A stretch of 40,520 nt of DNA from Opitutaceae bacterium (GTDB lineage: Bacteria > Verrucomicrobiota > Verrucomicrobiia > Opitutales > Opitutaceae), in the NCBI GenBank assembly GCA_947474995.1, contig CANJNJ010000034.1, positions 1-40,520 on the forward strand. Direction: 5' to 3'. Shown piece after piece: positions 1 to 40,520 of the stretch. The translations under genes were made by a program, and so were the position numbers. The notes beneath the pieces were generated by a model. That model made no database searches. It was not told the DNA's origin and saw only the letters and a program-made list of their open reading frames with translations. Positions within the stretch are counted from its first letter, which is position 1. Every line of letters begins with the position of its first letter.

Positions 1-129
1 GAACGGCTCTTCACAGGAGGGGCCTACCAACCGAGCTCATGGGAGCCACGGTGGTCAATTGATGTGGGGCGCAATTCCGCGGCCAAAATCAAACCCATGA
101 TGTGTTGCTGGCTTAAACCAAGCCACCAC

Positions 130-1140
130 ATGACGACCACGAAATCCGCAGCCACGGCCGTGTCCCTGGCGCTGCCCCGCCTCAGCGAAACGTTGGAAAA
201 CCTCGCGGCCGACTTGGCCCGCTTCGCGTTGGAGTTCGGAATCGAAGACAACGGCTATTTCCCCGGCCGGCTCGCAACCATCGCATTTGCGAATGCGATC
301 TTGCTCGCGACTAAACACCCCGCCGGGGCAACCGAGCTCGCCGAGCTTCTGGCCCAGGATGGCATACCGGGTTCCGCCAGCCCTCCGGCCGAGGCGCGCG
401 CGCTGTCGGCCGACGCTCTCGACGACGCCAACTGGACGGGAGAGGTCTCGCGTTTTGTGTCCCGCCAATGGGAGGCGTCGGCGAACGGCGAAGCGGAATT
501 GGCTGCGGCGGGCCAACTGCCGCTGCGAACTCTGCAGGCTTTACATACCGGGTTGGTCGTGGCCCGAGAATTGCCAGAGGTTGCCGCCAAGCTCGAGGAG
601 CTGATTGGTTCGCTCCGCCTGGAGAACCAGTTCCTGAGCCTCCGGCTGCTCGCCTGGAGTGTTAGTTCGTGGCGGCCGGTCCTGGCGCCGTTTCTGGAGT
701 TTACGCGGGATCACTATACGGATGGCTCGGTCGAGGTGCGCGTAATCGGGGAGACGATTGCTCCGTTTTACGCGACGGCCCGGCAGCTCAATCATCCCTG
801 GGACCTTTCCTACTGGGTTCAGGTTGGCTGGAACGCGGGACTTCATTTCGCCCGCACGCGTCCGAGTGACACCGAAGCGCTACTCAAGGAAGCGGGCACG
901 GCAGGGCTGCAATCCTGTCGCGATCTCTTCACGCGTCACGTCATCGGCACTGCGAACGGAGAGGGCTCGGTGCAGATCGAGCGCGCGTGCCTGCATTTCT
1001 TTGGCGAGGCGACAGCGACGAATTTGGCGGCGTGCTATTGCACGGGGCGCGAAGCCCGGCGCCTGGCGCGGACGGCTTATGATTTCTGTTTCTGGATGGG
1101 CGTCTTCGGGGCCTTCCCGGTGCCGACGGCGAATGAATAA
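130..1140 (+). CDS. hypothetical protein (unknown family)
   Basis: An open frame of about 336 codons. I do not recognise the family. The product is alanine- and leucine-rich, soluble in appearance, without a clear signal peptide or membrane segment, and probably mostly helical. Its C-terminal third has several Cys, Trp and Phe residues (CLHFFGEATATNLAACYCTG). The start is uncertain: a GTG at 64 and ATGs at 97 and 100 are in frame, and I chose the ATG at 130 because the preceding residues look non-conserved and none of the starts has a good ribosome-binding site. The stop overlaps the ribosome-binding site of the SNF2 ATPase gene 12 bases downstream, so the two are probably co-transcribed. It lies in the stretch that ends at the tRNA-Gly gene and may be cargo of an integrated element. 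Confidence 0.6.
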   Translation: MTTTKSAATAVSLALPRLSETLENLAADLARFALEFGIEDNGYFPGRLATIAFANAILLATKHPAGATELAELLAQDGIPGSASPPAEARALSADALDDANWTGEVSRFVSRQWEASANGEAELAAAGQLPLRTLQALHTGLVVARELPEVAAKLEELIGSLRLENQFLSLRLLAWSVSSWRPVLAPFLEFTRDHYTDGSVEVRVIGETIAPFYATARQLNHPWDLSYWVQVGWNAGLHFARTRPSDTEALLKEAGTAGLQSCRDLFTRHVIGTANGEGSVQIERACLHFFGEATATNLAACYCTGREARRLARTAYDFCFWMGVFGAFPVPTANE

Positions 1141-1152
1141 GGAGACTCCACG

Positions 1153-2193
1153 ATGAATTTCATCCCGAACTTTGACCCCACCAGTGCCGTGCCTCCCTCG
1201 GCGGAAGTAGAGGACGCGGCGTTTCAGCAAGCCTTGGGCCTCTCGGAGGGGCTCTTTGCGCATCAAGTGGAAGGAATCGCCTTCCTGCTCGCCCGGCGCC
1301 GGTCGATTTTGGCCGACGACATGGGCCTTGGCAAAACCCGCCAGGCCATCGTCGCGATCCGTCACGCCGCGCCGGATGGACCGTATCTCGTCATCTGTCC
1401 CGCCTCGGTGAAGCTCAACTGGGTGCGTGAAATCAAGCAGGTCGACGCCGCGGCGGCGTGCACCGTGCTCGATGGGAGCGCGGCCGAGGCGTGGCCACCG
1501 AAAGCAGGAGGCTGGGTGATCATAAACTACGATCTGTTGGGGAAGCGGGTGGAGGCCCTCGTGGGCATCCCGTGGGCCGGTCTGATCTTCGATGAGGCTC
1601 ATTATCTCAAGAATCACGCCAGCCAGCGCAGCCAGCTCGCGCGGCAGCTGGCTCTCGACAATGGCGGGGACCCGGTGGTTTACGCCCTGACTGGCACACC
1701 GCTCACCAATCGACCGCGGGATCTATTCCCGCTGCTGCAGCTGGTCCGCCACCCGCTCGCGAAGAGTTTCCTGTCCTTTGCGAAGCGTTACTGCGCGGCT
1801 GAACACAACGGCTATGGCTGGCAGACGAACGGCGCCAGCAACCTCGAGGAACTCACGACACAGTTGCATGGCATCATGATTCGCCGGCGGAAGGAGGATG
1901 TGCTCGACCTGCCGCCGAAGCTTCGCACGTGGACGAACGTGGAGGTCCCGGCCGACACAGCCTCGGCCGAGATGCGCGAAGTGATGGAGAGCCTGTTACT
2001 GGTGGCGGCGAGACGCGGGGCGGGCGCCGGGCAGACACAGGGCTCCTCGAACGACCTCGAGGGGAGCCGGGTGCGGCTTCTGGCCAAGCTTAGCAAAGCG
2101 CGCGAGAAACTGGCGGCGGCCAAAATCGCGGCCACGATCGACCTCGTCGAAGTGAGATGGGCCTTAGCTAGGTCGGTCTTGGCGAATTCATAG
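1153..2193 (+). CDS. SNF2-family DNA-dependent ATPase, truncated after the N-terminal helicase lobe
   Basis: Superfamily 2 SNF2 ATPase of the SMARCAL1-like type, which normally remodels or reanneals DNA using ATP. Visible motifs are Walker A DDMGLGKT (about residues 55-62), motif Ia VICPASVKLNWVREI, the DEAH box IFDEAHYLKN, motif III ALTGTPLTNRPRDLF and the linker MIRRRKEDVLDLPPK. The whole second RecA lobe (motifs IV-VI, including the arginine finger) is missing. Family-like sequence ends at IAATIDLVE (about base 2151), and the last 13 residues look like out-of-context read-through. With 346 residues it is well short of the usual two-lobe length. A clear GGAG ribosome-binding site lies 8 bases before the ATG. 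It is most likely a non-functional remnant cut by a rearrangement, since a lone first lobe would not be expected to translocate. Confidence 0.85.
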   Translation: MNFIPNFDPTSAVPPSAEVEDAAFQQALGLSEGLFAHQVEGIAFLLARRRSILADDMGLGKTRQAIVAIRHAAPDGPYLVICPASVKLNWVREIKQVDAAAACTVLDGSAAEAWPPKAGGWVIINYDLLGKRVEALVGIPWAGLIFDEAHYLKNHASQRSQLARQLALDNGGDPVVYALTGTPLTNRPRDLFPLLQLVRHPLAKSFLSFAKRYCAAEHNGYGWQTNGASNLEELTTQLHGIMIRRRKEDVLDLPPKLRTWTNVEVPADTASAEMREVMESLLLVAARRGAGAGQTQGSSNDLEGSRVRLLAKLSKAREKLAAAKIAATIDLVEVRWALARSVLANS

Positions 2194-2543
2194 GCGGCCA
2201 CCCTCCGCCAGTGCCCCACCAGCCCCTGTAGGGGCCGCTACGGGCCATTCCCAGCGCCTTTGGGGTACGGAGCCTGTCATCCCGCCAGCCCCCCCGGGCG
2301 TCCTAAGGGTCGTGGGCTTCAAGGCCCGTGATTTGGCCTTAACCCGACAGACCAGCAGTACTGGCCGAGGTCCTACTTCAAAAAAAGGTTATGGGGGGTG
2401 AATCTATCATAGTAGCGACAGGGCCGCCCAGCTGGACCCCCTCCCCCCCGGGTCCTAACCGGCCTCCAAAAGCATTGGCGGCCATTGGCGTTTTGTTCTC
2501 ACTTTACCCTGTTTTTGTTCTCACTTTTTCCACCCTTAGAAAC
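2152..2543. other. non-coding debris between the truncated SNF2 gene and tRNA-Gly
   Basis: About 390 bases with no credible gene. It begins where SNF2 homology stops, contains C- and G-homopolymer runs unlike the surrounding coding sequence, a 22-bp-period direct repeat, and short broken frames on both strands. On the minus strand a fragment translates as GHWRRVAAYEFAKTDLAKAH before running antisense into the SNF2 gene. I cannot assign it, but it reads like the truncated start of another protein. Because the segment abuts the 3' end of a tRNA gene, it is plausibly the decayed end of an integrated element. Confidence 0.5.
2491..2527. repeat. direct repeat, two copies of a 15-bp unit at 22-bp period
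   Basis: TTTTGTTCTCACTTT occurs at 2491-2505 and again at 2513-2527. Close direct repeats of this kind occur in transposon ends and recombinase-binding arms. The family here is not identified. Confidence 0.7.
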
Positions 2544-2583
2544 GAAAAACCCCAGCTAACTCATAGGTCAACCGGGGCTTTCG
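2544..2583 (-). terminator. intrinsic terminator for tRNA-Gly
   Basis: Read on the minus strand, just after the tRNA CCA end, AAAGCCCC and GGGG followed by TTTTT form a stem around a roughly 18-base loop, ending in a T tract. Position and orientation fit termination of the tRNA transcript. Confidence 0.65.
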
Positions 2584-2589
2584 TATAAA

Positions 2590-2665
<76 letters not shown>

Positions 2666-2679
2666 AGAGCAAGGTGCAA

Positions 2680-2707
2680 GGAGTAGGATCACCCCCCCAC
2701 CCGTCAA
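2680..2707 (-). promoter_or_regulatory. candidate promoter of tRNA-Gly
   Basis: On the minus strand TTGACG (2702-2707) is followed after 16 bases by TACTCC (2680-2685), 14 bases before the mature tRNA 5' end. The -35 box is good and the -10 box is weak. Confidence 0.4.
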
Positions 2708-2722
2708 CTGCTTTTTTCACGT

Positions 2723-2751
2723 GATTTCCGGACAGCAACTGACCGGAAATC
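2723..2751. other. stem-loop after the response regulator stop codon
   Basis: GATTTCCGG (2723-2731) pairs perfectly with CCGGAAATC (2743-2751) around an 11-base loop, directly adjoining the regulator stop codon. No T tract follows on the minus strand, so it may protect or process the 3' end rather than act as a classical terminator. Confidence 0.55.
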
Positions 2752-4152
2752 CTATTTGTCCGTTACATCCAACTCGGGCCACTGGGCAATCTTCCGGTGC
2801 AACGTCCGCCGGCTCACGCCCATCAGCTTGGCCGCCTTGGTGCGATTGCCGCGAGACTTCAAAAGCGCCTCGTGCAAGAGCCGCCGCTCGTTGTCCTCGA
2901 CCGACAAGGAGCCCGCGGCCGACGTCTGGCTTCCTGGCGTCGACTGGGGCGCGCGACCGTCCGCTCCCGAGCCCGGGCTCGCCCCCCCGCGGAATTTCGG
3001 CTCAAGATCGTACTCGGTGAGACGGCCACCGCGCCGCAGCACGACGGCGTTTTCACAGAAATTCCGCAGCTCCCGGATGTTTCCCGGCCAGGCATAGGCT
3101 TGCAACGTGGCCAGCGCGCCGGGTTCCACGCTCAGGGGCGGAACACCATTTTCGTCCGAAAGGATTTTGATGAAATGCGCCAGCAGGAGCGGAATATCCT
3201 CGGTCCGCTCGCGCAGCGGCGGCATGAACAGCCGGACGACGTTCAGGCGAAAGAAGAGGTCCTCGCGAAATTTTCCGTCGCGCACCATTTGCTCCAGATT
3301 GCGATTGGTCGCGGCGACCAGCCGCACGTCGAGTTCGAGCGGCTTGGAGCCACCCACGCGTTCGACGGCCTTGGTTTCGAGGAAACGCAGCAGCTTCACC
3401 TGGGTGGAACCGGAGATTTCACCGATCTCATCGAGGAACAGCGTGCCGCGATCCGCCGACTCAAACCGCCCGATCCGCCGCTCCGTGGCGCCGGTAAAGG
3501 AACCGCGCTCGTGGCCGAACAGTTCGCTCTCCAGCAGGTTCTCGGAGAGCGCCGCGCAATGCACCGCGACGAACGGACCACGGGCGCGCGGACTGGCCTG
3601 GTGAATGGCCTGGGCAATCAGTTCCTTGCCCGTGCCCGACTCGCCCTCGATCAAAACGGTGGCGCGCGACGGCGCGACCAGCTTCATCTTGTCGAGCACG
3701 TCCTTCAATTTCCGGGAGGCGCCAACGATGCCCTCGATCTTGAATTTCTCATCGAGCCGCTCGTGCAGCTGCTGCACTTCCACCTCGAGCGTCTTGGTCT
3801 TCAGCGCCCGTTGGATGAGCACCTCGAGCCGTTCGATGTTGACGGGCTTCGTGAGAAAATCGACCGCGCCGCGCTTCATCGCCTCCACCGCCGTATCGAT
3901 GTTGCCGTAGGCCGTCATCATCAGCACCGCGGGGCGCTGCGGCAACCCCAGCGCCTTGTCGATGACCTTAAGCCCGGATTTGCCCGGCATCCGCAAGTCG
4001 GTCAGGACGACATCGAAGGGCTGGGCGTCGAGCAGGTTGAACGCCTCCTCCGCGTTGGCGGCAACGGTCACGTCATAGTTCTCCGCGAGCGCCTGTTGGA
4101 GGCCCTCGCGAGTGTGTTTCTCGTCATCGACGATGAGCACGCTCGGCACCAT
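2752..4152 (-). CDS. NtrC-family sigma-54-dependent response regulator
   Basis: A cytoplasmic two-component transcription activator of about 466 residues with the full three-domain layout. The receiver spans about 1-120, with phosphoacceptor Asp52 in VVLTDLRMPG and the conserved Lys in FLTKPVN. The AAA+ sigma-54 interaction domain spans about 140-370, with Walker A GESGTGKE (170-177), the sigma-54 contact loop GSFTGA (217-222) and Walker B LFLDEIGE. The C-terminal Fis-type helix-turn-helix includes GNRTKAAKLMGVSRRTLHRK. The contact loop reads GSFTGA rather than the usual GAFTGA. I chose the ATG at 4152 (MVPSVLIVDDE) because a longer frame would need an upstream TTG and adds no domain. It follows the ECF-sigma operon on the same strand by 45 bases. 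The NtrB-like kinase at 6746-7924 is a plausible partner. Target promoters cannot be read from the sequence. Confidence 0.93.
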   Translation of the reverse strand: MVPSVLIVDDEKHTREGLQQALAENYDVTVAANAEEAFNLLDAQPFDVVLTDLRMPGKSGLKVIDKALGLPQRPAVLMMTAYGNIDTAVEAMKRGAVDFLTKPVNIERLEVLIQRALKTKTLEVEVQQLHERLDEKFKIEGIVGASRKLKDVLDKMKLVAPSRATVLIEGESGTGKELIAQAIHQASPRARGPFVAVHCAALSENLLESELFGHERGSFTGATERRIGRFESADRGTLFLDEIGEISGSTQVKLLRFLETKAVERVGGSKPLELDVRLVAATNRNLEQMVRDGKFREDLFFRLNVVRLFMPPLRERTEDIPLLLAHFIKILSDENGVPPLSVEPGALATLQAYAWPGNIRELRNFCENAVVLRRGGRLTEYDLEPKFRGGASPGSGADGRAPQSTPGSQTSAAGSLSVEDNERRLLHEALLKSRGNRTKAAKLMGVSRRTLHRKIAQWPELDVTDK

Positions 4153-4197
4153 GCGCCCATTCACACGGCGCAACGCGCGCCGGTCAAGCCCCGCGGG

Positions 4198-4875
4198 TTA
4201 CTTCCCGCCGCCCGCGGTACCGCCGAGCTTCTGGGCCCGGGAGGCGAGCAAACTCAGGGTGACGGTCGGCGGCGGGGACGCATCGACCAGGGCGAGAAAC
4301 TTGTCCCGCCGGGCGACGAGCAATTCCCGCACGCGCGCCTGCTGCGGGTCATCGAGCTTCAAATCGCGATTCAGGCGCTCGAGCCGCGCGGAGATCGTAA
4401 TCGACCACAGCACATTGAAGAGCGGCATTTGCTGCAGGCGGAGAATCTGTTCGTCACTCAACGGCGAGGGGTCAGCGGCCTCGTGGGCCTCCCGGGTGGT
4501 GCGGCGCTCGGCGTTGCGTTTCTGGCGCACCGCCAGCTTTTCGCACTGCTCCGGATGCAGGAGGGCGGCAAGATTGCGCTCAAACTCCGCATCCAACTCA
4601 TCGAGCCGCTTGCGATAGATCTCAATCTGGGGGCGGGCCTGCTCGATATCCGAGACGAGGGCGGCGCGGTTCACGGGTTGATCGAACTGCCGGCTCGCCG
4701 ATTTGCCGGCCCCGGGACCCGCCACGGACTGGGCGGGCGTCACGCGCGAAAATTCACTCCCCAGGGGCGCCGGCGGGGCGGGCACGGGGACCTCATTGTC
4801 CGTCCAGGAGCGCACGAGGTAGCCGGCGCCAAACACCAGTACCGTCAGCGCAGCGATGAGCAGCCGTTGGATCAT
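4198..4875 (-). CDS. membrane-anchored periplasmic helical protein, possibly Spy/CpxP-like
   Basis: About 225 residues. An N-terminal hydrophobic segment (IQRLLIAALTVLVFGAGYLV) serves as signal anchor, followed by a proline-rich linker and a long charged helical region. LSDEQILRLQQM and a second charged stretch near LDDPQQARVRELL loosely recall the LTxxQ-type motifs of periplasmic Spy/CpxP/ZraP proteins. That resemblance is weak and is my inference. The start ATG overlaps the stop of the preceding small membrane protein by one base (TGATG), so the two are translationally coupled. It is the third gene of the ECF sigma operon, which suggests an envelope sensing or accessory role. Confidence 0.75.
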   Translation of the reverse strand: MIQRLLIAALTVLVFGAGYLVRSWTDNEVPVPAPPAPLGSEFSRVTPAQSVAGPGAGKSASRQFDQPVNRAALVSDIEQARPQIEIYRKRLDELDAEFERNLAALLHPEQCEKLAVRQKRNAERRTTREAHEAADPSPLSDEQILRLQQMPLFNVLWSITISARLERLNRDLKLDDPQQARVRELLVARRDKFLALVDASPPPTVTLSLLASRAQKLGGTAGGGK

Positions 4876-5240
4876 CAAAATTGATCGATTTCCTGGATAT
4901 CATCCGCGAGCTGCTCCCAGCCCGCGAGGTTGCGCTCGCTCTCGTTGCGCACCCCGCGCGAATGCACAAACACGACCGCAACGACGCAGAGCAGCGCGGT
5001 CACCGCGCACAGGGCGAATTGGTCCAGCAACGAGGGCACGCCAGGGATCTGGCGGGCGGCGCGCAGCACGCGGGCGGCAAACCCGGGGCGGAGCCGCGCG
5101 GCGGCAACCGCCTGGAGGTGCTGCCAGGTTTCGGGCTGCGGACCACGGGACGACCGCACTACGCGGTCGGCGAAATCACCTCGGAGCTGCGCTTCGGCCC
5201 GGGCTTGCAGGACGCGCCAGGCATGGTCGACGGGTTTCAT
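4875..5240 (-). CDS. small single-pass membrane protein, candidate anti-sigma factor
   Basis: 121 residues with one predicted membrane helix near 73-92 (DQFALCAVTALLCVVAVVFV), a cytoplasmic-type N-terminal half and a short acidic tail. The N-terminal half contains an internal duplication: AQLRGDFADRVVRSSR (about 17-32) resembles AARLRPGFAARVLRAAR (about 47-63). It starts 5 bases after the ECF sigma gene and overlaps the next gene by one base. Position, topology and the short amphipathic cytoplasmic repeats suggest a membrane anti-sigma factor. No zinc-binding anti-sigma motif (HxxxCxxC) is present, so this remains an inference. Confidence 0.75.
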   Translation of the reverse strand: MKPVDHAWRVLQARAEAQLRGDFADRVVRSSRGPQPETWQHLQAVAAARLRPGFAARVLRAARQIPGVPSLLDQFALCAVTALLCVVAVVFVHSRGVRNESERNLAGWEQLADDIQEIDQF

Positions 5241-5245
5241 GTTTA

Positions 5246-5782
5246 TTAGATTTGATAGTGCTCGCGCAGATGTTCGCGAGCTCGATGGAGGCGGGCTTTG
5301 ACCGCCGCGACACTGGTGGAAAGAGTTTCGGCAATTTCGGCATGGCTCCGGCCCTCCTGCACGAGCGCGAGCAAGGCGCGGTCCTGCGGGCGCAACTGGG
5401 CCAGGGCGTGCCGCAACGCATCGAGCTCCTCGGGATCGACGGCGCCCGGGGGCTCGGCGATGTTCTCGTGCTCAGGGCCAAACGGCAGGAAGATCCGGCG
5501 GAGTTTCTGGCGCCGCAGTTGATCGATGCACGTGTTGCGCGCGAGCCGGAAGAGCCAGGATTCGAACTGCGCCGGAGCCTGCAGACGATCCAGCGCGCGA
5601 ATCATCTTGATGAACACCTGCTGGGCCAGGTCCTCGACATAATCGCTGCGTCCCGTCATGGCGTAAACAAAACCCGCCACCCGATGCTGATAGCTGACAA
5701 TGAGCTCCCGCTGGGCGGCCTCGTCGCCCTTTTGGGCCCGGCGGACCAGGTCGGCCAGCGCAGTCGGTGAAGTTGGATCCAT
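5246..5782 (-). CDS. ECF (sigma-70 family) RNA polymerase sigma factor
   Basis: 178 residues with the two-domain ECF architecture. Sigma region 2 lies at about 25-95 (LIVSYQHRVAGFVYAMTG, DLAQQVFIKMIRALD, WLFRLARNTCIDQLRRQK) and region 4 at about 125-172, with the helix-turn-helix HAEIAETLSTSVAAVKARLH. An acidic, proline-containing linker separates them. The open frame runs further upstream, but the ATG at 5782 gives the family-typical start MDPTSPTALADLVRRAQKGD. It heads an operon with the two membrane proteins downstream and is divergent from the envelope protein at 5904, so the 121-bp spacer should hold both promoters. ECF operons of this kind usually autoregulate. I could not confirm a promoter motif. 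Confidence 0.93.
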   Translation of the reverse strand: MDPTSPTALADLVRRAQKGDEAAQRELIVSYQHRVAGFVYAMTGRSDYVEDLAQQVFIKMIRALDRLQAPAQFESWLFRLARNTCIDQLRRQKLRRIFLPFGPEHENIAEPPGAVDPEELDALRHALAQLRPQDRALLALVQEGRSHAEIAETLSTSVAAVKARLHRAREHLREHYQI

Positions 5783-5903
5783 GCAGAGAGCATAGTGTGT
5801 GAGCAGCAAGACGCGCGGAAGGCCAGAAAGATTCGGCATCCAGACGCGCAACCTTGCAATCGGCACAACCTTCGCCTCGGCTGGATTGTTCCACGACAAA
5901 CCC

Positions 5904-6611
5904 ATGAAAAACGTGACTTTTTTGCGAGTACTGGCCGGGACCGCTGCCGCGGCTTGGGCGTTCCTGGGCACGGCCTGCCACACTGCGGTCCAACGCGACC
6001 TGTTTATGGAGGAGGCCAACGCGGCCCCGATCGAGAAACCGATCGCCATGAAGGGGGAGACGACCTTGTTCGACGGCAAACTGGCCGCCATGGCCACGGT
6101 CGAACGCGGCTTCGATCGGCCCAAGGGCCACCGGCCTTCCAGCCGGGGAAGCACCGGCAAGCTCAAGGCCAACGGCGAACCCGAAGAGAACGAGGACTAT
6201 TCCTTCGCCCACGTCTACTTTGGCGGCGGGGGCACCTCGGAAGAGGACGAAAAGGAGGCGATGAAAGACTACGTGCGGCAAATCCAGGCCCTCCGCGCTG
6301 CCGGCAGCCCGATGCCGCCCGTCACCCTCCGCGTGCGATTCACGAATAACGGCACGGAAGCAGTCGAAATCCAGGTGACCGAGGTGAACTCGGAACTGGG
6401 CAACTTTGCCGTTCGCCCGGCCAAGCTCACCATCGCCCCGGGAGAGACCGGCACGCTCGAACCGATGATTTCGCAGCTCGGCGTAACGAGCGACGAGATT
6501 CCCGTTAAATTGGGGGTATTCACCGCTGGGAAGCGGGAAAATCAAGTCGTCGCCGTCAAGAACGTGATCACCACGTCAGCCCGCAAGGAGTTTGAGGCCA
6601 AGAAAAAGTAG
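5904..6611 (+). CDS. exported (possibly lipid-anchored) protein of unknown function
   Basis: 235 residues. The N-terminus MKNVTFLRVLAGTAAAAWAF ends in LGTAC, giving a signal peptide with an imperfect lipobox and Cys25 as possible lipid attachment. The middle is charged and low in complexity (DRPKGHRPSSRGSTGKLKANG, EPEENEDYSFAHVYFGGGG). The C-terminal 100 residues look like a beta-sandwich (VTLRVRFTNNGTEAVEIQVTE, APGETGTLEPMISQL), similar in style to extracellular adhesion or carboxypeptidase-regulatory folds. It is divergently transcribed from the ECF sigma operon, so co-regulation by that sigma factor is plausible. I do not recognise a named family. Confidence 0.8.
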   Translation: MKNVTFLRVLAGTAAAAWAFLGTACHTAVQRDLFMEEANAAPIEKPIAMKGETTLFDGKLAAMATVERGFDRPKGHRPSSRGSTGKLKANGEPEENEDYSFAHVYFGGGGTSEEDEKEAMKDYVRQIQALRAAGSPMPPVTLRVRFTNNGTEAVEIQVTEVNSELGNFAVRPAKLTIAPGETGTLEPMISQLGVTSDEIPVKLGVFTAGKRENQVVAVKNVITTSARKEFEAKKK

Positions 6612-6664
6612 GGCGGCAGCTCGGTCTGGCGCATCTGGACCTTCGTAACCGAGCCCATCGGTAA

Positions 6665-6685
6665 GGACCGCTTTCCTTGCGGTCC
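6665..6685. repeat. hairpin between convergent genes
   Basis: GGACCGC (6665-6671) and GCGGTCC (6679-6685) form a perfect 7-bp stem with a 7-base loop. The hairpin lies between the convergent envelope-protein and histidine-kinase genes. There is no T tract, so a bidirectional termination role is only possible. Confidence 0.5.
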
Positions 6686-6745
6686 GCGGGAACTCGCAGA
6701 GCCGCCCCGCCCTCTCATTGGCAGCTTGCGGGATTCAGCGCCCGA

Positions 6746-7924
6746 TCAGCTCTGCAGCATTCGCACGCGGCGATCCTTGCGGGGAAACTGGAGGGTCACG
6801 ACCGTGCCGACGCCTTCCTTGCTATCGAGGCCGATTTGCCCGCCGTGTTCGCGCATGATCTGCTGCGCGATCATCAAGCCGAGCCCATGCCCGCCCGTCT
6901 TCGTGGTTTGGTACGGCTGGAACAACCGCAGGAGATTCTCCTGCTTGATTCCGCTGCCACTGTCCCCAAACAGCAGGAACACGGAGTCGTCGTCCGAACG
7001 CCCCCTGATTTTTAATTTTCCGCCCGGCTGCATCGCCTCCATGGCGTTTTTCGTGACGTTGAAAAACACCTGCTTCACCTGGTTGCGATCGGCCATGACC
7101 CGCGGGAGCGCGGACGTCTCGGCTTCGACCGTAATCCCGCGGTCGGCCATTTCGCGTTGCTGAAACCGCAGGACCTCGGCGAGCACGTCGTTCAAATCGG
7201 TCTCCGCCAAATCCGGGGGCCGCGGGCGGATGGCCTCGAGGAAATTGCTGATGATGCCGTCGAGGCGGGCGACCTCGTCGCGACAAACCTGCACGGATTC
7301 CGCCAGGGAATCGCTGGCCTTGCCCGCCTTGAGGCGCTTCAGCTTCCGCTCGATGAGCTGCAGGTGAATCGTCAGCGAGTTGAGCGGGTTGCCCAGTTCG
7401 TGCGCCACGCCCGCCGCGAGCAGCAGAATCGACGAGGTGCGCTCCGTCTCGATGCGCGCCTCGGTTGACTGCTTGTCCTTGGTGATGTCCGAAAGAATCA
7501 CGGCAAAGCGTCGCGCCGGGGACGCGCCCGACAGCCGAAATGGCACCATGTAAAGCCGGAGGATTCTGGGCTCGGGATAACTGAGCTGAAATTCCCGCGC
7601 GACCACGGGGGCGACCGACGTGGCCGCCCCGTCCTCGAGCACCCCGCCCAAAGACGTGTGCAGTCCCGGCACCAGTCGCCAGAGCACCTGCCCGTTGAGA
7701 TCATCGCTGCCCAAACCGATGAGTCGGTGAGCGGAGCTGTTGGCGTATTCGATCACGCCGTCTTCGCGCACCACCAAAATCCCCTCCTGCAGCGTATTGA
7801 AAATCTCCTCGAACAAGGTCCGTTCGCGCGCCAGGCGCTGGACGAGATTCGCGAGGTTGACCGAGTCGAGCGTGTCGAGCCGGCCGAGAACCCGATCGAG
7901 GGACGAATGCTTCTTTACCGCCAT
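6746..7924 (-). CDS. soluble PAS-domain sensor histidine kinase (NtrB-like)
   Basis: 392 residues. A short N-terminal coiled segment is followed by a PAS domain (about 35-150, with FNTLQEGILVVREDGVIEYAN), then HisKA with phosphoacceptor His175 in AAGVAHELGNPLNS. The HATPase_c domain has the N box KNAMEAM, G1 GDSGSGI, the F box LFQPYQTTK and G2 GGHGLGL. No membrane segment is present, so it should sense an intracellular cue, as NtrB does. It is convergent with the envelope protein and is the nearest kinase to the NtrC-like regulator at 2752-4152. Pairing with that regulator is likely but unproven because the two genes are not adjacent. The partner of a sigma-54 activator would be expected to act through His-Asp phosphotransfer. 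Confidence 0.92.
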   Translation of the reverse strand: MAVKKHSSLDRVLGRLDTLDSVNLANLVQRLARERTLFEEIFNTLQEGILVVREDGVIEYANSSAHRLIGLGSDDLNGQVLWRLVPGLHTSLGGVLEDGAATSVAPVVAREFQLSYPEPRILRLYMVPFRLSGASPARRFAVILSDITKDKQSTEARIETERTSSILLLAAGVAHELGNPLNSLTIHLQLIERKLKRLKAGKASDSLAESVQVCRDEVARLDGIISNFLEAIRPRPPDLAETDLNDVLAEVLRFQQREMADRGITVEAETSALPRVMADRNQVKQVFFNVTKNAMEAMQPGGKLKIRGRSDDDSVFLLFGDSGSGIKQENLLRLFQPYQTTKTGGHGLGLMIAQQIMREHGGQIGLDSKEGVGTVVTLQFPRKDRRVRMLQS

Positions 7925-8028
7925 TGCGTCGGTTGGTAGCCGAGCACCGCGCGCGGGTCAAAAGAAAGGTGCGGCGGTTGGAAATCCCAGCTCTTCGCGC
8001 CAACGTCCATTTCGTAAAGCCGCAACGG

Positions 8029-8112
8029 TAGGGACGGCGCTCCGAGCCGTCCGGGTGAAAACGTGGCATATTTCGATCGGTCAGGGCGGACGCCTGCGGA
8101 GAGGCGTCCCTA
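8029..8112. repeat. dispersed palindromic repeat, copy 1 (TAGGGACG family)
   Basis: TAGGGACG at 8029-8036 is inverted as CGTCCCTA at 8105-8112, with nested GC-rich arms (GACGGCGCTCCGAGCCGTC and GGACGCCTGCGGAGAGGCGT). The right-hand 25 or so bases are identical to the copy after the cytochrome gene at 26296-26346. The rnhB stop codon (8110-8112) lies inside the terminal repeat, so the element supplies the stop. About 80 further bases up to 7925 hold nothing recognisable. Confidence 0.8.
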
Positions 8113-8865
8113 CCCGCCGAGGAAATCCATCTGCGCCGGGTCGACCCGCACGGCGAAAAGTTTGCGCAGGAAAATGTCCCGGTGGTGCACGCAACGACCG
8201 AGCCGCAGGACGGCCTCGCGGTGCTCTTCGGTGCCGTAGCCCTTGTGCTGCGCGAAACCGTAGCCGGGAAATTTCGCGTCGAGTTCGGTCATCATCCGAT
8301 CCCGGGTCACCTTCGCGACAATCGACGCCATCGCGATGCAGAGCGAACGCGCGTCACCATGGACGAACGCCGTGTGCGGATAGGGAAAACTGCGCAGCGG
8401 CAAGCCATCGATCATCACGCGGGCCGAGACGAGCGGCCGGAATTTGGCCCGCTCTTCGACGCTGGAAAAGAGGTCGGGCTCATCGCGGCGCTCGAATACC
8501 TCCGGCGGATGAATGCCGCCCAAGGCGCGCCGCATCGCCAGCTTGGTCGCGCCCAGAATATTCAGCTGCTCAATCTCCCCCACGTCCGCCACGCCAAAGT
8601 TCGCGTGAATCTGGCCCCCCAGGGCGAGCTGCTCGAATTCGGCCCACAATTCCTCGCGCTGCGCCGCGGTCAGCACCTTCGAGTCATTTACCCGGCTACT
8701 CTTGGTCGTGGCCCAGCGCCCCTCGAGAAACTCGCGGTTGACCAGCACCGCCGCCGCCACCACCGGTCCGGCCAGCGCCCCGCGGCCAGCCTCATCGACC
8801 CCGATGAGGCTGGTCACTCCCTTGATCTGCTTCAGATCGAAGCCGCGCAGTTGCCGGCGTTTCAT
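8110..8865 (-). CDS. rnhB: ribonuclease HII
   Basis: 251 residues. RNase HII hydrolyses RNA in RNA-DNA hybrids and nicks at single embedded ribonucleotides, starting excision repair in the cytoplasm. The active-site motif GVDEAGRGALAGPVVAAAV holds Asp24 and Glu25. NDSKVL, FVHGDARSLCIAMASIVAKVTRDR and the substrate-binding segment GYGFAQHKGYGT are typical. An internal stretch near HPPEVFERRDEPDLFSSVEERAKF is longer than in compact homologues. It lies 7 bases downstream of rnhC and is surely co-transcribed with it. The stop codon lies in a dispersed repeat. Confidence 0.96.
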   Translation of the reverse strand: MKRRQLRGFDLKQIKGVTSLIGVDEAGRGALAGPVVAAAVLVNREFLEGRWATTKSSRVNDSKVLTAAQREELWAEFEQLALGGQIHANFGVADVGEIEQLNILGATKLAMRRALGGIHPPEVFERRDEPDLFSSVEERAKFRPLVSARVMIDGLPLRSFPYPHTAFVHGDARSLCIAMASIVAKVTRDRMMTELDAKFPGYGFAQHKGYGTEEHREAVLRLGRCVHHRDIFLRKLFAVRVDPAQMDFLGG

Positions 8866-8872
8866 ACGCGCC

Positions 8873-9883
8873 TCAGTGCCATTCGACCTTTTCCCGCGGT
8901 TCGGGGAGGGGCAGTTCGCCGAGCTTGCCCGCCGCCGCGACCACCTCGTAGGCCGTGCGAAAATGCAGCTTGGCGAAGTCGCCGAGCGCCCGCACGCCGA
9001 AGCGCTCGATGATTTGATGCGCCTGCTCTTTCACGAGCGGGCCGGCGCCCTTCTGCAACTTCGTGCCAAAGCTCTTCGACAGCGTGTGCATCTGGCGGAC
9101 GAACTCCGCCCGGGCCACGACCGACGCCGCCGCGACCACCGGATCCTCTTCGGCCTTGGTCCGCATCCGCAGCTCGAAGCCCTCGACCTTTTTCTTCGCC
9201 AATTCGCGCTGCACGAGCGGTTGCTTCGTAAACTGGTCCAGCAGCCCCCACGGCACGCGCTTCACCGTGAGCGCCTGCTCGAGCGCGGTGGCGTGCTGCC
9301 AAGCGAGCAACCGGTTGAGGTTCGCGCCGGGCCGGGACATCAGCTCGTTGTACTTCGGCATGCCGCAAAAGCAGGTCCGCGCGACGGCCCCGCGCGTTTC
9401 GCGAATCAATTTGTCGAGTTTGATAATCTGGTTCTCCGCGATCTTCTTCGAGTCCTGCACGCCCGCCTTGCGCCAGGCCTCGATGGCACTCTTGTCGGCG
9501 ATGACGGTCGCCGCGATCACCGGGCCGAAGAAGTCGCCCTTGCCGCTTTCGTCGAGTCCGGCGTGCGACTCGAACCAGTCGGGGTGCAACACTTCATCGT
9601 AGCCCAGCTTGGCCGCGCCGATCACCTCGGGCTCGAGCGTCATGGTGACGAACTCTTCCGTGCCTTTGCCCGCGATGACCACCTTGCCGCTGGTGTAGGC
9701 CGCCACGTTGGTTTTCAAATGGTCGGCCTTGAAGGCGAAGCGCGTGTAGGCGATCTCAAACGGAGTCCAGCCGCGCTCGACGAGGATGGCGCGCAGCTTG
9801 TCCATCTGGGCGTCGTCGAGCTTCGCGGTGTAGGACGCGATTTTCTTGGGCGGCTCGGGCTCTTCGGCGCTGTTCTTGGACAT
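8873..9883 (-). CDS. rnhC: ribonuclease HIII
   Basis: 336 residues. RNase HIII is a type 2 RNase H with an extra N-terminal TBP-like substrate-binding domain (about 15-85, with GWTPFEIAYTRFAFKAD and VVIAGKGTEEFV). The catalytic domain has Asp111 and Glu112 in AGLDESGKGDFFGPVIAA, the family-specific QDSKKI, and VAAASVVARAEFV. The ATG at 9883 (MSKNSAEEPEPPKKI) was chosen over an upstream start that would add a hydrophobic leader unsuited to a nuclease. It is the first gene of the rnhC-rnhB pair and diverges from mutY across a repeat-rich spacer. Confidence 0.95.
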   Translation of the reverse strand: MSKNSAEEPEPPKKIASYTAKLDDAQMDKLRAILVERGWTPFEIAYTRFAFKADHLKTNVAAYTSGKVVIAGKGTEEFVTMTLEPEVIGAAKLGYDEVLHPDWFESHAGLDESGKGDFFGPVIAATVIADKSAIEAWRKAGVQDSKKIAENQIIKLDKLIRETRGAVARTCFCGMPKYNELMSRPGANLNRLLAWQHATALEQALTVKRVPWGLLDQFTKQPLVQRELAKKKVEGFELRMRTKAEEDPVVAAASVVARAEFVRQMHTLSKSFGTKLQKGAGPLVKEQAHQIIERFGVRALGDFAKLHFRTAYEVVAAAGKLGELPLPEPREKVEWH

Positions 9884-9972
9884 CAGAGGATAGATGGTCA
9901 CAAAAACGCAGAAAAACACCCGAAAAATCACCGCAACCTAAGGTCGGCGCCGTTTTGCGCTACTTTCTGGGT

Positions 9973-10055
9973 GAATCCCTCCTTTTCGCGGGGATTCGAG
10001 GGAGGGCCGGGCTCCGGCGAGGCCGGACGACAGATTACGCCGAGGCCGGCCCTCC
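9973..10055. repeat. nested inverted repeats upstream of mutY
   Basis: GAATCCC (9973-9979) is inverted as GGGATTC (9991-9997). GGAGGGCCGG (10001-10010) is inverted perfectly as CCGGCCCTCC (10046-10055) with a further GGCCGG between. The element fills most of the rnhC-mutY spacer and may carry or mask promoter signals. Confidence 0.65.
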
Positions 10056-10100
10056 TCTTTGGTTGCGGCTCCGCCGCGCTATGCCTTTTCCTGCCCGTTC

Positions 10101-11141
10101 GTGGCAACGTCATCCTCCCCTTCCCTCCGTCCACGGCGCGGCGCATTTCAAACCGCCCTGCGCACGTGGTATCAGGCCCACGCGCGAGAATTGCCGTGGC
10201 GCGAGGCCCCGTCGCTCTACAAGACCGTCGTCAGCGAGTTCATGCTGCAGCAGACGCAGGTGAAAACGGTGCTGCCCTATTTTGCGCGTTGGCTGGAAGC
10301 GCTGCCGGATTTTGCCGCGTTGGCCGCGAGCCCGCCCGACCGGGTCCTGAAACTTTGGGAAGGGCTCGGCTATTACTCGCGCGCCCGCAATCTCCACCGC
10401 CTCGCGCAGGAAATCGTCGCGCAGCCCACCCTTCCCCGCACCGTCGAAGCCTGGCGCGAACTGGCGGGAGTCGGGCCCTACACGGCCGCCGCCATCACCA
10501 GCATCGCTTTCGAGGCGCCGGAGGCCTGCGTCGACGGCAACGTCGTGCGGATTCTCGCCCGCCTCACCGCCGACCGCACCTCGTTTCGCGATTCCGCCAG
10601 CGCCGCCAAGGCCTACACCGGGCTCGCCCAGTCGTTGGTGCCGGCCACCGGACCGGGCGATCACAACCAGGCGATGATGGAACTCGGCGCCACGGTTTGC
10701 CTCCGGCACAATCCACGTTGCGCGGAATGCCCGGTGCGAAAATTCTGCGCGGCGGCGAAGCAGGGCACGCCGGAGGACTTCCCCCGCCTCGCCCCGAAAG
10801 CGATCGAGCAGCGCCAGCTCGTGCGCGTCTGGTGCGAACACAACCAGGCCCTGCTCCTGCATCGCGCGTCCGCCAGCGCCCGGCGCTTTGCGAACATCCA
10901 CGAGTTGCCCCTCGCCCAGCAACTGGGCCTGGCCGACACGCTCGCCGCCCACGGCAAACTGCTCAGCCGCCACCGTCGCGCCATCACGCGCTTTCAAATC
11001 ACCGAATCGATCCATGCGGCGCCGGCACCGCGCCAGCGCCTCGCCCCGGATCTCGTCTGGGTCCCGTTCGACCAGCTCGACACCATCACCCTCTCTGGCC
11101 CGCACCGTCGCTGGATTCGCGCCATCCTCGCCGGGAAGTAG
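10101..11141 (+). CDS. mutY: A/G-specific adenine DNA glycosylase
   Basis: About 346 residues. MutY removes adenine mispaired with 8-oxoguanine. The catalytic Glu lies in SEFMLQQTQVKTV, the helix-hairpin-helix is ELAGVGPYTAAAI and the catalytic Asp is in ACVDGNVVRIL. The iron-sulfur loop CLRHNPRCAECPVRKFC has the C-x6-C-x2-C-x5-C spacing for a [4Fe-4S] cluster. The C-terminal region (about 240-346) is the NUDIX-like 8-oxoG recognition domain. The start is uncertain. GTG at 10101 places the usual 15-25 residues before the conserved WY, while an in-frame TTG at 10059 would begin at the edge of the upstream inverted repeat. No in-frame ATG fits. Confidence 0.93.
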   Translation: MATSSSPSLRPRRGAFQTALRTWYQAHARELPWREAPSLYKTVVSEFMLQQTQVKTVLPYFARWLEALPDFAALAASPPDRVLKLWEGLGYYSRARNLHRLAQEIVAQPTLPRTVEAWRELAGVGPYTAAAITSIAFEAPEACVDGNVVRILARLTADRTSFRDSASAAKAYTGLAQSLVPATGPGDHNQAMMELGATVCLRHNPRCAECPVRKFCAAAKQGTPEDFPRLAPKAIEQRQLVRVWCEHNQALLLHRASASARRFANIHELPLAQQLGLADTLAAHGKLLSRHRRAITRFQITESIHAAPAPRQRLAPDLVWVPFDQLDTITLSGPHRRWIRAILAGK

Positions 11142-11183
11142 CGCCGGGCGGAAACCGGCGTCGGGCAAAAAAAGCGCCGATTA

Positions 11184-11235
11184 ATTCAGCAGCCAGAAAG
11201 CCATGAACCCATTCCCGGCTTCTTGGCGGCTGAAT
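11184..11235. repeat. inverted repeat, ATTCAGC-GCCAGAA family copy 1
   Basis: ATTCAGC (11184-11190) and the following GCCAGAAAGCC are inverted as GGCTTCTTGGC and GCTGAAT (11229-11235), between the convergent mutY and isomerase genes. The same unit recurs at 36046-36121. Confidence 0.6.
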
Positions 11236-11261
11236 CGATCTCCGGGCTTCGTCGCGGGCCG

Positions 11262-12203
11262 CTATCCCATCAACGCTTCAATCCGCAGCTTCGACGCCTT
11301 TACCTCGTCGACCGTAATCCGCGGCCCAAACTCAATCGTGAGCAAATGTTCCGGGCGCCAGAATTCGCTGATCATCTTGAAATCGATGTGCCCGGAGCCA
11401 ACCGCCTGGTGGTCCTGCCCCTGCGCGCTCACGTCGTGAAGGTGAAAACCCATCAGCCGACTGCGCATTTTTTCGAGATGCTGCCGATGATTGAGCAGGC
11501 CCATGCCTTCCTTGATGTCGGCGTGACCGGTGTCGTGCCAGTAACCGACCGGAGCCGTCGGCGGCAGTCCGGCGAGGAAATCGGCGTAGTCCCCATCGAG
11601 CGGAAGCTCTTCGAATTTTTCGCGATTTTCGAAGCCGAGCTTCACGCCCTTCTGCGTGGCGTAGTCAAAGATTTCGGCGACGCTCGCCTTGGTCCGCTCC
11701 CAAAAGGGTCCCATCCGCTTGCGCAGCTTGACCATGGATTTCTCCAAGAGGGCGTGATACGATTTGTCCTCGGGCGTCCGACCCGCGTCCGGATTGTCGC
11801 GCAGGTAGTTGCGGAGGTTGCGGGCTGGGTTGAACCAGAAGAATTGGACGCTCCCCAAATGACAAACCAGTGCCCGCGCCTTCATTTGCGCGGCAAAATC
11901 CAGCGAGCGCTTGGTATGCCGGAGCCATTGGTCATGCTCCCGGTAGTCCTTGGACGAAGGTTCGAAGAGGTTGGGCGCGGCCTGCACCACCCCCGTGGGC
12001 AATGGGCAAAAGTTATGCGTCGAAGAGACCTTTACCACGCCCTCTTCCACCGCCTTCAAAATGCCGGGCACAAGCGTGATTCTAACGCCGTGGCTGAGCT
12101 CGACATACTCAAATCCCAAGGCCGCCATCTCGCGCAACATGGCATAACCGTCGGAGTGACGGTGGGAACACCAGCTGGTGGAAAGGGCGAGTATCGGCTT
12201 CAC
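11262..12203 (-). CDS. sugar phosphate isomerase/epimerase-like TIM-barrel protein
   Basis: 313 residues with the AP-endonuclease-2/xylose-isomerase-like TIM-barrel pattern. MLREMAALGFEYVELSHG near the N-terminus, ALVCHLGSVQFF, GVKLGFENREKFEELPLD (metal Glu), GYWHDTGHADIKEG and GFHLHDVSAQGQDHQAVGSGHIDF supply the usual His, Glu and Asp metal ligands of the family. LLTIEFGPRITVDEVKAS closes the barrel. The substrate cannot be told from sequence. It stands alone, converging on mutY, and the head of the gene faces the rpsU terminator. The start ATG at 12203 gives MKPILALSTSWCSHRH, a normal beta-1 strand. Confidence 0.85.
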   Translation of the reverse strand: MKPILALSTSWCSHRHSDGYAMLREMAALGFEYVELSHGVRITLVPGILKAVEEGVVKVSSTHNFCPLPTGVVQAAPNLFEPSSKDYREHDQWLRHTKRSLDFAAQMKARALVCHLGSVQFFWFNPARNLRNYLRDNPDAGRTPEDKSYHALLEKSMVKLRKRMGPFWERTKASVAEIFDYATQKGVKLGFENREKFEELPLDGDYADFLAGLPPTAPVGYWHDTGHADIKEGMGLLNHRQHLEKMRSRLMGFHLHDVSAQGQDHQAVGSGHIDFKMISEFWRPEHLLTIEFGPRITVDEVKASKLRIEALMG

Positions 12204-12261
12204 GCGGCGGCGGATGGTGACGAACGAAACAAGTCCAAGTTGCTCAAAATGATGCTACTTG

Positions 12262-12297
12262 CAACAAAAAGCCGCACCCCGATTACGGAGGTGCGGC
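12262..12297 (-). terminator. Rho-independent terminator of rpsU
   Basis: On the minus strand GCCGCACC (12290-12297) pairs perfectly with GGTGCGGC (12271-12278), followed directly by TTTTTG. It lies about 30 bases after the rpsU stop. Confidence 0.85.
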
Positions 12298-12326
12298 GAA
12301 AGTCTGCCACGCAAAGGCGCGAAGCC

Positions 12327-12524
12327 TTATTCGGCGTAGCGGCGGCGCAGCATCTGGGTAAAGGCCTGAACCTTATCCTTGCGGCGACGCTTCTCGCAGG
12401 GCTTCTCAAAGTAGCGCTTCGCGCGCGTGCCTTTGATGATATTCTCGCGATCGAGCTTCTTCTTCATCCGGCGTAGGGCGCGGTCGATAGGCTCGTTCTT
12501 GCGGATCTTGATTTCGATGGACAT
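12327..12524 (-). CDS. rpsU: 30S ribosomal protein bS21
   Basis: 65 residues, very basic, with the bS21 signature MSIEIKIRKNEPIDRALRRM and the following KKLDRENIIKGTRAKRYFEK. It binds the 30S platform near the anti-Shine-Dalgarno region and aids initiation. It is a monocistronic gene with its own strong terminator and divergent from dnaE. The C-terminus RRKDKVQAFTQMLRRRYAE is typical of the longer bS21 form. Confidence 0.96.
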   Translation of the reverse strand: MSIEIKIRKNEPIDRALRRMKKKLDRENIIKGTRAKRYFEKPCEKRRRKDKVQAFTQMLRRRYAE

Positions 12525-12566
12525 GTGGACGAACTCGGAGACGGGTTTGGTGAAAGGAAAAGCTGG

Positions 12567-12597
12567 TTAATAGGCCAAGGCCCAATGGACGCGTCAA
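12567..12597 (-). promoter_or_regulatory. candidate promoter of rpsU
   Basis: On the minus strand TTGACG (12592-12597) and TATTAA (12567-12572) are separated by 19 bases, about 45 bases before the rpsU start. The boxes are good but the spacing is longer than ideal. Confidence 0.35.
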
Positions 12598-12651
12598 TGG
12601 CAATTTTGCCCCCGCCAAAGGCGGGGGGATGACCAAGGATCAATGTCCCAT

Positions 12652-12741
12652 GACCAATGTTCAAGGTTCAAGGTCCATGGCCTAAGCTGCAAAGGCGGCA
12701 ACAGCCTGCCGAATTGGTCATTGAACCTTGAACCTTGGTCA
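12652..12741. repeat. inverted heptad-type repeat in the rpsU-dnaE spacer
   Basis: GACCAATGTTCAAGGTTCAA (from 12652) is answered by TTGAACCTTGAACCTTGGTC (ending at 12740), giving arms of about 25 bases with few mismatches. A further C-rich hairpin (CCCCCGCC, AAA, GGCGGGGG) lies at 12609-12627. The 278-bp spacer holds no gene. Confidence 0.75.
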
Positions 12742-12802
12742 TTTGCCGCCGGCATTTCCCTCCTTGCGCGCGTGCCGCGAAGCCATTCCTTGAACGTCAT
12801 CC

Positions 12803-15800
12803 GTGCCGTCCGTCGACAAGAACTTCGTCCATCTCCACGTCCACTCCGATTACAGCCTCCTCGATGGCTGCTGTCGCATTGACCGGCTGATGGATCGCGC
12901 GGGCGAGCTGGGCATGGGGGCGCTGGCCATCACCGACCACGGCAATCTTTACGGCGCGATCGAGTTCTACAATCAGGCGAAAGCAAAAGGCATCAAGCCG
13001 CTGATCGGCTGTGAACTTTACCTCGTGGAGACGTCCCGGCTCGAAAAGAACGGCCGCTCGGACGAAGGAAAATCGATCTTCCACCTTGGCCTGCTCGCGC
13101 AAAATCTCACCGGATATCAAAATCTCCTCAAGCTCGTCTCGGACGCGCACCTCCGGGGCTTTTACTACAAACCGCGCACGGATATTGAGACGCTGGCCCG
13201 CCATGCCAAGGGGTTGATCGGTTTCACCGGCTGCCTGGCGTCACTCGTCCCGCAACGGCTGCTCGACGATCGCTACGAGGAAGCGCGCCGCGCGTGCGGC
13301 CGTTTCGTGGAAATCTTCGGCCGCGAAAATTACTTCGTCGAAATCCAGGACCACGGCATTCCCGAACAGCGAAAAATCATCCCCGGGCTGCTCAAGCTCG
13401 CGGAAGAGTTCAACCTCAAGGTCATCTGCACCAATGACGTTCACTACGTCCGTTCGCAGGACGCGGGACCGCACGACACCATGCTCTGCATCCAGACGGG
13501 CGCGAAGCTCGAGGATGAAAAGCGGATGCGCTTCGACGGCACGCAATTTTACCTGAAGTCGCGTGACGAGATGGCGAAAATTTTCGCCGAAGTTCCCGAG
13601 TCGCTCACGAACACCCAGCTCGTCGCCGAAATGTGCGACCTGACCATCCCGTTCCCGAAGGGCAGCGAGCGCTATCCGAAATATCCCCTGCCGCCGGAAA
13701 TCAAAACGGATCGCGCCGGTTACCTGCGCGACCTGTGCATCGTCGGCCTGAAAAAGCGCTACGGCGTCGACTACGACGAGGGCAAGAAGATTGCCGACGT
13801 GCCCGCCGATGCCACGGCCAAAGACGGGCAGACCCTCGCCCGCGCCCTCGTCGAGCGCCTCGATTTCGAACTCTCCATCATTACGAAGACCGGGTTCATC
13901 GACTACTTTCTCGTCGTCTGGGATTTCATCGACTGGGCCCGGCAGCACGGCATTCCCGTTGGCCCCGGCCGCGGCTCCGGCGCCGGCTGCATCGTCGCTT
14001 ATCTGCTTGGCATTACCAATCTCGATCCGCTGCGGTTCAAGCTGCTCTTCGAGCGCTTCCTCAATCCCGAGCGCGTTTCTCCGCCGGACTTCGACATCGA
14101 CTTCTGCATGCGCCGGCGCGGCGAGGTCATCGACTACGTCCGAAAAAAATACGGCAACGACTGCGTCGCCAACATCATCACCTACGGCACGCTCGGCGCC
14201 AAGATGGTCATCCGCGACGTCTCGCGCGTGCACAACCTCCCCTACGCCGAGGCCGATCGCCTGGCCAAGATGATTCCCGACGAGCTGAACATCACGCTCG
14301 AGACGGCGGTCGCCAAATCCGCCGAACTGCGCGACGAGGTGGCGCGAAATCCCGTCGCGAAAAAGATCTTCGATCAGGCGCTGGTCCTCGAAGGCATGGT
14401 CCGCAACACCGGCAAGCACGCCGCCGGCATCATCATCACGGATCGGCCGCTCGAGGAATTTGTCCCGCTCACCGAGCAGGAAGGCGACGTCACGGTGCAG
14501 TACGACATGAACGCCGTGGGCAAACTCGGCCTGCTGAAGATGGACTTCCTCGGCCTCAAGACGCTCACCGTCATCGCCGACGCGGTGGACAACATTCGCC
14601 GGTCCGCGGACCCGAAGTTCGACATCGAGACCATCCCGCTCGAGGACGCGAAAACCTTCGCGCTGCTCAACTCCGGCCGCACGACCGGCGTGTTTCAGCT
14701 GGAATCCGGCGGCATGCAAAACCTCTGCCGTCAGATCGGGCTCTCGAGCATCGACGAAATCGTCGCGCTCATCGCGCTCTTCCGCCCCGGTCCGATGGAG
14801 TGGATCCCCGACTACATCCGCGGGAAAAAAGATCCCAGCACCGTCCGGTTTCCCCACAAGCTCCTCGAGGAGGTCTGCCGCGAAACGTACGGCGTGATGG
14901 TCTATCAGGAGCAAGTGATGGAGGCCGCCAAGATTATCGCCGGCTACACCCTCGGTGGCGCCGACATGCTCCGCCGCGCCATGGGCAAAAAAGACGCCGA
15001 GGCCATGGCGAAGGAACGCGCCAAATTCGTCGAGGGCGCGAAGCGCGTGAACAACATCGACGAGAAAACCTCCGACGCGATCTTCGACATCCTCAACAAA
15101 TTCGCCGGCTACGGTTTCAACAAGTCCCACTCGGCGGCCTACGCGATCCTCAGCTACCAGACCGGTTTCCTGAAGGCGAACTACCCGGTGCAGTTCATGG
15201 CCGCGACGCTCAGCTCCGAGCTCGGCAACTCCGAAAAAGTCTCCCATTTCGTCGCCGAGTGCGAGGCCATGGGATTGAAGGTGCTGGGGCCGGATGTGAA
15301 TGAGAGCCGGGAGATGTTCACGCCGGTGTTTCGCGGCGCGGCGCCGCGCGTTGAAAGTTTAAAGGCTAAGGCCGAAAGCCCAGCCAACGGAGGCGGAGCT
15401 TCCACTTTCCCCCTTCTCCCTCACTCCACCCAAACCGAAACGGCGATTCGGTTCGGACTGGCGGGCGTAAAGGGCGTCGGGGAACAGGCCGCGCAAAAAA
15501 TCATCGAAGAGGGGGAAGCCCGCGGGCCGTTCAAGGACTTCGAGGATTTCATCACCCGCGTCGACGCGCGTGCGCTCAACAAGCGGGTGCTCGAACACCT
15601 CGTGAAAACGGGCGCCTTTGATTTCAGCGGCGCCTCGCGCAAGAAGCTCTTTGAAGGCATCGACGGGGCCTTGTCTGCCGCGAGCGCCACCGCCCGCGAC
15701 AAAGCCGCCGGCCAGCACAGCTTCCTCGATATGCTGGCGGAATCGCCTTCGGCAATTCCGGCGGTTGCCAACGTCCCGCGCCCAACGCCCCATTCGTCGG

Positions 15801-16504
15801 CAGACGACGACTTCACCTCGGCCGAACGCCTGGCGTTCGAGAAGGAACTCCTCGGCTTCTACGTCACCGGTCACCCCATGAGCGTCTATACGGGGCTCGC
15901 CGAGGCGATCGACACGTTTCCCGTCGAGGAACTGCTGCAGCAGGCCGACCGCGCGGAGTTCCGGCTCTGCGGCATCGCCAGCAATCTCACAAAGAAACTG
16001 GCGAAGAAGGACAACCGGCCGTGGGTGGCGTTCACGCTGGCGACGAAGAAGGCGTCGCTCCCGCTAAACATGTTTGCCGACGCCTACGCCGCGCATGGCC
16101 AGAACCTGGCGGAAAACGCGCTCATCCTCGTCCAAGGCAACATCCTCGTGAACCAGGAAGGCGCCCGCATCAACGTGAAGGAGTGCTATCCGATCGATGC
16201 CCAGGTCGCCGGTCTCGTCCGCAAGGTCACCTGGCTGCTGCACCCCGACCACCGCGAGTTGCCAGGCTTCCTGCGCCAACTCCGCGAAACGCTCAACCAA
16301 CAGGTGGGCGACACCCGCGTGGAACTCGCCTTCGTTTTCGCCGATCGCGCCGCGCCCATCGCCGAGGTCAGCAACGCGCTCACCTGGAAAATCAACGCGC
16401 CGTCCTTTCAAATCCTGCGCGCCCACCCCGCCGTCGCCGGCGTGCAAATCGAAACGAGACGCCTCGAACTCAAGCAGGACCGCCGCTGGGCGAAACGGGC
16501 GTAG
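12803..16504 (+). CDS. dnaE: DNA polymerase III alpha subunit
   Basis: 1233 residues, the replicative polymerase catalytic subunit. The N-terminal PHP domain begins FVHLHVHSDYSLLDG. The polymerase core has GPGRGSGAGCIVAYLLGI and the catalytic aspartates in PPDFDIDFC. The fingers and thumb region has YGVMVYQEQVMEAAKIIAGY and GYGFNKSHSAAYAILSYQTG. The tandem helix-hairpin-helix region has IRFGLAGVKGVGEQAAQKI, followed by an OB-fold (FRLCGIASNLTKKLAKKD). The start is GTG at 12803, and no in-frame ATG lies nearby. An insertion of about 35 residues between VNESREMFTPVF and IRFGLAGVKGVG (about residues 845-880) is not expected in the family and is encoded by repeat-like DNA. The gene diverges from rpsU. 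Confidence 0.97.
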   Translation: MPSVDKNFVHLHVHSDYSLLDGCCRIDRLMDRAGELGMGALAITDHGNLYGAIEFYNQAKAKGIKPLIGCELYLVETSRLEKNGRSDEGKSIFHLGLLAQNLTGYQNLLKLVSDAHLRGFYYKPRTDIETLARHAKGLIGFTGCLASLVPQRLLDDRYEEARRACGRFVEIFGRENYFVEIQDHGIPEQRKIIPGLLKLAEEFNLKVICTNDVHYVRSQDAGPHDTMLCIQTGAKLEDEKRMRFDGTQFYLKSRDEMAKIFAEVPESLTNTQLVAEMCDLTIPFPKGSERYPKYPLPPEIKTDRAGYLRDLCIVGLKKRYGVDYDEGKKIADVPADATAKDGQTLARALVERLDFELSIITKTGFIDYFLVVWDFIDWARQHGIPVGPGRGSGAGCIVAYLLGITNLDPLRFKLLFERFLNPERVSPPDFDIDFCMRRRGEVIDYVRKKYGNDCVANIITYGTLGAKMVIRDVSRVHNLPYAEADRLAKMIPDELNITLETAVAKSAELRDEVARNPVAKKIFDQALVLEGMVRNTGKHAAGIIITDRPLEEFVPLTEQEGDVTVQYDMNAVGKLGLLKMDFLGLKTLTVIADAVDNIRRSADPKFDIETIPLEDAKTFALLNSGRTTGVFQLESGGMQNLCRQIGLSSIDEIVALIALFRPGPMEWIPDYIRGKKDPSTVRFPHKLLEEVCRETYGVMVYQEQVMEAAKIIAGYTLGGADMLRRAMGKKDAEAMAKERAKFVEGAKRVNNIDEKTSDAIFDILNKFAGYGFNKSHSAAYAILSYQTGFLKANYPVQFMAATLSSELGNSEKVSHFVAECEAMGLKVLGPDVNESREMFTPVFRGAAPRVESLKAKAESPANGGGASTFPLLPHSTQTETAIRFGLAGVKGVGEQAAQKIIEEGEARGPFKDFEDFITRVDARALNKRVLEHLVKTGAFDFSGASRKKLFEGIDGALSAASATARDKAAGQHSFLDMLAESPSAIPAVANVPRPTPHSSADDDFTSAERLAFEKELLGFYVTGHPMSVYTGLAEAIDTFPVEELLQQADRAEFRLCGIASNLTKKLAKKDNRPWVAFTLATKKASLPLNMFADAYAAHGQNLAENALILVQGNILVNQEGARINVKECYPIDAQVAGLVRKVTWLLHPDHRELPGFLRQLRETLNQQVGDTRVELAFVFADRAAPIAEVSNALTWKINAPSFQILRAHPAVAGVQIETRRLELKQDRRWAKRA
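15345..15430. repeat. repeat-like in-frame insertion inside dnaE
   Basis: GTTGAAAGTTTAAAGGC near 15350 matches the heptad units seen between genes elsewhere in the window. It is followed by GCTAAGGCCGAAAGCC and a CT-rich tract. It encodes RVESLKAKAESPANGGGAST, a low-complexity linker between conserved DnaE blocks, and the reading frame is kept. Confidence 0.6.
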
Positions 16505-16668
16505 ACGTTCGGGCCAGCCTCCGTCTCCTCCGTTGCTTCCTGAAAGGTGGGTTGCGCCGTGGAAGCCCGGCCGGATTAGCCCTGTCATCCGGGGATCGAC
16601 GGATTACGGCCCCGGCGAGAATCGCATCGCCCTTTTCCGCCCGATCCACGTACTCCGCACTCCACTCT

Positions 16669-17802
16669 ATGCCCGATCAAGCCACGCTCAACCACGCCGC
16701 GCAGGTCCTTGTCGCGATTTCCTCCGATCAGCGCGCCGACACGGCTCTGCGTTTCTATTTCGAGCATCACCGTTATCTCCAGCCGCCCGCCAAGCGCGCC
16801 ATCAGTCACACGGTCTTCGTTTATTTCCGCTGGTTCTCCTGGCTCGATCAAAAGGCCTCGCCGCAAAAGCGCCTCGAACAGGCGGTGGAACTCCACGATC
16901 GCTTCACCGCCGATCCCAAGAGCGTCAAGCCCGAGACCCTCGCCGTCCGCGCCGTCCCCGAGTGGCTGTGGACCGAAGTCGACCTTCCCGCCGAAGCGAA
17001 GGCCAGCTACCTCCGCCAGCTGCAGCGCGATCCGGCGCTGTGGATTCGCGCCCGCCCGGGTCAGGCCGCCGCGCTGGCCAAGTCCCTCTTCGCCTGCGAA
17101 CCCACGCCGCTCGCACCCGACGCGCTGCGCTTCACCGGCACGCAGGATCTCTTCAAGACCGAGCAATTCAAGACGGGCGAATTCGAGATTCAGGATCTCG
17201 CGTCCCAACTGGTCGGTGTCGCCGCCGCGCCCAAGCCGGGCGAAACGTGGTGGGACGCCTGCGCCGGCGAGGGTGGCAAAACGCTGCATCTCGCCGACCT
17301 CATGCAGAACAAGGGGGTGGTCTGGGCCACGGATCGAAACGAACGCCGGATCGACACGCTCAAGCGCCGCGCCGGCCGGGCCAAGCTCTTCAACTATCGC
17401 AGCGAATTTTGGGATGGCGGCCGGCAGCTCCCGACCAAGCTCAAGTTCGACGGCATTCTGCTCGACGCCCCTTGCAGTGGCGTCGGCACCTGGCAGCGCA
17501 ACCCGCACGCCCGCTGGACCACCACACCCGATGACGTCCGCGAGCTCGCCGCCACCCAGGCCACCCTGCTCAGCAACCTCGTCGGCTCGCTCAAACCCGG
17601 CGGTCGCCTCATCTATTCTGTCTGCACGCTGACCCGCAGCGAAACCACCGCCGTCGCCGCGGCCTTCACCGCCGACCATCCCGAATTGGAGCCGCTCCCG
17701 CTCTCCACGCTCAATTCGCAGCTCCCGACGCTGACCCTCTGGCCTCACGAGCTGAACGCCAACGGCATGTTCGTCGCCGCCTGGCGGAAAAAATCGGCGT
17801 AG
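16669..17802 (+). CDS. RsmB/NOL1/NOP2/Sun-family RNA (cytosine-5) methyltransferase
   Basis: 377 residues. An NusB-like helical N-terminal domain (ATLNHAAQVLVAISSDQRAD and PPAKRAISHTVFVYFRWFSW) precedes the SAM-dependent catalytic domain. That domain has motif I WWDACAGEGGKTLHLADLM, motif IV LLDAPCSGVGTWQRNP and motif VI YSVCTLTRSET, with the release and nucleophile cysteines in PC and TC. It probably makes m5C in rRNA, as RsmB does, although orthology is not certain. The ATG at 16669 was chosen because the longer frame upstream is antisense debris over the end of dnaE. Near the C-terminus STLNSQLPTLTL is encoded by DNA resembling the CTCAACTCTCAA heptad repeat. Confidence 0.88.
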   Translation: MPDQATLNHAAQVLVAISSDQRADTALRFYFEHHRYLQPPAKRAISHTVFVYFRWFSWLDQKASPQKRLEQAVELHDRFTADPKSVKPETLAVRAVPEWLWTEVDLPAEAKASYLRQLQRDPALWIRARPGQAAALAKSLFACEPTPLAPDALRFTGTQDLFKTEQFKTGEFEIQDLASQLVGVAAAPKPGETWWDACAGEGGKTLHLADLMQNKGVVWATDRNERRIDTLKRRAGRAKLFNYRSEFWDGGRQLPTKLKFDGILLDAPCSGVGTWQRNPHARWTTTPDDVRELAATQATLLSNLVGSLKPGGRLIYSVCTLTRSETTAVAAAFTADHPELEPLPLSTLNSQLPTLTLWPHELNANGMFVAAWRKKSA

Positions 17803-17830
17803 CGAATCAAAGCACGGACGCCTAAATGCG

Positions 17831-17932
17831 ATTGTCATTCTGAGCGCAGCGAAGAATCCAGTTGGACCTGAGCCGGCGGTTCGCGAGTGCGATTATCTCG
17901 CTGGATTTTTCGCTCGCGCTCAGAATGACAAT
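17831..17932. repeat. inverted repeat element, ATTCTGAGCG family copy 1
   Basis: The left arm at 17831-17861 begins ATTGTCATTCTGAGCG. The right arm at 17901-17932 ends GCGCTCAGAATGACAAT. Together they form a roughly 102-bp element with near-perfect 31-bp arms, between the RsmB-like and SAM methyltransferase genes. A second copy lies at 37408-37487. Confidence 0.85.
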
Positions 17933-17962
17933 CAAGGGTCACTTGTTAGAAGCCCGCTCAGA

Positions 17963-18820
17963 ATGGCAAGTCCGACACCAGCAAACAAGATTTCCGCCGC
18001 GCAGGTCCGCGCTGATTTCAACGACCTGCCCGCGGTCATCCACTACACCCGGGCCGCGCACGAACTCGGGCTCTGGCAATCTGAGCGCATCCTGATCGAA
18101 CGATTCTTCCCCGATCGCACGGCCCCGCTCCTCGAAGCGGGCTGTGGCTCCGGCCGCGTCAGCATCGCCCTGTGGAAAATCGGCTATGGCCATCTGACCG
18201 CCTTCGATTTCGCCACCGAGCTGGTCGACCAAGCGCACAGCCTCGCCGCCGAACGCGGCGCCACGGCCATCCGTTTCTTCGTCGGCGACGCCACCGCCCT
18301 CGGCCAATGTCATCCAATAGATGACAAAGCCCCCACCCCCAGCCCCGACCCCGGGGCGCCGGTTTGTCATCTATTAGATGACAAACCGGTCGGGGGGCCG
18401 CGGGGGTTTGGCGGGGCGCTGTTCCTGTTCAACGGATTGATGCAGATTCCGGGGCGCGAGAATCGCCGGGCGGCGTTGCGCGAGTTGCATCGGGTCTGCG
18501 TGCCGGGCGCACCGTTGCTTTTCACCACGCATGATCGCGAGTCGTCGCTCATGGAGCGCGCCCTTTGGCGGATGGAGGCCTACCACTGGGAGCGCGGTGA
18601 CCAGGATCCGCGGCTGCCCGAGTTCGGGGACCGCTATTTCGAGGATCACGCCGGCCGCACGTTCATGCACCTGCCGGTGCGCGAGGAAATTCTCGAGGAT
18701 CTCGCCGCCACCGGCTGGCGCCACACGTTCGACGCGATGCGGACCGACATCGCGAAGGAATCAAAGGCTGTGCGGCAATTCTCGGACGAGTGCCGGTTTT
18801 GGTCGGCGGTTCGGGCGTAG
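17963..18820 (+). CDS. class I SAM-dependent methyltransferase
   Basis: 285 residues. The SAM-binding motif I is PLLEAGCGSGRVSIALWKIG, followed by LTAFDFATELVDQAH (acidic loop after beta 2) and TAIRFFVGDATAL (motif II/III). After an interruption the fold resumes with ALFLFNGLMQIPGRENRRAALRELHRV, and MERALWRMEAYHWERGD lies in the C-terminal half. The substrate is unknown. Residues about 115-148, between the motif II region and LFLFNGLMQIP, are a low-complexity insertion (APTPSPDPGAPVCHLLDDKP) encoded by two strong DNA palindromes. Small-molecule methylation is likely. The gene is isolated and preceded by a repeat element. Confidence 0.85.
   Translation: MASPTPANKISAAQVRADFNDLPAVIHYTRAAHELGLWQSERILIERFFPDRTAPLLEAGCGSGRVSIALWKIGYGHLTAFDFATELVDQAHSLAAERGATAIRFFVGDATALGQCHPIDDKAPTPSPDPGAPVCHLLDDKPVGGPRGFGGALFLFNGLMQIPGRENRRAALRELHRVCVPGAPLLFTTHDRESSLMERALWRMEAYHWERGDQDPRLPEFGDRYFEDHAGRTFMHLPVREEILEDLAATGWRHTFDAMRTDIAKESKAVRQFSDECRFWSAVRA
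18308..18389. repeat. paired palindromes inserted in frame in the methyltransferase gene
   Basis: TGTCATCCAATAGATGACA (18308-18326) and a perfect 31-base palindrome at 18359-18389 (half-site TTTGTCATCTA, with CCGG at both ends) share the core GTCATC-AATAG/TATTAG-ATGAC. C- and G-rich tracts lie between and after them and could extend the fold. The insertion is a multiple of three and causes no stop. Confidence 0.85.
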
Positions 18821-18910
18821 CAGCGTTTGTCCCTCGCGGTGCGTTCGCGGGACTCGGCGAAGCGGAGCGCGTGTTCCCCAACCCCCTGGTCATTCTGAGC
18901 CGGACCCGTG

Positions 18911-19088
18911 CAGGTGAGAGGTGAAAGTTGAAAGCGATGAACGCCGGGGCGAAATCGCTCTTTTCGGGCTGGGTTCGAGGCAAACTGATGAGTGACTCCC
19001 TTTTCGCGGTCTACCCCGCAGTTAACTTTTGCCTGCCCTGGCTTTCAACTTTCAACCTTCAACTCTCAACTGAATTTTTCCGGCTGAG
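18911..19088. repeat. inverted heptad repeat element in a 489-bp gene-free region
   Basis: TGAAAGTTGAAAGC (from 18921) is inverted perfectly as GCTTTCAACTTTCA (19041-19054). The right side continues through heptads to CTGAATTTTTCCGGCTGAG (19070-19088). That right end closely matches the copy at 32527-32577 in reverse. The rest of the region 18821-19309 has short frames only, plus the hairpin at 19201. Confidence 0.75.
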
Positions 19089-19200
19089 ACCGGTCACCAA
19101 CGGACACGCGTTGGGCATTTCTGACAGACGAATCCGCTCCTGTCGGTCAGCCTTTTTAGGTACCCTTAAAGACGAGCGAAGGCGCACTCAAGGTGGTCCA

Positions 19201-19237
19201 GGAGCTCCGCGCGCGGACGGGCCGCGCACGGAGCTCC
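19201..19237. repeat. strong GC hairpin downstream of the acyl-CoA synthetase gene
   Basis: GGAGCTCCGCGCGCGG (19201-19216) pairs with CCGCGCACGGAGCTCC (19222-19237) with one mismatch and a 5-base loop. It lies about 70 bases after the minus-strand ligase stop. Confidence 0.65.
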
Positions 19238-19309
19238 TTCATAAAACGTGAGTTTGAACCGGCGTATCGGCCGCGCAGGGAGTGCACGACCCACCCGGTA
19301 CGGAGTCCA

Positions 19310-21268
19310 TTAGATGGTGGTGGTGGCTTTTCCCACGGCCGCGATTGCTTCGAAGGCCTGTGGGTTGTCGACACTGGAGAGGTCTCCCACCGGTTGACCG
19401 AGAAACGCCCGCGCCATCGCCGCCCGGACAATTTTTCCGCTGCGGGTCTTGGGTAGCGCCGACACGACGAAGACCCGCCTTGGCGCCAGCGGCTTGCCCA
19501 GCTGCCGGGCCACCTGCGCGACCAATTCGGACTCCGCGGGGGCCGGCGTGGTGCCACTGCCAGCGGCGTTCTTCAGCACGACAAAGCAGACCAGGGCGGT
19601 CCCCTTGATCTCATCCGGCACGCCGATCACCGCCGCTTCACTCACCGCGGCATGACTGGTGAGCGCGTCTTCCACTTCGCCCGGACCCACCCGTTTCCCC
19701 GCCACTTTCAAGGTATCGTCGGTCCGGCCGAACAGGAACCACTGGCCATCTTCATCCACCTTGGCCCAGTCGCCATGATACCAGACGCCGGGAAAGCGGT
19801 TGAAGTAGGTGTCCAGATAACGCGCGTCATCGTTGAGGAAACTCTTCGTCATCGACGGCGCGGGCTGCTTGCAGACGAGGTGGCCCATCGTGCCGCGCGG
19901 CGCCGGTTGCCCCTCATCGGTGTAGACGTCGACGTCCATGCCGAGGCCCGGACCGCCGAGCGAGCACGCTTTCAGCGCATCGAGCGGATAAGGCTGCAAA
20001 TGGCAGCCGATGATTTCCGTCCCGCCGGAGATATTAACCACCGGGCACCGACTGCCGCCGACCTTCTTGAAAAACCACGAGTAACTGGCCTCGTCCCACA
20101 CCTCTCCCGTCGAGCCGAGCACGCGCAACCGCGATAGATCATAACCCTGGGGTCCGCGCCCATCGGTCGCCCGCAGGAGCAGGCGAATGAGCGTCGGCGA
20201 ACAACCGAGGGTGATGACGCCGAGCTTTTCGCAGATCTGCCAGAGACGATCGCTCGTCGGATAATTGGGCGCGCCATCGAAGAGCACGATCGGCGTGCGA
20301 TAGAGCAGGCAGCCGATAATTTCCCACGGCCCCATCATCCAGCCGATATCCGTCACCCAAAAGAACGGTTCGCCGGGCCGCGCGTCGAAGGCATAGCGAA
20401 TCTCCTTTCCCGTCTGGGCGAGGCAACCGGCGTGGGTGTGCACCGTCCCCTTGGGCCGGCCAGTCGTGCCACTCGTATAAATGATGAGGCACGGCTCTTC
20501 GGCGTCGGTCGGAGCGAACGCTTCGCCCGCTCCCTGCGGCGAATTTCCGGAACGACAAAAATCATCCCAATCGTTCGTGTCCGTCCAAACCACGCGCGTG
20601 ATCGAAGGCACTTTCGCCGCCGCGGCCCGCGCGATACTGCCGGTGTCGGCGGCCTTGCCGCGCCGCGTCAAGGCCCCACAGGCGAACAGAACTTTCGCTT
20701 CGCACGACGCCAGCCGCTCCCGCAGCGCGTCCTCGCCGTAGCCGCAAAAAATCGGGACGAAGCGCGCGCCGAGCTTCATCGTCGCGAAGAGCGCCACCAC
20801 GGTCGAAATCTGCATCGGTGCATAGAGGCCGACACTGTCACCGCGGCCGACCCCCGCCGCGCGCAGACCGGCGGCGCAGCGGTCAACCATTTCCGCCAGC
20901 TCGGCAAACGTGACGCGGCGGGCATCTTCGCTGCGCCCGGAATCGGTTTCGTAAAACAAGGCGACTTCGGCGCCGTGCCCGTCGCGGACGTGGCGGTCCA
21001 CGCAGTTGTGGGTCACGTTGATTTGCCCATCGACGAACCACTTCGTCCAGGGAAACCCCTGGGAGCTGTCGCGCACCCGCGTGTAGGGCCTCGCCCACTC
21101 TACGCCCATGTCCTGGAGCGCGGCGTCCCAGAACCAGTCGAGGTCGCGGACCGACGCGGCGCGTAATTCCGGCAGGGTACCGAGCCCATGCTGACGCATG
21201 AGTCCCGCGACGTGCGAATTGCGCGTCCACGCATGATCTTCAGGTCGCCAGATAAAATCAGAATTCAT
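19310..21268 (-). CDS. acetyl-CoA synthetase-like AMP-forming acyl-CoA ligase
   Basis: 652 residues, the length of acetyl-CoA synthetase family ligases. These activate a short carboxylate with ATP to an acyl-AMP and then to the acyl-CoA. Adenylation motifs are LIIYTSGTTGRPKGTVHTHA (P-loop), WVTDIGWMMGPWEI, NISGGTEI, WYHGDWAKVDEDGQWFLFGR and DDTLKVAGKRVGPGEVED. The C-terminal lysine motif KTRSGKIVRAAM is the usual acetylation-regulated site. The N-terminal WFVDGQINVTHNCVDRH is typical of acetate/propionate-type ligases. The exact acyl substrate cannot be fixed. A thiolase gene on the same strand lies 278 bp upstream, so both may act in acetate, acetoacetate or short-chain acyl-CoA metabolism. 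Confidence 0.92.
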   Translation of the reverse strand: MNSDFIWRPEDHAWTRNSHVAGLMRQHGLGTLPELRAASVRDLDWFWDAALQDMGVEWARPYTRVRDSSQGFPWTKWFVDGQINVTHNCVDRHVRDGHGAEVALFYETDSGRSEDARRVTFAELAEMVDRCAAGLRAAGVGRGDSVGLYAPMQISTVVALFATMKLGARFVPIFCGYGEDALRERLASCEAKVLFACGALTRRGKAADTGSIARAAAAKVPSITRVVWTDTNDWDDFCRSGNSPQGAGEAFAPTDAEEPCLIIYTSGTTGRPKGTVHTHAGCLAQTGKEIRYAFDARPGEPFFWVTDIGWMMGPWEIIGCLLYRTPIVLFDGAPNYPTSDRLWQICEKLGVITLGCSPTLIRLLLRATDGRGPQGYDLSRLRVLGSTGEVWDEASYSWFFKKVGGSRCPVVNISGGTEIIGCHLQPYPLDALKACSLGGPGLGMDVDVYTDEGQPAPRGTMGHLVCKQPAPSMTKSFLNDDARYLDTYFNRFPGVWYHGDWAKVDEDGQWFLFGRTDDTLKVAGKRVGPGEVEDALTSHAAVSEAAVIGVPDEIKGTALVCFVVLKNAAGSGTTPAPAESELVAQVARQLGKPLAPRRVFVVSALPKTRSGKIVRAAMARAFLGQPVGDLSSVDNPQAFEAIAAVGKATTTI

Positions 21269-21546
21269 ACTGAACTAAGAAACCTCAGGGTTTGTCATTC
21301 CAAGCGCCAGCGAAACATTCGCACCCGCGAAACCGCCGCGTAGGTCCAACTGGATGCTCGAACGGTCGCTTCGCCCGCTAACTTCGCCGCGCTGCTGATG
21401 ACGTCTCGGAATAAGTCAGGCAAAAGCCCACCGAAGGCGTACGGGGTGGGCCGGGCACTCCGGGCGCGGCCAGCGAACGAGAGATCGAGCCCAACGCTGA
21501 CCGCGCGCGGAGCGCACGGTCCACCTTTCGGCACCCTTTGCGACGC
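21269..21546. other. gene-free spacer between thiolase and acyl-CoA ligase genes
   Basis: No gene is visible. TTGTCATTCCAAGCG near 21292 resembles a decayed left arm of the ATTCTGAGCG element, with AGGTCCAACTGGA nearby as in copy 1. GACCGCGCGCGGAGCGC near 21500 is palindromic and similar to sequence near 27889. Confidence 0.45.
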
Positions 21547-22725
21547 TCACATCAACTCCACGCACGCCGCGAGTCCTTCGCCGCCGCCGATGCAATTGGC
21601 GGCAAGGCCGCGTTTCGCGCCGCGCTCCCGCAGCGCGGCCAGCAGGGTCACCAGGATGCGCGCGCCACTGCAGCCAATCGGATGGCCGAGGGCGATGGCG
21701 CCGCCGCGGACGTTCACTTTGTCCGCCGCGAGGCCGAGTTCCTGCCTGAAGGCGAGCGGGACCACCGCAAAGGCCTCGTTGACCTCCCAGAGATCGACGT
21801 CGTCGCGGGTCCACCCGGCGCGCTGCAAGGCCTGCTGCGCCGCGGACACCGGCGCAGTCGTAAACCAAAGTGGCTCCTGCGCGTGGCTGCCAAAAGCCAC
21901 GAGGCGCGCCAGCGGTTTCAAACCCCGCTTCGCCGCGAATTCCGCCGTGGTGATCACCAGCGCCGCCGCGCCGTCATTGAGACTCGAGGCATTGGCCGCG
22001 GTGATCGTGCCTGCTGGGTCGAACGCCGGCCTCAGTTTGGGAATTCTTTCGTAGTTCACCTTGGCCGGTCCTTCATCGCGTTCGACCCTTGTAATGACGC
22101 CTTTGGCGTCGGGAATCTCGACCGCCGTGATTTCGCCCGCCGAGCGCCCGTCCTGCTGCGCCGCATTCGCCCGACGAAAACTTTCCGCGGCATACGCGTC
22201 CTGCTGCTCGCGGGTCAACGCGTATTTCCTGGCACACTGCTCGGCGCAGTTGCCCATGTGGATGTTATTGTAGGGATCCCAGAGTCCGTCGTGGATGACC
22301 GAGTCGATGACCTGCTGGTGGCCGAGCCGGTAACCCTCACGCGCCTTTGGCAACAGGTAGGGCGCGCCGCTCATGCTCTCCATGCCGCCCGCCACCACGA
22401 CCGTCGCATCGCCGGCCGCCAGCGCGTGCCCGCCCTGCATCACGGCCTGCAGGCCGGAACCACACACTTTGTGAATCGTCACCGTCCGCACCGAGCTCGG
22501 GAGCCCCGCGTAAATCGCCGCTTGGCGAGCTGGCGCCTGGCCCTGGCCGGCCTGGAGCACGTTGCCAAGGAGAACGTCGGAGACATCCGCCGGAGAAATT
22601 CCCGCCTGCGCCACCGCACCCTTCACGGCGGTCGCGCCAAGTCGCGAGGCGGGAACCGAGGCCAGCGCACCTTGAAACGCGCCTAGCGGGGTACGAGTGG
22701 CGGAGAGGATGACGAGGTTGGTCAT
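21547..22725 (-). CDS. acetyl-CoA C-acetyltransferase (thiolase)
   Basis: 392 residues, a full-length degradative or biosynthetic thiolase that interconverts two acetyl-CoA and acetoacetyl-CoA. The nucleophile Cys88 is in HKVCGSGLQAVMQG. MESMSGAPYLLP, WEVNEAFAV, the catalytic His in GGAIALGHPIGCSGAR and the second active-site Cys in NCIGGGEG are all present. The ATG at 22725 (MTNLVILSATRTPLGAFQG) is right because the frame upstream is only heptad repeat translated as SQLSALNSLLNSF. No strong ribosome-binding site is visible. It is probably cotranscribed with, or functionally tied to, the ligase gene downstream. Confidence 0.95.
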   Translation of the reverse strand: MTNLVILSATRTPLGAFQGALASVPASRLGATAVKGAVAQAGISPADVSDVLLGNVLQAGQGQAPARQAAIYAGLPSSVRTVTIHKVCGSGLQAVMQGGHALAAGDATVVVAGGMESMSGAPYLLPKAREGYRLGHQQVIDSVIHDGLWDPYNNIHMGNCAEQCARKYALTREQQDAYAAESFRRANAAQQDGRSAGEITAVEIPDAKGVITRVERDEGPAKVNYERIPKLRPAFDPAGTITAANASSLNDGAAALVITTAEFAAKRGLKPLARLVAFGSHAQEPLWFTTAPVSAAQQALQRAGWTRDDVDLWEVNEAFAVVPLAFRQELGLAADKVNVRGGAIALGHPIGCSGARILVTLLAALRERGAKRGLAANCIGGGEGLAACVELM

Positions 22726-22743
22726 GAGGAGGCTTACCTGAAC

Positions 22744-22796
22744 TAAGCCGAAAGAATTCAGGAGAGAGTTGAGGGCTGAGAGTTGAGAGCCAAACC
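22744..22796. repeat. heptad repeat copy upstream of thiolase
   Basis: TAAGCCGAAAGAATTCAGG leads into GAGAGTTGAGGGCTGAGAGT, the same arrangement as the elements at 19043-19088 (reverse) and 32527-32577. A weak inverted partner, CTCTCGACTCTCAAG, lies at 22866-22880. Confidence 0.65.
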
Positions 22797-22890
22797 AAAA
22801 GGGCATCTCATTTCGAGCAGGCCAGCGCCGGCTTCACCGCTGAGGCTCGACCGCCCAGCCCGCACCTCTCGACTCTCAAGAAACAGCGCC

Positions 22891-22963
22891 TGGTTGGTCG
22901 TCCCGCCTTTAGGCGGAAGGCTTGAACTGCTTCGATTCCGCCGGAAGGCGGGACGACCAACCC
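22891..22963. repeat. inverted repeat, GTCGTCCCGCC family copy 1
   Basis: The arm at 22894-22918 (TTGGTCGTCCCGCC, then TTTAGGCGGAA) is inverted at 22936-22960 with two mismatches over 25 bp. It lies upstream of galM. A more divergent copy lies at 27486-27543. Confidence 0.8.
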
Positions 22964-23029
22964 AGTGAACCTTTCATCCGCGGCTGGCATTCCGCCAGCA
23001 GACCGACAGCCTTGGCTGTTTTCGAATCC

Positions 23030-24088
23030 ATGAAACCATTCGGTGTCACCGCGGCCGGTAAAGCAGCCCATCTTTATTCCTTGGAACAGGCGAACGGCGT
23101 CCGCGTGGAGATCACCGACTTCGGCGGCGCCGTCGTCCGTCTGTTCGTGCCCGACCGCACCGGACGCCTCGCCGATGTGGTCCTCGGCTTTGATTCGGTC
23201 GAACCGTATGCCGCCCATCAATCGTATTTCGGCGCGCTTATCGGTCGCGTCGGCAATCGGCTCGGCGGCGGCCAGTTCGCCCTCGAGGGCCGGACTTACG
23301 CGTTGGCCCAAAACAATCAGCCCGCCGGCAGACCGTGCCATCTCCACGGCGGCGTGCGCGGCTTTGACAAAGTGCTTTGGCAAGCCGAGCGGATCGCTGC
23401 GGACGCAGGCCCCGCGCTCCGCCTGCGCTACCGGAGCCCCGACGGCGAGGAAGGTTATCCCGGAAATCTCGACGTCGAGGTTCGCTACACCCTGACGGCC
23501 GCTCCCGCGCTGCGCATCGACTACACCGCGACGACTGACCGGCCAACCCCGGTCAATCTGACCAACCACACGTATTTCAACCTCGCCGGCGAAGGAGCGG
23601 GCGACGTCCTCGCCCACGAGGTGACGCTCTGCGCTTCGCGGTACACGCCGGTCAACGCCGGACTTATTCCGACCGGAGAAATCGCGCCGGTGGCCGGCAC
23701 CCCCTTCGAATTTCGGACCCCCCATCGCATCGGGGAGCGCATCGCCCAGCCCCACGAACAATTGGGCTTTGGCTCAGGCTACGACCACAACTTCGTGCTC
23801 GAAGCGCGTGGCGGCTCCGTCTCGCTGGCGGCCACGGTGTGTGAACCCAAGTCAGGCCGGCTGCTCGAAGTTCTGACCACCGAACCGGGTGTCCAGTTTT
23901 ACACGGGAAATTTTCTGGACGGTGCCATCCCCGGAAAATCCGGGCATTATTATGGCCGTCGCACGGGATTCTGCCTCGAGACGCAGCACTTTCCCGATTC
24001 GCCCAATCAACCGGCGTTTCCCTCCATCATCCTGCGCCCGGGTGAAACGTTGCGTTCGACGACCGAGTTTCGCTTTGGTGTGCGTTGA
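23030..24088 (+). CDS. galM: aldose 1-epimerase (galactose mutarotase)
   Basis: 352 residues. GalM interconverts alpha and beta anomers of hexoses. ITDFGGAVVRLFVPDR, ALIGRVGNRLGGGQF, HLHGGVRGFDKVLWQ (substrate His), NLTNHTYFNLAGEG (catalytic His), SGYDHNFVL and FCLETQHFPDSPNQPAFPS (catalytic Glu) are all in place and in family order. The ATG at 23030 gives MKPFGVTAAGKAAHLYSLEQ, while the longer frame runs back into the upstream repeat. The cytochrome gene starts 8 bases after the stop, so the two are probably one transcript, an unexpected pairing. There is no convincing signal peptide. Confidence 0.94.
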   Translation: MKPFGVTAAGKAAHLYSLEQANGVRVEITDFGGAVVRLFVPDRTGRLADVVLGFDSVEPYAAHQSYFGALIGRVGNRLGGGQFALEGRTYALAQNNQPAGRPCHLHGGVRGFDKVLWQAERIAADAGPALRLRYRSPDGEEGYPGNLDVEVRYTLTAAPALRIDYTATTDRPTPVNLTNHTYFNLAGEGAGDVLAHEVTLCASRYTPVNAGLIPTGEIAPVAGTPFEFRTPHRIGERIAQPHEQLGFGSGYDHNFVLEARGGSVSLAATVCEPKSGRLLEVLTTEPGVQFYTGNFLDGAIPGKSGHYYGRRTGFCLETQHFPDSPNQPAFPSIILRPGETLRSTTEFRFGVR

Positions 24089-24096
24089 ACCGGCCC

Positions 24097-26283
24097 ATGC
24101 CCCTAAACTCCGTTCTCCTTTTCCTGATCGCTGCGTTGCTGGCCGGTTGCGGACGCAAAACGCCTAGTGTCACCCAATCGGTGACCCTCAAACCATCGAC
24201 CTCCGCGGATTGCCGGTCGTGTCACGAAGAGATCTTCAGATCCTGGGCGGATTCGCATCACGCGCTGGCGCATCGCTCCGTCGACGCGACGAAGGACGCC
24301 ACTGCCTTCACGCCTTCCCGCAATTTTTCGCAGCACGGGGTCGACTACCAAATCGCGTGGAACGACGGGCGGCCGGATTTTTCCGAAAAACACGCTGCGC
24401 GGCCGGTGGACAAATATGGCCCGGAATTCGCGCTCGGGCACACGCCACTCCGGCAATACGTGGTGCCGGTCGGCGGTGGTCGCTATCAAGTCGCCGAACT
24501 GGCCTTCGATCCCGCGCGCTCCGAATGGTTCGACGTCTTCGGTGACGAGCAGCGGCAACCGGGCGAATGGGGCCATTGGCGCGGCCGCGGGATGAATTGG
24601 AACTCGATGTGCGCCCACTGTCATCTCACCGACTTCCGGAAGAACTACGACGCCGCCGCGGACACCTACGCCTCCACCTGGCGCGAGCAGGGCATCGGCT
24701 GCGCGCAATGCCACGGTGAGTTGCCGGCGGAGCACGCGCAGAAAAAAAAGGGAGTGCCGCCCGCCGATCCGGCCGCACGGGCGCGGGCGCAGGAAACGTG
24801 CGCGCCGTGTCACGCGCGCAATGAACTTCTGACCGGCACGGTGCAGCCGGGCGTGCCCTACACGGATCACTACCGCCTGACCCTGCCCACGGACGCGGCC
24901 ATTTTTTACCCCGACGGCCAGATGCGCGACGAGGATTTCAACTATACCTCATTTCTCACGAGCCGGATGGGCGGAAAGGCCGGGATCACGTGTCTCGACT
25001 GTCACGATCCGCACAGTGGTCGTCCGCGGTTGCCCGTCGAAAACAACGCCCTTTGCCTCCAATGCCACGCCGCGGCGACGAAACCGAACATCCCCGTCAT
25101 CGATCCCGTCGCCCATTCGCATCATGCAGCCGACAGCGCCGGCAACCGCTGCGTTTCGTGCCACATGCCGACCACGACGTACATGCAGCGCGATCCGCGA
25201 CACGACCACGGTTTCCTCCGGCCGGATCCGCTGCTGACCAAGGAACTCGGCATTCCCAACGCCTGCGCCCGCTGCCACAGCGACCAAACCGTCGACTGGG
25301 CGATTGCCGCCACGGACCGCTGGTATGGAGCAAAAATGGAGTCACGCCAGCGCGTGCGCACCCGCGGCGTGGTCGCGGCGCAAGCTGGAGCGGCCGATGC
25401 CGCCGACACGTTGACGGGCCTGCTGGCCACCGAGGACATTCCCGCGTGGAAGGCGACACTGCTGGAATTGGCGCGGCCCTTCGCGAATACGTCACCGGGG
25501 ATCGTCGCGGCCGCGCGCGTCGCGCTCCAGGACCCCGAGCCGCTGGTGCGTTCGGCCGCGGTCCAGGTCCTGGGCGCCAATGAGGCCGCGCGACTCGCGC
25601 TGACTCCGGTCCTCAAGGATCCTTCGCGCCTCGCAAGGTTGGACGCCGAATGGGCGCTGTCCGACCGGCTGGCGGAAAACTCGCCCGAGCGAAAGGAACT
25701 CAACGCCTACCTGGCCGTCATGGCCGACCAACCGGCCGGACAGGCCCGCCTCGGCGAGGATTTCTTCAATCGCGGCCGGATGGTCGAAGCGGAGGCGGCA
25801 CTGCGCAAGGCGACGGAATGGGATCAAAATTCTCCCGGCCTTTTCTTAACGCTCGGCACGGTGTTGAATTCGCTTGGCCGCGACGCCGAGGCGGCGGCCG
25901 CTTTCTGGCGCGCAGCGCAAACCAATCACGCCGACGCGAATGCCGCCTTCAGCGCGGCGCTGGCGTTCGCGGGGGCAGGCAAACTCGCGGACGCCGAAAT
26001 GGCGTTGCGCGAAACGGTCCGCCGGGATCCCAGCCGCGATCGCGCGTGGTACAATCTCGGACTGCTGCTCGCGCAGGCCCATCGCGGGGCCGACGCCCTG
26101 CAGGCGCTGGGCGAGGCCGAACGGCTCGCCCCGTCCGTCGCCGATTATCCGTACGCCCGGGCCACGATCCTCTGGCAGAGCGGGGATCGCGCCGGCACGG
26201 CGACAGCGGCCCGTCGGACGCTCGCCATTGATCCGGCCCACCGCGAGGCACCCGAATTGCTGCGCCGCGCCGAAGCGCGGTGA
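24097..26283 (+). CDS. octaheme c-type cytochrome lipoprotein with TPR domain
   Basis: About 728 residues. The signal peptide MPLNSVLLFLIAALLAGC ends in a good lipobox, so the protein should be lipid-anchored outside the inner membrane. Eight CxxCH heme motifs follow in the first 400 residues: CRSCH, CAHCH, CAQCH, CAPCH, CLDCH, CLQCH, CVSCH and CARCH. VSCHMPTT resembles the cytochrome c554/doubled-CxxCH type. Residues about 430-530 look HEAT-like (ATEDIPAWKATLLELARPF, DPEPLVRSAAVQVLGANEAA). About 560-728 is a run of TPRs (LGTVLNSLGRDAEAAAAFWR, YNLGLLLAQAHRGADALQAL). The family is common in Verrucomicrobiota and Planctomycetota and is presumed to move electrons or assemble a complex. Its partner is unknown. 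ATG 24097 is preferred to TTG 24085. Confidence 0.92.
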   Translation: MPLNSVLLFLIAALLAGCGRKTPSVTQSVTLKPSTSADCRSCHEEIFRSWADSHHALAHRSVDATKDATAFTPSRNFSQHGVDYQIAWNDGRPDFSEKHAARPVDKYGPEFALGHTPLRQYVVPVGGGRYQVAELAFDPARSEWFDVFGDEQRQPGEWGHWRGRGMNWNSMCAHCHLTDFRKNYDAAADTYASTWREQGIGCAQCHGELPAEHAQKKKGVPPADPAARARAQETCAPCHARNELLTGTVQPGVPYTDHYRLTLPTDAAIFYPDGQMRDEDFNYTSFLTSRMGGKAGITCLDCHDPHSGRPRLPVENNALCLQCHAAATKPNIPVIDPVAHSHHAADSAGNRCVSCHMPTTTYMQRDPRHDHGFLRPDPLLTKELGIPNACARCHSDQTVDWAIAATDRWYGAKMESRQRVRTRGVVAAQAGAADAADTLTGLLATEDIPAWKATLLELARPFANTSPGIVAAARVALQDPEPLVRSAAVQVLGANEAARLALTPVLKDPSRLARLDAEWALSDRLAENSPERKELNAYLAVMADQPAGQARLGEDFFNRGRMVEAEAALRKATEWDQNSPGLFLTLGTVLNSLGRDAEAAAAFWRAAQTNHADANAAFSAALAFAGAGKLADAEMALRETVRRDPSRDRAWYNLGLLLAQAHRGADALQALGEAERLAPSVADYPYARATILWQSGDRAGTATAARRTLAIDPAHREAPELLRRAEAR

Positions 26284-26295
26284 AGAACCCGTAGG

Positions 26296-26346
26296 TAGGG
26301 ACGGCTCTCCGAGCCGGCCGCGGACGCCTGCGGAGAGGCGTCCCTA
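26296..26346. repeat. dispersed palindromic repeat, copy 2 (TAGGGACG family)
   Basis: TAGGGACGG (26296-26304) is inverted as CGTCCCTA (26339-26346). The right half (GGACGCCTGCGGAGAGGCGT onward) is identical to the copy at 8029-8112. This copy is shorter and lies 12 bases after the cytochrome stop. Confidence 0.85.
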
Positions 26347-26405
26347 CCGCGCTGCCGCGCGAAGGTCTTAATAATTTAGCTCTTGGCTACGAAGTTCGGT
26401 CGTTA

Positions 26406-27179
26406 TCACCGGAGGTGAATCACGCCGCCATCGATGTCGTAGGCGGAACCGGTGATGAAACTCGCTTCGTCGGAGCACAGATAGGCCACGAGCCCGGCGA
26501 TCTCCGACGGCTCGGCCATCCGCCCGATCGGTTGCGTCGCCTCCAGCACCTTGAACATTTCCTTTTCCTTGCCCGGATAATTTTTCGCGAGATAACCGTC
26601 GACAAAGGGCGTGTGGACCCGGGCCGGACACACGCAATTGCAGCGAATGCCGCGGGCCACGAAGTCGCGCGCCACGGCGAGCGTCATCGTCAGCACGGCA
26701 CCCTTGCTCATGCTGTAGGCGAAGCGATCCGGCACGGCGATCTTCGAGACGGTCGAGGCCATGTTCACAATCGCACCGCCGCCGCTCGCGAGCAGCTTCT
26801 GCACCCCGAAGTGCAGGCAGTGGTAAACACCCTTCACATTGACGCCATAAATTAGATCCATGTCCTCCGGCGTCGTGGTCAGGACGTCTCCGATGTGGGC
26901 GATGCCCGCGTTGTTGACGAGGATGTGCAGTTTCTCGATCTGCTCGAAGGCCGCTTTCACCGAGGCCGTGCTCGAAACATCGGCGGTGATCATGCGGACC
27001 GCCCCGCCGGCCTGGCGAATTTCCGTCGCGGTGGCTTCACCCGCTTCGGGTCGCGTCTCGAGAATGGTCACGTGGGCGCCTTCCGCGGCGAGACGCACCG
27101 CGATGGCGCGACCAATGCCGGAACCGGCACCCGTGACGAGGGCATACTTGTTGGCGAGACGTTGCACGAGGGGAGTCAT
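26406..27179 (-). CDS. SDR-family NAD(P)-dependent oxidoreductase
   Basis: 257 residues, a classical short-chain dehydrogenase. The cofactor motif TGAGSGIG is at 16-23, NNAG at 89-92, the catalytic Ser142 in MASTVS, and Tyr155/Lys159 in YSMSK. The C-terminal segment is RVHTPFVDGYLAKNYPGKEK, then QPIGRMAEPSEIAGLVAYLCSDEASFITG. Its style resembles sugar-acid SDRs such as 2-keto-3-deoxy-L-fuconate dehydrogenases, but the substrate is not determined. ATG 27179 is chosen because the extra upstream frame covers an inverted repeat. It is downstream of the GudD/GarL/GarR-like genes on the same strand but separated by an 800-bp repeat-filled gap. Confidence 0.92.
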   Translation of the reverse strand: MTPLVQRLANKYALVTGAGSGIGRAIAVRLAAEGAHVTILETRPEAGEATATEIRQAGGAVRMITADVSSTASVKAAFEQIEKLHILVNNAGIAHIGDVLTTTPEDMDLIYGVNVKGVYHCLHFGVQKLLASGGGAIVNMASTVSKIAVPDRFAYSMSKGAVLTMTLAVARDFVARGIRCNCVCPARVHTPFVDGYLAKNYPGKEKEMFKVLEATQPIGRMAEPSEIAGLVAYLCSDEASFITGSAYDIDGGVIHLR

Positions 27180-27224
27180 GGAGAAAGTAGCGCCAGCTTT
27201 TTTCCCGTCGTCAATCATTGCCGC

Positions 27225-27318
27225 TAGCCCGCATATTTCACCCTCTGATTGGTTTTTTCGGATAGCCGACGACGGAGGCAGCGGTGTTTTTGTGTTAGCG
27301 ATGAGGATATGCGGGCTA
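27225..27318. mobile_element. candidate MITE with perfect 12-bp terminal inverted repeats
   Basis: TAGCCCGCATAT (27225-27236) is inverted perfectly as ATATGCGGGCTA (27307-27318), bounding 94 bases without a gene. The terminal sequence is of the kind seen at insertion-sequence ends. I cannot name the parent element or see clear target duplications. Confidence 0.55.
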
Positions 27319-27981
27319 AAAGCAAAACCGCCGCGGTTTTGCCAATAGCCCGGACGCTCAAGGCGGCTGAGACCACGGCAAAGGTTTGGGAACACGCGGT
27401 GGCTGCACCTGAGCGAGGAGTGTCTGACTATTCGAGCGTCGACACCAACATGTTGGTCGTAAGCGAACGTGGTTATTGTTCGTAGTCCCGCCTTTAGACG
27501 GAACGAACGTGCACGAGGCACCACCTGAAGGCGGAACGACCAACGACGGCTGCGCCGCCTCTTTTTTCGAGCGCAGTCTCGAAAAAAGGCCGCTCTACTA
27601 TCCATCCCTATCGTCGCAGGCCGCGACGATTTTTCGGTCGGGGTTCGCACGACGTAGCCCTGCCCGAGAGGGCAGGGCTGATGGCATTTTCGTTTTGTTC
27701 TCGGTCCCGCCTCTCTCGAGGCGGGCTACGAATACACCTTTGGTTGCGGTCGCCGCGGTAGGAAAAGTCCGGGCTAGAAGCGGGCGCCACTTTCCGAAAC
27801 GGACATCCCAAGTCCCGTCCACGGTTTTGCAGGGCGGCCCACAAGGGGACCGCCATCGAACGTGAGTTCGCATTCAACCCATCGGGCGCTCCGCGCGCGG
27901 CCTTCGAGCCCAAGATCGCGCCCGGCGCACCATCACCGCACGCTTTAGCCCCCGGCGAGCACCCGCGCCGTGGCGCCGGCC
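27319..27981. other. repeat-filled gene-free region upstream of SDR
   Basis: No gene is supported. It holds a hairpin GCAAAACCG-CCG-CGGTTTTGC near 27330, a divergent GTCGTCCCGCC-family copy (about 27486-27543), and a perfect 10-bp stem TTTTTTCGAG/CTCGAAAAAA (27562-27571 with 27578-27587). Hairpins of the GCCCTGCCCGAGAGGGCAGG type follow (about 27657-27680), and CCCGCCTCTCTCGAGGCGGG lies near 27706. Short frames here are translations of these repeats. Confidence 0.65.
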
Positions 27982-29268
27982 TTACCAGCGGGTGGCCATG
28001 AAACGCCAGCCAGGGTTCTTCCGCTGCATCTCCGAGACGTCGTCGCGTTCCTTGATGCCGGCCTTCAGGTACGCGGCATGTGCCTTGGCGAGTGCCGGAC
28101 GATCGAGTTCGACGCCCAAGCCGGGGCCCTTCGGCAGCGTGACACAGCCGCCTTCAATCTTCATCCGGCCACCGACAATGATTTCGTCCCACTGCCAGGG
28201 ATAATGCGTGTCGAGGGCGTAACCGAGATTCGGCATCGCCGCGCCGAGGTGGGTCATCGCCGCGAGCGAGATGCCGGCGTGGTTGTTCGAGTGCATCGAC
28301 ACGCCCCGACTAAACGTCCGGCAGTGCGCCGCGAGTTCCATCGAGGCGCGCAGGCCACCCCAAAAATGGTGATCGGTCAGAATGATGTCCTCGGAACCAT
28401 GGCGAATGCTGCCGGCGATGTCATCGAACGACGTCGTGCACATGTTCGTCGCTAGGGGCGTCTTCAACGCCCGGCGCACGGCGGCCATGCCCTCCTGGGT
28501 GCGACAGGGGTCCTCGAGATACTGCAGGATTCCCTCCATCTCGCGGCCCCATTGGATCGAGGTATCGACGGTCCAGACCGCGTTGGGATCAAAGCGCAGC
28601 GGCACGTTCGGACCGAACGCCTCGTGCAGCGCTTTCATCGCCGCGACTTCCTGGGCCGGTTCGAAAACGCCGCCCTTGAGCTTGATCGATTCGAACCCGA
28701 ATTCCTTCACCATCACCTGCGCCTGCGCAACAATGCCCGCGGGATCGAGTGCCGCCTTCTGCCGGGCGGCCGCCCAACCCGTGGCCTGCGGATCGGTGCT
28801 CGCTCCGAGTTCACCGCCGGCGCCTTCATATTTGTAGAAAAGGTAGGCCGAGTAAGGCACGCGCTCGCGCACGATGCCGCCGAGGAGCGTCGCCACCGGC
28901 ACGCCCAAGGCCTTGCCCGCGAGATCGAGGCACGCCACGTCGAGGGCACTATATACCTGCACGCGCGTCCGGCTGTCCCACGGCATGTCTCCCCGCTCGA
29001 CGGAAGTTTCCGGCGCGCAGCGCTCCACGAGTTTCCCCCGCAGCTGATGCCAGTTGAGCGGGTCGGACCCCATCACCGTGTCGCGGACCGCGGCCAGCGC
29101 CTGGTCGATCGCGACGCTGCCCGGCACCTCGGCGAGGCCGGTGAGGCCATTGTCGGTCACCAACTCGACCACGGTCCGCAGGCAATAAGGCGCGTGCAGG
29201 CCAACCGAGTTGAGCAGGGGCGGATCGCCGAGGGCGATCGGCGTAATGTGCATTTCGGTGATTTTCAT
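27982..29268 (-). CDS. glucarate dehydratase-like enolase-superfamily enzyme
   Basis: 428 residues. Enolase-superfamily dehydratase of the GudD type, expected to turn D-glucarate (or a close aldarate) into 5-keto-4-deoxy-D-glucarate. The KxK base is Lys196/Lys198 in ESIKLKGG. Metal ligands are Asp227 (FDPNAVW), Glu252 (LEDP) and Asn275 (TNMCTT), with the general base in HSNNHAGISLA (His326). The end LDTHYPWQ, KGPGLGVELDRP and NPGWRF is very like GudD. The ATG at 29268 (MKITEMHITPIAL) is preferred to an upstream start. The HpaI-family aldolase lies 68 bases upstream on the same strand, so the pair is an operon. An equally close paralogue with altered substrate range cannot be excluded. Confidence 0.92.
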   Translation of the reverse strand: MKITEMHITPIALGDPPLLNSVGLHAPYCLRTVVELVTDNGLTGLAEVPGSVAIDQALAAVRDTVMGSDPLNWHQLRGKLVERCAPETSVERGDMPWDSRTRVQVYSALDVACLDLAGKALGVPVATLLGGIVRERVPYSAYLFYKYEGAGGELGASTDPQATGWAAARQKAALDPAGIVAQAQVMVKEFGFESIKLKGGVFEPAQEVAAMKALHEAFGPNVPLRFDPNAVWTVDTSIQWGREMEGILQYLEDPCRTQEGMAAVRRALKTPLATNMCTTSFDDIAGSIRHGSEDIILTDHHFWGGLRASMELAAHCRTFSRGVSMHSNNHAGISLAAMTHLGAAMPNLGYALDTHYPWQWDEIIVGGRMKIEGGCVTLPKGPGLGVELDRPALAKAHAAYLKAGIKERDDVSEMQRKNPGWRFMATRW

Positions 29269-29336
29269 CAAAAGAGGAAGGGCGGGCATGCAAGCCCGCC
29301 CCGTTTTTCAATAATTCGAAACGCCGGGCGCGGCGC

Positions 29337-30104
29337 TTACTTCCCGCGCAACGAGGCCACGAGCCCGATCAGACCGGTGCGGACCGCGCCGCCATCGGAA
29401 CCGAGGGCGACAAAGGTGTAGCCGAGTTCGCGGCAAATCGGCACGAGCGCCGCGTTGTGCACGAGAATGCCGGCGGCTTTGCCGTGCTTCTTCGCGGCGT
29501 CGCTGACCTTCTTCAGCGCAGCGCGGAAGTCGGGATGATCGAGCTGGTCCCGGATTCCCATATTGTACGAGAGATCCGTCGGGCCGACAAACATGACATC
29601 GGCCCCGTCGACAGCGGCGATCTCATCGATGTTGTTCACGGCTTCGGGCGTCTCGATTTGGACGACCGTGAGGAGCCACTCGTGGGCATGCGTGTAATAC
29701 TCCTCGAAATCCCCGCCGAACCCGGCGCCGCGATTGAACTTCGCCACGCCGCGCAAACCGCGCGGCGGATAGCGCATGGACTGCACGGCGGCCTTGGCCT
29801 CCGCGGCGGTGCTGACCCACGGCACCATCACGCCATGGGCACCCATGTCGAGGGCCCGCTTGAAGCGCGGCGTTTCGTTGGCGGCGATGCGCACAATCGG
29901 CGCCGCCGGCGTGCCCGTGGCCGCCTGGAGTTGGTGCAACATCGTGTCTTCGCCGCCCGGACCGTGCTCGTGGTCGATGAGCAGCCAGTCGAAGCCGGCG
30001 AGGCCCGCGATTTCGACCGTGATGGGCGAACCGAGATTAAGAAAAGTCCCGATCACATATTCACGAGCGAGGACGCGGGAGCGGAGGGTGCCGTTTGGTT
30101 TCAT
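29337..30104 (-). CDS. HpcH/HpaI-family aldolase (GarL-like)
   Basis: 255 residues, a class II metal-dependent pyruvate aldolase. The catalytic dyad and pyruvate site are His45 in LLIDHEHGPG and Arg72 in PIVRIA. Metal ligands are Glu151 (VQIETPEA) and Asp177 (GPTDLS), with GAHGVMVPWV in between. In this context it should split 5-keto-4-deoxy-D-glucarate into pyruvate and tartronate semialdehyde, as GarL does. The homologous HpcH and RhmA act on other 2-keto-3-deoxy acids. The start at 30104 is clear because the longer frame is repeat sequence. It sits between the GarR-like and GudD-like genes on one strand. Confidence 0.93.
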   Translation of the reverse strand: MKPNGTLRSRVLAREYVIGTFLNLGSPITVEIAGLAGFDWLLIDHEHGPGGEDTMLHQLQAATGTPAAPIVRIAANETPRFKRALDMGAHGVMVPWVSTAAEAKAAVQSMRYPPRGLRGVAKFNRGAGFGGDFEEYYTHAHEWLLTVVQIETPEAVNNIDEIAAVDGADVMFVGPTDLSYNMGIRDQLDHPDFRAALKKVSDAAKKHGKAAGILVHNAALVPICRELGYTFVALGSDGGAVRTGLIGLVASLRGK

Positions 30105-30112
30105 GGTGAAGA

Positions 30113-30222
30113 TTAGTTGAGAGTTGAGTGCTGCGAGTTGAGAGCCGGAATTCGGCAGCGAAAAGGCTGAGAGGTGTTTCCCGAGTGTTGCGAATTGAAG
30201 TCTCTCAACGCTCAACGCTCAA
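30113..30222. repeat. inverted heptad repeat element between garR-like and garL-like genes
   Basis: TTGAGAGTTGAGTGCTGCGA (from 30117) with GTTGAGAG after it is answered by CTCTCAACGCTCAACGCTCA (from 30202). GAGCCGGAATTCGG at 30143 recalls the GCCGGAAAAATTCAG core of other copies. It fills the 130-bp spacer of the operon. Confidence 0.7.
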
Positions 30223-30234
30223 CCGGGCTTGGAA

Positions 30235-31110
30235 TCAGAGAGAGATGTAGAGTCGGTAAAGCGCCTGCGTTCCACAATCCTCCCAGCCGCGGGCGGCGAC
30301 CTGGTCGTAGAGTTTCTTGGCACAGGCGAGGCCGGGGAGATCGATTTTTAGTTCGGCGGCGCTTTCGAGCGCGATCCGCATGTCCTTCAAGATGTGCTTC
30401 ACGTAGAAGCCCGGGGCAAAATTTTCACTCAGCGCCCGGGGCGCGAGATTGGTCATCGCCCATCCGCCCGCGGCACCGCCGCTGATGCTGGCGTGCACCG
30501 CCGTGGGATCGAGGCCGGCCTTCTTCGCGTAAACCAGCGCCTCGCACCAGGCGACCATCGCCACCGCGACCGCGATCTGGTTGGCCATCTTGCAGTATTG
30601 GCCGGCTCCCGGGCCGCCATGCAGGGCAATGTTCTTGCCCATCAGTTCAAACAAGGGCTTGGCCCGGGCAAATGCGGTGGCGTCACCGCCGACCATGATG
30701 ACCAACCGGGCTTCCTTCGCCCCGAGATCGCCCCCGGATACCGGAGCGTCGAGCGAACTCAGGCCACGCTTCTTGGCGGCGTCAGCGATGCGCACGGCCA
30801 GCGCCGGGCTGGACGTCGTCATGTCGATCAAGAGCGCACCGGGCTTGGCGCGCTCGACGACTCCGCCCTGGCCGAGATAAGTGGCTTCCACGTCCGTGGG
30901 GAATCCGACGATGGTAAAGACCACGTCAGCCTCCGCCGCCGCGCTGCCCGCGGTCTCGTGCCACGTGGCGCCGGCTTCCACCAAAGCGGCGGCTTTTTCC
31001 TTCGTCCGATTGTAGACGTGGAGCTTGTGACCAGCCTTTTGAAGATGACCGGCCATGCTGCGTCCCATGACGCCAGTACCGATGAATGCGATCGAAAGTG
31101 GAGCGGACAT
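30235..31110 (-). CDS. tartronate semialdehyde reductase-like (2-hydroxy-3-oxopropionate reductase) protein
   Basis: 291 residues, a beta-hydroxyacid dehydrogenase. The Rossmann motif is IAFIGTGVMGRSMAGHL, the substrate motif DAPVSGGDLGAKEARLVIMV, and the catalytic Lys174 is in GQYCKMANQ. The C-terminal domain has KKAGLDPTAVHASISGGAAG. The expected reaction is NAD(P)H-dependent reduction of tartronate semialdehyde to D-glycerate, as GarR or GlxR. 3-hydroxyisobutyrate dehydrogenase is the main alternative. It is the first of three same-strand genes that together form a glucarate-to-glycerate route. No glycerate kinase is seen in the window. Confidence 0.9.
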   Translation of the reverse strand: MSAPLSIAFIGTGVMGRSMAGHLQKAGHKLHVYNRTKEKAAALVEAGATWHETAGSAAAEADVVFTIVGFPTDVEATYLGQGGVVERAKPGALLIDMTTSSPALAVRIADAAKKRGLSSLDAPVSGGDLGAKEARLVIMVGGDATAFARAKPLFELMGKNIALHGGPGAGQYCKMANQIAVAVAMVAWCEALVYAKKAGLDPTAVHASISGGAAGGWAMTNLAPRALSENFAPGFYVKHILKDMRIALESAAELKIDLPGLACAKKLYDQVAARGWEDCGTQALYRLYISL

Positions 31111-31338
31111 AGTGCGAATCCCAGGTGGAAGTTGAAAGGAACGGCCATGCAAACTCTTCAGCCCGGCGCGGGCGATGAAAATTTTTCGTCCACGGCCCCC
31201 CGCTCCCCGCCGTGAAATGAGAATTTGCCGCGTATGACACAGGCCGCGGCCACACTGGCCGCCCACCCCACAGGAAAATCGACCCGTTCGCGACCGCCGT
31301 CGCGCTCCGGGCGCACTGCCGCCAGTCAGAGCCGGGCG

Positions 31339-31539
31339 CTACTCGGACCGCAACCCGAGCCCGGCGGCTTGCGCGTATTTTCGCTGCGCGCGCTCCAAGG
31401 TCAGGACCGCCAGCTGAACGTCGTCCGCCGCGGACTTTGAGATCCGCCGAATATCGCCCGTGATCGTAACCAGCGTCGCCCGCACAATCGGGAGGTCCTG
31501 CTCCAGGATTTCCTTTTGCTCATAGGCGGTTTCGTTCAT
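31339..31539 (-). CDS. small hypothetical protein
   Basis: 66 residues, MNETAYEQKEILEQDLPIVR onward, amphipathic and helical, with no Cys and no membrane segment. I do not recognise it. The frame is open further upstream, but ATG 31539 gives a clean start. It sits alone between the GarR-like gene and the NIPSNAP gene, divergent from the latter. Its composition is unlike repeat-derived frames, which favours a real gene, but the evidence is modest. Confidence 0.5.
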   Translation of the reverse strand: MNETAYEQKEILEQDLPIVRATLVTITGDIRRISKSAADDVQLAVLTLERAQRKYAQAAGLGLRSE

Positions 31540-31720
31540 GCGCGGGTATGACGTCCGCCAGACCCGATTGTTCACGGAAAAATCGCCGTCTGGTCGATCG
31601 TTTCCCCTTTGCGACTCCGCCGTCACCGGTTTGTGACGCCCTCGCACCCCGGCTCGCCAAGTGGGCTTTTAATGTTCCACTTGACCTCTTACCCTCGGGA
31701 AACTTCCTCGTCGCGAATTC

Positions 31721-32530
31721 TTGAAAACCACCCTCCCCGCCTCCGCCGCCACTGCGCTCACCTCCGGCCTTCCGGCCACCGCCGGCTCTGCCGCCACCGG
31801 CGATCGCGAATATTATGAACTGCGCGCCTATCGCGTGAAGACCGCCGCCGCCCGGGCCGCGCTCGACGGCTATCTGGAGAAAGCCTTTCTCCCCGCCCTC
31901 GAAAAACGGGGCGTCCGCCAGGTGGGGGTCTTCACCGAGCTCGACATCAACCGGGAAACCGCCACGTCGTCGCCGAAGGCGGACACGCCCGTCTGGGTCC
32001 TTATCCCCCACGCGTCATTCACCTCGTTTGTCGCGGTCAGTGCCGAGTTGAACAAAGACCCGGCGGTGCAACAGGCCGCGCGCGACTATCTCACGTTGCC
32101 GAAGGAATCGCCCGCCTTTGACCGGATTGATTCGTGGCTGCTCCTCGCGTTCATGGGCCTGCCGCAAATGCAGGTGCCGGAATTTTCCCGGAATCGCGTG
32201 GCGACGCGCCTCTTTGAAATGCGCTCGTATGAAAGCTACAGCGAACTCAAGGCCCTCGCCAAGATGGCGATGTTCGACGACGGCGAAATCGGGGTCATGC
32301 AAGCCGCGGGCATGAACCCATTGTTCTACGGCCAGGCCCTCGCCGGCCGCGACCTGCCGCACCTCACCTACATCACGGGCGCCGAGGACCTGAAGACCCA
32401 CCTCGGCAACTGGAAAAAATTCATCGCCCACCCGGACTGGGTGAAGATGAAGGAACTGCCGCAGTACGCCGACACGGTCTCGAAGAACACGCCGCGCTTC
32501 CTCGCGCCAACGAGCTATTCGCAGATCTGA
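31721..32530 (+). CDS. NIPSNAP-family protein, likely Tat-exported, with apparent 5' frameshift
   Basis: 269 residues from a TTG. Two NIPSNAP (dimeric alpha-beta barrel) units are visible, YYELRAYRVKTAAARAALDG and RLFEMRSYESYSELKALAKM, each ending in a HPDWVKMK or related helix. The function of the family in bacteria is not well defined. The N-terminal TTLPASAATALTSGLPATAG looks like the second half of a signal peptide. In the same frame just before the TTG lies PRREFL, the core of a twin-arginine signal, but no start codon precedes it in that frame. An ATG at 31672 in another frame reads MFHLTSYPR, and removing one base near 31697-31702 would join them. Either a sequencing error or a real frameshift is likely. 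Confidence 0.85.
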   Translation: MKTTLPASAATALTSGLPATAGSAATGDREYYELRAYRVKTAAARAALDGYLEKAFLPALEKRGVRQVGVFTELDINRETATSSPKADTPVWVLIPHASFTSFVAVSAELNKDPAVQQAARDYLTLPKESPAFDRIDSWLLLAFMGLPQMQVPEFSRNRVATRLFEMRSYESYSELKALAKMAMFDDGEIGVMQAAGMNPLFYGQALAGRDLPHLTYITGAEDLKTHLGNWKKFIAHPDWVKMKELPQYADTVSKNTPRFLAPTSYSQI

Positions 32531-32577
32531 GCCGGAAAATTTAGTTGAGAGTTGACGGTTGAAAGTTGAAAGCGCGT
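32527..32577. repeat. heptad repeat copy after the NIPSNAP gene
   Basis: GAGCCGGAAAATTTAGTTGA, then GAGTTGACGGTTGAAAGTTG, begin at the NIPSNAP stop codon. This matches the reverse complement of 19043-19088 at nearly every position. A decayed inverted partner CGCGCTTTCGCCCTTCAG lies near 32805. Between them are hairpins such as CCCTGCTCTCCCGAGCAGGG (32682-32701), and no gene. Confidence 0.75.
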
Positions 32578-32819
32578 TCGATTGCCACCTTCCAACCCCA
32601 CCTCTCTCGAGGAACCGCGCCGAGGTAGCGAGCTTCGGGAGAAGCGGGATTCACGCATGGACCGAAGACCATCCCTGCTCTCCCGAGCAGGGCTACCGCA
32701 ACCTTCGTTTCTTCCCGTCCGGAGCAAAACAGGTTTTGCGGTTTTGGGCTGCACGTTTCCGGCTGCTATGAAGCCGGTTGAAAACCAATGTTTGGACTGA
32801 TTGCCCGCGCTTTCGCCCT

Positions 32820-33710
32820 TCAGCCTTTTTCGGGACTGCTGATGCCAAACACGCGCTCGGGTAGACCCGGGTGGCGATTCTCCCCCGAAAACATCCGCGT
32901 CAGGGAGCGTTGCACTTTGAAACCCAGCCTCGCCATCAGTTCGCCGGCCGCCCGATTTGGCTCGAGCACGTCGAGGAAAACTTTGCGCCCCGCCACGCGC
33001 CGAAGCACGTGACCGAGCAGTTCCCAAGCCGTCGCCGCGTCGCGGGCGATCCACGGACCCACCTGGACCGCGTTGGTCCCTTCGCGCGCGAGAATGTAGC
33101 CGGCGATCCCCGCCGCATCTCGCCACACGAAACCCAATTCCGGATGGCGGCGACTGAGCGTCGTCACGACCGCCGGTCGCGGCGCGCCAAACGCTTCCGC
33201 GTCGAACGCGATGAGGGCCGGAAGGATGGCTTCCGTGATCGGAGCGACGCCACTCGCGGCGTCCCCGCTGCCGCTGGGCGCCACGCCCTCGAAGCGGGAC
33301 AATCCGTATTCGTCCTGAAAACCCATCGGCAGGTAGACGTTCCGACCCAGGGGCGTCGCATCGAGTTTCACGCAGCGGACACCGCGCGCGCGCAGCGAAG
33401 CGATGGCCGCGTGCAGCAACGCCGTGCCGACCCCCGTGCGCCGCTGCTCCGGGTGCACCAGCACCATGCCGACCCAGCCAAAGCGATCGCCGTAACGGAT
33501 CGTGGTCGCCGTGCCGACCACCCGGTCGCCCACCTCGGCCGCAAAGCATCCTTCCGGTTCGAATTCCAGATAGCCGACCCAATCCCGCTCCGTCTGGTTC
33601 CAACCCGCCAGCCGGCGCAGTTCGTGCGCGACCGGAATGTCGCTTGCGACCAACCGGCGAATCGACCGGGCGGCCGGCGCGGCGGAGGGTGAATTATTCG
33701 GGCGCGTCAT
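32820..33710 (-). CDS. GNAT-family N-acetyltransferase (two GNAT units)
   Basis: 296 residues. The N-terminal GNAT domain (about 15-150) has IRRLVASDIPVAHELRRLAG, the acetyl-CoA site VGMVLVHPEQRRTGVGTALL and the following LDATPLGRNVYLPMGFQDEY. The second half (about 160-280) is a degenerate GNAT unit with GPWIARDAATAWELLGHVLR, then LGFKVQRSLTRMFSGEN. The substrate is unknown. The ATG at 33710 (MTRPNNSPSAAPAARS) is chosen because the longer frame upstream is antisense to the divergent epimerase gene. The last codons run into repeat-like sequence shared with the spacer beyond. Confidence 0.88.
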   Translation of the reverse strand: MTRPNNSPSAAPAARSIRRLVASDIPVAHELRRLAGWNQTERDWVGYLEFEPEGCFAAEVGDRVVGTATTIRYGDRFGWVGMVLVHPEQRRTGVGTALLHAAIASLRARGVRCVKLDATPLGRNVYLPMGFQDEYGLSRFEGVAPSGSGDAASGVAPITEAILPALIAFDAEAFGAPRPAVVTTLSRRHPELGFVWRDAAGIAGYILAREGTNAVQVGPWIARDAATAWELLGHVLRRVAGRKVFLDVLEPNRAAGELMARLGFKVQRSLTRMFSGENRHPGLPERVFGISSPEKG

Positions 33711-33860
33711 TCGCGGCGTTTCTCTCTCATCGTCCGCGCGTGATCCAGCGCGAACGCGTGACGAAGCCCACCCGCGCCGCAGAGTTCCCGGTCCCGCGCC
33801 CGCGGGACCGGCGAGTTTGTGCTTGTGCTCGTCCCCCTGTTTTCTAGCTACACGATCACT

Positions 33861-34925
33861 TTGAGTCCTTCTGCTCCCGATCGGGCCCAGCCAGTTAGCC
33901 TGGCGCTGCCCTGCCCAGCGGACGACGTGGACCTTTTTCTGAGTGAACCCACCACCGAGGTCGTGCAGTCGCTCGCCGGGATGACCGGACCGATTCTCGT
34001 CCTCGGTGCTGGTGGCAAGATGGGCTTGCACCTCTGCCTGATGCTGCGCCGGGCGATGCATCTCCTCAGTCGCAGCGACGCGGTGGTGGCCGTGTCCCGT
34101 TTTTCCACGCTCCGCGACCGCGCGATCTTCGAACAGCATGGCATCAAGACCCAGGTCTGCGACCTGGCCGACGAGGAACAACTCGCCGTGCTGCCCTCGG
34201 CGTCGACCGTGTTCTTCCTCGCGGGCGCCAAGTTCGGCACGGACGCGAATGCCGCGCTGCTCCATCGCGCCAATGTCGAGGTCCCCCAAAAGGTCGCGGC
34301 GCGTTTTCGCACCGCCCGGATTATCGCCTTCTCCACGGGCTGCGTGTACCCGTTTGTGCCCATCGCTTCGGGTGGCGCCACCGAGGTGACGCGACCGCAG
34401 CCGGTGGGAGCCTATGCCGAGTCCTGCCTGGCCCGCGAGCAGGCTTTCAGCGATGCCGCCGCCCATCACGGCACCCGCGTGGTGCTGATTCGGCTCAATT
34501 ATTCCGTCGAATTTCGTTACGGCGTCCTCGTCGATGTCGCGCAAAAAATCCTCGCAGGCCAGCCGGTCGACGTGACGACGGGGCACTTCAACGCCATCTG
34601 GCAACGCGATGCGGTCGCCCACATCATTCAATCGTGGGCCTGCACGGAATCGCCCGCGGTGCCGCTCAATATCACAGGCCAGGAAACGCTTTCGGTCCGG
34701 GAGGTCGCGCGGCACTTCGGCAAGCTCCTGGGCCGGCGCGTCGAGTTCACCGGCCAGGAATCAGCCACGGCTTGGCTCAACAACGCCACGCGCTCGCACC
34801 GCCGGTTTGGCCCGCCCCCCACGACGCCCGAACAGATGATGGCGTGGATCGCCGCGTGGCTCACGCGCGGGGGCTCCACCTGGGGCAAGCCGACCGCCTT
34901 CGAAAATCGCGAAGGTCGATTCTGA
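33861..34925 (+). CDS. NAD-dependent epimerase/dehydratase-family (extended SDR) protein
   Basis: About 354 residues. The Rossmann motif reads ILVLGAGGKMGLHLCLML, an unusual GxGGKMG form. Later come RIIAFSTGCVYPF (catalytic Ser/Thr region) and the YAESCLAREQAF block in the Y-x-x-x-K position with Lys replaced, then VVLIRLNYSVEFRYGVLVDV. The active-site lysine is therefore not obvious, and activity may differ from classic epimerases. The start is uncertain: TTG 33861 is used, with GTG 33819 and GTG 33927 as alternatives. The DapA-family gene follows by 31 bases, so they are one operon. A sugar-acid or amino-sugar substrate is a guess. Confidence 0.8.
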   Translation: MSPSAPDRAQPVSLALPCPADDVDLFLSEPTTEVVQSLAGMTGPILVLGAGGKMGLHLCLMLRRAMHLLSRSDAVVAVSRFSTLRDRAIFEQHGIKTQVCDLADEEQLAVLPSASTVFFLAGAKFGTDANAALLHRANVEVPQKVAARFRTARIIAFSTGCVYPFVPIASGGATEVTRPQPVGAYAESCLAREQAFSDAAAHHGTRVVLIRLNYSVEFRYGVLVDVAQKILAGQPVDVTTGHFNAIWQRDAVAHIIQSWACTESPAVPLNITGQETLSVREVARHFGKLLGRRVEFTGQESATAWLNNATRSHRRFGPPPTTPEQMMAWIAAWLTRGGSTWGKPTAFENREGRF

Positions 34926-34956
34926 TGGCCGACCCGCCATCGCCCAAACCCATCGC

Positions 34957-35997
34957 ATGTCCTTCAACGTTCGCCGCCATCTCCTCGCCGGTCAGGTGAT
35001 TCCCGCCGTGCCGCTGGCCCTCAACCGTTCCCGCCGTTGGAGCGAACGAAGGCAACGGGCCATCGTCCGCTACTATGTGGACGCGGGAGCAGGAGGCATC
35101 GCGGTCGGCGTGCACTCCACGCAATTTGCCATCCGCGACCCGGAACACGGCCTGCATGGGCCGATCCTCCAACTCGCCGCCGAAGCGGCGCGCGCCTGGC
35201 TGGGCCCGAAGCCGCGCGCCTTTGGTTTGATCGCCGGAATTTGCGGGCAGACGCCCCAGGCGCGTCGGGAAGCCCAACTCGCCGCCGGCCACGGTTATCA
35301 CGCCGGCTTGCTCAGCCTGGGCGCGTGGGCGGGTGCACCGGAACGGGCGGTCCTGCAGCATTGTCGCGCCGTGGCCCGCGAGTTGCCGCTGATTGGTTTC
35401 TATCTGCAGCCGGCCGTGGGCGGCCGCGATTTCTCGTACCGCTTTTGGCGCGAGTTCGCCGAGATTCCGCAGCTCGTCGCCATCAAGATCGCACCTTTCA
35501 ATCGCTATCGCACGATCGATGTCGTGCGCGCCGTCGGCGAGGCCGGGCGGGACGACGTCGCGCTGTATACAGGCAACGACGACGCGATCGTCGCGGATCT
35601 GGTCACGCCCTTCGAGTTTGGCGGGCGCACGCGGTTTATCGACGGCGGACTGCTGGGACAATGGGGCGTCTGGACGCGGGAAGCGGTTGCCCTGTTCGGC
35701 GAACTCCAAACGGCCCGACGCCAGCAGCGGCTCGATTCCCGCTGGCTCAAGCGCGGCGCGGCGCTGACGGACGCGAATGCGGCCATCTTCGACGCCGCCC
35801 ATAACTTTGCGGGCTGCCTCCCCGGCATCCACGAGGTCCTGCGCCGGCAAGGACTCTTCGAGACGACGGCCTGCCTCGATCCGCATGAGCGCCTCTCGCC
35901 CGGCCAGGCCGCGGAAATCACGCGGGTGACGAAGGCCTATCCATGGCTGGTGGACGATGAATTCGTGGGAAAGAATCTCCGACGCTGGCTGGGATAG
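34957..35997 (+). CDS. dihydrodipicolinate synthase (DapA)-family lyase/aldolase
   Basis: 346 residues, longer than DapA (about 290). The barrel includes VRYYVDAGAGGIAVGVHSTQ, GFYLQPAVGG (Tyr149 in the place of the catalytic tyrosine) and the Schiff-base lysine Lys177 in LVAIKIAPFNRY. LYTGNDDAIVADLV and ALFDAAHNFAGCLPGIHEVL-like C-terminal helices follow. Such enzymes cleave or dehydrate 2-keto sugar acids (for example KDG or KDGal) rather than make dihydrodipicolinate, judged by catabolic neighbours. It follows the epimerase closely and precedes the PLP enzyme by 231 bp. Confidence 0.87.
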   Translation: MSFNVRRHLLAGQVIPAVPLALNRSRRWSERRQRAIVRYYVDAGAGGIAVGVHSTQFAIRDPEHGLHGPILQLAAEAARAWLGPKPRAFGLIAGICGQTPQARREAQLAAGHGYHAGLLSLGAWAGAPERAVLQHCRAVARELPLIGFYLQPAVGGRDFSYRFWREFAEIPQLVAIKIAPFNRYRTIDVVRAVGEAGRDDVALYTGNDDAIVADLVTPFEFGGRTRFIDGGLLGQWGVWTREAVALFGELQTARRQQRLDSRWLKRGAALTDANAAIFDAAHNFAGCLPGIHEVLRRQGLFETTACLDPHERLSPGQAAEITRVTKAYPWLVDDEFVGKNLRRWLG

Positions 35998-36045
35998 GAA
36001 CGTGTTCGAACCTTGTCCCCAGCATTTTTCTACGGAGCCGCCGAG

Positions 36046-36121
36046 GAATTCAGCAACCAGAAGCCAGGAACCAGACGAGATAAACTCACCGCTGATTCCT
36101 GGTTTCCTGGCTTCTGAATTC
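36046..36121. repeat. inverted repeat, ATTCAGC-GCCAGAA family copy 2
   Basis: GAATTCAG (36046-36053) is inverted as CTGAATTC (36114-36121), and CAGAAGCCAGGAA (36058-36070) as TTCCTGGCTTCTG (36104-36116). It lies in the spacer before the PLP enzyme and matches the copy at 11184-11235. Confidence 0.8.
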
Positions 36122-36228
36122 GCCCTCCACCGATTGAGGCAAATACCCTCAACGCAAAAAGTTTTTCACAAACCCGGAACCCATCCTTGTCCTCCGCGGA
36201 ATCTCCCACCCATGCTGGAACCCGCCTC

Positions 36229-37383
36229 ATGAATCCGTCCGCTTCCCGCACGCCGCCGCTCCCCCCGCATCCCGCCCCCGCCACCGTCGGCATGAGCCTC
36301 GACGAGGTCGACACCCCCGCGCTACTGCTCGACCTCGACGCCTTCGAGCGCAACCTCGCGCGCCTGCCGGCCTCGCTCCGTGGCGTCTCGGTTCGCGTGC
36401 GGCCGCACGCGAAATCACACAAATGCCCGGACATCGCCCTCCGGCAAATCGAACACGGCGCCATCGGCGTGTGCTGCCAGAAGGTCAGCGAGGCGGAAGC
36501 CATGGTCCGCGGAGGCGTCAAAGACGTCCTCGTGTCCAACCAAGTCATCGGAGCGACGAAAATTGCGCGGCTGGTCGCGCTGGCGAAAGAGGCGAAAATG
36601 GGCGTGTGCGTCGACGACCTTGGCAATGTCGCCGACCTCAGCCAAGCCGCGCAGCGCGCGGGTGCGAAACTCGACGTCTATGTGGAAGTGAACGTCGGCG
36701 CGAATCGTTGCGGCGCGGATCCGGGCGCCCCGGTGGTGGCGCTGGCGCGGGCCATCGCCACTGGTCCGGGCCTGACCTTCGCCGGCCTTCACGCCTACCA
36801 CGGCGCGGCCCAACACAAGCGCACGCCCGCCGAGCGCAAACAGGGGATCGACGATGCCGTGGCCAAAGTGAAGCAAACGCTGGCGCTCCTCGAGCAGGCG
36901 GGCCTGCCCGCGCGGATCGTAACCGGAGCCGGCACGGGCACCTATCCGCTCGAGGCCTCGAGCAACGTGTACCACGAAATCCAGCCGGGCTCGTACATTT
37001 TCATGGATGCCGACTATGGGCGGAACCTCGGCGCCGACGGCCAGCCGGTCCATGAGTTCGAGCACAGTCTGTTTCTACTCGCGACGGTGATGAGCCACAC
37101 GAACCCGCAACGGGCGGCGGTGGACGTCGGGCTCAAAGCCCACAGCGTCGATTCCGGCCTGCCGCTGGTCCACGGCCTCCCGGGGGCCACCTACGTGCGG
37201 GCGGCCGACGAGCACGGCGTGCTCGCCCTCACCGAGCCGGCGACCGTCACGCTCGGTCAGAAAATCCGGCTGATTCCCGGACACTGCGATCCCACCGTGA
37301 ATCTCTACGACTGGATGGTTTGCTACCGGGGCCATCACGTCGAGGCCCTCTGGCCCATCACGGGGCGCGGCCGGTTTTATTGA
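36229..37383 (+). CDS. PLP-dependent D-threonine aldolase/D-serine dehydratase-like enzyme
   Basis: 384 residues, fold type III (alanine-racemase-like barrel plus metal-binding C-terminal domain). VDTPALLLDLDAFERNLARL, the PLP lysine Lys62 in VRPHAKSHKC, and VYVEVNVGANRCG are typical. AGLHAYHGAAQH and GAGTGTYPLEASSNVYHEIQ follow, as does the metal site near the C-terminus, IPGHCDPTVNLYDW. The HCD arrangement agrees better with D-threonine or 3-hydroxy-D-aspartate aldolase than with alanine racemase, though the substrate is not certain. ATG 36229 is used, with ATG 36292 (MSLDEVDTPALL) as a tighter alternative. The gene is preceded by an inverted repeat and followed by another. Confidence 0.9.
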   Translation: MNPSASRTPPLPPHPAPATVGMSLDEVDTPALLLDLDAFERNLARLPASLRGVSVRVRPHAKSHKCPDIALRQIEHGAIGVCCQKVSEAEAMVRGGVKDVLVSNQVIGATKIARLVALAKEAKMGVCVDDLGNVADLSQAAQRAGAKLDVYVEVNVGANRCGADPGAPVVALARAIATGPGLTFAGLHAYHGAAQHKRTPAERKQGIDDAVAKVKQTLALLEQAGLPARIVTGAGTGTYPLEASSNVYHEIQPGSYIFMDADYGRNLGADGQPVHEFEHSLFLLATVMSHTNPQRAAVDVGLKAHSVDSGLPLVHGLPGATYVRAADEHGVLALTEPATVTLGQKIRLIPGHCDPTVNLYDWMVCYRGHHVEALWPITGRGRFY

Positions 37384-37407
37384 TCGAATCTTGGAACCCG
37401 GCCGCCC

Positions 37408-37487
37408 TGTCATTCTGAGCGAAGCAAAGAATCCATCTCATCGGCGGTGACGGCGTCGTGGATTCTTCGCTCGCGCTCAGAATGACA
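37408..37487. repeat. inverted repeat element, ATTCTGAGCG family copy 2
   Basis: TGTCATTCTGAGCGAAGC (37408-37425) onward to GAATCCA is inverted as TGGATTCTTCGCTCGCGCTC onward, ending CAGAATGACA at 37487. The 80-bp element fills the spacer between the PLP enzyme and the hydroxyacid dehydrogenase. Confidence 0.85.
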
Positions 37488-37524
37488 AACCTGACTGCCA
37501 TCGCCCCCATTTTCAGCCTTCGCC

Positions 37525-38472
37525 ATGAAGTTATACGTCTCCTCCAATTCCATCGGCCCAGCCGAGCAGGCCGAACTCCGCACGCTTTTGCCGGCGGATG
37601 ACGTCTGCATTGCCAATTTCGACTCCCTGTCGGAGGCCGATCGCCGCGCCTTCCTCGAGGCCGACGCGGTGCTCGGGACCGCGCCGGTCGATTTGCTGCC
37701 GGCGGCGCATCGCCTGCGCTGGATTCAGTTCACATCGGTCGGGATCGACGGCTACCGCCAGACGGACTGGTCGAAATACGCCGGCCAAATCACGTGCACC
37801 AATCTCCGCGGCATTCTGGCCGATCCGATGGCGCAGACGATTCTCGGCGGCTTGCTGGCCCTGAATCGCGGGGTCGAGCAACTCGCCGCCCTTAAACCGA
37901 AACGCGACTGGCAGAAGATGGTCCTGTTTCCGCAACTGCAGGTCATCCATGGCGCCCACGTGCTCTTGCTCGGGGCCGGCTCGGTCAATCAGCGACTGCG
38001 CGAACTGCTCACGCCTTACCATTGCCGGTTCACGGTCTACGCCCGCACCTCGGGTGACATTCACACTCCGGCGGAGCTCGATGCTGTCCTGCCGACGGCG
38101 GATATCGTCAGCGCCGCCCTGCCCGACACGCCCGGCACCCGGGATTTGCTCAACGCCGCCCGGATCGCTCGGTTCAAACCCACCGCCCTGTTCGCCAATG
38201 TCGGGCGCGGCTCGCTCGTCGACGAAGCGGCCTTGATCGCCGCCCTCCAGACCGGTCGCCTGCGGGGCGCCGTGATCGATGTCACGCGCCGCGAGCCGCT
38301 GCCGCCGGACGATCCCTTTTGGACCTGTCCGCGGACCATCCTCACGCAGCATACATCGGGCGGCTCCAACCTGGTTTCGCCGGACGTGGTGGGAGTTTTC
38401 AAAACGAATCTCGCGCGCTACCGTGCCGGCCAGCCCCTGCTGAACGTCGTCGACTGGGCCAAGGGGTACTGA
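37525..38472 (+). CDS. D-2-hydroxyacid dehydrogenase
   Basis: 315 residues. The NAD-binding loop is VLLLGAGSVNQRLRELL, which deviates from the usual GxGxxG. Catalytic positions are Arg in NVGRGSLVDEAAL, Glu in IDVTRREPLPPDDP and His in LTQHTSGGSN. The substrate-side N-terminal region has FTSVGIDGYRQTDW. The family reduces 2-keto acids to D-2-hydroxy acids or oxidises them. The physiological substrate is unknown, but glyoxylate/hydroxypyruvate would connect to the glycerate made by the sugar-acid route. The weak dinucleotide loop (GAGSVN) is unusual. It lies between a repeat element and the transporter gene. Confidence 0.89.
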   Translation: MKLYVSSNSIGPAEQAELRTLLPADDVCIANFDSLSEADRRAFLEADAVLGTAPVDLLPAAHRLRWIQFTSVGIDGYRQTDWSKYAGQITCTNLRGILADPMAQTILGGLLALNRGVEQLAALKPKRDWQKMVLFPQLQVIHGAHVLLLGAGSVNQRLRELLTPYHCRFTVYARTSGDIHTPAELDAVLPTADIVSAALPDTPGTRDLLNAARIARFKPTALFANVGRGSLVDEAALIAALQTGRLRGAVIDVTRREPLPPDDPFWTCPRTILTQHTSGGSNLVSPDVVGVFKTNLARYRAGQPLLNVVDWAKGY

Positions 38473-38509
38473 CGCACGCGATTCAACACCGGACCGAAGG
38501 ATTTTCGGA

Positions 38510-38610
38510 GGGGCTTTACGCCCCGATGCGTCGCGGGGTGAACCCGCTCCTACCCGCCCGAAATCGAACCATTGTCGGGGGACCCATGCGTTCCGGGAAA
38601 ACTTTTCCCG
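38510..38610. repeat. hairpin-rich spacer before the transporter gene
   Basis: GGGGCTTTACGCCCC (38510-38524) forms a hairpin, then GGGGTGAACCCGCTCC follows. CGGGAAAA/TTTTCCCG (38594-38601 with 38603-38610) is a perfect 8-bp arm palindrome. The first part resembles dispersed repeats. Confidence 0.6.
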
Positions 38611-38664
38611 CCGTCGCTTGACCTCGCGCGCCGCCGCACGACAGATTGGCGCGCCCCTTCCCCT

Positions 38665-39960
38665 ATGATCTCTTTTGCGACTCCCCCCAAAACCAAGGTT
38701 GCGCCGTGGAAATGGTGGGTGGTTGTGCTGATGCTGCTCGCCACCGTCGTGAACTATATCGACCGGCAGACGCTGGGCTCGCTGGCCACGTTCATCAAAG
38801 CCGACTTCCATCTCAACGAGGAGGGCTACGGCACGCTCGAGGCGGTGTTCGGTTATTCCTACGCGGTCTTCCTGATTATCGCGGGATTTCTGGCCGACCG
38901 CTGGGACCTGCGCTGGCTTTACCCCGGGGCGCTTTTGGTCTGGTCCATCGCCGGCTTCGCCACGGGATTCGTCGACACGATTCTTCAACTGCAGATTTGC
39001 CGCGCCTTCCTTGGCGCCGCCGAGGCGTTCAACTGGCCGGTCGCCATCGGCGTCATCCGCCGGATTATCCCGCGGGAATCGCAGGCGTTCGCCAACGGAC
39101 TGTTTAACAGTGGCATGACACTGGGCGCCGTGCTGACGCCCATCCTCGTGCTGCTGCTGGTCGGCCCCCACGGCGAAGGCTGGCGGCGGCTGTTCATCAT
39201 CGTCGGAGCCGTGGGCTCGATTTGGATCATCCTCTGGCTGCTGGGCACCCGCGGCGAAAAAGCCGCGGAGATGTCGCACGCCACGCAGGCCGAGTCGCTG
39301 GGCACCGCCCATGTTCCCTTTAGTTCGGTTTTCGCCCTGCGGGCGTTTTGGATCACGATGGCCGTGGGCGTGGCGGTCAACATGAGCTGGCACTTTTACC
39401 GGGTATGGCTGCCGCGTCACCTCGTGGTGGACCTGCGCTTCGATGATCGCCAGCTGCAGTACCTATTGATCGGGTTTTATCTCGCCGCCGACATCGGCAG
39501 CATCGCCATCGGATTCCTCGTGCGCAAACTCACCCAAGGGGGGCGTTCGGTCGAACGGGCGCGAAAAATCGTCGTGATGATTGCCGCCGGGTTGTGCCTC
39601 GTGGCCACGCCAGTCGTCTTCAGTCCCGGTCGCGCGGTGATGTTCCCGCTCTACTGCATCGTCGGCGCGGGCATCATGGGGGTCTTCGCGATGTTCTACA
39701 CTTTCGTCCAGGACATCACGCCGCAGCACACGTCCAAGTGCCTCGGCCTGGCCGGCGCGACCGCCTGGTTCATCAATTCACAATTGCACCCGCTGGTGGG
39801 CCGCTTCGCCGACACGCACTCGCCCGCGATGGGAAAATTTGCGCCGATGATCTTGGTCGCCGGTATCCTCCCGATGCTCGCCGCGCTCTTCGCGCTCACG
39901 TGGCACGAGAAGCCGGAAAGTGGCGCCGGTTCCGCGCCGGCGGGCCCGGCGGGAACCTGA
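38665..39960 (+). CDS. MFS transporter, hexuronate/ACS-type (ExuT-like)
   Basis: 431 residues with 12 predicted membrane helices. Family features include VVLMLLATVVNYIDRQTLGS in the first helix, FGYSYAVFLIIAGFLADRWD (loop 2-3), and RAFLGAAEAFNWPVAIGVIR. A central loop of charged residues (RGEKAAEMSHATQAESLG) joins the two halves, and MSWHFYRVWLPRHLVVDLRF opens the second. Anion:cation symporters of this group import glucuronate, galacturonate, glucarate or related acids with protons. That fits the GudD/GarL/GarR-like genes 8 kb upstream. ATG 38665 (MISFATPPKTKVAPWKWW) is chosen because the upstream frame is repeat sequence. Confidence 0.92.
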   Translation: MISFATPPKTKVAPWKWWVVVLMLLATVVNYIDRQTLGSLATFIKADFHLNEEGYGTLEAVFGYSYAVFLIIAGFLADRWDLRWLYPGALLVWSIAGFATGFVDTILQLQICRAFLGAAEAFNWPVAIGVIRRIIPRESQAFANGLFNSGMTLGAVLTPILVLLLVGPHGEGWRRLFIIVGAVGSIWIILWLLGTRGEKAAEMSHATQAESLGTAHVPFSSVFALRAFWITMAVGVAVNMSWHFYRVWLPRHLVVDLRFDDRQLQYLLIGFYLAADIGSIAIGFLVRKLTQGGRSVERARKIVVMIAAGLCLVATPVVFSPGRAVMFPLYCIVGAGIMGVFAMFYTFVQDITPQHTSKCLGLAGATAWFINSQLHPLVGRFADTHSPAMGKFAPMILVAGILPMLAALFALTWHEKPESGAGSAPAGPAGT

Positions 39961-40086
39961 CGACCAGGAAAGCCGCCCGGTCTCGGTTCTGTTTCGCGCG
40001 CGGAGAGGCGGCGGCGCAGAGCAATCCCCCGTCCTCCGCGAGCTCTGCGCCTCTGCGCGAGTTACCCTGCCTTACTCAATCCATTA

Positions 40087-40520
40087 CTCCCGCCCGCTTC
40101 GCTCAAGGCGCGAAGGCGCAGAGATCGGAGCTGGCCGGACCTCGAACTACCAAGCATTTTTGGCCGCAAAAAGGCGCAGAAGACGCAAAACAAACCACGG
40201 CGACGACCGCCCTGAGCGGTTGATCGAAACAACCCGGTTGGCAAAATCCTGCCCCCTCCCTGCCCCTGCCTTTTTTGCGCCTTTTGTGCTTTTTTGCGGC
40301 TAATGGATTGATGGCTCGACTCTGCGCCTTTGCGCCTCTGCGCGATTAACTCTGCTTTGATTAAAAACAAATCTCCCGCCCGCTTCGCTCAAGGCGCGAA
40401 GACGCGGAGTTCGGAGCTGGCCGGACCTCGAACTACCAAGCATTTTTGGCCGCAAAAAGGCGCAGAAGACGCAAAACAAACCACGGCGACGACCGCCCTG
40501 AGCGGTTGATCGAAACAACC
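40087..40520. repeat. tandem direct repeat of about 148 bp, 286-bp spacing, runs past window end
   Basis: Copy 1 at 40087-40234 and copy 2 at 40373-40520 start CTCCCGCCCGCTTCGCTCAA and agree at all but three positions (near 40116-40126). The 138 bases between them include GCGCCTCTGCGCGA, also seen before copy 1, and a GCGCAAAAA-type inverted motif. No gene is present from 39961 to the window end. Confidence 0.85.

Follow-up and report, generated by a model that had tools for sequence, protein, structure and literature searches.

Paired palindromes of a dispersed Opitutaceae repeat lie in frame within a methyltransferase gene

The window, i.e., the whole stretch of 40,520 nucleotides that was analysed, carries on its forward strand a gene for a SAM-dependent methyltransferase of 285 amino acids (17963–18820). 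The product matches Methyltransf_25 with an E-value of 9.6e-11. Two palindromes had been noticed within this gene in a preliminary description of the DNA, and both are present. A palindrome scan places the larger one at 18359–18389 (CCGGTTTGTCATCTATTAGATGACAAACCGG). It is a perfect palindrome of 31 bp with 15-base arms around a 1-base centre, and no perfect palindrome in the window whose loop does not exceed 7 bases is longer; from base composition, the chance expectation for 15-base arms is approximately 0.0001 per window and 0.015 per genome. It surrounds a core, here called palindrome 2 (GTCATCTATTAGATGAC, 18366–18382), in which 8/8 arm pairs match and of which there are exact genomic copies. 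The related palindrome 1 (GTCATCCAATAGATGAC, 18309–18325) has 17 bases and 7/8 arm pairs, and comparison with homologues places it at a site that is shared with them. It starts 57 bases, or 19 codons, upstream of the palindrome 2 core, and the intervening spacer (18326–18365), flanked by AAA...TTT edges, is C-rich as described. All of these elements are given without strand.

The strong hairpin that had been anticipated is borne out by prediction, as the RNA fold of 18295–18425 reaches -80.2 kcal/mol (z -6.9), a value as low as which is found in 0 of 200 shuffles. The C-rich stretch between the palindromes is predicted to pair with a G-rich stretch 3′ of palindrome 2. On the forward strand, this would yield an extended structure (18295–18418) in which a C-rich 5′ side pairs with a G-rich 3′ side and both palindromes are enclosed. 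The change from C-rich before to G-rich after the palindromes is a skew flip that is also seen around other genomic copies. The idea that the extended flanks match each other position by position was considered and rejected: own flanks (3–43) gave -33.06 kcal/mol and swapped flanks -31.54 (SE 1.14), own flanks not being clearly better.

The frame 17963–18820 is open and therefore the element can simply be translated, in agreement with the earlier claim that the palindromes introduce no stop. An AlphaFold2 model based on 36 sequences has a confident core (mean pLDDT 86.6, pTM 0.86), while the block averages for residues 121–150 are 49, 50 and 63 and this segment is predicted to be disordered. 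Given this low pLDDT, the insert probably forms a flexible loop preceding the strand at 151–154. A sequence search of the PDB gave no match at E 0.001. The window loop comprises 42 amino acids versus a modal 17 among 90 distinct homologue loops, so that the excess amounts to approximately 25 residues and not to the 34 that had been estimated.

These 90 loops derive from 108 methyltransferase loci (30 + 78), of which 99 were parsed around the loop. Most records with homologues are titled Opitutaceae, Opitutae or Opitutia, some are plain Verrucomicrobia and a few carry other titles. By a generous rule, which asks for GT...AC ends, a minimum of 5 matching pairs among the 8 of the arms and a minimum of 2 matching bases among the 4 of the centre, 43 of the 90 loops have a palindrome and 47 do not. 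The first palindrome starts 13, 16 or 19 nt past a conserved motif, i.e., at three neighbouring codons, in 39 of the 43, and different species have different arms at this shared, in-frame site. All 8 arm pairs match in 13 of the first palindromes, 7 in 23, 6 in 5 and 5 in 2. Because the palindromes that many homologues have at this codon site differ in spelling, palindrome 1 looks like an old resident. The preliminary description had proposed a DNA element inserted in frame; that a dispersed element lies in frame in the methyltransferase is upheld, but an isolated insertion does not agree with a codon site at which so many homologues have a palindrome of their own. Palindrome 1 adds almost no length to the loop: 17 amino acids is the length of 33 of the 90 loops, comprising 21 of the 34 single-palindrome loops and 12 of the 47 palindrome-free ones. 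No clean empty site for palindrome 1 was recovered among the 90 homologue loops, and some palindrome-free loops (L121 and L123) look, by eye, like decayed palindromes.

It could be argued that the protein is what is conserved here and that the palindrome is a by-product of a protein motif, as the parsed loops have an open frame and the peptide often starts with CH. The orthologue comparison that had been suggested makes this extremely unlikely. Loop peptides differ (CHLLDDK, CHVIRDT, CNLLGY, GSLIDY), whereas a palindrome is mostly retained, which speaks for DNA and not for a protein motif. Moreover, the codons in the middle of the palindrome are rare (CTA 1.3, TTA 0.9 and ATA 0.2 per 1000 in 10004 window codons), pointing to an origin as DNA, and the same DNA is found between genes.

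Arm variation tends strongly to complementarity. In 39 shared-site palindromes (34 distinct), two-sided changes occur at 8 of 11 base pairs, with 48 cells versus 16.5 after shuffling among 374 cells; rows were chosen for at least 5/8 pairs, which favours pairing, and relatedness inflates the count. The same 374 cells contain 6 one-sided standard (G-U style) pairs and 48 unpaired cells. On a quick tree, presence of the palindrome (39/90 by a stricter rule) requires 16 changes versus 24–35 in 100 label shuffles. Arm types require 18 versus 21–27 when shuffled, 35 of the 87 inner branches being weak.

Whether an element of this kind exists elsewhere was determined in the source genome (G000; 5.24 Mb, 261 contigs). 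Absence of any other genomic copy had been named in advance as an argument against a DNA element, and copies were found: GTCATC-N5-GATGAC has 56 matches and its reversed control 0, and 51 of the sites have an A/T centre. In 46 regions that were fetched, a slightly different pattern also gives 51 copies. At the third flanking position, 42 of 47 copies have T on their left side and 41 of 47 have A on their right side. Gene context was assigned with our own codon-usage gene caller, trained on the window genes. By these calls, 23 of the 51 copies are located in gaps between tandem genes, 13 in convergent and 4 in divergent gaps, 5 at edges and 6 in genes, and the element is a dispersed short stem-loop for which gaps between tandem or convergent genes are the main location. 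In 5 of the 51 copies, the palindrome provides the stop codon of an adjacent called gene. The six in-gene copies are found in five genes, each of which encodes HLLDDK, and the window methyltransferase has two of them. The other four carrier genes were inspected by eye without a family search, and we take them to encode an NAD-dependent epimerase-like protein, an RsmB-like RNA methyltransferase, UvrA and an exopolysaccharide-type sugar transferase. In a relative, G018, 9 of 42 copies are inside called genes, in the same phase (phase 1) as the 6 of 51 in G000; this single phase follows from open frames, because the other phases hold stops. Single palindromes span 17–45 bp and pairs 77–81 bp, including their AAA/TTT edges. 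A hidden second palindrome was not found beside single G000 copies, as only the known pairs score at least 19 of 22. A second palindrome type, GTCACC-...-GGTGAC, was observed in G000 at L045 (~1090), L047 (~8) and L086 (~1530).

In the methyltransferase loops, all 10 of 10 pair spacings are divisible by three (54, 57, 66 or 69), and spacings of 78 and 57 are seen in other genes of G018. These values follow from the open frames and are not independent proof; outside called genes, 4 of the 12 exact-core pairs of G018 have a spacing that is a multiple of three. The window's second palindrome is best viewed through three loops of one clade. L162 and L210 have loops of 38 amino acids with two palindromes, whereas that of L173 has 19 amino acids and one imperfect palindrome, which is below the rule. 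The difference is exactly 57 bp, i.e., one palindrome-spacer unit between two copies, and would represent a frame-keeping unit. By analogy, palindrome 2 and its spacer together appear to be an addition of 57 bp that leaves the frame intact. Two candidate properties of pairs were rejected. Inverted upkeep between pair members is one, as the mismatched members of 16 pairs gave 2 inverted cases, 1 direct case and 13 ties. A structured spacer is the other (mean z -0.54 versus 0.13 in the control, with 17 spacers and 136 windows), and 13 of these spacers, from G018, are without consensus structure.

Another reading is an RNA hairpin element, such as a terminator or a stabiliser of mRNA 3′ ends, that happens to fall in genes too. 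In G000 and G018 together, convergent gaps outnumber divergent ones 20 to 6 with each pair taken as one unit (p 0.009, own gene calls) and 24 to 8 by single copies, and the RNA fold predicted for the window is strong. An RNA stem is, however, expected to pass through G-U pairs more often than is seen in the covariation set, with its 6 one-sided cells next to 48 two-sided and 48 unpaired ones. In addition, no Rfam family reaches its gathering score in 17750–19300 (best 20.6 bits versus 69), and the G018 spacers without common structure do not favour a functional RNA either. This explanation is considered quite improbable.

The repeat is named TAWTA palindrome here. Its core is GTNANN-TAWTA-NNTNAC, in many cases with TTT...AAA or GTGT...ACAC at its borders, and it occurs singly or in pairs that are often 54–58 bp apart. 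In the family scans, the TAWTA centre is constant because the search pattern demands it. The exact core was present in 5 of the 57 genomes of a first draw, the source genome included. A looser pattern, GTMAYNTAWTANRTKAC, was found in 118 of 200 family genomes with up to 88 copies, its reversed control occurring once each in 2 genomes. In a draw across the phylum, GTMAYNTAWTANRTKAC was present in 35 of 387 genomes, comprising 24 of the 37 from the family and 11 of the 350 from outside it (each once), while the reversed control was found in 17 of these 350. As the counts outside the family do not exceed the control, the TAWTA palindrome is a trait of Opitutaceae and is at background level elsewhere in the phylum. 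The arms vary and are mostly complementary (GTCATC, GTCACC, GTCACG, GTCACT, GTCAAC, GTAACC, GTAACG and others). The arm type in the methyltransferase is the commonest of the genome in G000, G018, G242 and G251, in the latter among the matches listed, and not in G256.

Besides the methyltransferase gene, UvrA is a second host gene. Its palindrome is present in 5 of 30 loci, all at an identical nucleotide offset and thus at one codon. The arms are GTCATC in G000, G005 and G004, GTCACC in G003 and GTAACC in G023. In G005 and G003, the UvrA and methyltransferase palindromes differ in arm type.

A palindrome in DNA that reaches 126 copies in a genome could also be a protein-binding site, for a regulator, a nucleoid protein or a segregation protein, that is under selection at the DNA level and co-evolves with its protein. 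This would suit G236, in which the methyltransferase copy (position 74527, L144) is perfect and alone matches the loose pattern exactly, the three other palindromes of the genome being imperfect. It would also suit the core GTCACGTAWTACGTGAC, which is common to the methyltransferases of L144, L150, L159 and L190, although their proteins without the loop are 62–74% identical. Against it stand the several arm types that coexist within G251 and within G256, the 47 of 90 loops without palindrome and a copy number ranging from 0 to 88 within the family, and a binding site is considered unlikely.

A further possibility is that the palindromes are REPs or REPINs and that a REP-associated tyrosine transposase (RAYT, Y1_Tnp) encoded in the same genome mobilises them. 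They resemble the REPs described in PMC3733652 in size and dispersion, in forming dimers and in lying after genes. Seven Y1_Tnp matches are present in G000, and at least one in 13 of 15 palindrome-rich genomes; the other two, without match, are 84% and 74% complete. Copies do not, however, flank the Y1_Tnp gene at the 37 loci inspected. A TAWTA palindrome was present at 1 of 30 loci fetched (of 75 matches in the 15 genomes), more than 1 kb away, and at 1 of the 7 G000 loci, approximately 500 bp away, where the gene is flanked by different inverted repeats of its own. Other palindromes are seen near the gene at L095, L096 and L097, and the GTAG tag is not beyond background. No mobilising enzyme for the TAWTA palindrome was thus found in the Y1_Tnp loci examined, and movement by a RAYT is improbable. 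Y1_Tnp locus L094 has GGGGTCATGTCAGGACATAGGACA on both sides (880–907 and 1878–1907), and the Y1_Tnp genes of G000 appear to come with their own inverted repeats.

The best explanation, which is given a probability of roughly 75%, is that the window gene carries a pair of a dispersed, non-autonomous, REP/RPE-like Opitutaceae repeat that is long resident in tolerant loops and of which the hairpin tends to keep the arms matched. Copies would arrive by a mobilising or copying process and be tolerated within genes if they fall in a flexible loop, in a stop-free phase and do not shift the frame by their length, and their peptide would presumably be translated as a disordered loop. Once resident, the hairpin would tend to keep its arms matched, most likely by template switching during replication, in which one arm is copied from the other. 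The sequence could then drift while the palindrome stays, and palindrome-spacer units might be gained or lost between two copies. Template switching has been reported to make and mend hairpins, according to excerpts of two sources (PMC8794818; PMC6649704), and fits the two-sided changes and the constant centre. Hairpin-templated copying is the favoured cause of arm matching, but the latter could instead stem from re-insertion or conversion from other copies, or a binding protein might select for it. Whatever the upkeep, it must be leaky, as many copies are imperfect. A stronger version would be a self-correcting selfish hairpin, persisting at the level of the family in two or more unrelated genes, in each at a single codon site, with arms repeatedly rewritten by arm copying during replication and with neither a transposase nor a host function being required for its persistence. 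This version is regarded as doubtful.

Palindromic repeats inside genes are already known, the REPs in genes of Opitutus terrae and the RPEs being nearest to the present case. RPEs are described, in the accessible part of PMC10969869, as palindromic repeats of approximately 150 bp that lie in frame inside protein genes and of which the peptide is tolerated. By this description, the TAWTA palindromes are alike in that they also lie in frame in genes with a shared peptide (HLLDDK in five G000 genes), while they are not alike in size, single copies and pairs both being shorter. RPEs are moreover said to lose their repeat identity over time (PMC6649704, 2019, in excerpt), whereas TAWTA arms change together at a shared site, although many are imperfect. 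As far as the available text of PMC3733652 (BMC Genomics 2013) describes them, GTAG/CGTC REPs are short and dispersed, occur as singles or dimers that are mostly 20–100 bp apart and are found mostly between tandem or convergent genes; some supply stop codons and some are inside genes. REPs are reported there in both uvrA genes of O. terrae and, at approximately one site, in recB of two Xanthomonas. The TAWTA palindromes share with these REPs their size, dispersion, single or dimer form, tandem and convergent gaps and the in-gene and stop-codon cases; they differ by their fixed centre, and a transposase link was not found. A terminal GTAG or CGTC beside the stem is not enriched in 102 flanks of 14 nt from the 51 G000 copies (GTAG 0 with 1.7 expected; CGTC 3 with 8.2 expected). 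The palindromes might be related to one of the O. terrae REP families of PMC3733652. In mitochondria of Nematomorpha, coding palindromes are kept matched through evolution and template switching has been proposed (PMC6649704, in excerpt). The palindromes within genes and their matching through evolution are common to both cases, but those of Nematomorpha can reach 284 bp and code for conserved parts of proteins, while the TAWTA palindromes form a single-core family that is dispersed and sits in variable loops.

Dimers of REPs, or REPINs, which are associated with RAYTs, consist, like TAWTA pairs, of two palindromes approximately 55 bp apart. TAWTA pairs differ from these, as no RAYT partner was found at the loci examined and as, among 41 distinct pairs, 25 have members with inverted centres and 16 have members with direct ones. 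Searching six spellings of the core in one open literature library yielded no paper. As far as these searches tell, the TAWTA family, lacking the usual tags and a transposase partner, is new, as is a palindrome that is re-spelled at one codon site in two genes. One gene site, observed in dozens of genomes and with many arm spellings around a near-constant centre, makes it testable whether hairpins persist in coding DNA by selection, re-insertion or templated repair. Lineage-specific loops in Opitutaceae proteins may represent DNA repeats rather than protein adaptations.

The window and the loops also contain other repeats. GTCATTCTGAGC is another dispersed repeat, partly in inverted pairs, with six copies (one with a mismatch) on both strands where 0.18 are expected. 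The copies are located at 17834–17845, 17918–17929, 17956–17967, 18889–18900, 37409–37420 and 37475–37486, some of them just upstream of the methyltransferase. A CTCTCAAC-like tract lies between genes at approximately 19040–19072, and in sister species the methyltransferase loops L110 and L160 and the UvrA loops L248 and L251 carry other small repeats (AATCCG, CATCGCC or CTCTCAAC tracts). Lastly, a perfect palindrome with 12-base arms, CCAGCCTCATCGACCCCGATGAGGCTGG, is present at 8786–8813, within the frame 8110–8865.
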